Below are positions 1-64,000 of a DNA stretch of 64,000 bases, in pieces. The stretch covers positions 868,001-932,000 of the forward strand of contig NZ_CP049303.1 of the NCBI RefSeq assembly GCF_019443985.1. Direction: 5' to 3'. The DNA is from Liquorilactobacillus hordei DSM 19519. Its GTDB lineage: Bacteria; Bacillota; Bacilli; Lactobacillales; Lactobacillaceae. The translations under genes and the position numbers were made by a program. Each line of letters begins with the position of its first letter. The first letter of the stretch is position 1. The notes beneath the pieces are model-generated. The model searched no databases. It was not told the origin of the DNA and was given only the letters and a program-made list of their open reading frames with translations.

Positions 1-371
1 CTTTTGGTTTTAGGATTAATTGTGGCTACAATTATTGTATCAGTACGGCCTTTATCAGTTCTTCCTAGGTCACCGGTATCAGTTCCTAAAAGTAAGATGG
101 AGAAAGGTTTTTTCTTTTTCAAAACCTGAGAAACATTTCTCAGCTTTTTAACTTTTGTCTTTTGATATGTTTTATCAAGAGTTTGTTGGGCCGCCCCAAG
201 GAGACCATGGGCATAAACTCCAGCCCCGTAAAATAAAATAAGTACTATAATAAGGCCAATTAAACTTAAAGTTCTACGTTTTTTATGAGGGGCTCTTTTG
301 CGGTGATCGTGATTATTTTCTCTTCTCAGTGGAGACGATGCCGAAAAATCATTTTTATTATTGTTATCCAT
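1..371 (-). CDS. LytR-CpsA-Psr (LCP) family protein, N-terminal part, cut by window edge
   Basis: Only the first 123 codons are inside the window; the gene continues past the left edge. Residues 1-33 are Lys/Arg-rich and cytoplasmic, residues about 35-55 form one membrane anchor, and the extracellular LCP domain begins with the hallmark ILLLGTDTG at 92-100, followed by GRTDTIIVATINP. LCP enzymes move undecaprenyl-linked wall teichoic acid or polysaccharide onto peptidoglycan. An ATG-ATG doublet (374 or 371) follows AAGGAG; the second ATG has the better spacing (6 nt). It is transcribed away from the transporter gene at 576. The family call is firm; which polymer it attaches cannot be told. 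Confidence 0.88.
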   Translation of the reverse strand, partial: MDNNNKNDFSASSPLRRENNHDHRKRAPHKKRRTLSLIGLIIVLILFYGAGVYAHGLLGAAQQTLDKTYQKTKVKKLRNVSQVLKKKKPFSILLLGTDTGDLGRTDKGRTDTIIVATINPKTK

Positions 372-523
372 CATTAACTCCTTATCAACATTATTACAAG
401 AATTATACTACTAAGAGTTATTAATTGAGTAGCATAACTTAAAATTAAATTTTTTTTAAACTATTTTCGATATTCAAAGAGAATAAGTTAATTAGAAAAC
501 GGAGAAAACTTTCTTATAAGTTG

Positions 524-532
524 TGATATACT
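524..532 (+). promoter_or_regulatory. Extended -10 promoter for the AEC transporter gene
   Basis: The sequence TGATATACT is a TGn extended -10 element with no good -35 at 17 nt upstream. Transcription would begin near 538, so an upstream ATG at 534 would be untranscribed. This supports the start at 576. Confidence 0.5.
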
Positions 533-575
533 GATGAATGTTTACATAGGAAAGAATGAAGAAAGAGATGAGAAT

Positions 576-1520
576 ATGGAAGTTTTTGAGCACAGTATTT
601 CTGGTGTGCTAGTAATATTAGTGATGATAGTATTAGGGTACATTTTGGCAGAACGCGGCTGGTTTGGCGAAAACTCAACTAAATTAATTGCTAGATTAGT
701 GACGCAAATCGCATTACCATGTTATATGGTATCAACGATTACGATGAGGTTTAACGCCAATGACTTGTCTAAAATGTTGCCAGATTTGAGATTTCCAGTC
801 ATTTCAATGGTTATATTGATGGCACTCGCATTTGCAATTGTAAAGGTATTTAGGATCCGTAAAAGTCACGCGGGCCTTTTTTCATCAATGTTTTTTAATT
901 CGAATACAGTTTTTGTGGGTTTGCCAATTAATCAGGCTCTTTTTGGTGATGATAGTATACCTTACGTATTAATCTATTATATGGCAAATACTACAATTTT
1001 TTGGACGTTGGGTACATACTTAATTCAACGAGATGGTGGATTAAAAACGCAATTAGATTGGAAAAAAACAGTAGGCAAAATTTTTTCTCCACCACTCATG
1101 GGATTTATCGTGGGTGTTATTTTGGTTTTATTAAAAGCAAAATTGCCACTATTTATAAAATCTGATTTGGATTATATTGGTAATTTAACTGTACCACTCT
1201 CAATGTTATTTATCGGAATCTCAGTCTCACATGCGGGGCTTAATCACCTTGCGCTGCACAAAGATAATCTATTGGTATTAATGGGACGTTTTTTGTGTGC
1301 ACCTGCATTGATGTTCGTGCTTGTTATGCCAGCAGATATGCCCGTTTTGATGAAGCAGGTTTTTATTCTTCAATCGGCTATGCCAGTGATGACAAACGCA
1401 CCAGTTGTCGCGAATTTGTATGGCGCAGATTCTGATTATGCTGCGGTGATGGTTACAGAAACAACGCTAATCTCACTTGCGGTTGTTCCGATTTTAATGT
1501 TAGTAACGCAAAGTATTTAA
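576..1520 (+). CDS. AEC (auxin efflux carrier) family transporter
   Basis: A 314-residue integral membrane protein with about ten hydrophobic helices in two halves, typical of the AEC/PIN-like family (PF03547). Bacterial members export or exchange small organic acids such as malate; the substrate here cannot be read from sequence. Start: ATG 576 is chosen over the in-frame ATG at 534 because the -10 element at 527-532 would leave the earlier codon outside the transcript; a GA-rich stretch (gaagaaagag) serves as a weak ribosome site. Family motifs seen are a Pro/Asn-rich LPCYMVS segment in helix 2 and NSNTVFVGLPI near residue 110. The EamA gene starts 15 nt downstream, so the two are probably cotranscribed. 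Confidence 0.85.
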   Translation: MEVFEHSISGVLVILVMIVLGYILAERGWFGENSTKLIARLVTQIALPCYMVSTITMRFNANDLSKMLPDLRFPVISMVILMALAFAIVKVFRIRKSHAGLFSSMFFNSNTVFVGLPINQALFGDDSIPYVLIYYMANTTIFWTLGTYLIQRDGGLKTQLDWKKTVGKIFSPPLMGFIVGVILVLLKAKLPLFIKSDLDYIGNLTVPLSMLFIGISVSHAGLNHLALHKDNLLVLMGRFLCAPALMFVLVMPADMPVLMKQVFILQSAMPVMTNAPVVANLYGADSDYAAVMVTETTLISLAVVPILMLVTQSI

Positions 1521-1534
1521 AAAGAAGGGTAATT

Positions 1535-2488
1535 GTGAAAAAAACAATAATTTATGTGTTAATATCAACTTTTATGTTCAGTTCAATGGAAATAGCATTG
1601 AAGGTTGCCGGTGCTACTTTTAATCCAATTCAATTAAATCTTATCCGCTTTTTTATAGGCGCACTGGTGTTACTGCCGTTTGCGAATAAAGCTCTGAACG
1701 CAGATCAAAGAAAATTGGGGAAGGATGATTGGTACTTATTTTTTCTCACAGGTTTTCTTTGTGTAATTGTCAGTATGTCACTTTTCCAATTGGCAGTTGT
1801 GGCAACCAAGGCTTCTACCGTTGCGGTTTTATTCAGTTGTAACCCTGTATTTGCTTTAATATTTGCATTTATTATTCTACGAGAACGTTTAGGAAGAGCA
1901 AACCTGATTGCTGTAGTGATATCTATTTTAGGATTGATTGTAATTATCGATCCACTTCATCTTACTAGACCAGTTGGAATTATTTTGGGTGTTTTAGCAG
2001 CGGTAACTTTTGGCTTTTATTCAATTGTTTCACGTTATGGATCTAAAAAAATGGGCTTAAATGGAATTGTAATGACCTGCTATACATTTATAGCAGGAAC
2101 TATTGAATTATTCCTACTCTCATTAATCACGCATATACCAGTTATTGCTGATTATTTAGGGAGCGTTCCAAGTTTAAAAACCTTCAAAGATCTGCCGATT
2201 TTGCAAAATATAACAATTGGTTCTTTGCCAATGTTACTTTATCTAGGTGTTTGTGTCACAGGTGGTGGGTTTGCATTTTATTTTCTTGCAATGGAGAATT
2301 CAAATGTTTCAACCGCTTCGCTTGTATTTTTTATAAAACCTGGACTAGCTCCAATTTTGGCGGCAATCTTAATTGGGGAAAAGGTAACGGTTTTAACGAT
2401 TATTGGAATTATGATTATCTTGTTAGGTTCAGTTGTAACCTTTGTAGGTAATCGTGTAAAGGAAGAAACGATAATTCCTAAGAATTAA
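1535..2488 (+). CDS. EamA/DMT family drug-metabolite transporter
   Basis: A 317-residue protein with ten predicted transmembrane helices arranged as two EamA repeats (about 5-140 and 150-305). The repeat signature of a fifth helix ending in RERL is seen near residue 115, and a matching GEKVT segment near 280. DMT transporters export metabolites, amino acids or drugs; no substrate can be assigned. The GTG start at 1535 follows AGAAGGG with good spacing. It is 15 nt downstream of the AEC gene and is followed by a terminator, which suggests a two-gene transport unit. Confidence 0.86.
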   Translation: MKKTIIYVLISTFMFSSMEIALKVAGATFNPIQLNLIRFFIGALVLLPFANKALNADQRKLGKDDWYLFFLTGFLCVIVSMSLFQLAVVATKASTVAVLFSCNPVFALIFAFIILRERLGRANLIAVVISILGLIVIIDPLHLTRPVGIILGVLAAVTFGFYSIVSRYGSKKMGLNGIVMTCYTFIAGTIELFLLSLITHIPVIADYLGSVPSLKTFKDLPILQNITIGSLPMLLYLGVCVTGGGFAFYFLAMENSNVSTASLVFFIKPGLAPILAAILIGEKVTVLTIIGIMIILLGSVVTFVGNRVKEETIIPKN

Positions 2489-2510
2489 ATATCATTTATA
2501 TATTTCAAAA

Positions 2511-2556
2511 CTAGAAGGAAATTGTTACTTAAGGTGACACAGTTCCCTTCTTTTTT
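2511..2556 (+). terminator. Rho-independent terminator after the EamA gene
   Basis: AGAAGG at 2513 pairs with CCTTCT at about 2546-2551, with further pairing inside the loop, and is followed by a run of six T. It closes the two-transporter unit. Confidence 0.7.
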
Positions 2557-2735
2557 GTTGTGTAGAGTTAATTAAGTCCACTAAAAGAGTCGTTATATTG
2601 AGGTATAAGAATAAAAAAATTAAAAGTTATTAAAATATATGCATAAGAAGGACAGAATGCTTGTGATTGCTGTTTGTAACTTTTGAAATATTAATGTAAC
2701 AAAAGTGACTATAAACGCTATTCTTGAGCTGATTT

Positions 2736-2752
2736 TGTAAATATAATGTAAT
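2736..2752 (+). promoter_or_regulatory. WalR (YycF) box upstream of the peptidoglycan hydrolase
   Basis: TGTAAA-TATAA-TGTAAT matches the WalR consensus TGTWAH-N5-TGTWAH at every defined position. It abuts the place where the -35 would lie for the -10 at 2775-2780, the usual activator position. WalRK controls cell-wall hydrolases of the NlpC/P60 and CHAP classes in Bacillota, so site and target agree. Confidence 0.68.
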
Positions 2753-2771
2753 GCTCATTATTGTTCAAGCG

Positions 2772-2780
2772 TGGTAGAAT
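2772..2780 (+). promoter_or_regulatory. Extended -10 promoter of the NlpC/P60 gene
   Basis: TGGTAGAAT is a TGn-TAGAAT element. The -35 hexamer position (TGCTCA, 2752-2757) is poor, which fits dependence on an activator bound at the WalR box that ends at 2752. Confidence 0.5.
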
Positions 2781-2851
2781 TATTCTTGTAGTTAAATCGT
2801 ATAAAAAATTTAAAAAAATAGCATTTAATCAAATGTCAGAGGTGTATGTCA

Positions 2852-4027
2852 GTGGAACATAATTTAATTTCGAAAACTGTACTTGTAGTTGCTTCACTTG
2901 TAACAGTTGTTGGTTTAGGAACACATGCTTCAGCTTCAGATACTGCAACGCAAATTAGCGATGTTAATCAAAAAATTTCTGATACTCAAAAATTAGTAGA
3001 TGATAGTCAGAAAAAACTTTCAAAGTTACAAGATCAGCAATATTCAGATTCAGTTGAGATTTCCTCATTGACAAAGAATATTAATGCTAGAAAATCGCAT
3101 TTGGCTGAACAAGCACGTTCAGCTCAGCAAAATGATACAGGTAGCTTGATTGAATTCTTAACAGACTCAAAGAGCTTTAGTGATGCAATTGATCGTGTTG
3201 CAACTGTTGCAACCATGGTGCAAGCTAATAATCAAACTTTGCAAGATCAAAAAAATGATCAAGCAAAAGTTGCAGCTGATAAAAAGCAGGTTGATGAATC
3301 TGTCGCAGCTCAAAAAAAGACGAGTGAAAAATTACGAAATGATATGGCTGATTTGGCAGTTCAAAAGATTCAATTGAAAGTTAAAAAGGCTAACGAAGAT
3401 GCTACAAAGAAACAAGCCGAAGAGGCTCTGGCAGCAGCTCAAAAAGCAGCAGCAGCAGTTAAGGCTGCTAAGAGCAACACAGAGGCTAACAATGCTTTAG
3501 CAACAGCTACAAAAGCTGTATCAACGGCTTCTACTGATAATAACAGTAATACAACCGCTACGAGCACTAATACGAATAACACTGCTTCAAATAATTCTGC
3601 AACTGTAACACAAACAGCATATACAACAACGAATTCTGCTACAACGACCTCAGCGTCCAATTCAAGTGTAGATACAAGTTCTGTTGTTGCAGCTGCAGTA
3701 TCTCTGACAAAGTTGAATATTCCTTATGTTTGGGGCGGTCAATCTTTATCAGGAATGGATTGTTCAGGTTTGACAGCATATGTTTATGCTAAGTTCGGGG
3801 TATCGTTACCACATAATACAGTGTCTCAAGAAGGCTATGTTACATATGAATCTGTTTCGCAAGCACAACCAGGTGATTTATTATTCTGGGGTGGTAAAGG
3901 AAGCTCATACCATGTAGCAATTTATATTGGAAATGGACAGTACGTTCATGCACCAACAACAGGTCAAGTGGTACGTATCGGGACAATCTCAGGCTATACA
4001 CCTTCGTTTGCAGGACGTTTGAAGTAA
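2852..4027 (+). CDS. Secreted NlpC/P60 peptidoglycan endopeptidase with coiled-coil N-terminus
   Basis: A 391-residue secreted wall hydrolase. It has a signal peptide (hydrophobic core then THASA-SD), a long charged coiled coil (about 35-200), a Ser/Thr/Asn-rich linker (about 205-275) and a C-terminal NlpC/P60 domain (about 280-391). The catalytic Cys is in MDCSGLTAYVYA (codon at 3761-3763) and the catalytic His in SYHVAIYIGNG (codon at 3911-3913). The family cuts gamma-D-Glu-diaminoacyl or Lys-linked stem peptides during cell separation, like the p60/Usp45/PcsB-type proteins. AGAGGTG at 2838-2844 is only 1 nt from the ATG at 2846 but 7 nt from GTG 2852, so GTG is preferred. A WalR box lies upstream and a terminator downstream: a single-gene unit. 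Confidence 0.9.
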   Translation: MEHNLISKTVLVVASLVTVVGLGTHASASDTATQISDVNQKISDTQKLVDDSQKKLSKLQDQQYSDSVEISSLTKNINARKSHLAEQARSAQQNDTGSLIEFLTDSKSFSDAIDRVATVATMVQANNQTLQDQKNDQAKVAADKKQVDESVAAQKKTSEKLRNDMADLAVQKIQLKVKKANEDATKKQAEEALAAAQKAAAAVKAAKSNTEANNALATATKAVSTASTDNNSNTTATSTNTNNTASNNSATVTQTAYTTTNSATTTSASNSSVDTSSVVAAAVSLTKLNIPYVWGGQSLSGMDCSGLTAYVYAKFGVSLPHNTVSQEGYVTYESVSQAQPGDLLFWGGKGSSYHVAIYIGNGQYVHAPTTGQVVRIGTISGYTPSFAGRLK

Positions 4028-4062
4028 TAAACTTTTTAATTAACTGACATTTGATTAATACA

Positions 4063-4099
4063 GAGGCTGGGTCAATATTTATTTTGACTTAGTCTTTTT
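4063..4099 (+). terminator. Terminator after the NlpC/P60 gene (GGCTGGGTCAA family)
   Basis: GGCTGGGTCAA pairs with TTGACTTAGTC over 11 bp with G-U pairs and is followed by five T. It belongs to a family of similar hairpins in this window (12467, 45661, 48320, 48620 and the split one at 35275/36758). Confidence 0.75.
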
Positions 4100-4189
4100 G
4101 TTATATACAACTCATTCTTTGGTTTGAATTTTGAATAGTACCAACTAATTAGTCTTCCTACAAATAAACTATTCTATATTAAAAAAGTC

Positions 4190-4198
4190 TGATATGAT
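4190..4198 (+). promoter_or_regulatory. Extended -10 promoter of the phosphoglycerate mutase gene
   Basis: TGATATGAT, with TGA before TATGAT at 4193-4198. Transcription would start near 4205, downstream of an ATG at 4194, which supports the start at 4236. Confidence 0.5.
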
Positions 4199-4235
4199 AA
4201 AGACATTATGCAAGGCTGTCAGAGGAGAGAAAAAC

Positions 4236-4913
4236 ATGGTTAAATTAGTTTTACTAAGGCACGGACAAAGTACTGCAAATTTGGCAAATGAATATACTGG
4301 ATGGTCTGATTCACCATTGACCTTGGAAGGAGAGCAACAGGCAATAAAGGCGGGTAACCTTCTAAATGAGGAGAGAATTATCTTTAGTGAATTGCACACA
4401 TCTATTCTTACACGTGCAATTAAGACCGCAAATATTGTACTTGATTGTATTAATCAAAGTAACATTCAAATTGAAAAAACTTGGCGACTAAATGAAAGAC
4501 ATTATGGTGCTTTAAGAGGATTAAATAAGCAATGGACAAGGGAAGTTTATGGAAAAAAAGAAGTTGCATTGTGGCGGAGAAGTTTTACTACTGTTCCTCC
4601 AAGAATGGACAAACCTGATGAGGAGGATAGACGATATTACGCATATCCAAAGTCGATTTTACCGTTAGCTGAAAGTTTAAAGAATGCTTCTGACAGAATT
4701 ATTCCATATTGGGTGGACAACATTGCTCCTAAGTTAATTCACCAAAAAAATCAAATTATTGTGGCTCATGGCAGCACATTAAGGGCATTAATCAAGTATA
4801 TTGAAGAAATCAGTGATTCAGAAATAGATGGAGTTGAAGTGGAAAATGCAATTCCAATTGTTTATGAACTGGACAACAGATTAAAAGTTATTTCTAAAAG
4901 AGAACTACGATAA
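4236..4913 (+). CDS. gpmA: 2,3-bisphosphoglycerate-dependent phosphoglycerate mutase
   Basis: A 225-residue cytoplasmic histidine-phosphatase-fold enzyme that interconverts 3- and 2-phosphoglycerate in glycolysis. The family N-terminus LVLLRHGQSTANLANEYTGW carries the phospho-accepting His in RHG; the NERHYGALRGLNK segment and the late HGSTLRALIKYIE with the second His follow the dPGM pattern. The start is MVKLVLLRHG after AGAGGAGA; an upstream in-frame ATG lies inside the -10 element. Compared with usual GpmA, HGNS/HGNT is HGST and WRRSYD is WRRSFTT, so this may be a divergent paralogue rather than the main glycolytic enzyme. It stands alone, convergent with pepC. Confidence 0.85.
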   Translation: MVKLVLLRHGQSTANLANEYTGWSDSPLTLEGEQQAIKAGNLLNEERIIFSELHTSILTRAIKTANIVLDCINQSNIQIEKTWRLNERHYGALRGLNKQWTREVYGKKEVALWRRSFTTVPPRMDKPDEEDRRYYAYPKSILPLAESLKNASDRIIPYWVDNIAPKLIHQKNQIIVAHGSTLRALIKYIEEISDSEIDGVEVENAIPIVYELDNRLKVISKRELR

Positions 4914-5016
4914 TTTTTTTGAGGTACCTATAAGCTGATTAAGGAAAATTGAGATGCAATCAAAGAGTTAATGTGAAATTAGTATGTATTCCTAAGAGTA
5001 CTTTTGAATATAAATA

Positions 5017-5050
5017 GAGGAGCTGAATCAAATTTCTGATTCAGCTCCTC
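5017..5050. terminator. Bidirectional terminator hairpin between gpmA and pepC
   Basis: A perfect 14-bp stem, GAGGAGCTGAATCA with TGATTCAGCTCCTC, around a 6-nt loop, lies between two convergent genes. No long T-run follows on either side. Confidence 0.7.
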
Positions 5051-5140
5051 ATTGTTTACAATATTCTGTTTCAGTTAATCATGTTGCAAGTTAAGTTTTT
5101 AGTTAACCTAAGTCATAACTTTTAGATAGAAATTAATGAT

Positions 5141-6475
5141 TTATGCTAAAGCACCCATTGGATCCCAAGGGGCAAGGACTTTTGGTTCTTCATTGAGAAC
5201 TTCTTGTAATTCTTTGGAAAGAAATTTCTTATTGACTACAATCTGGTAGCAATATTCATCCATCCAGTCATTACTCATAACAAAAAATCCATTTGTACCG
5301 ACTTTTTTGCCCCATGAATTTTCAACCTTCCATTTGGTTGGTTTATCATCAACAAGGTCAACACCAGTTAAAACCATGGCATGAGTCATAAGACTTTCAC
5401 CATAGTCTAATCTTTCAGCCTTAGAAATACTCAAATCAATATCAAACAATTCATCCTTATGATATAGTTCAGTGTCCATGATTCCTTTTTGACGGTCAGA
5501 AGATTGACCCACATCACAACCAAACCATACACTTTCACCGCTTTGAAGTTGTTTTACAGCAACATTACGGAAAGTTTCCATATCAACATTCAAGTGACGA
5601 ACCTGACGTCCGTCGACAACATTACCAAGCATTTCAACAGTGTACATGTGGTTGTAAGGTTTATCAGTTGTTGGTCCGTTAATGATTGAAACATAATCGT
5701 CTAAGTTCCAACCAACATACTTATTAAAGAAGTCAATAGGAGTAATGTTACGGTCGATATGGTAGTTCTTATCTGAGTCACGATATTCAAAGTCAAAATG
5801 AGCAGGTGGCTCACCAAAACTATAAGCAAGCATGCGATAAGCATCGTCGAGCATCTTTTCTTTAGTATCTTCAATTTCTTTTACTGGTACCTTTTCTGCA
5901 ACTAATTTACGTAAGGTGACAGCATCTTTGCGTAATTTTAAGTTGAATGTGCTATTAAATTCGCGCGAAGCAGAAGAATTAAATGTTTCAGGCATGGCTG
6001 ATTGAGGAACTATACCATATTTTTCAATGATAGCTACAATCATATCCCATTGACCACCATCTTGTTGAGGGGTTGTCATCAAAAAAGCAACCTTGCGATC
6101 TGATGTTGGTAAGTCAGCAGTTGCGATTACATTCTCATAGAAGTAATTAGCCTTTTCAAGTTTATCCCAGAAAAAGGTATAATTTTGTGAAAGTTCAAAG
6201 TCCTTAGGTACATTAAACTTATTCTTCATATCATGGCGCATTGTATTTAGTGCTGCAAACATCCAACAACGGCCAGATTGCTTCTGATTAGCAACATCTC
6301 CTGTATCCAAATCAATTGAAAAAACAGGTGTCATATTAACTTCAGAGCGGTAATCGGCTGAGGTTGTATAAATTCCGTTTTTGGTAACAGCACGTTCAAG
6401 TACTTTATGCTCTGGATGACTTTCAAGAGATTTTTTGAAATTTGATAATTGTTGATGCTCGATAGCTTTGCTCAC
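5141..6475 (-). CDS. pepC: Aminopeptidase C (bleomycin hydrolase family, peptidase C1B)
   Basis: A 444-residue cytoplasmic cysteine aminopeptidase of the lactic acid bacteria; it removes N-terminal residues from imported peptides and forms a hexameric barrel. The papain-type active site is visible: Cys70 in QSGRCWMFA, the His in LMTHAMVLTGVD and the Asn in VENSWGKK. The C-terminus ends DPMGALA, where the family uses its tail to block the cleft and enforce aminopeptidase activity. Start: the GTG at 6475 gives MSKAIEHQQL with AAGGAG 10 nt upstream; the earlier GTG at 6484 is only 1 nt from that site. It has its own promoter and lies downstream of rpiA. Confidence 0.95.
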   Translation of the reverse strand: MSKAIEHQQLSNFKKSLESHPEHKVLERAVTKNGIYTTSADYRSEVNMTPVFSIDLDTGDVANQKQSGRCWMFAALNTMRHDMKNKFNVPKDFELSQNYTFFWDKLEKANYFYENVIATADLPTSDRKVAFLMTTPQQDGGQWDMIVAIIEKYGIVPQSAMPETFNSSASREFNSTFNLKLRKDAVTLRKLVAEKVPVKEIEDTKEKMLDDAYRMLAYSFGEPPAHFDFEYRDSDKNYHIDRNITPIDFFNKYVGWNLDDYVSIINGPTTDKPYNHMYTVEMLGNVVDGRQVRHLNVDMETFRNVAVKQLQSGESVWFGCDVGQSSDRQKGIMDTELYHKDELFDIDLSISKAERLDYGESLMTHAMVLTGVDLVDDKPTKWKVENSWGKKVGTNGFFVMSNDWMDEYCYQIVVNKKFLSKELQEVLNEEPKVLAPWDPMGALA

Positions 6476-6507
6476 TATTGTCACTCTCCTTAAAAAGATA
6501 TAAGAAC

Positions 6508-6536
6508 ATTATATGATAAAAGAAGTAATGCGTAAA
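6508..6536 (-). promoter_or_regulatory. Promoter of pepC
   Basis: On the minus strand TTTACG (6531-6536) and TATAAT (6508-6513) are separated by 17 nt, giving a start about 25 nt before the pepC start codon. Confidence 0.6.
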
Positions 6537-6548
6537 CCTTACTATTAA

Positions 6549-7232
6549 TTAGCGAGCTTCAAGAACTTTTGGACCACTAGGATAACCGACGATAACGGTA
6601 TTGACAGTGTTTAGAAAGAGACCATGTTCAACTACACCAACTTGTGCTTTTAAATATTCAGCAAGCTTTAATGGATTCATAATTTGTTCTAAATGCAAAT
6701 CAATTATATAATTATTGGAATCCGTACGCAGTTTTGTACCATCAGCAGCTAGTCTGAAAGTTGGATGAAGTCCTTTGGAGTCAAATTTTGCAAAAACTTT
6801 TTCACTACCATAGGGAATTACTTCAACTGGAAGAGGAAATTTACCCAAGTTATCCACTAACTTACTCTGATCGACAATCCAGATATTCTTTTTTGAGTTA
6901 GATGCTACTATTTTTTCGAATAAAAGTGCAGCACCACCACCCTTGATTCCCTGAAAGTCGCTACTAATTTCATCTGCTCCATCAATCGTAAGATCAATAT
7001 GGTCAACTTCATCAACTGATTTCAAAGGGATTCCTAAAGAAGTTGCCTGTTTGGCTGTTTCTTCGGAAGTGACGACACCCGTAATAGATAACTTTTCTTT
7101 TTTTATTTTTTCGGCGAGCGCCTCTACCATATATTTAACTGTTGAACCAGTTCCTAAACCGACCGTCATATTATCAAAGACCCAATCAACTGCTTTTTTT
7201 CCAACGAGTGCCTTTAATTCATCTTGATTCAC
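6549..7232 (-). CDS. rpiA: Ribose-5-phosphate isomerase A
   Basis: A 227-residue cytoplasmic enzyme of the non-oxidative pentose phosphate pathway, converting ribulose-5-phosphate to ribose-5-phosphate. Motifs of RpiA are present in order: [11 protein letters not shown] (phosphate loop), the TSEETAKQA segment, DGADEI (catalytic Asp region), [14 protein letters not shown] (Lys-Gly-Gly) and the IPYGSEKV segment. Length matches the family. The GTG at 7232 ([10 protein letters not shown]) follows GAGGTG with 6 nt; an in-frame ATG at 7259 would overlap the upstream gene and lacks a ribosome site. It sits 16 nt after the acetyltransferase gene, probably cotranscribed. Confidence 0.94.
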
Positions 7233-7248
7233 TATGTTCACCTCATTA

Positions 7249-7539
7249 TTAATTTTCATCTTTCAATAGATATTGATATTCAAAATGATTTTCAAAAAAC
7301 TTTTTAGTATAAGGGCAGATTGGAATAACTTTTTTTGAACTTTTATCAAGTCTTGCAAGAAAATCCTTAGTAATTTTGCCAGCTAGTCCTGTGCCACGAG
7401 CACTTTCATCGACCCAAGTATGTTCGACTAGGTATGTCTGGGAGTTGTCAAGTAATGAAAAACCAATATGTGCTACAGGTTTTTCATCAGTTTCTGAACG
7501 ATAATAATCAAAGGAATTTTCTGTGAATTTAGTAATCAT
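7249..7539 (-). CDS. Small GNAT-type N-acetyltransferase (YjdJ/NATD1-like)
   Basis: A 96-residue protein made of a minimal acetyl-CoA-binding fold. The central stretch [20 protein letters not shown] resembles the strand-4/acetyl-CoA loop motif of GNAT proteins, with R-GTG-AGK as the pyrophosphate loop, and [12 protein letters not shown] is a typical ending of the NATD1/YjdJ subgroup. The substrate is unknown. The ATG at 7539 has AAAGGAG 8 nt upstream; a GTG three codons earlier overlaps that site. It is the first gene of a leftward unit with rpiA and is divergent from dut. Confidence 0.85.
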
Positions 7540-7642
7540 ATTAACCACTCCTTTTTGTTTAATTATAGCATATAAGAAGGCACTGTATCTGTTTATTAAT
7601 TGATGTTAGAATAGTAGAATAAATTATGGAAAGAGTGATATT

Positions 7643-8179
7643 TTGAAAAGAGGATTCAAGGTAGTAAAACGTTTTAATAAAGAGGAAATTAAATTACCAA
7701 CGCGTGCTACAAAAAATGCGGCAGGGTACGATTTTTATGCAGCACAAGAATTTGTACTGCCATCAATATGGAAACTTAATTTTTTAAAAATTCTATGGAG
7801 TATCAGAAAAAATCAAGAAATTACAGATATTGACTATGAAAAAGCTAGTAAAGTACTTAAGCCTTTTTTAGTTCCAACAGGAATTAAGGCATATATGGGA
7901 ACTGAGGAGTTTTTAATGCTCGCAAATCGCTCTAGTAATCCGTTAAAGCGAAATTTAATTTTACCAAATGGTGTGGGAATCATTGATGCTGATTATTATG
8001 GCAATGCTGATAATGACGGTGAGATTTTTTTGCAACTTCTGAATTTTGGCATCAAGGATGTGGTGATTAAGAAGAACGAACGAATTGGTCAAGGAATATT
8101 TATGCCTTTTTTAACGATTGACGTTGAAGAAGAGCCATTAAAGAAGCGAACTGGTGGCTTTGGATCATCAGGTAGGTAA
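7643..8179 (+). CDS. dut: dUTP diphosphatase
   Basis: A 178-residue trimeric-type dUTPase that hydrolyses dUTP to dUMP and pyrophosphate, keeping uracil out of DNA and feeding thymidylate synthesis. The motifs are NAAGYDFYA (motif 1), NRSSNPLKR (motif 2), GVGIIDADYYGNADNDGEI (motif 3), RIGQGIF (motif 4) and the P-loop-like RTGGFGSSGR tail (motif 5). It is longer than the usual 145 residues because of an insertion of about 35 residues after motif 1 (WKLNFLKILWSIRKNQ...), a form known in lactobacilli. TTG start 7643 follows GGAAAGAG. It lies just before radA. Confidence 0.93.
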   Translation: MKRGFKVVKRFNKEEIKLPTRATKNAAGYDFYAAQEFVLPSIWKLNFLKILWSIRKNQEITDIDYEKASKVLKPFLVPTGIKAYMGTEEFLMLANRSSNPLKRNLILPNGVGIIDADYYGNADNDGEIFLQLLNFGIKDVVIKKNERIGQGIFMPFLTIDVEEEPLKKRTGGFGSSGR

Positions 8180-8224
8180 AAAACTATAAAGAATGAGAGA
8201 AAGACTCTTAAAAAATTATAAACA

Positions 8225-8233
8225 TGATATGAT
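8225..8233 (+). promoter_or_regulatory. Extended -10 promoter upstream of radA
   Basis: TGATATGAT (TGA plus TATGAT) about 30 nt before the radA start, identical to the element at 4190-4198; the -35 is weak. Confidence 0.5.
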
Positions 8234-8262
8234 GAACTGAGTAAGCGAAAGAAGGCTGACAA

Positions 8263-9633
8263 TTGGTCAAGATTAAAACACAGTATGTGTGTCAAGATTG
8301 TGGGTATTCTTCACCACGATATTTAGGACGCTGCCCCAATTGTGGCGCATGGAATACTTTGGTTGAAGAGGTTGAAAAACCAAATAAAACTAATAAAAAA
8401 ACGAGAGTTAGCTTTAGTGGCAGTAGCCCCAAACCCCAATTGATTGATGAAGTAGATGTCCAAGATAATCCGCGAACAACAACTGCGTCAGTTGAACTTG
8501 ATCGCGTTTTAGGTGGTGGAATTGTTCCTGGGTCCCTCATTTTAATAGGTGGTGATCCAGGAATCGGAAAGTCAACACTGCTACTTCAACTTTCGGGTCA
8601 GCTGGCCAAACAAGAATTGACTGTTTTGTATGTATCTGGTGAAGAAAGTGCAATGCAGATTAAATTGCGGGCCCAGCGCTTGGGCGTAAAGGGACAACAA
8701 TTTTATTTGTATCCAGAAACTGATATGACAAGTATTCATCAGTACATTGACAAGTTAAAGCCTGATTTTGTGGTTATTGATTCAGTTCAAACTATGCAAG
8801 AACCTGAAATGTCTTCTGCAGTGGGAAGCGTTGCTCAAATCAGGGAAGTTACAGCTGAATTAATGCAGATTGCCAAGACTAATGGCATCACAATTTTTAT
8901 AGTTGGACATGTGACAAAAGGTGGAGCAATTGCTGGCCCTAAAATATTAGAGCATATGGTTGATACGGTTTTATATTTTGAAGGTGATTTGCATCATGCC
9001 TATCGAATCCTTAGAGCTGTAAAAAACAGATTTGGTTCAACAAATGAAATTGGAATTTTTGAAATGAAAGAAGGGGGACTGTATGAAGTTGCAAACCCCT
9101 CTGAGATTTTCTTGGAGGAACGGCTTAATGGTGCGACTGGATCTGCAATTGTAGTCTCTTTGGAAGGAACGAGACCTATTTTGGTTGAAATTCAAGCACT
9201 TGTTACACCCACTGCATTTGGAAATGCTAAGCGAACGACAACTGGATTAGATCATAACCGAATTTCATTGATTATGGCTGTTCTTGAGAAACGCGCCGGC
9301 CTTCTTTTGCAGAACCAAGATGCATATTTGAAGGCTGCTGGTGGAGTGAAGTTAGATGAGCCTGCCATTGATCTGGCAATTGCAGTCAGTATTGTTTCGA
9401 GCTATCGTGATGCACAATCACAAGCGACTGACTGCTTTATTGGAGAACTTGGGCTAACTGGTGAAATCAGAAGGGTTAACAGAATTGAGCAAAGAGTAGC
9501 TGAGGCAGCTAAACTTGGATTTAAAAGAGTAATTTTACCTAAGAATAATTTGGCTGGATGGACTCCTCCAAGAGATATAAATGTTGTAGGTGTTTCAACT
9601 TTAAGTGAAGCATTGAAAGTAACTTTTAATTAA
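8263..9633 (+). CDS. radA: DNA repair protein RadA
   Basis: A 456-residue RecA-related ATPase that drives branch migration in recombination and repair. Domain order is an N-terminal zinc ribbon ([19 protein letters not shown]), a RecA-like core with Walker [11 protein letters not shown] near residue 100, the RadA-specific [11 protein letters not shown] motif near 250, and a C-terminal Lon-protease-like domain with [14 protein letters not shown]. The start is TTG 8263 with AGAAGG 7 nt upstream. It opens the radA-yacL-gltX row that is conserved in Bacillota. Confidence 0.96.
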
Positions 9634-9654
9634 TAAATTAGGAAGGAGAAAAAA

Positions 9655-10785
9655 ATGAGAAAAATAATGATAAAAATTGTACTCGCTGTACTCGGAATTG
9701 GTGCAGGGTATACCTTCATGCCACCAGTTTGGTTATTGCTGGGTCTCTCAAATAATATCTGGGCCAATAACTTTGCTGTAAATATTTTAATTGGACTGGC
9801 AGTAATGCATATTGTATCACTATTTGTGACCGAACCATTGGAACGTCTAATAAAGAGATTAGAGAATAATTTGGCGCAACAAAATCCGTATGTAATAATT
9901 TCTACTAGCCTTTCGGTTGTAGTGGGATTAATGATTGCTGCATTGATATCAACACTGGTTTCGCGTTCACAGGTATTTTTATTGAATACTGTAATTCCAA
10001 TCGTTTTAATGGTTATCTTTGGCTATTTGGGATATTTCGTAGGAAAGAACCATTTAGATTTCTTTAAAAAACTTATGAGCAGAAGATTGCGTGCAGAAAA
10101 AAAGGTGGAGAACGCTGAGGATGATACCGCGAGCGTTTTGGAGAGAAAAACCGGTGACAATTTTCATCGCTTAAAACTTTTGGATACAAATATCTTAATT
10201 GATGGTCGAATTTATGATTTAGTAAATACGGGGTTTATTGAAGGAACTTTAATTGTACCTAATTTTGTATTATATGAATTACAATACATTGCTGATTCTG
10301 CAGATAGTATTAAAAGAGTTCGAGGCAGACGTGGATTAGATATTCTTAATAAATTACGTGATGAAAAAAAAGTTCCCGTAGAAATGTATGAAGGTGATTT
10401 CGATGATATTCAAGAAGTCGACAGTAAACTAATTAAATTAGCGAAACTCTTGGATGCAGTAGTTGTCACAAATGATTATAATTTGAATAAGGTTAGCGAA
10501 TTTCAAAATGTTGAGGTTCTAAATGTTAATGCATTGGCAAAAGCTTTAAAACCTAGAGTAGTACCTGGAGAAAAGATGACGGTAAGAGTCATTAAAAATG
10601 GTACAGAAAGACAACAAGGTGTTGCATATCTGGATGATGGAACAATGATTGTCGTTGAAGATGGGCGGTATTACTTGAACACATCAATTGAGGTAGTTGT
10701 GACAAGTGCATTACAGACAGATGCGGGGAGAATGATCTTTGCAAAACCCGTACATTCAACTAGAGGAATCAAAGAAAAAAATTAA
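9655..10785 (+). CDS. yacL: Membrane-anchored PIN/TRAM domain protein (YacL)
   Basis: A 376-residue protein with four N-terminal transmembrane helices (about 5-150), a PIN-domain nuclease fold (about 170-285; LLDTNILIDGRIYDL holds the first acidic residues and VVTNDYNLNKV the later Asp) and a C-terminal TRAM RNA-binding domain (about 290-350). The family is presumed to be a membrane-tethered RNase, but its substrate is not established. ATG 9655 follows AAGGAG. The radA-yacL-gltX order is as in Bacillus. Confidence 0.92.
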   Translation: MRKIMIKIVLAVLGIGAGYTFMPPVWLLLGLSNNIWANNFAVNILIGLAVMHIVSLFVTEPLERLIKRLENNLAQQNPYVIISTSLSVVVGLMIAALISTLVSRSQVFLLNTVIPIVLMVIFGYLGYFVGKNHLDFFKKLMSRRLRAEKKVENAEDDTASVLERKTGDNFHRLKLLDTNILIDGRIYDLVNTGFIEGTLIVPNFVLYELQYIADSADSIKRVRGRRGLDILNKLRDEKKVPVEMYEGDFDDIQEVDSKLIKLAKLLDAVVVTNDYNLNKVSEFQNVEVLNVNALAKALKPRVVPGEKMTVRVIKNGTERQQGVAYLDDGTMIVVEDGRYYLNTSIEVVVTSALQTDAGRMIFAKPVHSTRGIKEKN

Positions 10786-10914
10786 AATAAGTAATTTTTA
10801 TTTGGTTGGTTTATTTTTCTGCATATTCATTGTAAAATTGTGAATGTATCGATTGTTTTGACTATGAATATCTGGTCTAATTAATCAATTCAGAAAAAGA
10901 AAGAGGCGCTATAA

Positions 10915-12399
10915 TTGGTAGATAAGAAGATTCGTGTGCGTTATGCTCCGAGTCCAACAGGGCATTTGCATATAGGTAATGCACGAACAGCATTATTTAA
11001 TTATTTATTTGCAAGACATAATAATGGGACTATGGTTATCAGAATTGAAGATACTGATTCCAAGAGAAACATTGCAGATGGTGAGAGAAGTCAGTTAGAG
11101 AATTTAACCTGGCTGGGAATTGACTGGGATGAAGGACCTGATAAGCCAGGAAACTTTGGACCATATAGACAATCCGAAAGACAAGCAATTTATTTACCTT
11201 TGATTAAGCAATTATTAGATAAGGATCTTGCATATGAATCTTATATGACTGAAGACGAGTTAAATGCACAACGTGAAGAACAAAAGGCAAATGGTGAAGC
11301 ACCACGTTATATTTATGAGTATGCTGGGATGTCTGATGAAGAAATCGCTAAAAAACAAGCAGAGGCGCGAGCAGCTGGATTAAAGCCAGTTGTAAGAATT
11401 AGGGTTCCAGAAGATAAAACCTATAAATTCAACGATATGGTTAAAGGCCAAATTAGTTTTGATTCGAATACAATTGGCGGAGACTTTGTTATTCAAAAAC
11501 GTGATGGTGTACCTACATATAACTTTGCTGTTGTTGTGGATGACCACTTGATGGAAATCACACATGTTTTGCGTGGTGATGACCATATTGCCAATACACC
11601 AAAGCAATTGGTTGTATATGAAGCATTTGGCTGGGAACCACCAATATTTGGACATATGACACTGATCATTAATACTGAGACTGGTAAGAAGTTGAGTAAG
11701 CGTGACGAAAGCGTACTTCAATTCATTGAACAGTACCGTGCGTTAGGATACTTACCAGATGCAATGTTCAACTTTATCACATTGTTAGGCTGGTCTCCAG
11801 TGGGAGAAAAAGAAATTTTCAATCGTAAAGAACTTATTGGTATGTTTGATCCTAAACGATTGAGTCGCTCTCCAGCTTCGTTTGATGGCAAGAAATTGGA
11901 ATGGATTAATAATCAATACGTTAAGAATGCTAAGGAAGATGGCGTGGTTGATTCTGCATTAAGACAGTTGATTAATGCAGGGAAGATTGAGAAAAATCCA
12001 GATCCTAAAACAATTGAATGGGCTCGTAAATTAATTAGCTTGTTTAAACAACAAATGTCTTATACAGGTGAAATTGTAAAATTATCAGAAATTTTCTTTG
12101 ATGAACCACCAAAGTTAGATGAAGATGCATTAAAGGAACTTAGTGATGAAAGTGCAAAAACAGTACTAAACGAATTTGCAAAGAAAGTGGCTGAATTACC
12201 AATTTTTGATGCTACTGAGATTCAAAATACGATTTATTCAATTCAAAAAGAAACTGGAATTAGAGGTCGAAAACTCTACATGCCTATCAGAATTGGAACT
12301 ACGCGTGAAACACATGGTCCGGAGCTTGCAGCTTCAATCGAATTGCTAGGTAAAGAAAAAGCATTGAAGCATCTTGAAAAAACTTTAGCTGAGATATAA
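10915..12399 (+). CDS. gltX: Glutamate--tRNA ligase
   Basis: A 494-residue class Ic aminoacyl-tRNA synthetase that charges tRNA-Glu and, in organisms lacking GlnRS, tRNA-Gln. The HIGH-type motif is in [18 protein letters not shown] and the KMSKS-type motif in [11 protein letters not shown]; the [10 protein letters not shown] region is typical of GluRS. The TTG start at 10915 has AGAGG about 10 nt upstream, and no ATG in frame would keep the [11 protein letters not shown]-terminus intact. A gap of 129 nt separates it from yacL and may contain its own promoter. A strong hairpin terminator follows, so cysS is not simply cotranscribed. Confidence 0.96.
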
Positions 12400-12716
12400 T
12401 CTGGCTTTGGTAGGTATGGTTTGAAGAAAGCTAATTAGAGAGCATGTTCATTTGTAAATTAGTGTTGGGGCTGGGTCAAATAAACTTTGACCCAGCTCTT
12501 TTCTTAACACATATAATCATGTGCAATTGTTCTTTGACTAATTTTAAATTACTAATAAGCAAAGCCGATGCGTTATTCATAATTTACGAGAGCAGCCAAG
12601 GTTTAAAGCACTGTTTTCAGACTTAATTTGGGGTGAACTACAAGAGTTTTGCGGAGTTTATATCACTTTGGTGCATAATCGTATATAATTAAGTATAAAA
12701 AAAGGAGAAGCTGTGG
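12400..12716. other. Intergenic region, 317 nt, between gltX and cysS
   Basis: Holds the gltX terminator (12467-12504) and a probable cysS promoter with TATAAT at 12684-12689. The remaining 180 nt shows no convincing ORF. A T-box riboswitch would be plausible for cysS, but the conserved AGGGTGGNACCGCG element and an antiterminator/terminator pair are absent. Confidence 0.55.
12467..12504 (+). terminator. Terminator after gltX (GGCTGGGTCAAA family)
   Basis: GGGCTGGGTCAAA pairs with TTTGACCCAGCTC over 13 bp around a 5-nt loop, followed by TTTTC. This is the clearest member of the recurring hairpin family. Confidence 0.85.
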
Positions 12717-14138
12717 ATGATTCAACTTTATAACACACTTACAAATAAAAAAGAAGTTTTCACCCCTCTTAGTGCGGGGAACATTACGATGTATGTATGT
12801 GGTCCAACTGTATACAACTATATCCATATTGGAAATGCGCGAAGTGCAATTGCTTTCGATACAATTCGTCGTTATTTTGAATATAGTGGATTTCGGGTTA
12901 ATTATGTTTCAAATTTCACGGATGTTGATGACAAAATTATTGCTGCTAGCAAAGAACTTAAAATCACTCCACGTGAAGTTTCTGATAAATATATTAAGGC
13001 TTTTTATGAAGATACAGATGCACTCAATATTAAAAGAGCAACTTTGAATCCACGAGTTATGGATACAATGGATGACATTATTAAATTTGTTCAAGTATTA
13101 ATTGATAATGGATATGCATATGAGTCTCAGGGGGATGTGTATTATCGAGCTCGTAAATTTACGAAATATGGGCAACTTTCTGGGCAATCTATTAATGAAC
13201 TTGAGCAAGGTGCAAGTGAGCGACTTAATGGTGATGAAGTTCAAAAGAAGGAAGATCCTTTAGATTTTGCACTTTGGAAATCTGCAAAAAAAGGTGAAAT
13301 TTTTTGGGAATCACCTTGGGGAGCTGGGCGACCAGGATGGCATATTGAGTGTTCAGTTATGGCAACAAAATTTTTAGGTGATACAATTGATATACATGCT
13401 GGCGGACAAGATTTAGAATTCCCACATCATGAAAATGAGATTGCGCAAAGCGAGGCCAAAACAGGTAAAAAATTTGCTAATTACTGGCTACATAATGGTT
13501 TTGTTACAATCGGTGAAGAAGAAGAAAAAATGAGTAAATCATTGGGAAATTTCATCACTGTTCATGATATTGTTAAAGAAATTAATCCGCAGGTTTTAAG
13601 ATTCTTTATGGCAACGACTCAATATCGTCGTCCAATCAAATATAGTCAGACTAATTTGAAAGAGGCGGCTGCAAACTTAAAAAAATTACAAGGTGCATAT
13701 GATAATGCTGCTTACCGCCTAAAAGATGCAGTAGAAGCACAAATTGGTGATGAAAGTAAAAAATATTTAGTGCAACAAAAAATTGACTTCAAGGCAGCAA
13801 TGGATGATGACTTTAACGTTCAAAATGCAATTACGGTTGTCTACGATTTAGCCAAGAAGTTAAATATTTATAGCTCTGAAGATTATGTGCTAAAAAGCAC
13901 TTTGCAGGAATTTATGGCGACATTAGTTGAGGAACTGAATATCTTTGGTGTCTTTTTAGATGCACATAAAGAAGCAGATGTTAATGAAAAAGAAATTGAA
14001 ACGCTAATTGCGCAACGTAACGAAGCACGAAAGAATCACGATTTTGAAAAAAGTGATACAATTAGGGACTTGTTAAAGGAAAAAGGTATTATATTAGAAG
14101 ATACAGCACAGGGAACAAGGTGGAAAAAAGATGAATGA
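12717..14138 (+). CDS. cysS: Cysteine--tRNA ligase
   Basis: A 473-residue class Ia synthetase that charges tRNA-Cys. It has the N-terminal [17 protein letters not shown] signature with HIGH (HIGN) and the zinc-binding Cys, the GWHIECSVM segment with zinc ligands, [16 protein letters not shown], and the KMSKS loop [11 protein letters not shown]. The helical DALR-type domain follows (about 350-473). ATG 12717 follows AAAGGAG. It overlaps mrnC by 8 nt, indicating translational coupling in the cysS-mrnC-rlmB-yacP unit. Confidence 0.96.
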
Positions 14139-14535
14139 GAAAAATAATTTCGAACAGGTAAATGGGATTGCACTAGCATATATGGGAGATGCAATTTATG
14201 AAGTATATATCCGTAAACATTTACTTGCTAAGGGACTGACGAAACCCAACCACCTTCATAAGACTGCCACTCACTATGTTTCGGCAAAGGCACAATCTTT
14301 TTTAATTGAAAAAATGTTGGAACAAAATATTTTAGACGAAACGGAATTAGAATATTTTAAGCGTGGAAGAAATGCTAAGAGCCATACCTCAGCAAAGAAC
14401 ACGGCAGTAATTACTTATCGTGTATCGACAGGTTTTGAAGCATTATTTGGTTACTTATTTCTAAGTAATCAAGAAGAAAGAGTTGCCAAGTTGGCTCAGT
14501 GGTGTATTGAAATGATTGAAAAGGAGAAAAAATAA
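14131..14535 (+). CDS. mrnC: Mini-ribonuclease III
   Basis: A 134-residue RNase III catalytic domain lacking the double-stranded-RNA-binding domain; it trims the 23S rRNA precursor. The catalytic signature is [19 protein letters not shown] with the invariant Asp, and a second acidic cluster follows in [16 protein letters not shown] 14131 lies inside the cysS 3' end, with AAGGTGG ahead of it. The position between cysS and rlmB is conserved in Bacillota. Confidence 0.94.
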
Positions 14536-14536
14536 T

Positions 14537-15286
14537 TTGGACAATACAAATAAAGATACTGAGTTTGTTATTGGCCGGCATCCGGCAATTGAAACACTCA
14601 AAAGTAATCAGGACATCAATAAGGTTTTTATACAAGATGGACTGAAATCTGATGCTATCCGTGATGTTATTACAACAGCCCAGAAAAAGAAAATAATTGT
14701 CTCCAAGGTTCCCAAAAGTAAATTAGACTTGTTAGCCGATGGTCAAAACCATCAGGGGGTAATTGTTGCTGTTGCTGCATATAAGTATGCCGAAATTGAT
14801 GATTTATTCGCAGCCGCTGCTAACAAGAAGGAAGATCCCTTTTTCTTAATTTTAGATGGAATCGAGGACCCTCATAATTTAGGGTCAATCATGCGAACGG
14901 CTGATGCTGCTGGGGTCCATGGAATCATTATTCCTAAAAGACGTGCTGTACAACTAACATCAACGGTAGCAAAGACATCGACAGGAGCAATTGAACATGT
15001 CCCCGTTGCACGCGTTACTAATTTGGTACAACTTGTTAAGGAACTTAAAAAGAAGAATGTTTGGATTTTTGGAACGGATATGAATGGCACTGATTTTCGC
15101 AAATGGAATGCAACTGGTGCAATTGCATTGGTTATAGGTAATGAAGGTAAAGGAATATCGCCTCTCTTGAAGAAAGAGTGTGATGAAATGTTAACAATCC
15201 CAATGGTTGGACACGTTCAAAGTCTAAATGCGAGTGTAGCCGCAAGCTTGTTAATATATCAAGGGTTTTCTTCACGGGGTAATTAA
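14537..15286 (+). CDS. rlmB: 23S rRNA (guanosine-2'-O-)-methyltransferase RlmB
   Basis: A 249-residue SPOUT-class methyltransferase. It has an N-terminal substrate-binding domain (FVIGRHPAIETLKSN) and a knotted C-terminal domain with the three TrmH/SpoU motifs: LDGIEDPHNLGSIMRTADAAGVHG, ALVIGNEGKGISPLL and IPMVGHVQSLNASVAASLLIY. By family it methylates G2251 in the P-loop of 23S rRNA. TTG 14537 directly follows mrnC and has AAGGAG 10 nt upstream; an in-frame start at 14516 lies inside mrnC and lacks a ribosome site. Confidence 0.94.
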   Translation: MDNTNKDTEFVIGRHPAIETLKSNQDINKVFIQDGLKSDAIRDVITTAQKKKIIVSKVPKSKLDLLADGQNHQGVIVAVAAYKYAEIDDLFAAAANKKEDPFFLILDGIEDPHNLGSIMRTADAAGVHGIIIPKRRAVQLTSTVAKTSTGAIEHVPVARVTNLVQLVKELKKKNVWIFGTDMNGTDFRKWNATGAIALVIGNEGKGISPLLKKECDEMLTIPMVGHVQSLNASVAASLLIYQGFSSRGN

Positions 15287-15287
15287 A

Positions 15288-15824
15288 ATGAAGAAAAATA
15301 TTCTAATCGTTGATGCTTATAATATGATTGGTAATTGGCCGCAATTAAATAAATTGAAATTATCAGGACACTTGGAAGAAGCACGGGATACCTTGCTGCA
15401 TACCTTGTCTAATTATAAAAAGCAAAGAAACTACCATATAATTGTTGTTTTTGATGCAATGTATGTTCCTGGTTTGAGTAAAAGTTATCAGAAATATGGA
15501 TTGGAAATTATCTGGACTGCAGAAGAGCAGACTGCTGATTCATACATTGAATCACTGGCAAAAGAGTTGCAGGATAGATTAACACAGGTGACAGTTGCAA
15601 CAAGTGATCAAGCTGAGCAATGGACAATCTTTTCTCAAGGTGCTTTGCGCATACCCGCTTGGGAATTATATCAAGATATCTGTAGAGCTAAAAAAGATGT
15701 TAAAAAACAAGCAAAACGATACCAAGATGAGGCTGCAGTTAGGAGAGTTCCTTGGAATGAAGACCAATTAACGCGTTTAGCCGATTTACGTGATAGTATG
15801 TCTAAAGATAAAAACGATAATTGA
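15288..15824 (+). CDS. yacP: NYN-domain endoribonuclease (YacP/Rae1)
   Basis: A 178-residue PIN/NYN-fold protein starting with the nuclease signature ILIVDAYNMIGNWPQL, with further acidic residues in VVFDAMYVPG and TADSYIE and a TVATSDQAEQW motif. The Bacillus homologue Rae1 enters the ribosomal A site and cleaves selected mRNAs. It is last in the cysS-mrnC-rlmB-yacP unit; ATG 15288 is 1 nt after the rlmB stop. The -35 of the next promoter overlaps its stop codon. Confidence 0.93.
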   Translation: MKKNILIVDAYNMIGNWPQLNKLKLSGHLEEARDTLLHTLSNYKKQRNYHIIVVFDAMYVPGLSKSYQKYGLEIIWTAEEQTADSYIESLAKELQDRLTQVTVATSDQAEQWTIFSQGALRIPAWELYQDICRAKKDVKKQAKRYQDEAAVRRVPWNEDQLTRLADLRDSMSKDKNDN

Positions 15825-15850
15825 CAGAAAAAGGACTATCATGGTAGAGT
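15821..15850 (+). promoter_or_regulatory. Promoter of rpmG-secE
   Basis: TTGACA (15821-15826) and TAGAGT (15845-15850) with an 18-nt spacer and TGG before the -10. The -35 overlaps the end of yacP. Confidence 0.65.
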
Positions 15851-15878
15851 TAGTCTGATAATTGATAGGAGAAACATT

Positions 15879-16028
15879 ATGGCACAAAAGAAAATTGCTT
15901 TGGCTTGTTCGGTATGTGGTTCACGTAATTATATTATTGCCGCCAATCCAACTAGGCAGGAACGACTAGAAGTTAAGAAATTTTGTAAATATTGTAATAA
16001 ACATACTTTGCATCGAGAAACACGGTAG
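15879..16028 (+). CDS. rpmG: 50S ribosomal protein L33, zinc-ribbon (C+) form
   Basis: A 49-residue ribosomal protein starting [18 protein letters not shown]. Two CxxC pairs, Cys10/Cys13 and Cys36/Cys39, mark the zinc-binding C+ form rather than the zinc-free paralogue made under zinc limitation. ATG 15879 follows GATAGGAG. It sits directly before secE, as in Bacillus and other lactobacilli. Confidence 0.95.
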
Positions 16029-16040
16029 GGAGGATTTTCA

Positions 16041-16208
16041 GTGAAATTTATTAAAAGTGTTTTTAAAACTATGAAGGACACTACATGGCCAACTAAGAAA
16101 GAGGCTGTTAGTGATACGGCAACAGTTATATCAACTGCCGTAATGTTTGCGGTCTTTTTTGCCATTGTTGATTTTCTTGTACAGTGGGCAGTAGGTCTTA
16201 TTGCATAA
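16041..16208 (+). CDS. secE: Preprotein translocase subunit SecE
   Basis: A 55-residue single-span membrane protein, the short Gram-positive SecE. An amphipathic N-terminal helix (FIKSVFKTMKDTTWPTKKEA) carries the conserved TWP motif and is followed by one transmembrane helix (about 27-53). It clamps SecY in the SecYEG channel. GTG 16041 follows GGGAGGA, 12 nt after rpmG. Confidence 0.95.
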   Translation: MKFIKSVFKTMKDTTWPTKKEAVSDTATVISTAVMFAVFFAIVDFLVQWAVGLIA

Positions 16209-16254
16209 TAATTTTTAAAAGAGCTGCGAATAGTAGGTATTTTATAATTTTTTA

Positions 16255-16305
16255 TGATATACTACCTTTTGTAGAGGAAACTTCGAATGTTCGAGGTTTT
16301 TTTAT
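16255..16305 (+). promoter_or_regulatory. nusG leader: promoter followed directly by a terminator-like hairpin
   Basis: TGATATACT at 16255-16263 is an extended -10 and would start RNA near 16270. A 10-bp hairpin (AAACTTCGAA with TTCGAGGTTT, 16278-16299) and a run of seven T follow within 10-35 nt. The hairpin may simply end secE transcripts, or it may attenuate the nusG transcript. Confidence 0.55.
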
Positions 16306-16338
16306 TTTGTGTTTTAATTAATTTAGGAGGATAATCTG

Positions 16339-16890
16339 ATGCCAGAATCATTTGAAAAAAACTGGTATGTATTGCACACATACTCAGGATATGAGAATAA
16401 AGTAAGAACCAACTTAGAATCACGTGCACAATCAATGGGAATGGAAGACTACATTTTTAGAGTTGTAGTTCCAGAAGAAGAGGAAACGGAGACTACCAAG
16501 TCAGGTAAAGATAAGATTGAGACTAAAAAAACATTTCCAGGATATGTCCTAGTTGAAATGGTAATGACAGATCGCTCATGGTATGTCGCACGTAATACCC
16601 CCGGTGTGACGGGCTTTGTTGGATCTCATGGTGCGGGGAGCAAACCAGCACCATTACTTTCAGATGAAGTAGAGTTAATACTGCGCAGGTTAGGAATGAG
16701 TTCAAGACACCAAGACTTCGATGTTGAAGTCGGTGAATCAGTTACAATCATTGAGGGCGCATTCAAAGGCTTAGTTGGAAAAATAACTGAAGTTGATAAG
16801 GAAAAGATGAAGTTGCGTGTAAATATTGATATGTTCGGTCGAGAAACAGCAACTGAATTAAATTATGACCAAGTTGACAAATTAATTTAG
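16339..16890 (+). CDS. nusG: Transcription termination/antitermination protein NusG
   Basis: A 183-residue transcription factor that binds RNA polymerase and affects pausing and termination. It has an N-terminal NGN domain (NWYVLHTYSGYENKVRTNLESR, then FPGYVLVEMVMTDRSWYVARNTPGVTGFVG) and a C-terminal KOW domain (about 128-183; GESVTIIEGAFKGLVGKITEVDKEK). ATG 16339 follows TTAGGAGG. It usually precedes rplK directly, but here a hydrolase gene intervenes. See the leader feature upstream for possible attenuation. Confidence 0.96.
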   Translation: MPESFEKNWYVLHTYSGYENKVRTNLESRAQSMGMEDYIFRVVVPEEEETETTKSGKDKIETKKTFPGYVLVEMVMTDRSWYVARNTPGVTGFVGSHGAGSKPAPLLSDEVELILRRLGMSSRHQDFDVEVGESVTIIEGAFKGLVGKITEVDKEKMKLRVNIDMFGRETATELNYDQVDKLI

Positions 16891-16912
16891 ACTAGTTAAA
16901 GAAAGTGATACG

Positions 16913-17647
16913 ATGGGAAAGAAACTTAGAGAACCACTTGTTTTTATTCACGGCTATGCGGGTGGGTTTTGGTCTTTTTTTAGTATGCTGTATAAGTTAA
17001 AGAAAAGACAATTTGTTTCGAATCGAGTTATTATTACTGTCTCACGTAAGGGAATCATTAAATTCCATACAAATAAAATTCTGCAGAATTCTGGAATACA
17101 AATAATTTTCAAAGATGGAAAACTAAGCGTAGAGCAACAAGGAGCCTGGCTAGCAAAAATTTTTAGCAAATTGAAAGTAGTTTATGGGATAGATCAAATT
17201 AATATTGTTGCCCATTCTATGGGAGCAGTTAGCATTCTATACTTGTTGACGAATGTGGAAACTGTGAATTTACCAAAGATAAAGAAAATGGTAATGCTTG
17301 GGGCACCCTTTGCAGACATTGAACCTGGTATTGACTCTACAGAAGTTGAAAATATTCAATTATCTGCGCAAGGAATACCTTTGAAACAAACGAAAAGGTA
17401 TAAACTGCTAAAAAAAGGTAGCAAGAATCTGGATGATGATATTGAGGTATTTAATATCATCGGTAATAGTGATTTCGGTTTTTCTGATGGAAAGGTGTCG
17501 ATTTCTTCTGCGAGGTCTCTGAAATATATACTTGCGGATGTTGGACATTATCGTGAAAAAATAATAAGAAGTCGGAAAGCAACCCATCGTAAATTACATG
17601 AAAACGATACTGTTTTTAGGGAAGTTATCGATTTTTTATTAAATTAA
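16913..17647 (+). CDS. Alpha/beta hydrolase of the DUF915 type
   Basis: A 244-residue alpha/beta hydrolase without a clear signal peptide. The N-terminal VFIHGYAGGFWSF matches the oxyanion-hole HG motif, and NIVAHSMGAVSILYLL holds the nucleophile Ser in a G-x-S-x-G-like AHSMGA elbow. GNSDFGFSDGKVSISSARSL supplies a candidate acidic residue, and DVGHYREKI may supply the catalytic His. This matches the DUF915 group common in lactobacilli, whose substrates are unknown. It lies 22 nt after nusG and before the promoter of rplK, so it may be cotranscribed with nusG. The ribosome site is weak. It is an unusual insertion in a conserved operon. Confidence 0.82.
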   Translation: MGKKLREPLVFIHGYAGGFWSFFSMLYKLKKRQFVSNRVIITVSRKGIIKFHTNKILQNSGIQIIFKDGKLSVEQQGAWLAKIFSKLKVVYGIDQINIVAHSMGAVSILYLLTNVETVNLPKIKKMVMLGAPFADIEPGIDSTEVENIQLSAQGIPLKQTKRYKLLKKGSKNLDDDIEVFNIIGNSDFGFSDGKVSISSARSLKYILADVGHYREKIIRSRKATHRKLHENDTVFREVIDFLLN

Positions 17648-17648
17648 C

Positions 17649-17677
17649 TTGAATTGAATTAGGTAACATGATAATAT
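17649..17677 (+). promoter_or_regulatory. Promoter of rplK-rplA
   Basis: TTGAAT (17649-17654), a 17-nt spacer ending in TGA, and TAATAT (17672-17677). The start would be near 17684, giving a leader of about 78 nt. Confidence 0.6.
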
Positions 17678-17683
17678 GTAGTG

Positions 17684-17761
17684 GTATGTTTTGCATACAA
17701 GTGGGAGGCCAAATTAAGCTGGCCATCCGTACCACACACGGACTTTAAGGAGGTATGTACC
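17684..17761 (+). ncRNA. Probable L1-responsive leader of rplK
   Basis: The leader contains GTGGGAGGCC and ACCACAC, whose GTGG (17701-17704) and CCAC (17732-17735) can pair. GGCC motifs at 17707-17710 and 17721-17724 also face each other inside the stem. The GUGGGAGG...ACCAC arrangement resembles the L1-binding region of 23S rRNA (helices 76-77). L1 protein is known to repress its own mRNA by this mimicry. The ribosome site AAGGAGG follows immediately. Confidence 0.65.
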
Positions 17762-18187
17762 GTGGCTAAAAAAGTAATTAATGTTGTTAAACTGCAAATT
17801 CCTGCTGGAAAAGCAACTCCAGCTCCACCAGTTGGACCTGCTTTAGGTCAAGCTGGTATCAATATCATGGGATTTACAAAGGAATTTAATGCACGTACAG
17901 CTGATCAAGCTGGTATGCTTATCCCTGTTGTAATCTCAGTATTCGAAGATCGTTCATTCGAATTTGTTACTAAGACACCACCAGCAGCAATTTTGTTAAA
18001 GAAGGCTGCCGGTGTTGAACATGGTTCTGGCGAGCCTAACACTAAAAAAGTTGCTACAGTTACAAAAGCACAAGTGAAAGAAATCGCTGAAACAAAAATG
18101 CAAGATCTAAACGCTGCAGACGTTGAAGCTGCAATGCGCATGATTGAAGGTACTGCACGAAGCATGGGCTTTGTTGTAGAAGACTAA
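17762..18187 (+). CDS. rplK: 50S ribosomal protein L11
   Basis: A 141-residue ribosomal protein at the base of the L7/L12 stalk (GTPase-associated centre). It begins [38 protein letters not shown], the conserved L11 N-terminal domain that includes the Pro-rich hinge, and ends with the RNA-binding domain containing ARSMGF. The GTG at 17762 follows AAGGAGG; the longer in-frame reading from 17681 would run through the L1-type leader and is rejected. It is paired with rplA. Confidence 0.96.
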
Positions 18188-18288
18188 TTTTTCTACGGCC
18201 ATGCTTCTCAGTCGGGCACTTTATGAAAGTAGATGTGCCAAGTGGGAGGTATATCCGTTACACCACATTTGCAAGGAGGAAAACACAA
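18188..18288 (+). ncRNA. Second probable L1-responsive leader, upstream of rplA
   Basis: After a small hairpin (GGCAC at 18215-18219 with GTGCC at 18235-18239), the sequence AAGTGGGAGG...ATCCGTTACACCACA repeats the elements of the rplK leader: GTGG at 18242-18245 can pair with CCAC at 18263-18266. The ribosome site AAGGAGG follows. Two copies in one operon would let L1 repress both cistrons. Confidence 0.6.
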
Positions 18289-18978
18289 ATGGCTAAAAAG
18301 AGTAAAAAATATATTGAAGCTTTAAAGCAAGTTGAAGATAATAAGGTTTATAGTGCTGCAGAAGCAATCGCTTTGGTAAAGAAGATTGATTTTGCAAACT
18401 TTGATGCAACAGTTGAAGTAGCTTATAACTTGAATCTTGATACAAAACAAGCTGACCAACAATTACGTGGTGCAGTTGTTTTACCAAATGGTACTGGTAA
18501 AGATCAAACAGTTATCGTTTTTGCTAAAGGCGATAAGGCTAAGGAAGCAAAGGCTGCTGGTGCAGATGTTGTCGGTGATGATGACTTGGTTCAACGTATT
18601 TCTGATGGATGGTTGGATTTTGACATCGCAATCGCAACACCTGATATGATGGCACAAGTAGGTCGTCTTGGTCGTGTCTTAGGACCTAAAGGCTTAATGC
18701 CTAACCCTAAAACAGGAACTGTTACAATGGACGTTACTAAAGCAGTTTCAGAATCTAAAGCTGGTAAGGTAACTTATCGTACAGATAAAGCTGGAAATGT
18801 TCATGTTCCTATTGGTAAGGCTTCATTTACTGAAGATGCACTTGTTGGTAACTTCAGTACAATTCAAGAAGTAATTGCAAAGGCACGTCCTGCTTCTGTT
18901 AGAGGACAGTATATCAAACATGTTTCATTTGCTTCAACATTTGGACCAAGCGTAACTGTTGATATTGCAAGTTTATAA
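18289..18978 (+). CDS. rplA: 50S ribosomal protein L1
   Basis: A 229-residue protein of the L1 stalk, which moves E-site tRNA, and the known translational repressor of its own operon. It has the L1 signatures [52 protein letters not shown] and [19 protein letters not shown]. The ATG at 18289 follows AAGGAGG; the in-frame extension from 18223 runs through the leader. A strong terminator follows. Confidence 0.96.
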
Positions 18979-18994
18979 TTAATTTGTAAGTTAA

Positions 18995-19043
18995 GGTTGA
19001 CTTTAGTCAGTTTATGCGATAAACTGATTAAGGTCAATTTTTT
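18995..19043 (+). terminator. Terminator after rplA
   Basis: A long stem of about 18 bp (TTGACTTTAGTCAGTTTAT with ATAAACTGATTAAGGTCAA) around GCG, followed by seven T. The T-run overlaps TATAAT at 19043-19048, a candidate -10 for rplJ. Confidence 0.9.
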
Positions 19044-19048
19044 ATAAT

Positions 19049-19203
19049 GATTCTACCTAAGACTCAGGTGGCGAAAGCCTTAATACATTGCCTGCCGAGG
19101 AATTTAAGTGAAGCTATATTTTACTTTAAAATTTTCTCTATGTCTTGGTGGACATAGGGTTTTTTATTTTGAACCCTGACACAATGACTAGGAGGTGAAT
19201 CAA
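19049..19203 (+). ncRNA. L10 ribosomal-protein leader of rplJ-rplL
   Basis: The core CTAAGACTCAGGTGGCGAAA...TTAATACATTGCCTGCCGAGG (19056-19100) matches the Bacillota L10 leader pattern (AGAC-AGGTG, TTAA, CCTGCCGAGG), which binds the L10(L12)4 complex. An intrinsic terminator follows at 19136-19165, so excess L10-L12 would end transcription early. The candidate promoter is TATAAT at 19043-19048. Confidence 0.88.
19136..19165 (+). terminator. Attenuator hairpin within the L10 leader
   Basis: CTCTATGTC pairs with GACATAGGG around TTGGTG and is followed by six T, about 40 nt before the rplJ start. This is the expected expression platform of an L10 leader. Confidence 0.82.
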
Positions 19204-19707
19204 TTGAGTAAGGAAATTATCACTAAGAAGGCTGCTGCTGTTGCAGAGATTGTTGAAAAATTTAATGACGCTGTTTCGTGTGTGGTTGTCGATTATCGTG
19301 GTGTTACAGTTGAACAAGTAACTGAATTACGTAAGGAATTACGTGAAGCAGGCGTTGAGATGCGTGTCATTAAGAACACATATCTTAAACGTGCAGCTGA
19401 TAAGGCTGGTTATGAAGGTTTAGATGATGTTTTTGCTGGTCCTACAGCTATCGCATTTTCTAAAGAAGATGTTGTTGCACCTGCTCGTATTCTTGCAAAA
19501 TTTGCTAAGGATATCGATGCATTGAAAATCAAAGGTGGCATGATTGAAGGTAAGGTTGCATCTTTAGAAGAAATCAACGCACTTGCTACATTACCAAGTC
19601 GCGAAGGATTACTTTCAATGTTACTTTCAGTATTGCAAGCACCTGTGCGCAATGTTGCATACGCTGTTAAAGCAGTTGCCGAAAGCAAAGACGGCGACGC
19701 AGCTTAA
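19204..19707 (+). CDS. rplJ: 50S ribosomal protein L10
   Basis: A 167-residue protein that anchors L7/L12 dimers on the ribosome and, with L12, represses its own leader. Family segments [57 protein letters not shown] and GPTAIAFS are present; the C-terminal helix that binds L12 lies at about 135-167. The TTG at 19204 has AGGAGG 8 nt upstream; the GTG at 19195 overlaps that site and is rejected. It is followed by rplL after 46 nt. Confidence 0.96.
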
Positions 19708-19753
19708 TTGTCAATTTTAAAAAAATAAATTAATTTAATGGAGGATATTAACA

Positions 19754-20122
19754 ATGGCATTAGATACAGAAAAAATCATTGCTGATTTAAAAGAAGCTAG
19801 CATTCTTGAATTAAACGACTTAGTTAAAGCTATCGAAGAAGAATTTGGTGTTTCAGCAGCAGCTCCAGTTGCTGCTGCAGGTGCAGGTGCTGGTGAAGCT
19901 GCTGCAGAAAAAGATTCATTCGATGTTGAATTAACAGAATCTGGCGACCAAAAGATTAAAGCAATCAAGGTTGTTCGTGAAATTACAGGTCTTGGTTTGA
20001 AAGACGCTAAAGGTGTGGTTGATGGTGTTCCTTCAATCGTTAAAGAAGGCGTTTCTAAGGACGAAGCAGAAGAAATTAAGACTAAACTTGAAGCTGTTGG
20101 TGGCGTAGTTACTCTTAAGTAA
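19754..20122 (+). CDS. rplL: 50S ribosomal protein L7/L12
   Basis: A 122-residue acidic stalk protein that recruits translational GTPases. The N-terminal dimerisation domain ([31 protein letters not shown]) is followed by an Ala/Gly-rich hinge (about 36-52) and the C-terminal factor-binding domain with [24 protein letters not shown] 19754 follows GGAGG. It is last in the rplJ-rplL unit, before a terminator. Confidence 0.97.
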
Positions 20123-20137
20123 TTACAACTGCTAGAG

Positions 20138-20170
20138 AAGATTCACTCAGTACATGGGTGGATCTTTTTT
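20138..20170 (+). terminator. Terminator after rplL
   Basis: AGATTCACTC pairs with GGGTGGATCT around the loop AGTACAT and is followed by seven T. Confidence 0.82.
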
Positions 20171-20200
20171 TATTAAATTTATTAAATTTATTAAATTTAT
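20171..20200. repeat. Three tandem copies of a 9-bp unit (TATTAAATT)
   Basis: The unit TATTAAATT is repeated three times, plus a partial copy, immediately after the rplL terminator. It is a short microsatellite-like array in a non-coding gap. Confidence 0.85.
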
Positions 20201-20271
20201 GATGTTAAAGGGGTAAATCGCGTGTAAATGTGTAATAATAATTAGAGGTTATTGAATTAGGAGTTGGGAAA

Positions 20272-22857
20272 ATGAAAAATGGGATTTCGAAGATTATTTT
20301 TTTTCTCGAAAAACGATGGTCTTTAATTAAAGGATTGTTTGTTTTTTCAGTATTATGGTTTGTTGCCTTTGAAGTTGGGAGAATCTTTAAGGGAATTTCA
20401 TGGGAGCAAGTTAAAATTAATTTAAGCTCGCAATCCTTTGGTAATATTGTTTTAATGATAATAGCAGGGTTCGTTGCTGTTTTACCGATGCTTGTATATG
20501 ATTTTGTAATTGTGTCATTTCTTCCAGGACAATATTCATTACGTGAAATTTTGCGAAATGGTTGGATCACAAATACATTCACAAATATCGCTGGTTTTGG
20601 TGGTTTTTTAGGCGCTACATTGCGAGCAAATTTTTATGGAAAAAACGCTTCAAAAAAACAGGTAGTATTTGCTTTATCAAAAATTGCTTTGTTTTTACTA
20701 TCTGGGTTGTCATTGTTTTGTATAGTTTCGTTAATTATGATTTTTGGTTTTGGGTATGATCATCGCTTTGATCAGTATAGTATCTGGTTAATCGGTGGAG
20801 CTTTATATTTTCCCGGTCTTATTATTTTTACAAGAATGACGGATTCGGATTTTTTCAAGGATCTTTCATGGAAAAAGGAACTAATATTAATATTAGGTTC
20901 AGTCTTTGAGTGGGGTTCAGCCGCGGGAATGTTTCTATTGATTGGTACCCTAATGGGGGTACAGGTTAATCTTGGCGAAGTTATGGTGTTATATTTCATT
21001 GCATCGATTATTGGAGTAATTTCACTAGTTCCTGGTGGTTTGGGTTCGTTTGATGTATTCATGCTGATTGGTTTGCTTAACTTAGGAGTTGTTAATGGCG
21101 AGGGTGTAGCATGGCTACTATTCTTCAGAATGTTCTATTATATATTGCCTTTTTTTGTTGGAATATTTCTCTTTGTTAGAGATGCTGGAAAACGGCTTAA
21201 TCAATTTTTGGATGGAATACCAAAGTCAATTATTCAAAAGGTGGCTCATAGTCTCTTGACATTGTTCTTGTATGTATCTGGGGGATTAATATTACTTGAG
21301 TCAACGGTTCCAAATTTTGCTTTTGGTAATTCTGTATTCGTTAAATTATATCCATATACCTTTTTCTTTTTGAATCAATTATCAAGTGTTATTTTTGCCT
21401 TCTTGCTAATAGGGGTTGCTAGAGGTATTGAAGCAAAAATAAAGAAGGCATATTGGCCAACTATTTGTGTACTATTAATTGGAATTATAAATACTTTATG
21501 GCGAAGTTTTTCACTTGCTACAGCCATCTTTTTAATTTTTGTTACATTAGTAGTTGCTATTTCACGAAAAGAATTATATCGTGAGAATTTAACTTATTCG
21601 TTTAACAGGATAACAGCAGATGTTATAATATTTATCGTTGTTTTTGGTTTGTATGCCACAGTGGGAATTATGAATTCACCACAGCATCTTATGCGACATG
21701 AAGTGCCAATTGCATTACTTTTTCCATCAGAGAGGATTTGGTTTTCAGGCTTTCTCGGAATGGTCATTGCTGCAATTATATTAATTATCATTTTTAGGTA
21801 CTTCACAGCTAATAAATCGCTGTTTTCAAATGTAACATTTCCAGAGGCAAAAATAAAAGAAGTTGTTGAAAAATATGGTGGGAATGAAACAAGCCATTTA
21901 GCATACTTAAAAGACAAACAATTTTATTTCTTTCAAAAAAACGAAGAGAATCAGTTGTTTTTCATGTATAAAAAAAAGGCTGATAAGATTATAGTAATGG
22001 GCGAACCAGTTGGTAATCGCGAATATCTGAGAGAGGCCGTCACAAAGTTAATGACTGATGCTGATGTACAAGGTTATCAGCTTGTCTTTTATGAAATAGG
22101 TAATGAACTAACATTATTACTGCATGATCTAGGTTTTGACTTCTTAAAAACGGGTGAAGAAGGTTTTGTTGAGTTATCATCTTTTACATTGGCTGGGAAA
22201 AAACAACGTGCCCAACGAGCATTGATGAATAAATTTGAGAGAGAGAATTATTCTTTTTCTTTTGAGATGCCACCTTTTTCAAAGAAAAAATTAGCAGAAT
22301 TTAAAGAAATATCAGATGAATGGTTAGATGGTCAGGTTGAAAAAGGTTTTTCTCTAGGATTTTTTGATGAGTATTATCTTAATCAGGCACCTATTGCCGT
22401 AATACGTGATTCTGAGGGGAATGCTGTAGCATTTGCATCAATGATGCCTACTGGTGGTAAAAGAGTGCTATCAATTGATTTAATGCGTCATAAGAAAAAT
22501 GCACCTTCTGGAATAATGGATAAGATCTTTATAAGTCTCTTTGAATATGGACGTGAAGAGCAATATGAGTATTTTAATTTAGGGATGGCACCCTTATCCA
22601 ATGTTGGAAGATCTTCCTATAGTTTCATTGAAGAAAGGGCAGCTCATCTGATTTATGAATATGGATATCGAATATATGGATTTCAAGGATTACGTGCATA
22701 TAAAGAAAAATATGTTACTGATTGGTATCCAAAATATACTGCTTATAGGCGCAGAAGTTCGGTTATGGTTACAATGGCAGAAGTGGCAAGTGTGGTAAAT
22801 CAACCTCCAAAAGGAAGAAAGAGCCTTTTTGCGCGAGCAACTTTTTTTAATAAATAA
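20272..22857 (+). CDS. mprF: Bifunctional lysylphosphatidylglycerol flippase/synthetase MprF
   Basis: An 861-residue membrane protein that attaches lysine from Lys-tRNA to phosphatidylglycerol and flips the product outward, lowering surface charge and giving resistance to cationic peptides. About 14 transmembrane helices (residues 15-520) form the flippase; SLVPGGLGSFDVFMLIGLL is a characteristic segment. The cytoplasmic synthetase (DUF2156, about 530-845) includes GEPVGNREYLREAV, FLKTGEEGFVEL and FQGLRAYKEKYVTDWYPKY. ATG 20272 follows TAGGAG. A single-gene unit convergent with nrdF. Full length, no defects seen. Confidence 0.95.
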   Translation: MKNGISKIIFFLEKRWSLIKGLFVFSVLWFVAFEVGRIFKGISWEQVKINLSSQSFGNIVLMIIAGFVAVLPMLVYDFVIVSFLPGQYSLREILRNGWITNTFTNIAGFGGFLGATLRANFYGKNASKKQVVFALSKIALFLLSGLSLFCIVSLIMIFGFGYDHRFDQYSIWLIGGALYFPGLIIFTRMTDSDFFKDLSWKKELILILGSVFEWGSAAGMFLLIGTLMGVQVNLGEVMVLYFIASIIGVISLVPGGLGSFDVFMLIGLLNLGVVNGEGVAWLLFFRMFYYILPFFVGIFLFVRDAGKRLNQFLDGIPKSIIQKVAHSLLTLFLYVSGGLILLESTVPNFAFGNSVFVKLYPYTFFFLNQLSSVIFAFLLIGVARGIEAKIKKAYWPTICVLLIGIINTLWRSFSLATAIFLIFVTLVVAISRKELYRENLTYSFNRITADVIIFIVVFGLYATVGIMNSPQHLMRHEVPIALLFPSERIWFSGFLGMVIAAIILIIIFRYFTANKSLFSNVTFPEAKIKEVVEKYGGNETSHLAYLKDKQFYFFQKNEENQLFFMYKKKADKIIVMGEPVGNREYLREAVTKLMTDADVQGYQLVFYEIGNELTLLLHDLGFDFLKTGEEGFVELSSFTLAGKKQRAQRALMNKFERENYSFSFEMPPFSKKKLAEFKEISDEWLDGQVEKGFSLGFFDEYYLNQAPIAVIRDSEGNAVAFASMMPTGGKRVLSIDLMRHKKNAPSGIMDKIFISLFEYGREEQYEYFNLGMAPLSNVGRSSYSFIEERAAHLIYEYGYRIYGFQGLRAYKEKYVTDWYPKYTAYRRRSSVMVTMAEVASVVNQPPKGRKSLFARATFFNK

Positions 22858-22911
22858 ATACTGCAGAAGTAGTTATGGCTCAATTCTTGTATAACTGCTA
22901 AAAAAGGTACT

Positions 22912-22965
22912 AAAATAGCTCTATCAGAAAGAAGATTGTTTTCTTCTCTTTGATAGAGCTATTTT
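22912..22965. terminator. Bidirectional terminator between mprF and nrdF
   Basis: AAAATAGCTCTATCA pairs perfectly with TGATAGAGCTATTTT, with extra pairing of the GAAGA/TCTTC segments in the loop. A-tract and T-tract flank it, serving both convergent genes. Confidence 0.88.
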
Positions 22966-22988
22966 ATATATAATAAAATTTGAGCTGG

Positions 22989-23948
22989 TTATAATCCAAT
23001 ATTGTAATCTTCATCAGACATTGGTTCGACATCCCCTAAAAGATAGCCATTCCCAACCTGAGAAAAGAAATCATGGTTGGAAGTCGAAGTCGAAATTCCA
23101 TTCATGACTACAGGATCAACATCGTCAACTGTATCAGGGAAGAGTGCATCAAACCCTAGATTCATTAATGCCTTGTTTGCATTGTATCTTAGAAAGGCTA
23201 GAACTTTTTCTGTCCAGCCAACAGCGTCATATAATTCATGAGTATATTTTTCTTCATTATCATACAAATCATATAGCAATTCGTAGACCCAAGATAATAA
23301 TTTACTTTGTTGCTCTTCATCCAGTTCATTGAAACCAAGTTGGAATTTATAGCCAATGTATGTTCCGTGAACAGATTCATCGCGTAAAATCAACTTAATA
23401 ATCTCACCAACATTAGCTAGTTTATTATGACCAAGCCAATAAAGAGGGGTATAGAATCCAGAATAAAAAAGAAATGTCTCAAGGAAAACTGATGCAACCT
23501 TCTTTTCCAATGGTGTACCTGTTTGATAAATGTTCGCAATCTTATTAGCTTTGTATTGCAGATACTTATTAGTGTGAGTCCAGTCGAATATGTCTTCAAT
23601 TTCTCTAGGTGTATTCAAAGTAGAAAAGATAGAAGAATAGCTTTTTGCATGGACAGATTCCATAAATTGAATATTATTTAAAACAGCTCGTTCATGCTGA
23701 GTACGGATGTCTTTCATAAGAGAGTCCATACCATCTTGTGACTGAACAGTATCTAATAATGTTAAGCCTCCAAAAACATGCGCTACGACTTCTCTATTTG
23801 TATCATCAAATTTACGCCAATCAGGTAAGTCATTTGACAGCGGGATTCTTGTGTCCAACCAGAACTGTTCTGTTAATTTTTCCCAAGTGGCTTTGTCAAT
23901 TTGATCTTCAAGTTTATTCCAATTAATTGCTCGATAGAAATCTTTCAT
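22989..23948 (-). CDS. nrdF: Class Ib ribonucleoside-diphosphate reductase, beta subunit NrdF
   Basis: A 319-residue ferritin-fold subunit that carries the dimanganese/diiron-tyrosyl radical cofactor for aerobic dNTP synthesis. Metal-ligand helices are seen in RTQHERAVLNNIQFMESVHAKSYSSIF and in LRDESVHGTYIGYKFQ. The family ending YLLGDVEPMSDEDYNIGL is the C-terminal peptide that docks on NrdE. The start MKDFYRAINWNKLED is usual. It is the last gene of the leftward nrdHIEF operon, 23 nt after nrdE. Confidence 0.96.
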   Translation of the reverse strand: MKDFYRAINWNKLEDQIDKATWEKLTEQFWLDTRIPLSNDLPDWRKFDDTNREVVAHVFGGLTLLDTVQSQDGMDSLMKDIRTQHERAVLNNIQFMESVHAKSYSSIFSTLNTPREIEDIFDWTHTNKYLQYKANKIANIYQTGTPLEKKVASVFLETFLFYSGFYTPLYWLGHNKLANVGEIIKLILRDESVHGTYIGYKFQLGFNELDEEQQSKLLSWVYELLYDLYDNEEKYTHELYDAVGWTEKVLAFLRYNANKALMNLGFDALFPDTVDDVDPVVMNGISTSTSNHDFFSQVGNGYLLGDVEPMSDEDYNIGL

Positions 23949-23971
23949 TATTTATTTAGGCTCCTTAGCTA

Positions 23972-26149
23972 TTAGATAACACAACTTTCACATTCATTTG
24001 CACCAACTTCATTTTGATCATCCGTAAATGTTCGAACATAATAAACAGATTTAATTCCCTTTGCGTGTGCGTAGTTACGTAAAATTGTCAAATCACGCGT
24101 GGTCATTTTATTTGTTTTTCCATTTTTCCATTCATACATACCTTCAGGAATTGTTGAGCGCATAAACAATGTCATACTCATACCTTGATCAATATGCTGC
24201 TGAGCAGCAGCGTACACATCAATAACTTTACGCATATCCGTGCCATATGCAGATTGGTAATATGGAATCGTATCATTTGAAAGATATGGAGCTGGATAAT
24301 AAATCTTACCAATTTTGCGTTCTTGACGTTCTTCAATTCGATTAATGATTGGATGCAAGCTAGCCGTAGTGTCATTAATGTATGAGATTGAACCATTAGG
24401 AGCAACTGCAAGTCTATTCTGATGGTAAAGTCCATCTTTGATGACAGCATTTTTGAGCGCTTCCCAATCTTGTTTTGAAGGAACGAAGATATCTTTAAAG
24501 ATTGCCTGAACTTTAGTGGTTTTTGGTTGGAAATCTTGTTCTAAATACTTATTGAAATACGAGCCATCAGCATAAGAACTCTTCTCGAAATCGTTGAATA
24601 CAACGCCTCGTTCTTTTGCAATCTTATTTGAAGATTGCAAAGTCCAGTAGTTTAATAGCATAAAGTAAATATTTGTAAAATCAATTGATTCTTCAGAACC
24701 ATAAAAAATATGATTTTTAGCAAAAAAAGCATGTAATCCCATTGCACCCAACCCAATGGTGTGTGACATTTTGTTACCATTTTGGATTGAAGGAACCACA
24801 TCAATTTCTGAATGATCAGTAACATAAGTTAGTGCACGGACCATTGCATCGACAGAGTTTCCAAAGTCAGGTGATGCCATCAGATTAACAATATTAGTTG
24901 AACCTAAATTACAGCTAATATCTGTTCCAAGTTTATCAAAGTTCTGGGTATTATTGACGATTGAAGGTTTTTGAACTTGAAGAATCTCGGTGCAAAGGTT
25001 ACTCATAATGATTTTGCCATTAATTGGATTGTTATGATTAGCAGTATCAATATTAATAATATAAGGATACCCAGATTCTTGCTGCAACTTACTGATTTCT
25101 GTCTCAAGATCACGTGCTAAGACCTTTTTCTTAGGAATGTTGGGATTGGCAACCAGATTATCATATTCTTTCGTAATATCAATGTATGAGAAGGGTTTAC
25201 CATATTCACGTTCTACACCCCAAGGATCGAAAAGATACATTTCTTCATTGTTACGTGCCAATTCATAAAACTTATCAGGCACTACTAATCCCAAAGAAAG
25301 AGTCTTAACACGAATTTTCTCATCAGCATTTTCTTTCTTTGCAGACAAAAAGGCAACAACATCTGGATGGAAGATATTTAAGTAGACAACTCCAGCACCT
25401 TGACGTTGTCCTAATTGATTCGAGTAAGAAAAACTATCTTCAAGTAACTTCATAACGGGTACAACCCCGGAAGCAGCACCTTGAATATTTTTGATAGGGG
25501 CACCAGCACCACGCAAATTACTAAGGGTAATACCAACACCACCACCGATGCGTGATAACTGCAAAGCAGAATTTATCCCACGGCCGATAGAATTCATATC
25601 ATCTGTAACTTGAATTAGGAAACAAGAAACGAGCTCACCACGTCGCTTACGTCCCGCATTTAAAAAAGAAGGAGTAGCTGGTTGGTAGCGTTGATGAACA
25701 ATTTCATCGGCAAGCGTCAAAGCCAGCTGTTCATCACCGTCAGCGAAGAATAATGCATTTGCTGCAACGCGATCAATGAAGCTTTCAAGATATAATTCAT
25801 TGTCATTTGTTTTAAGTGCATATTGTGCATAAAACTTATATGCAGCCATAAATGTTTTGAAAGTAAAGTTTTGTTCTACGAGAAAAGAATATAATTGCTT
25901 GATAAATTGAAAATTATATTTTTCAATGAATTCTTTTTCTAAGTAATCGTTTTCTATTAAGTAGTTAAAGCGTTCTTCCAATGAGGAAAACTTCATTGAG
26001 TTTGGTTCAATATTTTCTTTCAAGAAAGCAGCGAGTGCTTCTTTGTCTTTATTTAGAGGGATTTGACCGTTTACTGGAATATTAATTTCATTATTTAAAT
26101 CATAATAAGTCACATTAGTGCTATCTAGTTGTTTTAATGTCAATTTCAT
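23972..26149 (-). CDS. nrdE: Class Ib ribonucleoside-diphosphate reductase, alpha subunit NrdE
   Basis: A 725-residue catalytic subunit that reduces ribonucleoside diphosphates to dNDPs. Signatures include the substrate-site segment TPSFLNAGRKRRGELVSCFL with an active-site Cys, ICT-type NLCTEILQV and NLGSTNIVNL, RLAVAPNGSISYINDTTASLHP, and the redox-active C-terminal tail ECESCVI that NrdH reduces. It lacks the N-terminal ATP cone of class Ia enzymes, as expected for Ib. Its start overlaps nrdI by 29 nt, indicating coupling. Confidence 0.97.
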   Translation of the reverse strand: MKLTLKQLDSTNVTYYDLNNEINIPVNGQIPLNKDKEALAAFLKENIEPNSMKFSSLEERFNYLIENDYLEKEFIEKYNFQFIKQLYSFLVEQNFTFKTFMAAYKFYAQYALKTNDNELYLESFIDRVAANALFFADGDEQLALTLADEIVHQRYQPATPSFLNAGRKRRGELVSCFLIQVTDDMNSIGRGINSALQLSRIGGGVGITLSNLRGAGAPIKNIQGAASGVVPVMKLLEDSFSYSNQLGQRQGAGVVYLNIFHPDVVAFLSAKKENADEKIRVKTLSLGLVVPDKFYELARNNEEMYLFDPWGVEREYGKPFSYIDITKEYDNLVANPNIPKKKVLARDLETEISKLQQESGYPYIINIDTANHNNPINGKIIMSNLCTEILQVQKPSIVNNTQNFDKLGTDISCNLGSTNIVNLMASPDFGNSVDAMVRALTYVTDHSEIDVVPSIQNGNKMSHTIGLGAMGLHAFFAKNHIFYGSEESIDFTNIYFMLLNYWTLQSSNKIAKERGVVFNDFEKSSYADGSYFNKYLEQDFQPKTTKVQAIFKDIFVPSKQDWEALKNAVIKDGLYHQNRLAVAPNGSISYINDTTASLHPIINRIEERQERKIGKIYYPAPYLSNDTIPYYQSAYGTDMRKVIDVYAAAQQHIDQGMSMTLFMRSTIPEGMYEWKNGKTNKMTTRDLTILRNYAHAKGIKSVYYVRTFTDDQNEVGANECESCVI

Positions 26150-26501
26150 TCACCACTTTCTTAAAATTTTCGACATCCTTAGGAGTACCGCTGAATTCAA
26201 ATGAATATACTAAAGGTACTTGATAATCATGGGCGATATCTTTTGCGGTAAAAATAAAAAGCTCGGCAAAATTTCGATTTCCTGTGCCTGCAACTCCAAG
26301 CAGATTTTGCCGATTAACGCTATAATTTAGGAAATCTTCCACGAACTCTGTTATTTCTTTTTCATAGGTAGGAACCACAAGTATGTAAGGTTCATTTACC
26401 GCAAAGAAAGGATTTGTTGGTGTGATTTCAACATTCGAAAGATTTAGTTTACTTACGAATCTACGTGTTTGTCCGGTAACGCTAAAAAAAACAATTTTCA
26501 T
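26121..26501 (-). CDS. nrdI: Flavodoxin-like NrdI
   Basis: A 126-residue flavoprotein that supplies the oxidant for assembly of the dimanganese-tyrosyl cofactor of NrdF. The N-terminal MKIVFFSVTGQTRRFVSKL is the FMN phosphate loop; VAGTGNRNFAELF is the second flavin-binding loop. It overlaps nrdH by 4 nt (ATGA) and nrdE by 29 nt. Confidence 0.95.
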   Translation of the reverse strand: MKIVFFSVTGQTRRFVSKLNLSNVEITPTNPFFAVNEPYILVVPTYEKEITEFVEDFLNYSVNRQNLLGVAGTGNRNFAELFIFTAKDIAHDYQVPLVYSFEFSGTPKDVENFKKVVNEIDIKTTR

Positions 26502-26728
26502 TGTACAGCCAAATTTCTTAAAAGATCAGGGCGAAAACCATTGATAATTGGATCATTGTTGTCTTCAATAACAGGAACAGAACGGAATCCCTTTTCCTTA
26601 AGGTAATCAATATATTGTGGCTCAGTATTTATATTGTGCTCCTCAAATGAAATATTGTGCTCACTTAAAAACTTTTTTGTCATTTTGCATTGAATGCAAT
26701 TATTTTTTGTATAGATTGATAAACTCAT
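26498..26728 (-). CDS. nrdH: Glutaredoxin-like protein NrdH
   Basis: A 76-residue thioredoxin-fold reductant of NrdE. The redox motif is CIQC in YTKNNCIQCKMTKKFL, and GFRSVPVIEDNND contains the cis-proline region. The ATG at 26728 has GAGGTG 6 nt upstream; a GTG three codons earlier overlaps the ribosome site. It is the first gene of the operon and starts about 35 nt downstream of the -10, with two NrdR-like boxes further up. Confidence 0.95.
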   Translation of the reverse strand: MSLSIYTKNNCIQCKMTKKFLSEHNISFEEHNINTEPQYIDYLKEKGFRSVPVIEDNNDPIINGFRPDLLRNLAVQ

Positions 26729-26761
26729 AACTAGCACCTCGCATTAATTTGTTGTATGATT

Positions 26762-26789
26762 AGTATACATCATTTATCAGAATAATCAA
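26762..26789 (-). promoter_or_regulatory. Promoter of nrdHIEF
   Basis: On the minus strand TTGATT (26784-26789) and TATACT (26762-26767) are separated by 16 nt. NrdR-like boxes lie just upstream of the -35. Confidence 0.65.
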
Positions 26790-26796
26790 GAAACAA

Positions 26797-26812
26797 ATAC
26801 TATATATTGTGT
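26797..26812. promoter_or_regulatory. NrdR box 1
   Basis: ATACTATATATTGTGT matches the NrdR consensus ACACWATATATWGTGT at all but one position. It lies just upstream of the nrd promoter -35. Confidence 0.75.
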
Positions 26813-26829
26813 TTGTTTCTTTTATTAAT

Positions 26830-26845
26830 ATACGATATATAGTGA
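26830..26845. promoter_or_regulatory. NrdR box 2
   Basis: ATACGATATATAGTGA matches the NrdR consensus with three differences. Start-to-start distance from box 1 is 33 bp, near three helical turns, as in known NrdR box pairs. Confidence 0.7.
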
Positions 26846-26923
26846 TTCTATGGAATGCTAAAGCCTTAAGCTTAATAAGGTTAGGATATAAAAAATTGAT
26901 AATTATTGAAAAGGCAGGAACAA

Positions 26924-27532
26924 ATGGAAAATTATTATTACTCAAAAAACCCAGAAGTTGTTCATGAAGAAAAGAAATGGGATTTTGATATCTTAGGGAA
27001 CAAAATTAATTTTGTGACAGACAATGGTGTTTTCTCAAAGACAACTGTTGATTACGGTTCAAGGGCGTTACTTGATAATGTAAAAATTGAGTCGATGCAA
27101 GAAGGCAGGGTTTTGGATCTTGGCTGTGGATATGGACCAATTGGTTTAGGAATAGCGAAGAAAAACTCAAAGTTAATTGTTGATATGGTAGATGTTAATG
27201 AATTGGCTCTTTCACTAGCAAAAAAGAATGCAGAATTAAATGAAATTGAAAATGTTAATATTTGGGAATCTAGTGTGTATAGTAAGATTGAGCGGACAGA
27301 CTATAATTTGATTGTCTCTAATCCCCCAATTCGTGCAGGAAAGAAGATTGTTACACAAATTTTGGCTGAAGCAATTAATCATCTTAGTGTGGGTGGCAGA
27401 CTAGTTATAGTAATCCAAAAAAAACAAGGGGCGCCGTCTGCGAAGAAAACAATGGAAGAGGCATTTAACAATTGTGAGGTAATTGCAAGAGACAAGGGTT
27501 ATTTTATTTTAGAAAGTATCAAAGGTGTTTAA
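26924..27532 (+). CDS. Class I SAM-dependent methyltransferase (RsmC-like small domain)
   Basis: A 202-residue methyltransferase. Motif I is VLDLGCGYGPIGLGIAKK, motif II VDMVDVNELAL and the catalytic-type motif IV IVSNPPIRAGKK (NPP), which marks N-methyltransferases of the RsmC/RlmG/YbxB group acting on a base amino group in RNA. It corresponds in length to the C-terminal catalytic half of RsmC. ATG 26924 follows GGCAGGAA. It is divergent from nrdHIEF and 15 nt ahead of tadA, likely cotranscribed. The exact RNA target is unknown. Confidence 0.86.
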   Translation: MENYYYSKNPEVVHEEKKWDFDILGNKINFVTDNGVFSKTTVDYGSRALLDNVKIESMQEGRVLDLGCGYGPIGLGIAKKNSKLIVDMVDVNELALSLAKKNAELNEIENVNIWESSVYSKIERTDYNLIVSNPPIRAGKKIVTQILAEAINHLSVGGRLVIVIQKKQGAPSAKKTMEEAFNNCEVIARDKGYFILESIKGV

Positions 27533-27547
27533 AGTTGGAGGTAGATT

Positions 27548-28039
27548 TTGATTTTAAGTGATCTTCAAAAAGAATTCTTTATGAAAGAGGCCATCTATGA
27601 AGCAAAGAAAGCAGCCACAGTTGGTGAAGTTCCAATTGGCTGTGTGATTGTGATGGGCGATAAGATTGTGGGACGAGGACACAATCTTAGAGAACATGCG
27701 CAAGATGCAACGATGCATGCTGAAATATTAGCAATTCAAGAAGCAAATGCTTTTTGTAAAAGTTGGCGTTTGCCTGAAGCTCAGCTATTTGTAACGTTGG
27801 AACCGTGTCCGATGTGCAGTGGGGCAATTCTTAATTCAAGAATTGAACGGGTTTATTATGGAGCAATGGACCCCAAGGCAGGAACGGTTGGTTCGTTAAT
27901 GAATTTGTTGGACGATCATAGGTTTAACCATCAGGTGATTGTTGAAAAAGGATGCTTAGAAAATGAATGCGCACAGATGCTCAAGTCTTTTTTTAGGGAT
28001 ATCAGATTAAAAAAGAAGAAATCAAAACGAAAAGACTAG
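27548..28039 (+). CDS. tadA: tRNA-specific adenosine deaminase
   Basis: A 163-residue zinc enzyme that converts A34 of tRNA-Arg(ACG) to inosine. The cytidine-deaminase fold motifs are HAEILAIQEA (catalytic HAE) and PCPMCSGAILNSRIERVYYGA (PCxxC zinc ligands). The TTG at 27548 is 5-6 nt after GGAGG. The lysine-rich tail (RLKKKKSKRKD) is typical of lactobacillal TadA. It lies just before the SRP RNA gene, a conserved arrangement. Confidence 0.95.
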   Translation: MILSDLQKEFFMKEAIYEAKKAATVGEVPIGCVIVMGDKIVGRGHNLREHAQDATMHAEILAIQEANAFCKSWRLPEAQLFVTLEPCPMCSGAILNSRIERVYYGAMDPKAGTVGSLMNLLDDHRFNHQVIVEKGCLENECAQMLKSFFRDIRLKKKKSKRKD

Positions 28040-28070
28040 CATTTTTTCAGTAATTCATGTATCATAGAAT

Positions 28071-28152
28071 ATGCCGCAAGGCCTTGGGACAATGTTGTCC
28101 TTGTGAACCGTGTCAGGTCCGGAAGGAAGCAGCACTAAGCTCGGTTCGGCAT
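28071..28152 (+). ncRNA. ffs: Signal recognition particle RNA (small bacterial type, 4.5S-like)
   Basis: The universally conserved core GTCAGGTCCGGAAGGAAGCAGCA is seen near 28112-28133, holding the SRP54-binding internal loops and the GGAA tetraloop. Flanks pair: ATGCCG (28071-28076) with CGGCAT (28147-28152), and GAACCG with CGGTTC. The RNA binds Ffh and targets membrane proteins. TAGAAT at 28065-28070 may be its -10. The mature 5' end may be a few bases inside the stated limits. Confidence 0.92.
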
Positions 28153-28178
28153 GTGTCTCAAGTTAATATGACATTTAT

Positions 28179-28210
28179 CTCCCGACTGCCTTGTGGTCGG
28201 GAGTTTTTTT
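28179..28210 (+). terminator. Terminator after the SRP RNA
   Basis: CTCCCGAC (28179-28186) pairs perfectly with GTCGGGAG (28196-28203) around a 9-nt loop, followed by seven T. dnaX starts only 27 nt later. Confidence 0.92.
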
Positions 28211-28236
28211 AAATTGCAAAAGATAGGAGTGTTAGC

Positions 28237-29961
28237 ATGGGATATCAGGCCCTATATCGTGTCTGGCGACCACAAAAATTTGTTGATTTAGTCGGTCAAA
28301 AGATGATAACTCAAACTTTACAAAATGCAATTATGACCAAGCAAACGAGTCATGCTTATCTTTTTACTGGGCCGCGCGGAACGGGTAAAACCTCAGCAGC
28401 AAAAATTTTTGCAAAGGTAATTAATTGTCATAATCAAAAAGATGGCGAACCTTGTAATGAATGTGCAACTTGTCAAGCAATTACTGAAGGACGATTGAAT
28501 GATGTGATTGAAATTGATGCTGCATCTAATAATAGCGTGGATGAAATTCGTGACATTAGAGATAAAGTTAAGTATGCACCGACACAGGCTGACTACAAGG
28601 TATACATCATTGATGAAGTTCATATGCTTTCAACAGGCGCCTTTAATGCATTGCTGAAAACACTTGAAGAACCACCTAGTAATGTGGTCTTTATTCTGGC
28701 AACGACTGAACCACATAAAATCCCGGCGACAATAATATCGCGTACGCAAAGATTTGATTTTAAAAGAATTACTAATGATGATCTTATTGCGAGAATGCAA
28801 TATATTTTGACAGAAAAAAAGTTTGAGTATGAGGAGCGAGCACTGCGAGTTGTTGCAAAAGCTTCGGCTGGTGGAATGAGAGATGCGTTAAGTATCTTAG
28901 ATCAGGTGCTTTCTTTTGGCAATGATGTTGTAACACTAGAGAATGCATTATTAGTAACAGGAAGTGTGAAACATGAGCAGCTCAATCAATATCTTAAACT
29001 TATTTTTGCAGGTGATACTGCTGCTGCGTTGCAAACACTGCAAGAGGTAATGGCTGAAGGAAAAGATGCGAATCGTTTAGTAGAAGACGTTATTGATTAT
29101 TGTAGAGACTTATTATTGTATCAAGCTTCGCCAAATATTGTTGAGCAAAATAGTTTATTGGACATCGATGAGAACTTTAAAACTTTAGCAGAGCAAACGG
29201 ATATCAATTCATTATATAAAGCAATTGATATTTTGAATGAACAGCAGCAAAATATGCGATTCTCTACGCATGCAGATATCTATCTTGAAGTCTTGACTGT
29301 CAAATTAACACAATTAACAAAAAAAGTTGAAATCAATGCACCAACAGAATTGTCTAGTGCATCTCAAGAAGAAATCACAGAACTAAAAATGCAAGTAAAA
29401 GAATTAAAAAAAGTTGTTGATAATTTGCAGAAAAATCCAGAACAGCGAGTTGCTCCAGTCAAAGAAAAGAAAGTGCCTGTCAGAAAAAAGAACAGTACAG
29501 TAATTGATTTGAAAAAAGTATATCCGATACTTGCCGATGCAACTAGAAATGATTTGATAAAATTAAAGGATATCTGGCCAGATCTAATGAATATGTTATC
29601 TGTTACGCAACGTGCTATTATGAATGTTAGTAAGCCTGTAGCTGCTAGCGCAAAAGGTGTCATTGTAAGTTTTGATTATGATTTTTTGTTTGAAAAGGCA
29701 GATGGCAATACAGTACTTAAGGATAGTTTGACTCAAGGATTGGAACGACTAATCGGACAAGATTATAAAATGGTCTTTATGCCAAAGGAAAAATGGCCAG
29801 AAATTAGGAAAAAATATCTTACCGAACACCAAGACGTTTCTGAAAAGGATCAACAATCTGACAGCAAAGATAAAGAAGAAGTAGAAGATCCACAAATTAC
29901 TGCTGCTAAGCAATTTTTTGGTGAAAATTTTAATCAAATAGTGAAAATAAAAGAAGACTAA
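28237..29961 (+). CDS. dnaX: DNA polymerase III gamma/tau subunit
   Basis: A 574-residue AAA+ clamp-loader subunit. Walker A is [12 protein letters not shown] near residue 45, the zinc site is [16 protein letters not shown], Walker B/DExH is [10 protein letters not shown] and the sensor motif is [19 protein letters not shown] charged linker with coiled coil (about 370-425) and the tau-specific C-terminal domain (about 430-574) follow. ATG 28237 follows TAGGAG. It starts the dnaX-ybaB-recR row. Confidence 0.96.
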
Positions 29962-29975
29962 GGAGAAGATTAATT

Positions 29976-30290
29976 ATGATGCGTGGAATGGGAAATATGC
30001 AAGGTATGATGAAACAAATGCAAAAGATGCAAAAAAACATGAAGAAGGATCAAGAAGAACTTGAGAAGACAGAGTTTATAGGAAAATCGGCAGATGACTT
30101 AGTAGTTGTAACGTTTGATGGAAAAAAAGAAATGAAAGATATTCAAATCAAACCTGAGGCAGTCGATCCTGATGATATTGATATGCTACAAGATTTAGTA
30201 ATAATGGCGGTCAATGATGGGATTACAAAGATTGAAAAGGAAACACAACAAAAAATGGGTAAATACGCACAAAATATTCCAGGATTTTAA
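29976..30290 (+). CDS. YbaB/EbfC family nucleoid-associated protein
   Basis: A 104-residue DNA-binding protein of the YbaB/EbfC family, a dimer with a tweezer shape. The N-terminus is a Met/Gln/Lys-rich helix ([19 protein letters not shown]) typical of lactobacillal YbaB, followed by the beta-sheet core ([24 protein letters not shown]). The first ATG of an ATG-ATG doublet at 29976 lies 10 nt after AGGAG. The dnaX-ybaB-recR order is conserved across bacteria. Confidence 0.94.
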
Positions 30291-30320
30291 AATACAACTT
30301 AGGCAGAGAGGAATGTTAAT

Positions 30321-30920
30321 ATGCAATATCCAGAACCAATTGCCAAATTGATTGATAGTTACTTAAAATTACCTGGAATTGGTGAGAAAACAGCAACGCG
30401 TTTAGCCTTTTTCACAATCGATATGCAAGAAGACGATGTCGCGGATTTTGCACAGTCGTTAGTTGCTGCAAAAAAAGATTTACATTATTGCAGCATTTGC
30501 GGAAATATAACCGAGAGTGATCCATGTATCATTTGTGCTGATAGACAACGGGATCAGACAAAGGTAATTGTTGTCGAACAGCCCAAAGATGTGATGTCGC
30601 TTGAAAGAATGCGTGAATATCATGGGCTATATCATGTCTTGCACGGTGTATTATCACCGATGGAAGGTAAAGGACCAGAAGATATTAATATTACGGGACT
30701 AGTTAAAAGGCTCCAAAAAAATACAGACTTGAAAGAGGTAATTATTGCAACTAATGCGACTCCAGAAGGTGAAGCAACTGCAATGTATATCTCAAGACTA
30801 ATCAAGCCAGCACAAATAAAAGTTACAAGATTGGCCCATGGACTTGCAGTAGGCAGTGATATTGAATATGCAGATGAAATGACCTTATTTAAAGCTATTG
30901 AAGGACGCCAAGAAATTTGA
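30321..30920 (+). CDS. recR: Recombination protein RecR
   Basis: A 199-residue recombination mediator acting with RecF and RecO to load RecA at gaps. The helix-hairpin-helix [14 protein letters not shown] is near residue 20, the zinc finger [16 protein letters not shown] near 57 and the Toprim domain starts with [14 protein letters not shown]. Length and order match the family. ATG 30321 follows GAGAGGAATG. It is followed 8 nt later by yaaL. Confidence 0.96.
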
Positions 30921-30928
30921 GAGGATGA

Positions 30929-31174
30929 TTGGGATTGTTTGGCAAGAAAAAGCAAAAGCTAAGAAAAGAATATGATGAGCACTTACTTGATACAATTGAT
31001 CTAGCAGCTGCCCAATGGGAACATGCTAAACAGACTCAAAGAGCAGTTAGGGAAGAAGACAGTGAATTAATTGCTCAAACAATGCTTGAAGGTGCGAAGT
31101 ATGCGTTTCTATATTTGGAAGCCCGCAGAAGAAAAGTTCATGGGCATGTCCAATCTTCGATAATTGAACATTAA
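30929..31174 (+). CDS. yaaL: YaaL family protein (DUF2508)
   Basis: An 81-residue, highly charged helical protein (MGLFGKKKQKLRKEYDEHLLDTIDLAAAQWEHAKQ...). It matches the DUF2508/YaaL family found after recR in Bacillota; function unknown. The TTG at 30929 lies after AGAGGATGA, 8 nt past the recR stop. The family is small and often absent from annotation, but position and sequence agree. Confidence 0.85.
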   Translation: MGLFGKKKQKLRKEYDEHLLDTIDLAAAQWEHAKQTQRAVREEDSELIAQTMLEGAKYAFLYLEARRRKVHGHVQSSIIEH

Positions 31175-31252
31175 TTTGAGGTTAAGATTGTTAGACAGCT
31201 AAAGATTAGTAAAGTAAAATAGAACTAAGAGTAAGTTAGTGAGGTCAAATGC

Positions 31253-31891
31253 GTGAGTGGGAAATTTGTAACTTTTGAAGGCCCAGAAGGTTCCGGGAAA
31301 ACCAGTGTCTTGAAGGGGATAGTTAGTTTATTAAGGAAATACAATAAGGAGTATCTATTAACGAGAGAACCGGGAGGTAACCGGATATCTGAAGCAATTC
31401 GCGATATTATTTTAGATACTGAATTGGTTGAGATGGATGCCCGAACGGAGGCATTGCTCTACGCGGCAGCGCGAAGACAGCATTTAATTGAGAGTGTTTT
31501 GCCGGCATTGAGACAAGAAAAGTTAGTTCTTTGTGATCGTTATGTAGATAGTTCAGTTGCTTATCAAGGAGCTGGGAGAGCCTTAGGTGAAGCAGAAGTC
31601 TTGCAAATGAATCTTTTTGCTACTGAGGGACTTACTCCAGATTTTACTTTTTATTTTGATTTATTGCCGGAGATAGGATTAAACCGCATTAAGGAACACA
31701 GACAAAATGAAATAAATAGACTTGATAAGGAGTCTTTGGATTTTCACAATAAAGTCCATGCTGCGTATCTAAAACTTGCACAGGATAATCCTGAACGAAT
31801 TATTGTGATTGATGCTTCTCTTCCTCTAGAAGAAGTTATTGAACTCACAGTTAATCAAATGAAAATAAAATTACCAGATCTTTTTAAATAA
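31253..31891 (+). CDS. tmk: Thymidylate kinase
   Basis: A 212-residue P-loop kinase phosphorylating dTMP to dTDP. Walker A is EGPEGSGKTSVL, the DRY-type motif is LCDRYVDSSVAYQGAGR, and the TREPGGNRISEAIR loop binds dTMP. The lid region carries RQNEINRLDKES. GTG 31253 has GAGG 9 nt upstream; a nearby ATG at 31250 is out of frame. It functionally links with dut and nrd in dTTP supply. Confidence 0.95.
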   Translation: MSGKFVTFEGPEGSGKTSVLKGIVSLLRKYNKEYLLTREPGGNRISEAIRDIILDTELVEMDARTEALLYAAARRQHLIESVLPALRQEKLVLCDRYVDSSVAYQGAGRALGEAEVLQMNLFATEGLTPDFTFYFDLLPEIGLNRIKEHRQNEINRLDKESLDFHNKVHAAYLKLAQDNPERIIVIDASLPLEEVIELTVNQMKIKLPDLFK

Positions 31892-31917
31892 GGGTTCAAA
31901 GATGGAGGGAAAAGAAA

Positions 31918-32247
31918 ATGAAAATGATCATTGCGATTGTCCAAGATAAAGATAGTAATCGGTTAAGCAATTTGTTTATTGAATCTAATATTCGTGCAAC
32001 GAAATTATCAACAACTGGTGGTTTTCTAAAATCAGGTAATACAACATTTATGATTGGGATTGAAGAAGAACGAATTGATGAGGTTCTAGAACTTATTCGT
32101 GAAACATCAAGAACACGAAAACAATTCATGACACCGCCGATTAATCTAGATGCTTCAATGGATTCCTCTGCCGCTTACCCAGTAGAGGTTCAAGTCGGGG
32201 GAGCAACAGTTTTTGTTTTACCAATTGATTCTTTCCAACAATTTTAG
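31918..32247 (+). CDS. darA: PII-like cyclic-di-AMP receptor DarA (PstA/YaaQ)
   Basis: A 109-residue PII-like trimeric signal protein that binds c-di-AMP. The sequence MKMIIAIVQDKDSNRLSNLF...TKLSTTGGFLKSGNTTFMIGIEEE is diagnostic: in the family, ligand-binding residues lie in the TTGGFL and GNTT segments. The long T-loop region (about 60-90) follows. Downstream effectors are unknown in the family. ATG 31918 follows ATGGAGGG. The tmk-darA-holB order is conserved. A KimA-like K+ importer, another c-di-AMP-responsive family, is at 56027. Confidence 0.93.
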   Translation: MKMIIAIVQDKDSNRLSNLFIESNIRATKLSTTGGFLKSGNTTFMIGIEEERIDEVLELIRETSRTRKQFMTPPINLDASMDSSAAYPVEVQVGGATVFVLPIDSFQQF

Positions 32248-32258
32248 GTTTTTAAATT

Positions 32259-33254
32259 ATGGACGAAATTAATGAAATTCAAAAGCAGCAACCAGTTTTA
32301 ACGGATTACTTTGCTAATGTGATAATGCAAGAGCATCTAGCGCATGCATACTTGCTGACTGGCCCAAAAGGGATTGGCAAACGAACATTAGCGCTATGGG
32401 TTACCCAAGGAATCTTTTGTCAAAATAAGACTGCGGGTAGCCCTTGTTTGAATTGTGAAGAATGTCGAAGAATTGCAAGTGGCAATCATCCTGATGTTGT
32501 GCATGTTGCTCCTGATGGCTTATCAATCAAGGTTGAGCAGATTCGTTTCTTGAAGTCGGAATTTAGTAAGAGTGGGGTCGAAGGTAACCAAAAAGTTTTT
32601 ATTATTGAGGACGCTGACAAAATGACAGTAAGTGCCGCTAATGGATTATTGAAGTTCTTAGAGGAGCCTAGTGGTAATGTAGTTGCCTTTTTGCTGACAG
32701 AATCAGTAAATCGAATTTTACCGACAATTGTATCACGATGTCAATTGTTTGAACTTGCGAAACCGACTAGTGCTCAGTTAACTGCGACGTTAAGAAAAAC
32801 AGGAGTTACGGCAGATAAAGCAATCATTTTAGGAAACTTAGCTGATAGTTCGGATGAAGCAAAAAAAATAGCGACAAATGAAGATTTTGATAAGCTTGTT
32901 CAAAATGTGTGTGTGTGGTATTTACATGTTTTACAAGATGATGCAAGATGTTTTGTGGAAGTTCAGATGAATTTAATGCCACTTGTAAATAATAAAGATG
33001 ATGAAGTTATTCTATTGAATTTAATAATCTTACTTGTTAAAAATTCAATATCTGTATATTATGGTGAAAAGGATAATATTTTTGTGAAATTTCAAGCGGA
33101 CTTCACAGAATTAATAGAAAAATTGACAGCTGAAAAAGTTACGGAAGCTGTTGAATTAGTTCTAGCAACGAGAAAACGGTTAATGGTGAATGTCTCGTTC
33201 CAGAATGTTATTGAAGCATTGACGATTGATTTAAGTCAATGTTATCACTCATAG
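32259..33254 (+). CDS. holB: DNA polymerase III delta-prime subunit
   Basis: A 331-residue AAA+ clamp-loader subunit. GPKGIGKRTLALW resembles Walker A, the zinc site is CQNKTAGSPCLNCEECRR, and FIIEDADKMTVSAANGLLKFLEEP precedes the sensor-like SVNRILPTIVSRCQ. The ribosome site before ATG 32259 is weak; the 11-nt gap from darA suggests coupling. It works with DnaX to load the beta clamp. Confidence 0.93.
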   Translation: MDEINEIQKQQPVLTDYFANVIMQEHLAHAYLLTGPKGIGKRTLALWVTQGIFCQNKTAGSPCLNCEECRRIASGNHPDVVHVAPDGLSIKVEQIRFLKSEFSKSGVEGNQKVFIIEDADKMTVSAANGLLKFLEEPSGNVVAFLLTESVNRILPTIVSRCQLFELAKPTSAQLTATLRKTGVTADKAIILGNLADSSDEAKKIATNEDFDKLVQNVCVWYLHVLQDDARCFVEVQMNLMPLVNNKDDEVILLNLIILLVKNSISVYYGEKDNIFVKFQADFTELIEKLTAEKVTEAVELVLATRKRLMVNVSFQNVIEALTIDLSQCYHS

Positions 33255-33268
33255 ATGAAGGTGATTTT

Positions 33269-33613
33269 TTGAACAAGCGAGAATTATATGATGGATTCTC
33301 CGATTTGGGTGCAGAAGCTCAGAAGATGATTGAAAAAATCGAGCTCATAAAAGCAGAGATGACAAAAGTCATTGAAAAAAATGCAGAATTAGAGATTGAG
33401 AACCAGCATTTGCGAGCACATCTAAAAGAATTAGAAGAACAAAAGCAATCTGATGAACAAAGCGGATTGTCTAAATCACGCAAAAATTTAGAGATGTTAT
33501 ATGAAGAAGGATTCCATGTGTGCAACGTTGACAGCATGTATGGAACGAGAAGAATTAATGACGAACCATGTGTCTTTTGCCAAGATGTAATTTACGGGGA
33601 GAGACGACAATGA
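33269..33613 (+). CDS. yabA: DNA replication initiation control protein YabA
   Basis: A 114-residue negative regulator of replication initiation that bridges DnaA and the DnaN clamp. The N-terminal leucine-zipper-like coiled coil (about 10-70) is followed by a C-terminal zinc-binding domain with HVCN...CVFC (His-Cys and Cys-x-x-Cys). The TTG at 33269 gives MNKRELYDGFSDL and has GAAGGTGA upstream; a longer reading from 33239 overlaps holB without a ribosome site. It overlaps rsmI by 4 nt. Confidence 0.93.
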   Translation: MNKRELYDGFSDLGAEAQKMIEKIELIKAEMTKVIEKNAELEIENQHLRAHLKELEEQKQSDEQSGLSKSRKNLEMLYEEGFHVCNVDSMYGTRRINDEPCVFCQDVIYGERRQ

Positions 33614-34500
33614 CATTAGAAAAAATGAGCAGTTATCATCAGAAAAATCTTCAGGGGGTTCTTTATTTGGTGCCAACTCCAATTGGTAACCTGGGAGACA
33701 TGACATACAGAGCTGTTGAGGTGCTTAAGCAAGTTGATTTGATTGCTGCGGAAGATACGCGCAATACTCAAAAATTATTGAATCATTTCGAGATAAAGAC
33801 ACCACAGATTAGTTTCCACGAACATAATACACAGGCGAGAATTCCTCAACTGATCAAGAAGTTAACCGAGGGAATTACAATCGCGCAAGTTAGTGATGCG
33901 GGAACTCCTTCAATTAGTGATCCTGGGCATGAATTGGTTGTAGCATGCATTGATGCAGGCATTCCAGTTACTCCATTGCCAGGAGCAAACGCGGGTATCA
34001 GTGCGCTGATTGCTTCAGGAATAGATCCACAACCCTTTACCTTCATTGGTTTTATTTCACGGCGAAAAAAAGAAAAAGAAGAACAGTTGAAGTCTCTGGC
34101 AAAAAAGAGAGATACATTAATTTTTTATGAGGCACCGCACCGTCTGAAGAAAACATTGGAATCCTTTCAGACTTTTTTTGGTGGTGCAAGAAAAATTGTT
34201 TTGTGCAGAGAGCTTACCAAGAGATATGAAGAATTCATTAGGGGCACGATTGCCGAGGCACTCGAGTGGGCTAAAGAAGATCAAGTTCGAGGAGAGTTCT
34301 GCATTATTATAGAAGGAAGTCTAAACGACTTAGAAGAGACAGTGGGAGAGACAGCGAGCGAAGTTCCATTAGAAGAACAAGTCTCTAACCTAATTAATGA
34401 AGAAAATTATCGACCAAATGATGCAATTAAGGAAATTGCAAAGAAAAATAATTTAAAAAAACAAGTAGTTTACAATACTTTTCATCATATTGATGTATAG
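33610..34500 (+). CDS. rsmI: 16S rRNA (cytidine-1402-2'-O)-methyltransferase
   Basis: A 296-residue tetrapyrrole-methylase-fold enzyme that methylates the ribose of C1402 in the decoding centre. Motifs: LYLVPTPIGNLGDMTYRAVEVL, AAEDTRNTQKLLNHF, VSDAGTPSISDPGHELV and PGANAGISALIASGI. The ATG at 33610 follows GGGGAGAG and overlaps the yabA stop (ATGA); the extension from 33568 is inside yabA. It closes the replication/repair row. Confidence 0.95.
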   Translation: MTLEKMSSYHQKNLQGVLYLVPTPIGNLGDMTYRAVEVLKQVDLIAAEDTRNTQKLLNHFEIKTPQISFHEHNTQARIPQLIKKLTEGITIAQVSDAGTPSISDPGHELVVACIDAGIPVTPLPGANAGISALIASGIDPQPFTFIGFISRRKKEKEEQLKSLAKKRDTLIFYEAPHRLKKTLESFQTFFGGARKIVLCRELTKRYEEFIRGTIAEALEWAKEDQVRGEFCIIIEGSLNDLEETVGETASEVPLEEQVSNLINEENYRPNDAIKEIAKKNNLKKQVVYNTFHHIDV

Positions 34501-34517
34501 GGAAAGATGGCGGTTTT

Positions 34518-35261
34518 TTGGGCGAGAATATTTTTAGTGAACCCCATAAGATTTTGTTTTATGAGACTGATCGTACTAGAAGGACAACAATCGGGATGCT
34601 AGTAAATATCTTGATGCTGACTTCACAAGATCAGAGCATTGAGTTGGGATTAACTGAAGAGAAGTTAAATGAAAAAGGATATGGCTGGGTAATAACACAA
34701 CATATTCTGAAAATTGAAAGATTACCTGTATACGGTGAGAATATAAGGATATTTACGAGAGCGGATTCGTACAACCGATATTTTTGTTATCGTGATTTCT
34801 GGATTGAGGACGAAAAAGGAACGGTTATTGTGAAAATGCACAGTATCTTCGTTTTGATGGATCAGAAGAAAAGAAAGATTGCACGCTTACTACCAGAATT
34901 CATTGAGCCATATAAGAGTGAATATACTACTAAGATTGAGCGCGTACCTGACCCCAAGATTGATGAGACTAGCCAATTGATTTCAGAGAAAAACTATCGA
35001 GTACGGTTTATGGACATTGACTCAAATCAGCATGTTAATAATGTTCATTATTTTGATTGGATGATTGATGGGCTAGATGAGAATTTCTTATTAACACACA
35101 CGCTTGTAGAAATGAATATTAAGTATAAGCGTGAGGTTCATTACGGTGAGATGGTTAATACCGAGACTAGGATGGCTGAAAATCAGTTGATAACTTATCA
35201 TTTGGTTAAAGCGGGCGAAGAAGAAAGTTGCTATGCTTGCTGTACATGGGGAAAAAAGTAA
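34518..35261 (+). CDS. Acyl-ACP thioesterase (FatA/FatB-like double hotdog)
   Basis: A 247-residue protein of the bacterial acyl-ACP thioesterase family (PF01643), which releases fatty acids from acyl carrier protein. The first hotdog half holds FYETDRTRRTTIGMLVNILM and the second FMDIDSNQHVNNVHYFDWMID, with the Asp/Asn/His cluster typical of the active site. The TTG at 34518 is 17 nt after rsmI; the ribosome site is poor. A terminator hairpin that once followed it is split by the ISL3-family element. The acyl-chain preference is unknown. Confidence 0.87.
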   Translation: MGENIFSEPHKILFYETDRTRRTTIGMLVNILMLTSQDQSIELGLTEEKLNEKGYGWVITQHILKIERLPVYGENIRIFTRADSYNRYFCYRDFWIEDEKGTVIVKMHSIFVLMDQKKRKIARLLPEFIEPYKSEYTTKIERVPDPKIDETSQLISEKNYRVRFMDIDSNQHVNNVHYFDWMIDGLDENFLLTHTLVEMNIKYKREVHYGEMVNTETRMAENQLITYHLVKAGEEESCYACCTWGKK

Positions 35262-35274
35262 AAATAAAAAAACT

Positions 35275-35290
35275 ATAGGCTAGGTTAAAA
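35275..35290 (+). terminator. Left arm of a terminator hairpin split by the ISL3-family element
   Basis: ATAGGCTAGGTTAAAA at 35275-35290 is complementary to TTTTGACCTAGCCTAT at 36743-36758, apart from one mismatch. Removing the element and one target copy restores a hairpin of the GGCTGGGTCAAA family with the AATTTAAT target as its loop. Confidence 0.75.
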
Positions 35291-35296
35291 TTTAAT

Positions 35297-36734
35297 GGCT
35301 CTTTGTCAACCGCTGTTGATGGGAAATTTTTAAAAGAAAATCAATTCATTTTCGAATTGGTTTTCTTTTTTTTATTCGAATCGTAAATTCAATTCTAATC
35401 CGGGTGTAAAAATGTGACCAGTTTCTATAGCCGTATGCCGTGCGTTTAATTTGTTTGATTTTGCGATTAACACCTTCTAGTGGGCCATTTGAATAGTTGC
35501 TTGCCATCATGTTTTTAATTAATGGTAGATATTTGCGATAGGTCTTTATTGTAGTTTCAAGCTGTGGGCTGACTTTGTCAGCTCGATTTAGTGTTTTAAT
35601 GAACTTTAAATAATCACGCTTTCTTAAGGCATCAACTAGGGAATGCGCAACGAAGTAAGTGTGTTGGTAGGTTGAATCTAACTCAAGACCTTGCCAGACT
35701 AATTGTTCTTGGGTGAACCAGTTCTTTAAATGCGCAAACCATTGTGGTTTACGTTGATTTAAGCCAGAATAAGTTTTTAAAAATAAACGCCAGTGATGTT
35801 TGAGAACTCGATATTCTCGTGAATTTTGAGTGAATCGATGCATTAACTGTACGCGTGTCTGGTTCAGTGCTTGGAGTCCCATTTGAACTAGATGAAAGTT
35901 ATCGGCGATAACTTTTGCTTCTGGAAAAATTATGTGAATTACGGATTGATACTGTGCATTGAAATCAATAACTACTTGTTTAACTTTCCTACGTTCAGCT
36001 AAGGAATAGTTACTTTCAAAGTGATTTTGGATACTTCGATTAAGGCGATTAGGTAAAACAGAAACTAGCCGATGTGTATCACCATCAATGGCAATAAAAC
36101 TCATCTGATGACCAGTGGAGCGAAATTCATCAAAACACAACGTAGTTGGTAAGGTAAGCAAGGCGGTCTTAGTCTGAATCGCTAATGAATCAAGTACTCG
36201 ATTAACTGCCACTGGTGAAACATTTAATTCCTCTGCAATATCAGTAATACTACGATCTTTAGTAAGCTGTAGAATAATCATCTGTTTGGTATCTTCTGAG
36301 ATTTGACAGTGTGGTTTAACTAGCGACGTTTCAGCACTAAAAGTATGTTGCCCTCTTTTGCACAGATAACGTTGTTTAAGCAGTTTTAAGATAACTGGTC
36401 GTTCTTTGATAGGTGGCATCCTGACGTTGATCAAATTAGTTCCAAAACGGACTACTTGGGATTGGCCACAAAGTGGACAGCGCTTTATCGAATAAGTTAA
36501 TTTGGCATGAATGACTTGTTTCTTGGGATCAGAATTGTCAATACTGATACATTTAATATTTGGGTCTTGGATTTGAAGTATATTTTCGATAGAATAGTCT
36601 TGGGACATGTTTTCTCACTTGCCTTTACTTTTACTTTGGTTGGTATGTGGTGGTGCATTTGGGAACTTGTCCTTTTATTGTACATGAAAATTGGGTGTTG
36701 ATGGAAGTTCATCAACACCCAATATTTTAGAGCC
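35297..36734 (-). mobile_element. Intact ISL3-family insertion sequence, 1438 bp
   Basis: One transposase gene is flanked by imperfect inverted repeats: the left end begins GGCTCTTTGTCAACCGCTG and the right end, reversed, GGCTCTAAAATATTGGGTG. A second inverted motif, GTTGATGG, follows inside each end. An exact 8-bp target duplication AATTTAAT lies at 35289-35296 and 36735-36742. Intact transposase, ends and duplication suggest recent insertion. Confidence 0.93.
35346..36608 (-). CDS. ISL3-family transposase
   Basis: A 420-residue DDE-type transposase. The N-terminal zinc-ribbon-like CPLCGQSQVVRFG and the Cys of RYLCKRGQHTF are followed by an HTH region (SITDIAEELNVSPVAVNRVLDSL) and the DDE core: FDEFRSTG..., VIDFNAQYQSVI...VIADNFHLVQMGLQAL, and SNYSNGPLEGVNRKIKQIKR with the last Glu. 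Length is normal for the family. ATG 36608 has only a weak ribosome site, as is common in insertion sequences. Its frame is unbroken, so the element may be active. Confidence 0.95.
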   Translation of the reverse strand: MSQDYSIENILQIQDPNIKCISIDNSDPKKQVIHAKLTYSIKRCPLCGQSQVVRFGTNLINVRMPPIKERPVILKLLKQRYLCKRGQHTFSAETSLVKPHCQISEDTKQMIILQLTKDRSITDIAEELNVSPVAVNRVLDSLAIQTKTALLTLPTTLCFDEFRSTGHQMSFIAIDGDTHRLVSVLPNRLNRSIQNHFESNYSLAERRKVKQVVIDFNAQYQSVIHIIFPEAKVIADNFHLVQMGLQALNQTRVQLMHRFTQNSREYRVLKHHWRLFLKTYSGLNQRKPQWFAHLKNWFTQEQLVWQGLELDSTYQHTYFVAHSLVDALRKRDYLKFIKTLNRADKVSPQLETTIKTYRKYLPLIKNMMASNYSNGPLEGVNRKIKQIKRTAYGYRNWSHFYTRIRIEFTIRIKKRKPIRK

Positions 36735-36742
36735 AATTTAAT

Positions 36743-37161
36743 TTTTGACCTAGCCTATTTATTTGCTATGAATAAATGTGATTTATAATCTGAAATTTTC
36801 CGGCTAACTTAAAATGACTATAGCAAGGTGCTTACAGTGTTTGGAATTTCGAGTTAGTACTCAAGGCTTCTTGAGATATGACATACACTTTTTATTAATC
36901 ACTAATAAAAAAATAACATTTGTCACTTTATAATCAATATTAATAACCGATAAATATTAAAGGACTAGTAATTTAGTAACTGTACCTAAATAAAGCTGCA
37001 GGTAGAAGTTGAAATAAATAGGTGCAAAAAAATTAAAGCCATTATATAAGTGAAAGTAAGATAATTTTATGTAAAGCAAAGATGTTGTAACATTGTGCTT
37101 TTTTATAGAAGTACAGCAAGAAAATGATTAAATACGATGGGACGAGAAATGGGGAAAAAAA
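36743..37161. other. Intergenic region, 419 nt, after the ISL3 element
   Basis: The first 16 nt are the right arm of the split terminator. The remainder is AT-rich, without ORFs or a clear riboswitch. It must contain the promoter for the lipoprotein cluster; no strong -35/-10 pair stands out. TGTAAA and TGTAAC at 37070 and 37086 have the wrong spacing for a WalR box. Confidence 0.5.
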
Positions 37162-37500
37162 GTGAAAAAGAAAGTACTTATTAGTTTTATTGTCATGATG
37201 GGGTTGATCCTTACTGGATGCGGGAACAAGTTAAGCGGGGCATATACTGGTAAAATTACACTTCTCTTTGTTGAACAAAAAGATACAATGATTTTTGATG
37301 GCGACAAGGTCACAGAAAAGCAAAATGGCAAGGTTATTGATAAAGGTACATATAAAATCGATGGTGATGATCTCACAATCAAAATTAATGATTATCATCT
37401 GAGGGCTAAATTATCTGATAATCGCAATTCGTTTACCATTACGTCTGCCGATGGTATAGCTAACTTAGCTAAAGGTACAACATATACGAAAAAAGAATAA
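37162..37500 (+). CDS. Small lipoprotein, function unknown
   Basis: A 112-residue protein with a lipoprotein signal peptide, MKKKVLISFIVMMGLILTGC; the lipobox Cys is residue 20. The mature part (92 residues) is rich in beta-strand-forming residues (YTGKITLLFV, GTYKIDGDDLTIKI, SFTITSADG), and resembles small lipoproteins that carry a single beta-barrel-like domain. I cannot name the family. GTG 37162 follows GGGGAAAAAAA. It heads a cluster with two larger lipoproteins 24 and 243 codons apart in size, probably one unit. Confidence 0.8.
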   Translation: MKKKVLISFIVMMGLILTGCGNKLSGAYTGKITLLFVEQKDTMIFDGDKVTEKQNGKVIDKGTYKIDGDDLTIKINDYHLRAKLSDNRNSFTITSADGIANLAKGTTYTKKE

Positions 37501-37524
37501 AGGTATCAGGAGATGTTATTAGTA

Positions 37525-38685
37525 ATGAATAGCAGAAATAGTAGTAACCTGTCGACTAGAAGAAATAATTCACAGTTAACCTTAGGACAAAAACTACTGA
37601 AGCTAATTGGAATGATTGTTATCATGCTGTTTCTCACTACGGGTCTTGCTGCATGTGGTAGTAATCAAGCCAAGTCTCAGAAGGATAAAGCAAGCAGCGA
37701 TAGTAGTGTGACAAGTCGTACGAAGAGTAGTAATGCATATCAAAACCTGACAAAGTCCAAGGCAAAACAAGTAAAAAAAGCGGATGATGCTGTTTCAAAA
37801 TCCGTGCATGTTGCGATAGTGGTAAAAAAGAATAGTGATAAAAAAGTTAATAATCCTACTATAAGAGCGATAAAATCAATTAAAGAAATCAAAGGCACCG
37901 ACAAGAACACAAAATTGATCCGTAAGAGCTACATGGCTATTGTTGGGGTTGTCAAAAGTCCAAGCTTAATCAATATGCAGACTGCCCGCTCATATATTGG
38001 ACAAGTTAACGATTCACTACTAGCAAAAAAGATGAACAATAAATATAAGAAAAAAATGGCCAGAATAGTAGCTGCGAATACAAGCATGGATGAGAGCGAG
38101 GTACTCAATAAAACCAAACCTCTATCAAATAAAAAGTTGAAGGCAGCACAAGAAAAGGCAGAGCAAGAAAAATTAGCATCGTCTCAGAATACAAACCAAA
38201 CTAATAGTCCACAAGCTAATAGCTCAACTGCATCATCAGCACAACCAACGACAGCACAAGAAATGAACTTTTCTCAAATTCAGCAAGGAGACTATGAAAG
38301 CTTATTAGGAACATGGCAAGAAGCTGCTGTTTCTGTTAATCGCCAAGATGGAACTGGAAGTCATTGGGATGTTCCTCAAGGAGATACACTGACAGTGTCT
38401 AAAGATAAACTTGTTAATGGTACTTTGTCATTACAGGGAAATATCTTGAATGATGGAACCAACAACAATGATGTAGTGTTTAGTCAGACGAATGGTTATC
38501 TAACTGCTGGCCTTGCAGATGAAAGTGTAGCGATAAATTATTCTATTTATTTCTATCCAAAAGGAATTTCAATGTCTGATTTTGATAAAAATATTCCAAC
38601 GACAGTTGATAATTCAAAAAATCGAATAATTATTTGGACTAGTAATAATAGCTATACAGAAGTTTTTCAGAGTACAACTAACTGA
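37525..38685 (+). CDS. Lipoprotein with shared N-terminal domain and DUF6287-like C-terminal domain
   Basis: A 386-residue lipoprotein. A charged stretch precedes the hydrophobic signal segment, and the lipobox is LAAC (Cys near residue 44). The central domain, about 65-210, contains NAYQNLTKSKAKQVKKADDAV, IKGTDKNTKLIRKSYMAIVGVVK and SLINMQTARSYI, and is paralogous to the next gene. After a Ser/Gln/Thr linker, the C-terminal 135 residues (FSQIQQGDYESLLGTWQEA...) resemble DUF6287 domains of lactobacilli. ATG 37525 is 12 nt from AGGAG; the ATG at 37513 abuts that site. Function unknown. Confidence 0.8.
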   Translation: MNSRNSSNLSTRRNNSQLTLGQKLLKLIGMIVIMLFLTTGLAACGSNQAKSQKDKASSDSSVTSRTKSSNAYQNLTKSKAKQVKKADDAVSKSVHVAIVVKKNSDKKVNNPTIRAIKSIKEIKGTDKNTKLIRKSYMAIVGVVKSPSLINMQTARSYIGQVNDSLLAKKMNNKYKKKMARIVAANTSMDESEVLNKTKPLSNKKLKAAQEKAEQEKLASSQNTNQTNSPQANSSTASSAQPTTAQEMNFSQIQQGDYESLLGTWQEAAVSVNRQDGTGSHWDVPQGDTLTVSKDKLVNGTLSLQGNILNDGTNNNDVVFSQTNGYLTAGLADESVAINYSIYFYPKGISMSDFDKNIPTTVDNSKNRIIIWTSNNSYTEVFQSTTN

Positions 38686-38728
38686 AACTGATTACTAAGT
38701 GAAAATCCTATTAAAGGGAGTGGAAAAA

Positions 38729-39772
38729 ATGCCCAACAAGGAATTTTGGGGGAGAACAAAATTAAGCAAACAAATTGCGTTCGTTATTACAGCAATGTTG
38801 ATTACTATTGTTTTAACAGCATGTGGGAGCAATCAGACCAAGCAAGATAGTGGGCAAAGTACTGCAGCTAGTGTGAGCAGCAAAAATAACAATCCATATC
38901 AAAACTTATCTAAGTCAAAAGCTGAACAAGTGAAAAAAGCTGATGCAGCAGTAAAAAATGTCTTTAATGCTAATGATAAAGCTGAGCAAAAAGATGCCAA
39001 AACTGACCCCAATGTTGTTAATAGACGACCTGATAATTATGTTGCGCCTATCGTTAGTAAGGCCGAAGATAAAGCAGCAACGGCAATTGCTGAAATCAAA
39101 GGCAATGATACGAATACTAAAGATATTCGTAGAGCATATACAGATGTTGTTAATGTAGTAAAAGATAGTAGTTTAATTAATATGCAAACAGTTCGTTCGC
39201 ATATAGCAGACTTAAAGAATTCAAAATTAGCAACTCATATGGAAAAAGAATATGAACAATCGATGGTTGTTTTAGTTGTTACTCATACAAATTATGCTGA
39301 GTCACAAGTGTTAGATATGACAAAACCATTATCGGAAAAGAAATTAAAAGTTGCACAAGCAAAAGCTGCGGTAGCTGCTGCAAGTTCATCATCGGCAAGT
39401 GCAGCTGAATCCTCAAATATGGCAAAAATGTCTTCTGAAGAAACACGATCATCATCCGCTTCCCAAGCAACTTCGGCAACACAAGCAACATCAACTACAA
39501 GAGCATCAACAAATACAAATACAACACAATCGACAACGAGTCACGCAACACAGGCATCAGCAACACCTGCAAGAAGTGCAGCAGCATCTTATCATGCGGC
39601 TGCAAGTTCAACTTATCATGCACCAGCAAAAAGTTCAACTCAAGCAAAGACACCAACAGCAAGTAGCTATCATAATAATACAGTTCCACAAACATCATCA
39701 GCATCAATTCAAAGTGGTAATATTACAGGTACAAATACGACAGCTGGACGTAGTATGGATGGTGGATGGTAA
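38729..39772 (+). CDS. Paralogous lipoprotein with long Ser/Thr/Ala-rich tail
   Basis: A 347-residue lipoprotein with lipobox LTAC (Cys near residue 32). The domain at about 50-205 repeats the neighbour's motifs: NPYQNLSKSKAEQVKKADAAV, IKGNDTNTKDIRRAYTDVVNVVK, SLINMQTVRSHI and TKPLSEKKLKVAQAKA. The last 130 residues are low-complexity Ser/Thr/Ala/Gln with SYHAAASSTYHAPAK-like repeats and end in GRSMDGGW, perhaps a wall-spanning stalk. ATG 38729 follows AAAGGGAG. It seems to result from duplication with a tail exchange. Function unknown. Confidence 0.8.
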   Translation: MPNKEFWGRTKLSKQIAFVITAMLITIVLTACGSNQTKQDSGQSTAASVSSKNNNPYQNLSKSKAEQVKKADAAVKNVFNANDKAEQKDAKTDPNVVNRRPDNYVAPIVSKAEDKAATAIAEIKGNDTNTKDIRRAYTDVVNVVKDSSLINMQTVRSHIADLKNSKLATHMEKEYEQSMVVLVVTHTNYAESQVLDMTKPLSEKKLKVAQAKAAVAAASSSSASAAESSNMAKMSSEETRSSSASQATSATQATSTTRASTNTNTTQSTTSHATQASATPARSAAASYHAAASSTYHAPAKSSTQAKTPTASSYHNNTVPQTSSASIQSGNITGTNTTAGRSMDGGW

Positions 39773-39832
39773 AAATAATAATAAAGCTAGTCATTATTTT
39801 TTAATAATAAAAAGTTACTTTGGAGGAAGAAA

Positions 39833-40417
39833 ATGAATAAAGAAGAAACATTAAAGTATCTACAAGAAAAACAACAGCTTACAGTCGCAGTTCAAAATGC
39901 AAGGCATAACTTAGCTACTGCTAATGAACAACTTAACTTAGTAAATAGCCAGTTTAAAAAAAGACTATTAATAACGGTTATTGCAGGTGTTATTGTTCCT
40001 TTTATGACACTTAATAGTATGATTTTTTATGTACTTTGGTTAATAGGTTGGTGGACAGTATTTATTGGTTTATTTGTTATGAAATTTAGGCAAGGAAATG
40101 GACTTAAAATGCAAGTCCAGACAGCTAGGGAAAATCTAAATGTTGAGGAGAATAAGCAAGAGTATCTAGCCGGAGCCAATGATTTTCCTAATAAATTTTA
40201 TTCTTACTGGACAATTGATCGTCTGATTAAACTTGTAAAAGATAATCGTGCCGTAACACTGCAAGATGCTTTTAACCTTGCAGAGAATCAAGATTTTCAA
40301 AATGATCAGCTTGCACTCCAACAAGAAAATCTGGCAGTTGCAAAGTCAACAAACACAATGGCTTCAATATCAGCTGCAGCAAATATTGGAACATTTCTCA
40401 ATACTCGTAATAAATAG
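39833..40417 (+). CDS. Membrane protein with flanking coiled coils, function unknown
   Basis: A 194-residue protein. A helical, Gln/Asn-rich N-terminus (about 1-43) precedes two transmembrane helices (about 45-88, LLITVIAGVIVPFMTL and FYVLWLIGWWTVFIGLF). A second helical, charged part (about 95-194) has VQTARENLNVEENKQEYL and ends in SISAAANIGTFLNTRNK. Both termini are predicted inside. ATG 39833 follows TTGGAGGAAG. It is 60 nt after the second lipoprotein, so it could work with it. I do not recognise the family. Confidence 0.75.
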   Translation: MNKEETLKYLQEKQQLTVAVQNARHNLATANEQLNLVNSQFKKRLLITVIAGVIVPFMTLNSMIFYVLWLIGWWTVFIGLFVMKFRQGNGLKMQVQTARENLNVEENKQEYLAGANDFPNKFYSYWTIDRLIKLVKDNRAVTLQDAFNLAENQDFQNDQLALQQENLAVAKSTNTMASISAAANIGTFLNTRNK

Positions 40418-40511
40418 AAAAGGGGAGTGTGCAGAACGTTAAATTTCGACCCAACCACCTACTCATTTATTCCGTATAAACGTGTTCCGCAATTCAGATT
40501 TTCCTAAATGA

Positions 40512-40550
40512 AAAAAGGACTAAGTCAAATTTTTTGGCTAGTCCTTTTTT
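40512..40550. terminator. Bidirectional terminator between the lipoprotein cluster and ansA
   Basis: AAAAAGGACTA pairs with TAGTCCTTTTT around a 16-nt loop; A-tract and T-tract on both sides. The loop carries GTCAAATTTTTTGGC, like other hairpins of the family. Confidence 0.85.
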
Positions 40551-40606
40551 GTATGAATTATTTAATTTATTATTCAAGTTTCAATTTTAAAAGCAATATT
40601 AAAAAA

Positions 40607-41581
40607 TTATGAAACAGCATCACCTAAAAAGTTAGTCAGTTCAGTAGTTGAAAGACCGGCACTGAGACCAACTAATAGCTTAATACGTGCTTTTTGACCA
40701 TTTAAGCCATGGCAAAAAGTGACACCTAGATTGCTTAATTGGATTCCGCCACCATCATATGAGTACACTTCTTGGGCAATTCCGTTGAAGCATCGTGAAA
40801 CTAAGACAATTGGAATTTTGCGAGCCAGCAACTTTTTTAGTGCAGGTAAAACATGAGGAGGTAGATTTCCAGCACCTAAGGCCTCAATTACAATTCCATT
40901 TGTTTCGTCGTTATCCATAAATTCCAACATCTCTGAATCCATTCCTGCATATGCCTTTACGAGATAGACATGATTTACAATATGGTCAATTGGATGATAA
41001 TCATTCAGCAGCAGTTGTTCATAGAAGAAAACACGGTTTTTAGTAACTAAGCCAATTGGGCCAAATGTAGGGGTACGGAATGTTGCAACATTAGTAGTAT
41101 GTGTCTTTGTGACGTAGCGGGCAGTGTGAATCTCATCATTCATCACAACCAGTACACCCTTATTTTTTGCTTCATCACTTGCTGCAGTTTGGATTGCGGT
41201 TTGGAAATTATGAAGACCATCAGAGCCAATTTCGTTTGCAGAGCGCATTGCACCTGTAATAACAACAGGGAAGTCATTGGGAACGGTTAAGTCAAGGAAA
41301 TAAGCAGTTTCCTCAAGGGTATCTGTTCCGTGAGTAACAACAACACCATCAATATTTTCCGCCGCAGCCTTTAGTATTCTTTTTTGCAATAAAAGCATTT
41401 CAGCAGGCCCAATATGGGGGGAAGGTAGATTAAAGACGTCTTCTGTAATTAGATTTAATTTCCCAATAAATGGATTTTCAAAGGTATCTAAGGGATTAGC
41501 GCTACCAGGAGCAACACCGCCGTCTTCATTTTGCGACATTGCGATCGTACCGCCAGTATGTAATATGAGTATTGTTTTCAT
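40607..41581 (-). CDS. ansA: L-asparaginase (type I, cytoplasmic)
   Basis: A 324-residue amidohydrolase converting L-asparagine to aspartate and ammonia. The first catalytic Thr lies in ILHTGGTIAMSQ and the second triad element in VVTHGTDTLEETAYFLDLTV; GAMRSANEIGSDG is another family motif. No signal peptide, so it is cytoplasmic. ATG 41581 follows AGGAGG. It is a single-gene unit ending at the bidirectional terminator. Confidence 0.94.
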   Translation of the reverse strand: MKTILILHTGGTIAMSQNEDGGVAPGSANPLDTFENPFIGKLNLITEDVFNLPSPHIGPAEMLLLQKRILKAAAENIDGVVVTHGTDTLEETAYFLDLTVPNDFPVVITGAMRSANEIGSDGLHNFQTAIQTAASDEAKNKGVLVVMNDEIHTARYVTKTHTTNVATFRTPTFGPIGLVTKNRVFFYEQLLLNDYHPIDHIVNHVYLVKAYAGMDSEMLEFMDNDETNGIVIEALGAGNLPPHVLPALKKLLARKIPIVLVSRCFNGIAQEVYSYDGGGIQLSNLGVTFCHGLNGQKARIKLLVGLSAGLSTTELTNFLGDAVS

Positions 41582-41739
41582 TGCTGGAGACCTCCTATAG
41601 GAATTAACTTTCTCATTATATACACTTAGTGAATTAAATGCTAGCTATAAAAAATAATTTAGTATAACTACTAGTAGACGTGTAAATCGCGCAGTGTATC
41701 TGTTAGAATTATGTTGAGAATTTCTATGGAGGCTACAAA

Positions 41740-41937
41740 ATGCAAACTGATTTAGCAACAATTATAGTTATCGCCTCATGGCTTATTTTTATAGGCTTTG
41801 GAGGGCTATTAAGTATTAGTCTAAAGCATAATAAATTTAGATTATTGAATGGTATTTTAGGAAATACGACATTAAAGCTAAAACAAGTAAATTCTTCATA
41901 CCCAATGCATTTATTAGAGAATATATCGCAATTTTGA
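41740..41937 (+). CDS. Small membrane protein ORF, 65 residues
   Basis: One N-terminal transmembrane helix (TIIVIASWLIFIGFGGLLSISL, given here in two parts: TIIVIASWLIF and IGFGGLLSISL) is followed by a basic and polar tail of 40 residues. Support for translation: ATG 41740 has GGAGG 8 nt upstream, and TAGAAT at 41703-41708 may be its -10. Its TGA stop overlaps the ATG of a second small hydrophobic ORF. The family is unknown. It could be a small membrane protein or a frameshifted remnant. Confidence 0.5.
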   Translation: MQTDLATIIVIASWLIFIGFGGLLSISLKHNKFRLLNGILGNTTLKLKQVNSSYPMHLLENISQF

Positions 41938-42026
41938 TGCAACATAGGCTATTTCATTTGTTGGCACTCTCGATTCTTCTATTATTAAATCTTGGATTAG
42001 CACTTTTGAATATTTGGCTTAAATAA
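41937..42026 (+). CDS. Very small hydrophobic ORF, 29 residues, coupled to the previous one
   Basis: MQHRLFHLLALSILLL plus 13 more residues form a single hydrophobic helix. Its ATG overlaps the stop of the upstream ORF (TGATG), which suggests translational coupling by re-initiation or, alternatively, a -1 frameshift in one longer two-helix gene. A terminator follows within 20 nt. Confidence 0.4.
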   Translation: MQHRLFHLLALSILLLLNLGLALLNIWLK

Positions 42027-42045
42027 AGAACTTATAAAAAATCTC

Positions 42046-42083
42046 CTAAAGTTTGATAAAGGCAGACTTTAGAAGGCTTTTTT
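42046..42083 (+). terminator. Terminator after the small ORFs
   Basis: CTAAAGTTTG pairs with CAGACTTTAG (10 bp, one G-U) around ATAAAGG, followed shortly by six T. Confidence 0.82.
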
Positions 42084-42097
42084 GATTGATTATTAAA

Positions 42098-42754
42098 TTA
42101 CTTAATTGAAGTATTTTTTTGCTGAATTACAGGATGGGTTAAAAAGGCCGTTTCGTTATATTTCTCAATTATGAAATGCCCATTTTTTTCAACAATCTGT
42201 GACAAAGATAGGTTTGAAAGTCCACTAAGATAGCGATTATTCGTCAAGCCTTGAATACCTAATTGACTGATTGCACCATGTGAGACAACAAGAATAGTTT
42301 GATTATCATCCATTGCTTTGGCGAGTTTGTTAATTGTTTTACAGAATCTTGTTTGCGCATCCGAGAAAGATTCAATACCTAGTTGCTGGAGACGCGGATC
42401 ATCGATTCTAGAAGATAACAAAGCAAATTCAGTGGGGTAGTCGTTGAGTAGTGTTTCCTTTTTTAGGCCTTCAAATGAACCAAAGGAAACCTCTAACAAG
42501 CCAGGATCAGTAACTACCTGTAATTGTGTACAAATATTTTTAGAGAGTAGCTTTGCTGTTGCATAGGCACGATTAAGCGGACTGGAGTAAACTGCTGAAA
42601 GATTGGCGAGTTTTAAATAAGCAGCGAGAGCCTTCAAATCAGCTTGGACTTCAGGAGTATCTATGAGCGGACTATCTCCGTGAGCTCCTTGCAGGCGTCC
42701 AGTTACATTCCATTGAGTTTTACCATGACGTACAAAAATAATTCTTTTATCCAT
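42098..42754 (-). CDS. Histidine phosphatase family protein
   Basis: A 218-residue phosphatase of the phosphoglycerate-mutase-like superfamily. The phosphohistidine loop is IIFVRHGKTQWNVTGRLQG; a second Arg is in YSSPLNRAYATA; the acid/base Glu lies in LLEVSFGSFEGL; the second His is in LVVSHGAISQLGIQGL. It resembles CobC/PhoE-type broad phosphatases rather than mutases. Its ATG overlaps the stop of the ComA-like gene (TAATG), so the two are tightly coupled. The substrate may be the phosphorylated product of that neighbour. Confidence 0.88.
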   Translation of the reverse strand: MDKRIIFVRHGKTQWNVTGRLQGAHGDSPLIDTPEVQADLKALAAYLKLANLSAVYSSPLNRAYATAKLLSKNICTQLQVVTDPGLLEVSFGSFEGLKKETLLNDYPTEFALLSSRIDDPRLQQLGIESFSDAQTRFCKTINKLAKAMDDNQTILVVSHGAISQLGIQGLTNNRYLSGLSNLSLSQIVEKNGHFIIEKYNETAFLTHPVIQQKNTSIK

Positions 42755-43527
42755 TATTTTATTTTACCTACCGTATCGCCACGAAGTCCAGTTCGTAAAG
42801 TTTCTAAGGAAATTGCATCAGTGGACGCAATATTACCAAGATTAACTTGAGGACCAAATTTCAAGATTAAGTCAACTTGCTGTTTTTTTAGAGGGGCTTC
42901 AAATATGAGCTTACTAGTTCCAATTTCTGCTAAAATATCAAGCTCTTCGGAGATAATATTGCCACTTTCATCATAAATGCCAATATTTTTACCTGCTTCA
43001 CGAGCCTCAATAATTACTAAGTTTGAACCTGAAGCAAGATCAGATTGAATTTGAGCTACACGTGTTTCAATACTAAGCTTGTGATCCAGTAATGGATTTT
43101 TTTTACCGGCTTCGGAAATAACAAAAAATCCTTTTTCACGAGCTAAAAAAATAACATTATCACGAATTTCTTTAGAGACAGAGGTTGAACCATCACTAAC
43201 TTCAATTGCATTGAAACCCAAACGAGCTGTTTCTTGGAAGAATTGATCTAGTTTCTTTTCCTGAATTGCCACTTCTAGCAGAGTTCCACCTGGATAAGTT
43301 AGAATTTGACTATCATGATATATTTTATTTTTTTGGATTATTAAATCAGATTTGAAGGTAGCAGCTGTTCCCCAGCCAAACTTGATGAAATCAATATATG
43401 TGCCAGCACTTTGAGCTAAGTCTGTTGCAGCATTCAATCCTAATCCTTTATCCAAAATCATACTGAGTCTAGTTGATGGATTTTTTTTAGTATGTGGAAC
43501 TTTATTTAAAAACTCGTAAGCGTACAT
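42754..43527 (-). CDS. Phosphosulfolactate synthase (ComA) family protein
   Basis: A 257-residue TIM-barrel protein of the ComA family (PF02679). Motifs: SMILDKGLGLNAATDLAQSAG, YIDFIKFGWGTAATF, YPGGTLLEVAIQ, FNAIEVSDGSTSVSKEIR and VIIEAREAGKNIGIYD. Archaeal ComA adds sulfite to phosphoenolpyruvate in coenzyme M synthesis, and Bacillus YitD is a relative. A lactobacillus has no coenzyme M pathway, so the true reaction is uncertain. ATG 43527 is chosen over a GTG four codons earlier, which overlaps the weak AAGTGG site. Its partner phosphatase overlaps the stop codon. Confidence 0.86.
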   Translation of the reverse strand: MYAYEFLNKVPHTKKNPSTRLSMILDKGLGLNAATDLAQSAGTYIDFIKFGWGTAATFKSDLIIQKNKIYHDSQILTYPGGTLLEVAIQEKKLDQFFQETARLGFNAIEVSDGSTSVSKEIRDNVIFLAREKGFFVISEAGKKNPLLDHKLSIETRVAQIQSDLASGSNLVIIEAREAGKNIGIYDESGNIISEELDILAEIGTSKLIFEAPLKKQQVDLILKFGPQVNLGNIASTDAISLETLRTGLRGDTVGKIK

Positions 43528-43614
43528 GAATAAGACCACTTTTTAATTATTTAGCTGTTTAAAGTTAATGAAACTTATTTGCTGGACATTTCTTCTCAGG
43601 ATGATGTCAGTAAA

Positions 43615-43650
43615 AGGGCCGCAACAAAACAATTGTTTTGCTACAGCCCC
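43615..43650 (-). terminator. Terminator after the membrane protein gene
   Basis: On the minus strand GGGGCTGTAGCAAAAC pairs with GTTTTGTTGCGGCCC, followed by TTTT. It separates the membrane protein gene from the ComA-like operon. Confidence 0.85.
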
Positions 43651-43665
43651 CAATAAAATATCTAA

Positions 43666-44595
43666 TTAGTTCTTGTATGCTTCACCGGTAAGTTTCTCAA
43701 TGGGTTTAAAGCAATCGCGGAAAGATTTCTCAATTAATTCGCCACTGTTGTTTTTCTCATAGAAGTATGCCAGTGTGAATTGTACAAAAGGAAGATAGAA
43801 GCAACCACCAATAATTCCTAAAATTGGTCCACCATAAATCATGATTGGTTCCCAGATGTAGAATCCAAAGTAGGTAACCACACTCCAGATAGCAATCCAA
43901 ATAACTAATGGAATAGTTAAGCCAATCAAGACCAATAGGTATTTGAAACGTAAATTTTTGATGAAATGTTTACTAGCTTTTAGGGCATAGCGTTGTGATT
44001 GTCCCAAAAATTGTGGTTGGTTTTCACGGTAAAGGAAGATTGCTTGTGAATAGTCAATCCCCTTCCAAAGTATTACAACAAAGAATAGGAATTGCAGGAT
44101 ATACGTAACAAATGCTATTTTGCTAGTGAACATATTGATTATCATCAAAGGTAATAACCATAAGAACATAAATAATGACAAGTAACAAAATAAACGAAGT
44201 ACTTGGTTTTTGTTTAACTGCTTAAACTTCTTGAAAACATTGGAGAAAGAAATTTTTGTAAGTTTAGTTCTGAGCGTATCTTGAACAACATATTGAATAG
44301 CAGTACGGACAAAAAAACAAAATACTGCAATTACGAAGAACAAGATAATGCTAACAATTATTTCTAAGAGATTAATGAATATCAGATAGCTTGACTGACC
44401 GTATAATAGCAGCGTGATACTTGTTGAAATAGACGAGACCCCAACTGCAAAAAGCTCGTAGTCTAGCATAAAAAGTACACTTGCCACAAAAATAAGTAAA
44501 ACATACATAATACCAGCCCAAAGCCAGTTGTTTTTGAAAATTGACTTATTTTCTTGCAGGTAAGATTTTAACGAATTAGAAAGATTTTTTATCAC
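43666..44595 (-). CDS. Six-helix integral membrane protein, function unknown
   Basis: A 309-residue protein with about six transmembrane helices (about 30-55, 75-110, 150-185, 190-205, 220-245 and 250-275), alternating with basic cytoplasmic loops. Overall shape and the YSQAIFLYRENQ segment resemble DUF975-type membrane proteins of lactic acid bacteria, but I am unsure. GTG 44595 (MIKNLSNSLKSYL) has GATGAGG upstream; the ATG at 44610 lacks a ribosome site. It is divergent from folT and ends at a terminator. Confidence 0.7.
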   Translation of the reverse strand: MIKNLSNSLKSYLQENKSIFKNNWLWAGIMYVLLIFVASVLFMLDYELFAVGVSSISTSITLLLYGQSSYLIFINLLEIIVSIILFFVIAVFCFFVRTAIQYVVQDTLRTKLTKISFSNVFKKFKQLNKNQVLRLFCYLSLFMFLWLLPLMIINMFTSKIAFVTYILQFLFFVVILWKGIDYSQAIFLYRENQPQFLGQSQRYALKASKHFIKNLRFKYLLVLIGLTIPLVIWIAIWSVVTYFGFYIWEPIMIYGGPILGIIGGCFYLPFVQFTLAYFYEKNNSGELIEKSFRDCFKPIEKLTGEAYKN

Positions 44596-44910
44596 AATAT
44601 GTAACCTCATCTCATAAATATTATTGACTCATAAGATGATGTTAACACTAAATGAGGTATAAATGCATAAAGAAAGTAAATATTCGAAAAGATATTACAT
44701 GAATTTCACAAAAAAAACGCTTTTCAAATTATTCAAAAATTTTGTAGCATAACATTATTAATTACATAGGTACAGTATGTTGTAAGTTAACTATGTGTAA
44801 GCATAATTTAAATTCGCAGAGTGATTTCAGAAAAAGTAAAGTTGCGTTTATCAATTAATAATTGGTTTTGAAAATTAGAAAAAGTTTTTTTGTGTATTCT
44901 GAGAAAAAGA

Positions 44911-44936
44911 ATCACAATTAATTGAATAATTGTGAT
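44911..44936. promoter_or_regulatory. Perfect 10-bp inverted repeat overlapping the folT promoter
   Basis: ATCACAATTA and TAATTGTGAT are separated by ATTGAA. The repeat covers the -35 to -10 region of the TACACT element at 44936-44941, the classical place for a repressor operator. The regulator is unknown. Confidence 0.6.
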
Positions 44937-44964
44937 ACACTGTTTTGGTACGCAAAGTACAAAT

Positions 44965-45062
44965 TTCGGGGTAGAAAATAAAGCGTCAAGTGCTGGAAGG
45001 ACGGAATGTGTCTTCTAGACGAAAGGTTAGCGCCTGCGGTTTTATTTTCGCATTCGCCGCAT
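44965..45062 (+). ncRNA. Tetrahydrofolate (THF) riboswitch
   Basis: The segment carries the class-I THF riboswitch landmarks: GGGTAGA, AAAGCGTCAAGTG, GGACGG, GACGAAAGG, TTAGCGCC, TGCGGTTTT and CGCATTCGCC. GAAAATAAA (44973-44981) pairs with TTTATTTTC (45041-45049). The downstream gene is FolT, the established target. The expression platform seems to be translational: CTCC at 45075-45078 can pair with the GGAG of the ribosome site. Confidence 0.88.
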
Positions 45063-45095
45063 TTTTGTGGCAACTCCAAAGAGGAGATGTCTTAT

Positions 45096-45626
45096 ATGAA
45101 TAGCAGTTTTGTTTCACGTTTGTCGGTGCGCAATATTGTGTTAATGGGCTTATTGATTGCTCTTAATATTGTTGTATCTAAGTTTTTGTCGTTTGGAATC
45201 TGGTCAGTAAGGATTAGTTTCACATTCGTCATCGTATTTTTTATGTCATATTGGTTTGGTCCTTTGTTAGGGGCAATCGGTGCGGCATGTGCAGATATTG
45301 TCGGAACTTTGATTTTTGGAGGTCTTGGAGGATATTTTGCAGGTTTCACAGTTTCTGCCTTTTTAGGAGCTTTAGTCTACGGTATTCTATTTTATAAGAA
45401 AGATATTACGCTGGTAAGAATTATCATTGCAGTATTGATTAATATTTTTCTAGTGGATGCATTGATGAATACCTATTGGATTTCTCTTTTATACCATGCG
45501 AATTTTTGGGCAATCTTCCCAATGAGGTTTATTAAGGAATTGTTAATGATTCCGGTACAGATTATTCTGTTGTATGCGATTGGAAAGAACAAGACGCTGG
45601 CAGGTTTGGTCAAACGAATTAATTGA
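45096..45626 (+). CDS. folT: Folate ECF transporter S component
   Basis: A 176-residue membrane protein with six hydrophobic helices, the substrate-binding S component of a folate ECF transporter that pairs with a shared EcfAA'T module encoded elsewhere. Family features are the N-terminal SVRNIVLMGLLIALNIVVSK segment, ISFTFVIVFFMSYWFGPLLGAI, and ADIVGTLIFGGLGGYFAGFT. The ATG at 45096 follows GAGGAG; the longer reading from 45006 lies inside the riboswitch and is rejected. The THF riboswitch confirms the folate role. Confidence 0.95.
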   Translation: MNSSFVSRLSVRNIVLMGLLIALNIVVSKFLSFGIWSVRISFTFVIVFFMSYWFGPLLGAIGAACADIVGTLIFGGLGGYFAGFTVSAFLGALVYGILFYKKDITLVRIIIAVLINIFLVDALMNTYWISLLYHANFWAIFPMRFIKELLMIPVQIILLYAIGKNKTLAGLVKRIN

Positions 45627-45660
45627 TTTGTGATAGTCAATAAATTTTAAAAATAGGATT

Positions 45661-45700
45661 GAGAAGCTGGTCAAAAGTAAAATTTTGATGCAGCTTTTTT
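45661..45700 (+). terminator. Terminator after folT
   Basis: AAGCTGGTCAAAA pairs with TTTTGATGCAGCTT around GTAAAA, followed by six T. It is a GCTGGTCAAA-family hairpin. Confidence 0.85.
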
Positions 45701-45871
45701 AGTTATAGTGCGTACAGCTTGTTTATGTAGAAAAATAGTTTGTTTAAACATCTATAAATTAGATTTTATTAACTTGTTGCGGTATCAGTTTTTTAGATAT
45801 ATGTCTATATAAGAAGCAATTGATCATAGTCTAAGAATTGTTCTTAAAAAATTATTACAATGATTAAAAAT

Positions 45872-45900
45872 TTAGCATACAAGCTTGTTTATACTATAAT
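45872..45900 (+). promoter_or_regulatory. Promoter of tsaB-rimI-tsaD
   Basis: TTAGCA (45872-45877), a 17-nt spacer and a perfect TATAAT (45895-45900). Confidence 0.6.
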
Positions 45901-45951
45901 TGTGTTAGTATTATCCATGGAATTTAAAGATGAATTGAGGCGGTAAGTAAA

Positions 45952-46677
45952 ATGAATATATTGGCAATTGATACCTCAAATCAACCTTTGAGTATTGCAA
46001 TATTAAAAGATGAGGAACTGGTTGCAACAACCACAACAAACCAGTCAAAAAATCATAGTGTGACATTGATGCCACAGATTGCTAATTTATTGAGCAGTGT
46101 TGGGATGAAAGCAACGGACATTGATAGATTTGTAGTTGCAAAGGGACCGGGTTCATATACGGGCTTGCGTATAGGAGTTACGACTGCCAAGACCTTTGCA
46201 TTTACTCTTGGAAAAGAACTTGTAGGTATTTCAAGTTTAGCAGTTTTAGCCGATGGTATTAATGTTGAAGAAACTATGATAGTTCCAATCTTCGATGCAA
46301 GACGTGACAATGTTTTTACGGGAGTATATAGCAAGGGTTCTAATGGACTTACGAATATAATTCCAGATCAACACATATCATTGGAAAATTTGCTTGAAAA
46401 AACAAAAAAATATCAGCGAATTATTTTTGTTGGAAGTGATAGTCACAAGCTTGAGAAACAGATTTTAGAAAAAATGGATGAACAGCAAGAGATAACTTTT
46501 TCAAGCATGGAGCGTGATTACCCACAAGCGTATCGCTTGGGATTGCTTGGTCTAAAGGGAAAACCAGCTGATATTCATAGTTTTGTACCGGATTACTTGA
46601 GATTAACACAGGCAGAGAGTCAATGGTTAGAAAATCATCAGGGGAGAGTAGATGAAGCACTTGTTGAGAAAATTTAA
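45952..46677 (+). CDS. tsaB: tRNA N6-threonylcarbamoyladenosine biosynthesis protein TsaB
   Basis: A 241-residue ASKHA-fold partner of TsaD in t6A37 formation on ANN-decoding tRNAs. ILAIDTSNQPLSIAIL, SKNHSVTLMPQI and VAKGPGSYTGLRIGVTTAKTFA are family hallmarks. TsaB lacks metal-binding histidines of TsaD and acts as a scaffold. ATG 45952 follows GAGGCGG. It overlaps rimI by 26 nt, so translation is coupled. Confidence 0.95.
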   Translation: MNILAIDTSNQPLSIAILKDEELVATTTTNQSKNHSVTLMPQIANLLSSVGMKATDIDRFVVAKGPGSYTGLRIGVTTAKTFAFTLGKELVGISSLAVLADGINVEETMIVPIFDARRDNVFTGVYSKGSNGLTNIIPDQHISLENLLEKTKKYQRIIFVGSDSHKLEKQILEKMDEQQEITFSSMERDYPQAYRLGLLGLKGKPADIHSFVPDYLRLTQAESQWLENHQGRVDEALVEKI

Positions 46678-47239
46678 CAAAATTTTGGATTATTGTTTTA
46701 ATTATTTTGAAGATACTTCACTAACCTTCGATAATAAAAGAGTTGTAATCCATGATAATGAATATCTTTTATGCAGGGCCGTCGTTCCTGATGTAGCTGA
46801 AATGCTACATTTGCAAAAGATGGTTTATACTGATGACAATTCTTGGGATGCGGAAGTTTTTGAGAGTGAACTACGTAATGAGAAAAGTAAGTTGTACTTA
46901 ATAATGCGACAAAACGACCAACTTGTGGCATTCATTGGTGCCTCATTCAATCAGAAAACCAGAGATGTTCATATCTCGAATGTTGCGGTACACCCAGATT
47001 TTCAAAGTCGAGGTCTAGGACAGTTTTTAATTGAAACAATGATTAATTGTGCAACGTTCAATGAATATGTATCACTTTCTCTTGAAACCCGGTTGAGCAA
47101 CGTGCGTGCTCAAAAACTTTATAGTACAATTGGTTTTAAAAATATTGGTTTAAAGAAATCATATTATCAGTCTAATCATGAAGATGCTGTAGATATGCGA
47201 TTATCAATAAAGAATGAGAAGGAAACAGTTAATGAGTAG
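46652..47239 (+). CDS. rimI: Ribosomal-protein-S18-alanine N-acetyltransferase-type GNAT (RimI)
   Basis: A 195-residue GNAT acetyltransferase. The catalytic domain (about 40-190) has [26 protein letters not shown], with the Q/R-x-x-G-x-G/A acetyl-CoA loop, and [29 protein letters not shown] near the C-terminus, as in RimI. An N-terminal extension of about 40 residues is unusual against the 150-residue E. coli protein. The start at 46652 has GGGGAGAG upstream inside tsaB. It sits between tsaB and tsaD as in Bacillus ydiD. The true target is inferred from family. Confidence 0.9.
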
Positions 47240-48263
47240 TCAAAAAAGAGAGTTGATTTTAGCTTTTGAATCAAGTTGTGACGAAACGAGTGTTGCAGTT
47301 ATTGAGAACGGAAATAAAATTTTGTCGAACATCGTTGCAACACAAATTAAAAGCCATAAAAGATTTGGAGGAGTTGTACCAGAAGTTGCCAGCAGACACC
47401 ATATCGAACAGGTCACAATGTGTTTAGAGGATGCAATGGCAAAAGCAAATGTAACTTATGATGAACTCTCTGCAGTGGCAGTTACTTATGGTCCTGGGCT
47501 AGTTGGAGCATTACTTGTGGGTGTGGCTTGTGCTAAAGTAGTTGCATTTTCACATGATTTGCCTCTAATACCGGTTAACCATATGGCAGGACATATTTAT
47601 GCTGCGAGATTTACAAATGAGATTAAATTTCCAGCAATGGCATTGCTTGTATCTGGTGGACATACTGAGTTAGTTTATCTTCCTAAAGAAAATGTGTATC
47701 AGATTATTGGTGAAACACGTGATGACGCGGCAGGTGAGGCTTACGATAAAATTGGTCGAGTTTTGGGGTTAACATATCCCGCTGGAAAACAGATTGATGA
47801 GATGGCTCATAGAGGTAGTGATACATTTTCATTTCCGCGGGCAATGTTCAAGGAAGATAACTTCGATTTTAGTTTCAGTGGACTTAAGAGTGCATTTATA
47901 AATAAAGTTCATCACGCTGATCAAGTTGGAGAAAAACTCAATGCTGATGATTTAGCAGCAAGCTTTCAACAAAGTGTAATTGATGTACTCTTGCACAGGA
48001 CCGAGCATGCGCTTAATTCATTTTCAATTAAACAACTGATTTTAGCGGGCGGTGTTGCAGCTAATCAGGGACTTAGAGATGGCTTGGATCAATTATTAAG
48101 CAGGCATTCTGACGTCGAATTACTTAAAGCACCGTTAAAGTTATGCGGTGACAATGCTGCAATGATTGGCGCAGCCGGTTATGTTGCGTGGAAAAATGGT
48201 GAAGTCGCAGATTTGGCATTAAATGCAGATCCTAGTCTAGAGTTTGAATGGATTGAAAAATAG
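47232..48263 (+). CDS. tsaD: tRNA N6-adenosine threonylcarbamoyltransferase TsaD
   Basis: A 343-residue ASKHA-fold metalloenzyme that transfers threonylcarbamoyl to A37. [19 protein letters not shown] is the N-terminal signature; metal ligands lie in [13 protein letters not shown] (HxxxH-type) and [24 protein letters not shown] and [10 protein letters not shown] are further motifs. ATG 47232 follows GAAGGAAA; it overlaps rimI by 8 nt. It is the last gene of tsaB-rimI-tsaD. Confidence 0.96.
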
Positions 48264-48319
48264 AGATAGGAATATAAGAAAAAGAGCTATTAAAATAAGA
48301 GATTACGAGTGAATGATTA

Positions 48320-48357
48320 AGGGCTAAATCAGAAATTAAATTTTGATTTAGCCTTTT
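48320..48357 (+). terminator. Terminator after tsaD
   Basis: GGGCTAAATCA pairs with TGATTTAGCC, with further AAATT/AATTT pairing in the loop, then five T. Confidence 0.85.
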
Positions 48358-48619
48358 TGCTTTTAAAAGTAGAATATTAAGTAATAGTTTTAGATAATCT
48401 ACCAAGACAGCGTGATATAGGTCGGAAAAATTTGAGTTCTAATTCGAAGTTAGACGGAGAGTTTTGACTTATGGAACACGTTTATTTGTGATAATTAGGA
48501 GAACTGAATCAACATTTTTATTTTTATATCTTTATCTCAGTCGATTTTTTATGGTGCCAAGATTTTCCAAGCTTGCTATATTGCATTTTTAATGTAGGAC
48601 ATTGTTAAAATACAAATAA

Positions 48620-48660
48620 AAAAAGAAGTCAGGTCAAAGTCTAACTTTTGATCTGACATC
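48620..48660 (-). terminator. Terminator after ydiF
   Basis: On the minus strand GTCAGATCAAAAGT pairs with ACTTTGACCTGAC, then TTCTTTTTTT. A GGTCAAA-family hairpin. Confidence 0.85.
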
Positions 48661-48677
48661 TAATTCGCAATATAACA

Positions 48678-50618
48678 TTAATCAAATTTTTCAAGTTCCA
48701 TACTTTTTTCTTCCCAAGAATCCTCTAAGTCAGAGATTTTATCTTGGGTCTTTTTTAGTGATTCTTGTAATTCAGTGCTCTTTTGAAGATTAGAGTACAC
48801 TTCAGGAAGTGTCATTTGATTTTGAATCTCTTCTTCTTTAGCATTAAGCTGTTCAAGTTGGTTCTCGATATCTTCAACTTCACGACGTAACTTTCTTTCT
48901 TGCCGCTGTTGTTCTTTAGTAAGTTGATAACTATTTTTTTCAGGTTGCTTGGACACTATTTCGCCAGTTTGCTTATTTTCTTCTTGTGCAAGCAAGAGTT
49001 GTTCTTCTTTTTTGTCGACATAGTAATCGTAATCACCTAAGTAAAGCTGACTGCCATTTTTGGATATTTCAAGGACACTGGTTGCGACTTTGTTGATGAA
49101 ATAACGGTCATGTGAGATGAAGAGAACAGTTCCATTATAGTTCAAAAGTGCCTCTTCCAGTACTTCTTTACTATCAATGTCTAGGTGGTTAGTAGGTTCA
49201 TCAAAAATTAGAAAATTGTCATGGTTAAATGCTAGTTTGGTCAGCAATAAGCGAGCTTTTTCACCACCTGAAAGATTGTGAACGACTTTCTTAACATCAT
49301 CCCCAGAGAATAGAAAGCTTCCTAGAATAGATCTAATATCTTTTTCAGGAGTAGTAGGATGGTCGTCCCACAACTCGTTCAATACAGTCTTGTTAGCATG
49401 TAGATTCTTTAATTCTTGATCGTAGTATCCGGTATCAACATTTGTTCCAAATGAATATTCGCCACTGATTAGAGGAATTTTATTAAGGATACTTTTTAAT
49501 AGGGTCGACTTACCAATACCATTACTACCTACAATTGCCATCATTTGATGCTTCCGCAGATCAATATTAATTGGACCTGATATTGGTTTATCATCATGAC
49601 CAATGAAAGCATTGGCGACACTTAGGACAATATTGCCACTTTGTCTTTCTGCTGTAAATTGAAAATGTGGTTCTTGTTGACCATCTGTGGGTCGCTCTAG
49701 GCGATTGATTTTTTCAAGTTGTTTCCGGCGACTTTGTGCTCGTTTTGTTGTTGATGCACGTACAATATTGCGAGCAACGAAATCTTCAAGCTTTTCAATT
49801 TCTTCTTGTTGTTTTTCGTATTGCTTCATTTTTTGCTGGAAGCGTTTTGCTTTTTCTTGGATATAGAAGGAATAGTTTCCCTGATAATGATCAGTTCCAC
49901 TAGATGTTAGCTCATAGACTTCCTTAGAGATTTTATCAAGAAAATAACGATCATGCGAGATAATTAAAAGGGCGCCAGAGTAAGATTGCAAGTAGCCTTC
50001 AAGCCAACTGAGGGTTTCAATGTCTAGATGGTTGGTAGGTTCATCAAGTATCAGTAAATCATTTTTTTCAAGTAATAGCTTTGCAAGAGCAAGTCGCGTT
50101 TTTTGACCGCCCGATAGAGTACCGATAATGGTAGAAAAGTCTTCTTCGTAGAATCTAAAGCCATGTAAAACAGCTCGAATTTCTGATTCATAACCATAAC
50201 CGTTTGCTTCTTTGAAATTATGTGTTAATTGATCATAACTGCTAAGAAGTGTATCATACTTTGTTTGTGATTGAGTTAAGTGATCAAAAGTTGCAATTTC
50301 ATTTTCTAGTTCATGCATTTTTATTTCCATTTTCTTTAAATCATTGAAAACAGTGAGCATTTCAGCATAGATGCTGTTTGAAGAATTCAAGCCATTATCC
50401 TGTGCCAAATATCCAATAGTCATATTTTTATTTTTAGTAATTTGTCCATTATCAGGTGATTGCAGACCAACAATCATTTTTATTAAAGTCGACTTGCCAA
50501 CGCCATTGCGTCCAACAAGGGCAATTCTTGAATTTTCTTGAACATCAAGGTTAACTCTTTCAAAGAGAACATCGCTTCCAAATAACCTTTCAACATTTTG
50601 TACTTGAAGTAAAATCAT
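48678..50618 (-). CDS. ydiF: ABC-F family ATP-binding protein YdiF
   Basis: A 646-residue soluble protein with two ATP-binding cassettes in tandem and no transmembrane part, the ABC-F ribosome-associated class. Cassette 1: Walker A GRNGVGKSTL, signature LSGGQKTRLALA, Walker B DLLILDEPTNHLD. Cassette 2: [30 protein letters not shown]. The charged inter-cassette linker and the C-terminal coiled coil (about 555-646) match YdiF/Uup-like members. ATG 50618 follows GAGGTG. Position next to tsaD and rex matches Bacillus ydiF. Role: likely ribosome stall relief. Confidence 0.93.
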   Translation of the reverse strand: MILLQVQNVERLFGSDVLFERVNLDVQENSRIALVGRNGVGKSTLIKMIVGLQSPDNGQITKNKNMTIGYLAQDNGLNSSNSIYAEMLTVFNDLKKMEIKMHELENEIATFDHLTQSQTKYDTLLSSYDQLTHNFKEANGYGYESEIRAVLHGFRFYEEDFSTIIGTLSGGQKTRLALAKLLLEKNDLLILDEPTNHLDIETLSWLEGYLQSYSGALLIISHDRYFLDKISKEVYELTSSGTDHYQGNYSFYIQEKAKRFQQKMKQYEKQQEEIEKLEDFVARNIVRASTTKRAQSRRKQLEKINRLERPTDGQQEPHFQFTAERQSGNIVLSVANAFIGHDDKPISGPINIDLRKHQMMAIVGSNGIGKSTLLKSILNKIPLISGEYSFGTNVDTGYYDQELKNLHANKTVLNELWDDHPTTPEKDIRSILGSFLFSGDDVKKVVHNLSGGEKARLLLTKLAFNHDNFLIFDEPTNHLDIDSKEVLEEALLNYNGTVLFISHDRYFINKVATSVLEISKNGSQLYLGDYDYYVDKKEEQLLLAQEENKQTGEIVSKQPEKNSYQLTKEQQRQERKLRREVEDIENQLEQLNAKEEEIQNQMTLPEVYSNLQKSTELQESLKKTQDKISDLEDSWEEKSMELEKFD

Positions 50619-50669
50619 AAAAAACACCTCTTGAATATTAAAATATGAATATTATATCATTTATAATTC

Positions 50670-50715
50670 TTGTGAAATTGAGCAAGTGAATGTGCATTCT
50701 ATTGCAAGTGAATGT
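50670..50715 (+). repeat. Two direct copies of GCAAGTGAATGT upstream of rex
   Basis: GCAAGTGAATGT occurs at 50682-50693 and 50704-50715, spaced 22 bp (about two helical turns). A TTGTGAA half-site at 50670-50676 precedes them. Confidence 0.7.
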
Positions 50716-50763
50716 ATTTTAGTGTAGCATGGATACGGTAAAATATAGGGTACAATATTATTG

Positions 50764-50811
50764 CTTGTGAAGATAGTTAAATGCGTAATTTCACAAGGAA
50801 TGTGTTATACT
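50764..50811 (+). promoter_or_regulatory. rex promoter with Rex-type half-sites
   Basis: CTTGTGAA (50764-50771) and TTCACAAG (50790-50797) are perfect inverted half-sites of the Rex motif TTGTGAA-N4-TTCACAA, but separated by 18 nt. TGTTATACT (50803-50811) is an extended -10. Autoregulation by Rex is plausible. Confidence 0.5.
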
Positions 50812-50854
50812 ACATAAAAAGACTGAATCATTTATTAGTGAAAGGAGCCAAAAA

Positions 50855-51508
50855 ATGGTAACATCAAAAATTCCTCATGCGACAGCCAAAAGACTGCCAA
50901 TTTATTATCGCTACTTACATTTTTTATCAGATGCAGGGAAGCAAAGAATTTCATCAACTGAACTTGCAGATGCCGTTAAGGTTGATTCTGCAACAATTAG
51001 GAGAGACTTCTCGTACTTCGGTGCGCTAGGAAAACGAGGATATGGCTATGATGTTGATAGTTTGCTCGCTTTCTTTAAAAAGACTTTGAACCAAGATCAA
51101 TTAACCAATGTAGCTTTGATTGGTGTCGGTAATTTGGGACATGCCCTTTTAAATTATAACTTCCATCAGAGCAACAATGTACGTATTAGTGCAGCTTTTG
51201 ATATTAACCAAGATATTACGGGAACGATTCAAAGTAGTGTGCCAGTTTATGATATGGCCGATATGAAAGAACAGTTAACTGTTCAACAAATCGAAATTGT
51301 AATTTTAACTGTTCCATCTAGCGTTGCTCAACAAGTTACAAATGAACTTGTTGAAGTTGGAATCAAAGGAATTCTTAATTTTACACCACTTAGAATTACA
51401 GTTCCTAACACCGTAAGAGTTCAAAATGTTGATTTAACAAATGAATTACAAACACTAATTTATTTTTTAAATAAGTTTGGTGATGAGGAAGAAAATCTAC
51501 TAGACTAA
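50855..51508 (+). CDS. rex: Redox-sensing transcriptional repressor Rex
   Basis: A 217-residue dimeric repressor that senses the NADH/NAD+ ratio and controls fermentation genes. The N-terminal winged helix (about 1-80; [26 protein letters not shown]) is followed by a Rossmann domain with the [12 protein letters not shown] dinucleotide motif and a C-terminal domain-swapped helix ([10 protein letters not shown]). ATG 50855 follows AAAGGAG. Its terminator is apparently split by the IS3 element immediately downstream. Confidence 0.96.
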
Positions 51509-51512
51509 CATG

Positions 51513-51526
51513 AAAAAAAGCTTTGC
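51513..51526 (+). terminator. Left arm of a probable rex terminator split by the IS3 element
   Basis: AAAAAAAGCTTTGCC before the element can pair partly with GGTAGGCTTTTTT after it (53035-53047): eight A-T/G-C pairs at the base and CC/GG at the top, with mismatches between. Excision would restore a hairpin between convergent rex and the CPBP gene. Confidence 0.5.
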
Positions 51527-51572
51527 CAAGGTTTTTGCTGATGAAGTGAACCCACAAGTTTGGACAACTAAA

Positions 51573-52460
51573 TTAAGCTGCTAACTGATTGGCAAGTTCT
51601 CGGTATTGTACCGGTGACTTGCCTTTTAGTTTGGTCCTGATTCTACGGTTATTATAAAATTCAATCCATTCAGTCATCGCTTGCGCGAGACTCTCTGAAT
51701 TTTCGAAGTGTTCATCCATCATCTCTGCTTTCATGAGATGAAAAAATGATTCCATGGCGGCGTTATCTAAGCAGGTAGCCTTACGGGACATACTCTGAAA
51801 GGTATGATGAGTTTTAAGCGTTTTTTGCCACTGTTTATGTTGATACTGAAATCCTTGATCTGTGTGTACCGTTGTTCTATAAGGAAGCTCAGGTAATCCA
51901 TCTAATGCTTCTTTTAGTGGTTTCAACGCAAATTCAAGAGTTGGGTGTGCACTAATGTTAAATGCCAAAATTTCACCCGAAAATAAATCCATGATGGGTT
52001 CTAAATAGATTCGCTCACTTTGACTCATCTGACCGTATCGAAATTCACTAACGTCGGCGACGAGTTTTTGATATGGTCGATCTGTCTTGAATCGACGGTG
52101 TAACTTATTTTTGGCTATTCTACCAACAGTTCCTTTGTATGAGTTATATTTGCGAGTTTGCTTATTAAAGGCCTGACATGTCCAGCCTTGCTCCTTCATA
52201 ATTCGGAGGACGCGTTTATGATTAACTTTAAATCCCTGTTCATGCATAACTAACGTTATGCGACGGTAACCGTATTTTTGAGTATACTTGGCATCTGTTT
52301 GCCGAATTTCATCAATGGCTTGGATAACCTGGTCATTCTCATATTCTCGTCCCTGACTGTGCTTAGTGTAATAGTACGTGCTACGTGGTACCTTAACGGC
52401 TTTAAGGATAAAACTAATCGACGTTTTGAAGACCCGCCTCAGATCATCAATTAAGGTCAC
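51573..52460 (-). CDS. IS3-family transposase, catalytic OrfB
   Basis: A 295-residue DDE integrase-like transposase. An N-terminal HTH_21-type region (KYTQKYGYRRITLVM...HKRVLRIMKEQG) is followed by the rve core: VADVSEFRYG (first Asp), VHTDQGFQYQ (second Asp) and AAMESFFHLMKAEM (Glu), with YNNRRIRTKLKGKSPVQY at the end. The GTG at 52460 overlaps the orfA stop (GTGA). The reading frame stays open upstream to the A7 tract in orfA, so an OrfAB fusion by -1 frameshift is possible. Confidence 0.95.
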   Translation of the reverse strand: MTLIDDLRRVFKTSISFILKAVKVPRSTYYYTKHSQGREYENDQVIQAIDEIRQTDAKYTQKYGYRRITLVMHEQGFKVNHKRVLRIMKEQGWTCQAFNKQTRKYNSYKGTVGRIAKNKLHRRFKTDRPYQKLVADVSEFRYGQMSQSERIYLEPIMDLFSGEILAFNISAHPTLEFALKPLKEALDGLPELPYRTTVHTDQGFQYQHKQWQKTLKTHHTFQSMSRKATCLDNAAMESFFHLMKAEMMDEHFENSESLAQAMTEWIEFYNNRRIRTKLKGKSPVQYRELANQLAA

Positions 52461-52987
52461 GGTTTCTCGTGAGCTGATTTTTCGTGATCTAAGGCATCGA
52501 GTTTTTTTAAAAATTCGTTCTCGATTCTTAACATCTTATTTTCTTGCTTGAGTTGCTTTAACTCATTTTTATCGTGGCGTGCTTGGATTTGTGCCGTTGT
52601 GGGTTTGGTCACTTTTTTATGTTTAGACATAGTCTTTGGATTTCCTCTCACTCTATTTAGTCCACTGAGCCCCTCTAAATCAAACTTTCTTTGCCATTGC
52701 CAGATAGTACTTGGTGAAGAGAGGTTGAAATGTAGTGCTGTTTCTGGAAGCGAAGCTTTGTGCTGTTGTTTCCAGTTTAATACTTCTATCTTGAATTCAC
52801 TAGAGTATTCCAAATTCATAGATTTCGGTTTTAATCCTGCAATGCCAAAACGATTAAAGCGATGAACCCATAGGAGAATCGTTTCATTGTTGGCAATATG
52901 GTATTTTCTGGCCAATTGAATGGAACTAATACCCGTTAAATATTCTGTCACAATAGAAATCCGTAACTCTAAATTAAATTTAGTCAT
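52457..52987 (-). CDS. IS3-family transposase, OrfA with helix-turn-helix
   Basis: A 176-residue DNA-binding protein with two HTH regions (GISSIQLARKYHIANNETILLWV and ASLPETALHFNLSSPSTIWQW), each binding the inverted repeats in related elements. A C-terminal coiled coil (KNELKQLKQENKMLRIENEFLKKL) serves for dimerisation. The A7 tract at 52502-52508 lies in the FLKKL codons. ATG 52987 lies just inside the right inverted repeat. Confidence 0.94.
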   Translation of the reverse strand: MTKFNLELRISIVTEYLTGISSIQLARKYHIANNETILLWVHRFNRFGIAGLKPKSMNLEYSSEFKIEVLNWKQQHKASLPETALHFNLSSPSTIWQWQRKFDLEGLSGLNRVRGNPKTMSKHKKVTKPTTAQIQARHDKNELKQLKQENKMLRIENEFLKKLDALDHEKSAHEKP

Positions 52988-53045
52988 AGTAAACCCCCGA
53001 GATTGTTGTCCAATCTCGGGGGTTCACTTCATGAGGTAGGCTTTT

Positions 53046-53678
53046 TTATTTTAATTGCAAAGCAACAATAAGAAGGTTCATGAGTATATGGGTAATTATC
53101 GGTGCTTTGATATCATGAGCCTTGTAGTATATGAAACTTAAAACTATTCCTAGACAAGCATAGGTTAAATAATGTCCGTCAGCATGGGCAATGCTGAAAA
53201 GAATACTGGAAATAAGGACAGCGCTTATAGGGTTAATGAAGGTTGCAATATTACCAAAAAAGACTTTCCGAAATATGAATTCTTCCATTACTGGCGCGGC
53301 GATTGTTACGTATATTAAATAATAAGGATAGTGAGAGACAATTGTCATTATCTGACTTGTATTTTCAGAAACCGCCGATTGATGTAGCAAATAAACTTCA
53401 GCAAACATGGAAACTTTCTGGATAATAAGAGCTAAGAAGGTTCCAACAACTCCTAACAATAGTATTGAAGTCATCGAGCTTGATTTTTCTTCAAGTCTAT
53501 TTTTAAATGGCAGTTTATAATTAAGATAGAACATAAAAAATATTCCTGCGATTCCCAAGATAGTAGTTGCGATGAATAATAAAGAATTATTTTGGAATAT
53601 TGCAAAAAGAATACTTGGAAATAACATAACAACAAGATATGTTACGAGTAACACTAGCGAATTTTTTCTAATATTCAT
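53046..53678 (-). CDS. CPBP family intramembrane metalloprotease
   Basis: A 210-residue membrane protein with six to seven helices. The CPBP/Abi motifs are present: EEFIFRKVFFGN (EExxxR), FSIAHADGH (FxxxH) and the third-motif THILMN (HxxxN). Such proteases, related to CAAX prenyl protease 2, often serve bacteriocin self-immunity or maturation in lactobacilli, but no bacteriocin gene is nearby. ATG 53678 has GGGG 6 nt upstream; an ATG four codons earlier overlaps it. It is divergent from groES. Confidence 0.88.
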   Translation of the reverse strand: MNIRKNSLVLLVTYLVVMLFPSILFAIFQNNSLLFIATTILGIAGIFFMFYLNYKLPFKNRLEEKSSSMTSILLLGVVGTFLALIIQKVSMFAEVYLLHQSAVSENTSQIMTIVSHYPYYLIYVTIAAPVMEEFIFRKVFFGNIATFINPISAVLISSILFSIAHADGHYLTYACLGIVLSFIYYKAHDIKAPIITHILMNLLIVALQLK

Positions 53679-53726
53679 GACTGACCCCATTCATTTTAAT
53701 AATAAACCCAGTATAGCATACATTAA

Positions 53727-53753
53727 TTAGCACTCTGATTGTTAGAGTGATAA
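53727..53753 (+). promoter_or_regulatory. CIRCE operator 1 (HrcA site)
   Basis: TTAGCACTC-N9-GAGTGATAA, one mismatch from the CIRCE consensus TTAGCACTC-N9-GAGTGCTAA. It ends just upstream of the -35. Confidence 0.9.
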
Positions 53754-53758
53754 AAAGC

Positions 53759-53787
53759 TTGCATTTTTAGGTTGAATTGATTATAGT
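53759..53787 (+). promoter_or_regulatory. SigA promoter of groESL
   Basis: TTGCAT (53759-53764), 17-nt spacer, TATAGT (53782-53787). It lies exactly between the two CIRCE operators. Confidence 0.75.
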
Positions 53788-53798
53788 AATAGTTGTGA

Positions 53799-53825
53799 TT
53801 AGCACTTAGAACAGTAGAGTGCTAA
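53799..53825 (+). promoter_or_regulatory. CIRCE operator 2 (HrcA site)
   Basis: TTAGCACTT-N9-GAGTGCTAA, one mismatch from consensus, in the transcribed leader just upstream of the groES ribosome site. HrcA represses the heat-shock operon from such sites. Confidence 0.92.
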
Positions 53826-53853
53826 AAACAAAACAATATTGGAGGGATATACA

Positions 53854-54138
53854 GTGCTTAAACCTTTAGGAGATCGTGTTATTTTGGAAGTTCAAAAAGA
53901 TGAGGAACAAACTGTTGGCGGCATAGTAATTGCTAGCAATGCTCAAGAAAAGCCACAAACAGGAAAAGTGGTTGCTGTTGGTGCAGGCCGAGTTTTAGAT
54001 AACGGTGAAAAGGTTGCTTTATCAGTTAAAGTCGGTGAAACGGTTTTGTTTGATAAATATGCTGGCACAGAAGTCAAATACGAAGAAAAAGGGTATTTGG
54101 TTGTTCATGAAAAAGATATTGTTGCAATTGTAGACTAA
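53854..54138 (+). CDS. groES: Co-chaperonin GroES
   Basis: A 94-residue lid of the GroEL folding chamber. It starts [34 protein letters not shown], which includes the mobile loop that contacts GroEL (about 17-32), and ends [12 protein letters not shown]. The GTG at 53854 follows TTGGAGG; the TTG at 53839 overlaps that site. It is 38 nt ahead of groEL, under two CIRCE operators. Confidence 0.97.
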
Positions 54139-54164
54139 AATATTATTATATAAATCGACTATGA

Positions 54165-55799
<1,635 letters not shown>

Positions 55800-55825
55800 T
55801 AAAGTTCTAGATTATAGAATTACAG

Positions 55826-55860
55826 AACGAGGGCAATGATCAAGTTGTCTTCGTTTTTTT
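55826..55860 (+). terminator. Terminator after groEL
   Basis: ACGAGGGCAA pairs with TTGTCTTCGT (two G-U pairs) around TGATCAAG, followed by seven T. Confidence 0.85.
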
Positions 55861-56026
55861 ATAGCAAATTTTAGTAATTATTAGAACTTTACAGAAGTGG
55901 AATTTAATTTTAAGGTGCAACTGAATGTAAAGTGTGATAAATTGTTTTAATAGGGAATTAGCAGACAGTAAAAAAATGCTATTTCATAGAATTTGATTAT
56001 CTTATTCATCAAAGAGGGGAAATTAA

Positions 56027-57856
56027 ATGTGGCGCTATTTAAAACGATTATTGATTGGAAAGCCTTTAAAAACAACGGATGAGGGTAATCAGCAGCTGAC
56101 AAAGTTCAAAGCGTTAGCACTGTTGTCATCCGATGCCTTATCTTCAGTGGCTTATGGAACTGAGCAAATTACAGCAGTTCTAATAGTTTTATCAGCAGCA
56201 GCAACGTGGTACGCCCTACCTGCTGCTGGCATTGTTTTGGTTCTATTATTTGCAATAACGATGTCTTATAGACAAATTATTAATGCTTACCCATCTGGTG
56301 GTGGAGCATATATTGTTGCAACAAAAAACTGGGGAACACCTGTGGGGCTAGTTGCAGGCGGGTCTTTATTGGTTGATTATATGTTGACCGTTGCGGTTTC
56401 TGTAACTTCTGGGACCGAGGCGATCACATCTGCTATTCCATATTTACGAGAACATAGTATTGCAATTTCAATTATTATTGTTTTGTTTATTATGACCTTG
56501 AATTTACGTGGCATGCGGGAATCTGCCTCATTTCTAACGTTTCCTGTTTACTTGTTTATTACTATCTTAATTTCGATGCTTATATGGGGAATATTCAATA
56601 TTGTTACAAATAATATTCAATATAATGCAGCTTCACCAATTGGAGGGACGGTTCCAGGGATGACCTTGATTCTGTTTCTCAAAGCATTTTCAGCCGGATC
56701 TTCTTCTTTGACTGGTGTGGAAGCTATTAGTAATGCAGTTCCAAACTTTAAAAAGCCTAAAAGAAGAAATGCAGCAAATACTCTGGCATTAATGGCTTTA
56801 ATCTTGGGTGTGTTTTTTACTGGAGTAACATTCTTAAGCTACTATCTAGGTGTACTTCCTAATAATAAAGAAACTGTTTTGTCCCAAATAGGAATGGCTG
56901 TTTTCGGTAAGGGAATCTTTTATTATTTGTTACAGTTTTCAACGGCCATGATACTGGCAGTCGCTGCTAATACAGGTTTTTCTGCATTTCCAATCTTGGC
57001 TTATAATTTGGCTAAGGATAAGTTCATGCCACATATGTATATGGATAAAGGAGATCGTTTAGCATATTCAAACGGAATTATTTCACTTGCTGTTGGAGCA
57101 ATTGTCTTAATTTTGATTTTCCATGGGCAAACTAACTTATTGATTCCTTTATATGCAGTTGGTGTTTTTGTTCCATTCACACTTTCTCAATCTGGAATGA
57201 TTATTCATTGGTTCAGGGAGAAAGGGAAAAATTGGATTTTAAATTCACTTGTGAACTTACTAGGAGCAATTATTTCCTTTTTACTGGTAGTATTTTTATT
57301 CTTATTACATTTTCAAAACGTATGGCCATACTTAGTAATTATGCCGGTACTGCTATTTGCATTTCAAAAAATTCACAATCACTATATCATGGTTGCTTCT
57401 CAACTACGCTTAAGTGAGGAAGCATCACTTCATGATTATAATGGTTCAACGGTAATTGTTCTTGTAAGTTCGGTAACACATGTAACAACTGGGGCGATTA
57501 ATTATGCACGATCAATTGGAGATTATGTAATTGCAATGCATGTCTCTTTTGATGAGAACCCTAAAAAAGAACATGAAACTGCGAAAGAATTTAAGGAATC
57601 ATTTCCAGATGTACGTTTTGTTGATTTGCATTCTTCATATCGTTCAGTAGCAACCCCTGTTTTACGCTTTTGTGATGTTATCGCTAAAAACTCAGCAGAA
57701 AAAAATTATTCAATGACAGTACTAGTGCCACAGTTTGTTCCACGTAAACCATGGCAAAATATTTTACACAATCAGACAAGTTTAAGGTTACGTGCAGTTT
57801 TGAATTCGCGTGAGAACATTATTGTGTCCACATATAGTTATCATTTGAAAAAATAG
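56027..57856 (+). CDS. kimA: KimA-like APC family potassium importer
   Basis: A 609-residue membrane protein with twelve transmembrane helices (about 25-450) and a cytoplasmic C-terminal USP-like domain (about 465-609; STVIVLVSSVTHVTTGAINYARSIGDYVIAMHVSFDENP). The N-terminus MWRYLKRLLIGKPLKTTDEGNQQLTKFKALALLSSDALSSVAYGTEQ (given in part) strongly resembles Bacillus KimA (YdaO), a proton-coupled K+ importer inhibited by c-di-AMP. ATG 56027 follows AGAGGGG. No c-di-AMP riboswitch was recognised upstream. Substrate is inferred; DarA at 31918 fits a c-di-AMP network. Confidence 0.85.
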   Translation: MWRYLKRLLIGKPLKTTDEGNQQLTKFKALALLSSDALSSVAYGTEQITAVLIVLSAAATWYALPAAGIVLVLLFAITMSYRQIINAYPSGGGAYIVATKNWGTPVGLVAGGSLLVDYMLTVAVSVTSGTEAITSAIPYLREHSIAISIIIVLFIMTLNLRGMRESASFLTFPVYLFITILISMLIWGIFNIVTNNIQYNAASPIGGTVPGMTLILFLKAFSAGSSSLTGVEAISNAVPNFKKPKRRNAANTLALMALILGVFFTGVTFLSYYLGVLPNNKETVLSQIGMAVFGKGIFYYLLQFSTAMILAVAANTGFSAFPILAYNLAKDKFMPHMYMDKGDRLAYSNGIISLAVGAIVLILIFHGQTNLLIPLYAVGVFVPFTLSQSGMIIHWFREKGKNWILNSLVNLLGAIISFLLVVFLFLLHFQNVWPYLVIMPVLLFAFQKIHNHYIMVASQLRLSEEASLHDYNGSTVIVLVSSVTHVTTGAINYARSIGDYVIAMHVSFDENPKKEHETAKEFKESFPDVRFVDLHSSYRSVATPVLRFCDVIAKNSAEKNYSMTVLVPQFVPRKPWQNILHNQTSLRLRAVLNSRENIIVSTYSYHLKK

Positions 57857-57889
57857 GCATTATGTGCCCCTACAAAACCTATTAGAGTT

Positions 57890-57925
57890 TATGTTATAAT
57901 AACCAAGACTGGTTATTATAACATA
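57890..57925. promoter_or_regulatory. Perfect 16-bp inverted repeat before tagO
   Basis: TATGTTATAATAACCA and TGGTTATTATAACATA are separated only by AGAC. No T-run follows, so a simple terminator is unlikely. TATAAT occurs in the left arm and could be a -10. It may be an operator or a bidirectional hairpin. Confidence 0.65.
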
Positions 57926-57979
57926 GTAGATAATTAAGCTCTTCTTTAATTTATTAAAGAAAAAGAAAGAGGACGGCGT

Positions 57980-59083
57980 ATGTATATAGTTGTTACGTCT
58001 TTTTTGGCAACACTGGCATTTTCGTTTGTTTTGACACCAATTATTAGAAAATTGGCTTTCAAAATAGGCGCGGTTGATAATCCGAATGCTAGGCGTGTCA
58101 ACAAAACACCAATGCCGACAATGGGGGGCCTTGCAATTTTTTTGGCCTTTAATATAACAAATATTTTCTTTTTAAGGAAAGAATATCCAAACAATCAATT
58201 TTGGCCACTCTTAGCGGCTGAGTGTGTAATCGTCTTGACGGGTGTAATTGATGATATTTTTGAACTTAAACCTAAACAGAAAATATTGGGGATAACAATT
58301 GCGGGGTTAATAATTTATTTTTTTGCAAATATCAGGATGACAACCTTAACACTTCCGTTCTTAGGTACACTTAACTTAGGAATTTTAAGTCTGCCTGTAA
58401 CTTTAATATGGATTTTAGCTATTACTAATGCGGTCAACTTGATTGACGGATTAGATGGCCTTGCCACTGGGGTATCAGTAATTGCATTGTTTACGACAGG
58501 AATTACAGGATTCTTCTTCTTAACAGTTACAAGTACATACGTTTCTGTTTGGATTTTTATGTTGGTAGCGGCTTTGTTAGGCTTCTTACCATATAATTTT
58601 CATCCTGCTAAAATTTATCTTGGAGATACAGGTGCTCTTTTCATTGGTTTCATGATTTCGACTTTTTCCCTTTATGGGCTCAAAAATGCGACGTTTATTT
58701 CGATAATCATTCCAGTGATAATACTTGGTGTTCCGATTACGGATACTGTTTTTGCAATATTGCGACGTTTCTTGAACAAGAAGCCAATAGCACAGGCTGA
58801 TAAGCATCATTTGCATCATAGATTAATGGAGATGGGCCTGTCTCATACTCAAACAGTTCTTGTAATATATGGGATAGCACTTATATTTTCAATGATTTCC
58901 CTACTTTATCCGATTTCTAACTTAGGGGGTTCTATCTTGTTGACTGTCGCAACCTTGTTTGGACTTGAGTTGTTTGTAGAGTCAATTGGTTTGGTTGGGC
59001 CGGAGAGAAGACCTGTATTGAATTGGATAGGAAAAGTGTTGAAGATAAAGGATCACAAGTTTTCATCTAAAAACAAAAAATAG
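57980..59083 (+). CDS. tagO: Undecaprenyl-phosphate N-acetylglucosaminyl-1-phosphate transferase (TagO/WecA-like)
   Basis: A 367-residue polytopic membrane enzyme with about eleven helices. It transfers GlcNAc-1-phosphate from UDP-GlcNAc to undecaprenyl phosphate, the first step of wall teichoic acid (and other wall glycan) linkage-unit synthesis. Motifs: DNPNARRVNKTPMPTMGG, VIDDIFELKPKQK (DD pair), NAVNLIDGLDGLATG, FIGDTGALF-like LGDTGALFIGFMI and the HIHH-type ADKHHLHHRLM loop. ATG 57980 follows AGAGGACGG. It may supply the LCP ligase at the left edge. Confidence 0.93.
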   Translation: MYIVVTSFLATLAFSFVLTPIIRKLAFKIGAVDNPNARRVNKTPMPTMGGLAIFLAFNITNIFFLRKEYPNNQFWPLLAAECVIVLTGVIDDIFELKPKQKILGITIAGLIIYFFANIRMTTLTLPFLGTLNLGILSLPVTLIWILAITNAVNLIDGLDGLATGVSVIALFTTGITGFFFLTVTSTYVSVWIFMLVAALLGFLPYNFHPAKIYLGDTGALFIGFMISTFSLYGLKNATFISIIIPVIILGVPITDTVFAILRRFLNKKPIAQADKHHLHHRLMEMGLSHTQTVLVIYGIALIFSMISLLYPISNLGGSILLTVATLFGLELFVESIGLVGPERRPVLNWIGKVLKIKDHKFSSKNKK

Positions 59084-59103
59084 TTAATAATTAACGCTTC
59101 ACA

Positions 59104-59147
59104 AAAAGAGGAATCTTGGCAAAAATTTTGTCTGAGATTCCTCTTTT
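59104..59147. terminator. Bidirectional terminator between tagO and yigZ
   Basis: AAAAGAGGAATCT (59104-59116) pairs with AGATTCCTCTTTT (59135-59147) in a perfect 13-bp stem. It overlaps the last codon of yigZ. Confidence 0.88.
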
Positions 59148-59787
59148 ATTTGTCTTGCGGTATTTCAATGTATTTTGTACCACTTGGCTTAAAGATTCCT
59201 TTTCCATTTAATAAATCCCTTATTTTTGCTAAATTTGCGGACGTTTCAGTGAGATTGGTTAAAAGATAAAGTTGAATATTTTCCTGATAAGTAATTGATT
59301 CAATGACTAGTTGATTTTCTGCTGCAAAATTTTGGAGCCGTCCAAGTTGAGCATAGTCGATTGTTATTTTAGTAACGTTTTGTGGTTTTATTAAAACAAT
59401 TGCATTATTCAAAGCCAAGGTTGTTACTTGACCATATGCCCGGATTAATCCGCCGGTTCCAAGTTTTATTCCACCAAAGTATCTTGTTACTACGGCAGTT
59501 GTATTGCGCACATTTTTTTTGAGAAGCACATCTAAAATAGGAACACCAGCTGTTCCTGAAGGTTCACCATTGTCACTTTGACGTTGAATATCATTTTTGC
59601 TGCCAATTAGATAAGCAAAGCAATGGTGCCTTGCTTTGGGGTGAAGACCTTTAATTTTTTCAATAAATATTTGTGCATCTTGTTCAGTAGTTGTTCGTGC
59701 AACATTGCAGACAAAAGTCGATTTTTTGACTGTCAATTCGGCAGAATTTTCTTTCGCAATAGTTAGATAACTTTCGATGTTAATCAA
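59146..59787 (-). CDS. YigZ/IMPACT family protein
   Basis: A 213-residue protein of the UPF0029/IMPACT family (YvyE in Bacillus). The N-terminal Impact domain contains KSTFVCNVARTTTEQDAQIFI, HPKARHHCFAYLIG, SDNGEPSGTAGVPILDVL and YFGGIKLGTGGLIRAYG; the C-terminal half (about 140-213) is a DUF1949 ferredoxin-like domain. In eukaryotes the family regulates translation; its bacterial role is unsettled. The only usable start is a TTG at 59787 directly abutting AAGGAG (spacing 0), which is odd. It is divergent from comFA with only 38 nt between start codons. Confidence 0.9.
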   Translation of the reverse strand: MINIESYLTIAKENSAELTVKKSTFVCNVARTTTEQDAQIFIEKIKGLHPKARHHCFAYLIGSKNDIQRQSDNGEPSGTAGVPILDVLLKKNVRNTTAVVTRYFGGIKLGTGGLIRAYGQVTTLALNNAIVLIKPQNVTKITIDYAQLGRLQNFAAENQLVIESITYQENIQLYLLTNLTETSANLAKIRDLLNGKGIFKPSGTKYIEIPQDK

Positions 59788-59825
59788 CTCCTTAGCGTAT
59801 TTATTGCATGTGAGGTGGTGAAATC

Positions 59826-61157
59826 ATGCAAGCAAAAGAATTTTTTGGGAGATGGGTGGCACTCAGTAAAGCAGAACAGGTCGTGGTTGAAGAAGGAATG
59901 ACATTAATAAAAAAAGACGCACTTGAAGTTCAAAAAAACTTGATAATCTGTAATAGATGTAAACAAAAATCTACAAAACAACGAGCATTGTTACCAAATC
60001 AGCGATATTATTGTCCTGCCTGCATATTACTTGGTCGCCTTACAACCCAACATGTATTATACACGATAAAGGAACCTAATTATTTTTTTAATATCTCAAA
60101 TCCATTGACGTGGAAGGGAAAATTAACACAAAATCAATTAAGCTGTTCGAAAAAAATAGTTCAGGTTCAACAAAATAATCAAAATTATTTATTATGGGCA
60201 GTAACTGGGGCTGGAAAAACTGAAATTTTGTTTGCGGGTTTAGCGGACGCCTTTAAGAAAAATAAAAGAGTTTGTATTGCCTCGCCACGAGTTGACGTTT
60301 GTAATGAATTGTATCCAAGACTAAAAGAAGCATTTAAAAACATTACAATCATTCTTTTGCACGGTTATCAGACTGAAAAATACAAATATACTCAATTGGT
60401 AATTTGTACCACGCATCAATTATTACGATTTAGAGATGCATTTGATATGCTAATTGTTGATGAAGTGGATGCTTTCCCATTTAAAGATGATGTGATGTTG
60501 TTGAATGCAGTCAATTCAGCTAGAAAGCCGATAAGTTCGTTAATTATGTTAACGGCGACGCCAACTAGGTCTTTGATGAGGAAGGTTCGTAGAAAAAAAT
60601 TAGCTGTGGGATACCTTCCTGCTAGATATCACGGATACGAGTTGCCTGTTCCAAGGATAATCATAAAAACGGATTGGGAAAAGAAGTTAAAAAAAGGGAA
60701 GATTTGTAACAGTCTCAAGAAAACGATAAATAAATGGATTAATAATGAGGAACCTTTTCTTATTTTTGTATCTCGAATTGATTCTTTAAATGATGTATAT
60801 CTAGCAATTAGTAAATTTGTTGGTGACAGATGTAAAGGAGAAACTGTTTTTTCTGCTGATAAAAAGCGAATTGAAAAAGTTCAAAAAATGAGAAACGGGG
60901 TCTTCCAATATTTAGTAACTACGACTATTCTTGAACGCGGTGTGACTTTTCCTAGTTTGAATGTTTTGGTATTAGGTGCAGATGATGAATTGTTCACTAG
61001 TGCTTCTCTTATTCAAATTGCTGGAAGAGTGGGAAGAAGTGCGCAGAAACCTGATGGAAATGTAGTATTTTTGTGCAGTCAAAAGAACAGGAACATTGTT
61101 AATGCAAAAAAACAGATCATAGCACTTAATTTGAAGAAAGAAAGAATGACAGAATGA
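59826..61157 (+). CDS. comFA: Competence DNA helicase ComFA
   Basis: A 443-residue superfamily-2 helicase that helps pull single-stranded DNA across the membrane in natural transformation. The four-Cys zinc site is CNRCKQKSTKQ...YYCPAC (about 55-85). The motor core has Walker A AVTGAGKTEI, DEVDAFP (motif II), TATPTRS (motif III) and QIAGRVGRS (motif VI). ATG 59826 follows GAGGTGGTG. It overlaps comFC by 4 nt (ATGA). All motifs are intact, so competence capacity is at least partly retained. Confidence 0.95.
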   Translation: MQAKEFFGRWVALSKAEQVVVEEGMTLIKKDALEVQKNLIICNRCKQKSTKQRALLPNQRYYCPACILLGRLTTQHVLYTIKEPNYFFNISNPLTWKGKLTQNQLSCSKKIVQVQQNNQNYLLWAVTGAGKTEILFAGLADAFKKNKRVCIASPRVDVCNELYPRLKEAFKNITIILLHGYQTEKYKYTQLVICTTHQLLRFRDAFDMLIVDEVDAFPFKDDVMLLNAVNSARKPISSLIMLTATPTRSLMRKVRRKKLAVGYLPARYHGYELPVPRIIIKTDWEKKLKKGKICNSLKKTINKWINNEEPFLIFVSRIDSLNDVYLAISKFVGDRCKGETVFSADKKRIEKVQKMRNGVFQYLVTTTILERGVTFPSLNVLVLGADDELFTSASLIQIAGRVGRSAQKPDGNVVFLCSQKNRNIVNAKKQIIALNLKKERMTE

Positions 61158-61849
61158 GCTGCTTAATGTGTCAAGGTAAGATTAGTGAATACTTTGATCT
61201 TTCATGGGTGCTTTCTTTCCAGCGAACGAAGAAGAAATATCTTTGTAATGATTGTCAAAGTAATTTTACTAAATTAAGTGATGCTCCGACTTGTCTTGGG
61301 TGTGGCAGAAAAATGAATGTAGAGGAGATTTGTAATGATTGCATAAAATGGAAGAAAGCATATGGTCAGTTATTAGAAAATGTTGCACTCTATGAATATA
61401 ACGGAGTGATGAAGGAATATTTTGAAAGATTTAAGTTTATGGGAGACTTCTATTTTGCTAATGTCTTCAATGATGAATTGAAAGCATTTGTAAAAAAAGA
61501 ATATAGTAAAGGTAAAGACTGGCTGTACGTGCCAATACCCCTTTCTGCACAAAGTTATCAGACTAGGATGTTCAACCAAGTTGAAGGGTTGTTTTCAGGC
61601 TTGGAGTTCGCGAAGTTACTCGCCGTTAAAAATGAAGAAAAAAAGCAACAATCAAAATTGAACAGGCAAGAGCGTATGAAGAGAAGTCAACCATTTATAT
61701 TGAACAAAGGCAGTGAAGAAATCATTGAAGGAAGAAAAATTTTGCTACTTGACGATATCTATACAACCGGACGAACATTATACTATGCAGCAGAAATAAT
61801 TAGGAGTGCAGGGGCAAAAGAAATAAAATCAATGACGCTTGCAAGATAG
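61154..61849 (+). CDS. comFC: ComF family protein ComFC
   Basis: A 231-residue late competence protein. It has two zinc-ribbon parts (CLMCQGKIS...CNDCQSNF and CLGCGRKM...CNDC) and a phosphoribosyltransferase domain with the PRPP loop KILLLDDIYTTGRTLYYAAEI near residue 195. It interacts with ComFA and DprA in Gram-positive species. The ATG at 61154 overlaps the comFA stop. Confidence 0.95.
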   Translation: MSCLMCQGKISEYFDLSWVLSFQRTKKKYLCNDCQSNFTKLSDAPTCLGCGRKMNVEEICNDCIKWKKAYGQLLENVALYEYNGVMKEYFERFKFMGDFYFANVFNDELKAFVKKEYSKGKDWLYVPIPLSAQSYQTRMFNQVEGLFSGLEFAKLLAVKNEEKKQQSKLNRQERMKRSQPFILNKGSEEIIEGRKILLLDDIYTTGRTLYYAAEIIRSAGAKEIKSMTLAR

Positions 61850-61861
61850 TAGTAATAATAT

Positions 61862-61890
61862 TTGTTAATTATAACGTTTTCTTTTATAAT
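61862..61890 (+). promoter_or_regulatory. Promoter of hpf
   Basis: TTGTTA (61862-61867), 17-nt spacer, perfect TATAAT (61885-61890). The leader would be about 65 nt. Confidence 0.72.
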
Positions 61891-61963
61891 ATAGATAGTA
61901 TATATTTACTTGTTAAGTTACTTAATAAGTAATGTTACTGAGTTGTGAAAGGAGAGGTTTGTT

Positions 61964-62506
61964 ATGCTTAAGTACAATATTCGTGGTGAAAATATCGAAG
62001 TCACAGAGTCGATCAGAAGTTATGTTCAAAAGAAGTTGACTAAATTAGAAAAGTATTTTGAAGATACTTCTAACTCGACAGCTCATGTTAACTTAAAGGT
62101 TTATTCCGATAAGACAGCCAAGGTTGAGGTTACAATTCCTTTACCATACCTTGTGTTAAGAGCTGAGGAGACGTCACCTGACATGTATGCCAGTGTCGAC
62201 TTAGTGACAGATAAGCTAGAACGTCAAATTCGCAAACATAAAACTAAAATTAATCGTAAATCACGCGAAAAGGGTTTTGAAACTGTTCAAGATAAGAATA
62301 ACAGTGAAGAAAATGAGAAAGAATTTGATATTGTTCGATCCAAACATTTCTCATTAAAACCAATGGATAGTGAAGAAGCAGTTCTTCAGATGAATATGCT
62401 GGGTCATGATTTCTTTATCTATGAAGATGCAGAGACAGATGGAGTTAACATTGTTTACCGCAGAAAAGATGGTAGATATGGATTGATTGAGTCTACAGAA
62501 GGTTAA
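61964..62506 (+). CDS. hpf: Ribosome hibernation promoting factor, long form
   Basis: A 180-residue ribosome-silencing protein that makes inactive 100S dimers. The N-terminal S30AE domain (about 1-100: MLKYNIRGENIEVTESIRSYVQKKLTKLEKYF...) binds the decoding channel; a linker (about 105-125) leads to the C-terminal dimerisation domain (about 125-180; IVRSKHFSLKPMDSEEAVLQMNMLGHDFFIYEDAET). ATG 61964 follows AAAGGAGAGG. Position before secA is conserved in Bacillota. Confidence 0.97.
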   Translation: MLKYNIRGENIEVTESIRSYVQKKLTKLEKYFEDTSNSTAHVNLKVYSDKTAKVEVTIPLPYLVLRAEETSPDMYASVDLVTDKLERQIRKHKTKINRKSREKGFETVQDKNNSEENEKEFDIVRSKHFSLKPMDSEEAVLQMNMLGHDFFIYEDAETDGVNIVYRRKDGRYGLIESTEG

Positions 62507-62507
62507 T

Positions 62508-62545
62508 TAAAAAGACGGGCTTTTCTCTTTTAGAGACGGGCTCGT
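62508..62545 (+). terminator. Terminator after hpf
   Basis: ACGGGC (62515-62520) pairs with GCTCGT (62540-62545) with one G-U; an inner TCTC/GAGA pair lies in the loop; six T follow. Confidence 0.7.
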
Positions 62546-62593
62546 TTTTTATGAGAATTTAAAATCTACTGTAATTGTTTCAAATTAGTGTAA

Positions 62594-62621
62594 TTGATGA
62601 TAAAATACTGAGTGATATACT
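62594..62621 (+). promoter_or_regulatory. Promoter of secA
   Basis: TTGATG (62594-62599), 16-nt spacer ending TGA, TATACT (62616-62621), another TGATATACT extended -10. Confidence 0.65.
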
Positions 62622-62677
62622 GTTTTTTAATAACAGAATAAATTTTTATATGGAGTTTTTTGGAAAGGAAATATGAC

Positions 62678-64000
62678 ATGGCAAATGTCCTAAGAAAATG
62701 GGTTGAGAGTGATAATAGAGAATTAAAACGCTTGGGAAAAATTGCTGATAAAGTTGAAGCATATGCTGACGACATGGCAGCCTTAAGCGATGAAGAATTA
62801 CAAGCAAAGACACCAGAATTAAAGGCTAAATTTGCGGCAGGAACATCATTAGATGATTTACTGCCAGAAGCCTTTGCAGTTGTTCGTGAAGGTGCAAAAA
62901 GGGTTCTGGGTTTGTATCCATTTAGAGTTCAAATCTTTGGTGGAGTGGTTTTACATGAAGGTAACATTGCTGAAATGAAAACTGGTGAAGGTAAAACTTT
63001 AACAGCTACTATGCCGGTTTATTTAAATGCGCTTGCGGGGAAAGGTGTTCATGTTGTAACTGTTAACGAATATCTTTCGGCTCGTGATGCAAAAGAGATG
63101 GGCGAATTGTATTCTTGGCTTGGCCTTTCGGTTGGTTTGAACATCTCAAATTTATCACCAGATGAAAAGCGTAATGCCTATAAGTGTGATATTACATATT
63201 CCACTAATAGTGAATTAGGTTTTGATTATCTTCGTGATAATATGGTTGTTTATCGTGAAGATATGGTTCAAAGGCCACTTAACTTTGTAATAGTTGATGA
63301 AGTTGATTCGATTTTGATTGATGAGGCTAGAACGCCTTTGATTATTTCAGGTCAGGCTGAAAAATCAACAACTTTATACACTAGAACTGATCGCTTTGCT
63401 AAGACATTAACCGAAGAGGCGGACTTCAAGATTGATCTCGAATCAAAGACTGTTTCGTTGAATGAAGAAGGTATTAAAAAGGCCGAAAAGTATTTTGGTC
63501 TTGAAAACTTATACGATCCAGATAATACTGCATTAACACATCATTTAGACAATGCTTTGCGTGCAAACTTTATTATGTTGCGCGATAAAGATTATGTTGT
63601 TTCTGATGGTGAAGTCCTAATTGTTGACCAATTTACTGGGCGTATTATGGAAGGTCGTCGCTATTCAGATGGTCTTCATCAAGCAATTGAAGCTAAGGAA
63701 CATGTTGAAATTCAACAAGAAACTAAAACAATGGCTAATATTACTTACCAGAATTTCTTTAGAATGTACAAAAAGATTGCAGGTATGACTGGTACTGCTA
63801 AGACTGAACAAGAGGAATTTCGTGAAATATATAATATGGAAGTTATTTCCATTCCTACAAATAAGCCAGTTTTACGTGAGGATCGTCCGGATTTATTGTA
63901 TCCAACACTAAAGAGTAAGTTTACAGCCGTTATTGATGATATTAAAGAACGCCATGAGAAAGGACAGCCAATTCTTGTCGGGACTGTCGCAGTTGAAACT
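62678..64000 (+). CDS. secA: Protein translocase ATPase SecA, N-terminal 441 codons, cut by window edge
   Basis: The motor of the Sec export channel; only codons 1-441 are inside the window and no stop is reached. It starts [24 protein letters not shown]1 has the Walker [21 protein letters not shown] and the DEAD-type [20 protein letters not shown]; the preprotein-binding domain follows (about 220-370), and [13 protein letters not shown] begins the return to NBD1. ATG 62678 follows GGAAAGGAAA. No defect is seen in the visible part. Confidence 0.96.

Follow-up and report, generated by a model that had tools for sequence, protein, structure and literature searches.

Introduction

Palindromic extragenic repeats are known targets of several insertion sequences. 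IS1397 and ISKpn1 of the IS3 family enter such repeats, as do other elements directed at REP sequences, and PMC1525189 places the REP-targeting elements in the IS3, IS110, IS4, IS256 and IS5 families, with ISPsy8 and ISRm22 entering the symmetry axis of the palindrome. The term "ISL3" does not occur in the main text of that paper. Intrinsic (rho-independent) terminators are the insertion sites of group IIC introns, as stated in PMC4424553, which cites Robart et al. 2007.

Two further reports concern the ISL3 family itself. PMC9208149 describes an over-representation of ISL3 elements between co-directional genes. In E. faecium, vanHAX was found inserted after an rRNA operon, halfway through a rho-independent terminator (PMC11702846). 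This case shares with the element described below an 8-bp duplication and an ISL3-family element, there at one end; it differs in being a composite rearrangement under drug selection, and within the accessible text of PMC11702846 the authors draw no link to target preference. We found no report of a terminator preference or an orientation rule for ISL3 elements in the open literature, subscription papers, preprints and ISfinder lying outside the scope of that search, and the available text of PMC12056078, PMC2828477 and PMC6211511 holds nothing bearing on such a preference.

The insertion behind the thioesterase gene

The window analysed here is a stretch of 64,000 nucleotides from Liquorilactobacillus hordei DSM 19519 (contig NZ_CP049303.1), and positions are numbered from its first letter. 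An acyl-ACP thioesterase gene lies on the forward strand at 34518..35261 (ORF; Pfam Acyl-ACP_TE 6.8e-39, Acyl-ACP_TE_C 5.5e-26) and is followed by a complete insertion sequence of 1438 bp, GGCTCTTTGT...TTTTAGAGCC, on the reverse strand at 35297..36734. The long ORF of the element (35346..36608, reverse strand) encodes a transposase of 420 amino acids and runs antisense to the thioesterase gene. A first-pass annotation of this DNA had placed the element in the ISL3 family, which is borne out by Pfam (DDE_Tnp_ISL3 4.8e-49, with HTH_Tnp_ISL3 and Zn_ribbon_ISL3 above cut-off) and by NCBIfam (transpos_ISL3, NF033550, 285.6 bits against a cut-off of 180). In a sequence comparison with solved structures the transposase had no match at E <= 1. 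The outer six bases of the two ends match (GGCTCT/AGAGCC), but no more than 9 of the 18 outer terminal bases do, and in the accepted ISL3 relatives the figure is 9-14 of 18. Target duplications of 8 bp are a trait of the ISL3 family, and here the duplication AATTTAAT is found at 35289..35296 (left copy) and 36735..36742 (right copy), both on the forward strand. The element therefore has both the transposase and the 8-bp duplication in common with the family (Pfam PF01610/PF13542/PF14690; NCBIfam NF033550). A group IIC intron was considered and rejected because the long ORF is an ISL3 transposase; no intron family reached its gathering score in the window.

The insertion splits a terminator hairpin. 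Arms complementary across the element, as the earlier annotation had claimed, are present on the forward strand at 35275..35290 (5' arm, ATAGGCTAGGTTAAAA) and 36743..36758 (3' arm, TTTTGACCTAGCCTAT), and the rejoined site of 48 nt folds, at -23 kcal/mol, into a hairpin of 16 bp (z = -7.3, with none of 200 shuffles as stable). The tract on its 3' side, TTTATTT, is T-rich with an interruption. The annotation had also equated the duplication with the loop; it does include the 6-nt loop, but it reaches down into the top two bases of the left arm as well (overlap 35289-35290). We located the thioesterase gene in 14 of 14 genomes of the genus, L. hordei included, and found no empty version of the split hairpin. 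In the three closest relatives the gene is followed by a different, intact terminator hairpin (L252-L254). Judged from the sequence, the claim that the insertion is harmless to genes is plausible. Farther downstream, beyond the element, three successive ORFs (37162-39772) look lipoprotein-like by eye.

Scoring and sampling of insertion sites

A site was scored as lying in a terminator zone when it fell within a margin of 8 nt of a single hairpin, on either strand, with a span of at most 60 nt, a loop of at most 14 nt, a dG of -12 or below and at least 6 T in the 8 nt at its 3' base. Zones so defined make up 11.8% of intergenic positions in 464 kb of the L. hordei genome (the window and 20 other stretches, each 20 kb long). 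The intergenic null was matched for the A+T content of the target 8-mer and, being drawn from L. hordei, is approximate for other genomes; a local-shift background, taken 60-290 nt from the same sites, takes in coding DNA. P values assume independence of sites, several thresholds were tried, and gene neighbours were assigned by ORF rules that differ between counts.

For other Lactobacillaceae, 63 loci were considered and 26 dropped (19 without ends, 5 with a duplication match below 7/8, 2 for length); merging same-site repeats reduced 48 sites, the 11 from L. hordei included, to 39, two of which were L. hordei sites again, leaving 26. Plasmid copies numbered 14, fetched from the best 60 of 139 matching records, and seven of them had usable ends. 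A scan of named genomes yielded 11 loci, the majority of them incomplete or distant, and end detection on two of these (L057, L058) produced no accepted site. Of 246 Lactobacillales genomes, 86 had an ISL3 transposase by NCBIfam search (E <= 1e-60). From 13 of the 86, selected as multi-copy genomes, 80 copies were taken, of which 47 were kept at a duplication match of at least 7/8 and 33 dropped.

MITE-like remnants in relatives, which have no clean duplications, were excluded from all counts. Two MITE-like internally deleted forms of the L. hordei ISL3 element, of 387 and 400 bp and with both ends kept, occur in other species of the genus (L031 in G008, L032 in G011). A relative with 93.6% identity sits at one identical site in plasmids of both L. 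hordei and L. nagelii (L265, L266); it has no target duplication, half a terminator arm lies on one side, and it was also left out of the counts. In genome G198 two ISL3 elements (L227, L228; C1:856767-859694 and 1773920-1776847) are interrupted close to the left end by other DNA of about 1.46 kb, with an overlap of 4 bases (query 57-60) at the point where the end hairpin of a related element lies; this could possibly be an insertion sequence inside the terminator of an insertion sequence.

Copies of the element in the L. hordei genome

The genome (2.44 Mb, three contigs) holds 11 full copies of the element, each flanked by an 8-bp target duplication, and their 99.9-100% identity points to recent activity. 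By eye, a terminator contains or adjoins the insertion in 10 of the 11: L001, L003, L004, L005, L008 and L009 are inside hairpins, L006, L010 and L011 border a terminator hairpin, and L002 is about 12 nt away from one. L007 has a weak hairpin only. The automated zone captures 8 of 11, missing L002, L005 and L007, compared with 1.41 expected from the A+T-matched intergenic null (P = 8e-6). Under the same null, five of the 11 fall within 6 nt of a loop centre where 0.28 would be expected (P = 4e-6). Two copies, L010 on the chromosome and L011 on contig C2 (55 kb, probably a plasmid), differ from the remaining nine by the same two bases, suggesting that the element has been exchanged between these replicons.

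Relatives in Lactobacillales and beyond

The first-pass annotation had raised target choice as a possibility and had proposed aligning the copies and counting those in terminators. The counts speak for target choice both in L. hordei and in its relatives, and they lie above every background. In other Lactobacillaceae, whose elements have a transposase identity of about 37-55%, 16 of 33 sites are in the zone (4.19 expected, P = 6e-7), and in the further Lactobacillales, from 10 genomes, 25 of 47 (background 7.4%, P = 2e-16). Pooling the ISL3 sites gives 49 of 91 in the zone and 42 outside it, with at least one in-zone site for 19 of 25 distinct elements. Observed values stay above background in all three sets whichever of 18 combinations of margin, energy and T count is applied; the L. 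hordei set gives the weakest result, at a requirement of 7 of 8 T (2-3 of 11, P from 1e-4 to 0.08). Insertion at the loop is strong in L. hordei only, the other two sets giving 2/33 (P = 0.2) and 4/47 (P = 0.004). One group of genomes (G231/G238/G260) has two of six ISL3 sites in the zone. Across the L. hordei element and its Lactobacillales relatives, terminators are preferred as targets.

In a sample of the phylum, ISL3 was detected in 24 of 249 genomes, L. hordei included, at E <= 1e-70. Of 42 loci examined, 23 were usable, all of them outside Lactobacillales, five being too short and 14 without ends; an exact duplication was required, and the ends of a few accepted elements are doubtful. 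Seven of these 23 sites are in the zone (background 8.9%, P = 0.003), and the signal is weak and lineage-bound: the element of G738 has 0/6, and that of G636, whose sites are AT-rich, has 2/7, both of them weak-looking hits. The preference is thus shown for elements of Lactobacillales and perhaps some others, and not for the ISL3 family at large.

Orientation of the insertions and predicted terminators carried by the element

When the L. hordei sites are all oriented so that the minus strand encodes the transposase, the gene to the left is directed at the insertion in 11 of 11 cases. Among the 91 pooled sites, insertions between co-directional genes are forward in 32 cases and reverse in 7 (P = 7e-5), the remaining contexts being convergent (31), divergent (6), inside an ORF (12) and open-ended (3). 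Where a terminator is called on one strand only, the count is 23 forward to 6 reverse (P = 0.002) at a cut-off of -10, at which 21 sites have calls on both strands and 41 have none. By these counts the terminated gene usually lies beside the left end of the element and has the transposase antisense to it, and polar insertion is shown with moderate strength. The excess of ISL3 elements between co-directional genes in PMC9208149 fits this polarity.

The gene-side end carries a putative terminator of its own. At 35332..35373 on the forward strand, 35 bp inside the element, an inward-facing intrinsic terminator is predicted from inverted repeat, sequence and fold, with 16-nt arms (35332-35347 and 35354-35369) and a run of eight T at 35366-35373; the automated rule detects it in either orientation, with the stronger call on the forward strand. 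Near the right end a stable hairpin with 17-nt arms (36687..36726, reverse strand, -21.9 kcal/mol, from inverted repeat and fold) is followed on the minus strand by TTTT; it falls below the automated rule (6 of 8 T) and might hinder transcription entering towards the transposase. Across 25 distinct elements, the first 170 nt of the left end contain a predicted inward terminator in 18 and an outward one in one, and the right end an inward terminator in 15 and an outward one in 12; for mid-element windows the count is 1 of 25 on each strand.

The earlier annotation had held that the thioesterase gene has lost its terminator and that transcription may now run into the element. Against this stands the inward hairpin with its eight T, of a kind likewise found in the 18 elements. 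Given its position, transcription would be predicted to end some 80 nt into the element, and the thioesterase gene probably still terminates there. We infer, on good grounds, that insertion would exchange one terminator for another.

The polarity also bears on how a terminator would be recognised. In transcription-coupled targeting the cue would be RNA polymerase that pauses or terminates at the U-tract, through an R-loop, a melted bubble or supercoiling, and not the DNA of the hairpin. Both orientation counts, 23 to 6 and 32 to 7, agree with this. So does the distribution of the 91 sites around the hairpin, since those on the 3' side (31) and the 5' side (26) each exceed those at the top (17), the remaining 17 having no hairpin. 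Insertions at the hairpin top, five of 11 in L. hordei, and those before the stem nevertheless lie away from the point of termination. We see transcription coupling as possible although we lean against it; it is a variant of a terminator preference of the transposase and is compatible with it.

Base composition of the target

Over the 91 sites, A/T makes up 95-97% at positions 3-6 of the duplication and drops at positions -2 and 11. A plain sequence preference, for an AT-rich core with G or C some bases outside it that is incidentally found in terminators, would account for this pattern. However, a position-weight model built from the 80 sites of other genomes raises the expected zone share in the L. 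hordei genome only from 11.8% to 14.8%, while 8 of 11 was observed. Base composition does not account for the terminator preference, and sequence preference is an unlikely explanation for it.

Other insertion sequences as controls

A further explanation is survivorship, in which insertion is random or merely directed to AT-rich DNA and only those copies in non-essential intergenic 3' regions persist. The ISL3 sites are indeed mostly intergenic: depending on the ORF rule 12 or 17 of 91 are inside an ORF, the latter rule leaving 74 of 91 in intergenic space, of which terminators occupy a part. The A+T-matched null is itself intergenic, however, and against it the L. hordei copies are still in excess (8/11 against 1.4); survivorship also fails to place five of 11 at the loop.

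Elements of other families were scored in the same way. In G356 an IS256-type element (IS256a, Pfam Transposase_mut; 16 copies usable of 18 examined) has 0/16 in the zone and 0/11 among its intergenic copies, and two groups of the L. hordei genome, c4 and c7, together have 0/9 and 0/5 (4 of 4 copies of c4 and 5 of 7 of c7 scored; c7 belongs to the IS3 family by NCBIfam, c4 by end similarity only). These surviving intergenic copies, 0/11 and 0/5, count against survivorship. ISL3 itself has two of six sites in the zone in G356, so that the contrast with IS256a within that genome is weak. A second IS256-type element of G356 (IS256b, nine copies usable of 15) has 4/9 at terminators (L419, L420, L424, L429); further copies of both IS256a and IS256b exist in this genome. 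In L. hordei the IS3-family groups c3 and c5 (L187-L189, L220-L224) have 5/8 in the zone, all five at loops, with more by eye, which disqualifies these IS3-family groups as plain negative controls. Groups c2a and c2b have 1/4 in the zone. The groups come from 44 rve matches in the L. hordei genome, of which 39 were grouped, with one group, c16, kept outside zone scoring.

Some elements of several families therefore hit terminators and others ignore them, which argues against survivorship as the sole cause, and we rate it slightly lower again than sequence preference. The same counts mean that terminators are targeted by several families and that the preference is not unique to ISL3.

The interspersed repeat

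The annotation had assigned the split hairpin to a family seen at several places, and it is in fact the 5' part of a repeat of 163 nt that has 40 matches in the 464 kb. These represent about 33 places, since the hairpin is matched on the opposite strand as well. Thirty-six of the 40 matches are intergenic, and 11 of the 14 Liquorilactobacillus genomes, L. hordei included, contain the repeat. It had no Rfam match at gathering score in any of the three sources searched. At the thioesterase locus a diverged copy of this genus-wide repeat extends over 36735..36885 on the forward strand (nhmmer 4.1e-13, 1.1e-28 on iteration; 8.7e-28 for 36735-36883), and the window has further copies at 12469-12604 (+), 40427-40503 (+) and 48410-48519 (-). 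The repeat consists of the terminator hairpin and, by eye, a second, longer and imperfect palindrome.

The stem of the hairpin is kept by compensatory change. In a set of 24 hairpins (23 of the 40 repeat matches and the split hairpin) 10 of 15 stem pairs are changed on both sides, a number reached by 29 of 500 shuffles; double-changed cells number 38 compared with 16.4 in shuffled sets, and none of 500 shuffles reaches that number or the covariation score.

An IS3-family element of 1473 bp (group c16, family by NCBIfam) uses this repeat as its target. From the flanking letters, 15 of its 16 copies (L190-L205, for example G000:C3:6018-6317 and 397410-397709) are at one base of the repeat, L195 being the exception. 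CTT flanks both sides in 14 of the 15, and L198 has TTT on the right; L190 and L205 agree fully in their flanks and may stem from a single event. This site specificity is close to the IS1397 case, and it fits a role of terminator-bearing repeats as landing pads.

The analogy with IS1397 that had been drawn for the ISL3 element, as an insertion into palindromic repeats, is supported in that it too enters palindromic extragenic repeats. About five of the 11 L. hordei sites (L001, L003, L004, L008, L010) have repeat-like flanks by eye, with a model score for L001 only, and copies within this one palindrome family are thus short of a majority. That the Liquorilactobacillus repeat and not terminators would be recognised, in the manner of IS1397, is very improbable despite these flanks, and as a sole explanation it is contradicted, since L002, L005, L006, L009 and L011 lie in or beside terminators unlike the repeat and other genera share the preference.

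Discussion

We consider it probable, with good confidence, that the element is a recently active ISL3-family insertion sequence whose transposase prefers intrinsic terminators as targets. Its insertions are found at the hairpin top, in the A-tract before the stem and in the T-tract after it. The transposase may sense a feature of the terminator, either an AT-rich core between inverted repeats able to extrude or, as an alternative cue, the strand-asymmetric T-tract, possibly during a pause of RNA polymerase; hairpin DNA and paused polymerase would be the two main candidates for what is sensed. Cutting would then take place with an 8-bp stagger within the AT-rich core, and the left end would be joined on the gene side. 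One terminator would be destroyed and another brought in within the first 65-150 nt of the element, so that the host gene would stay terminated and the cost of insertion would be low.

The closest described systems differ from this in several respects. Compared with IS1397-type elements, the present target is terminators generally, without one shared sequence, and the insertion is polar. Group IIC introns resemble the element in that it, too, is at intrinsic terminators above chance, but they are retroelements with a ribozyme and a reverse transcriptase, whereas the present element has a DDE transposase and an 8-bp duplication; unlike the introns, it is found at the hairpin top and in the A-tract as well. 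What is new here is polar insertion combined with inward-facing terminators at the gene-side end.

Whether the ISL3 elements of Lactobacillales form a widespread DDE lineage that uses terminators as structural, polar targets, and through terminator-for-terminator exchange has gained a low-cost niche in which copies build up, is a broader proposition that seems to us evenly poised. It addresses the question of how some insertion sequences reach many copies without killing the host, to which a DDE lineage that picks terminators, inserts mostly in one orientation and carries terminators of its own would be a concrete and testable answer. It also offers a means of telling if DNA structure or the transcription machinery is what a transposase reads, and it predicts where such elements land and when neighbouring transcripts become fused, as in E. 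faecium. Landing in terminators while bringing their own stop signals may be how these elements spread at little cost to the host.
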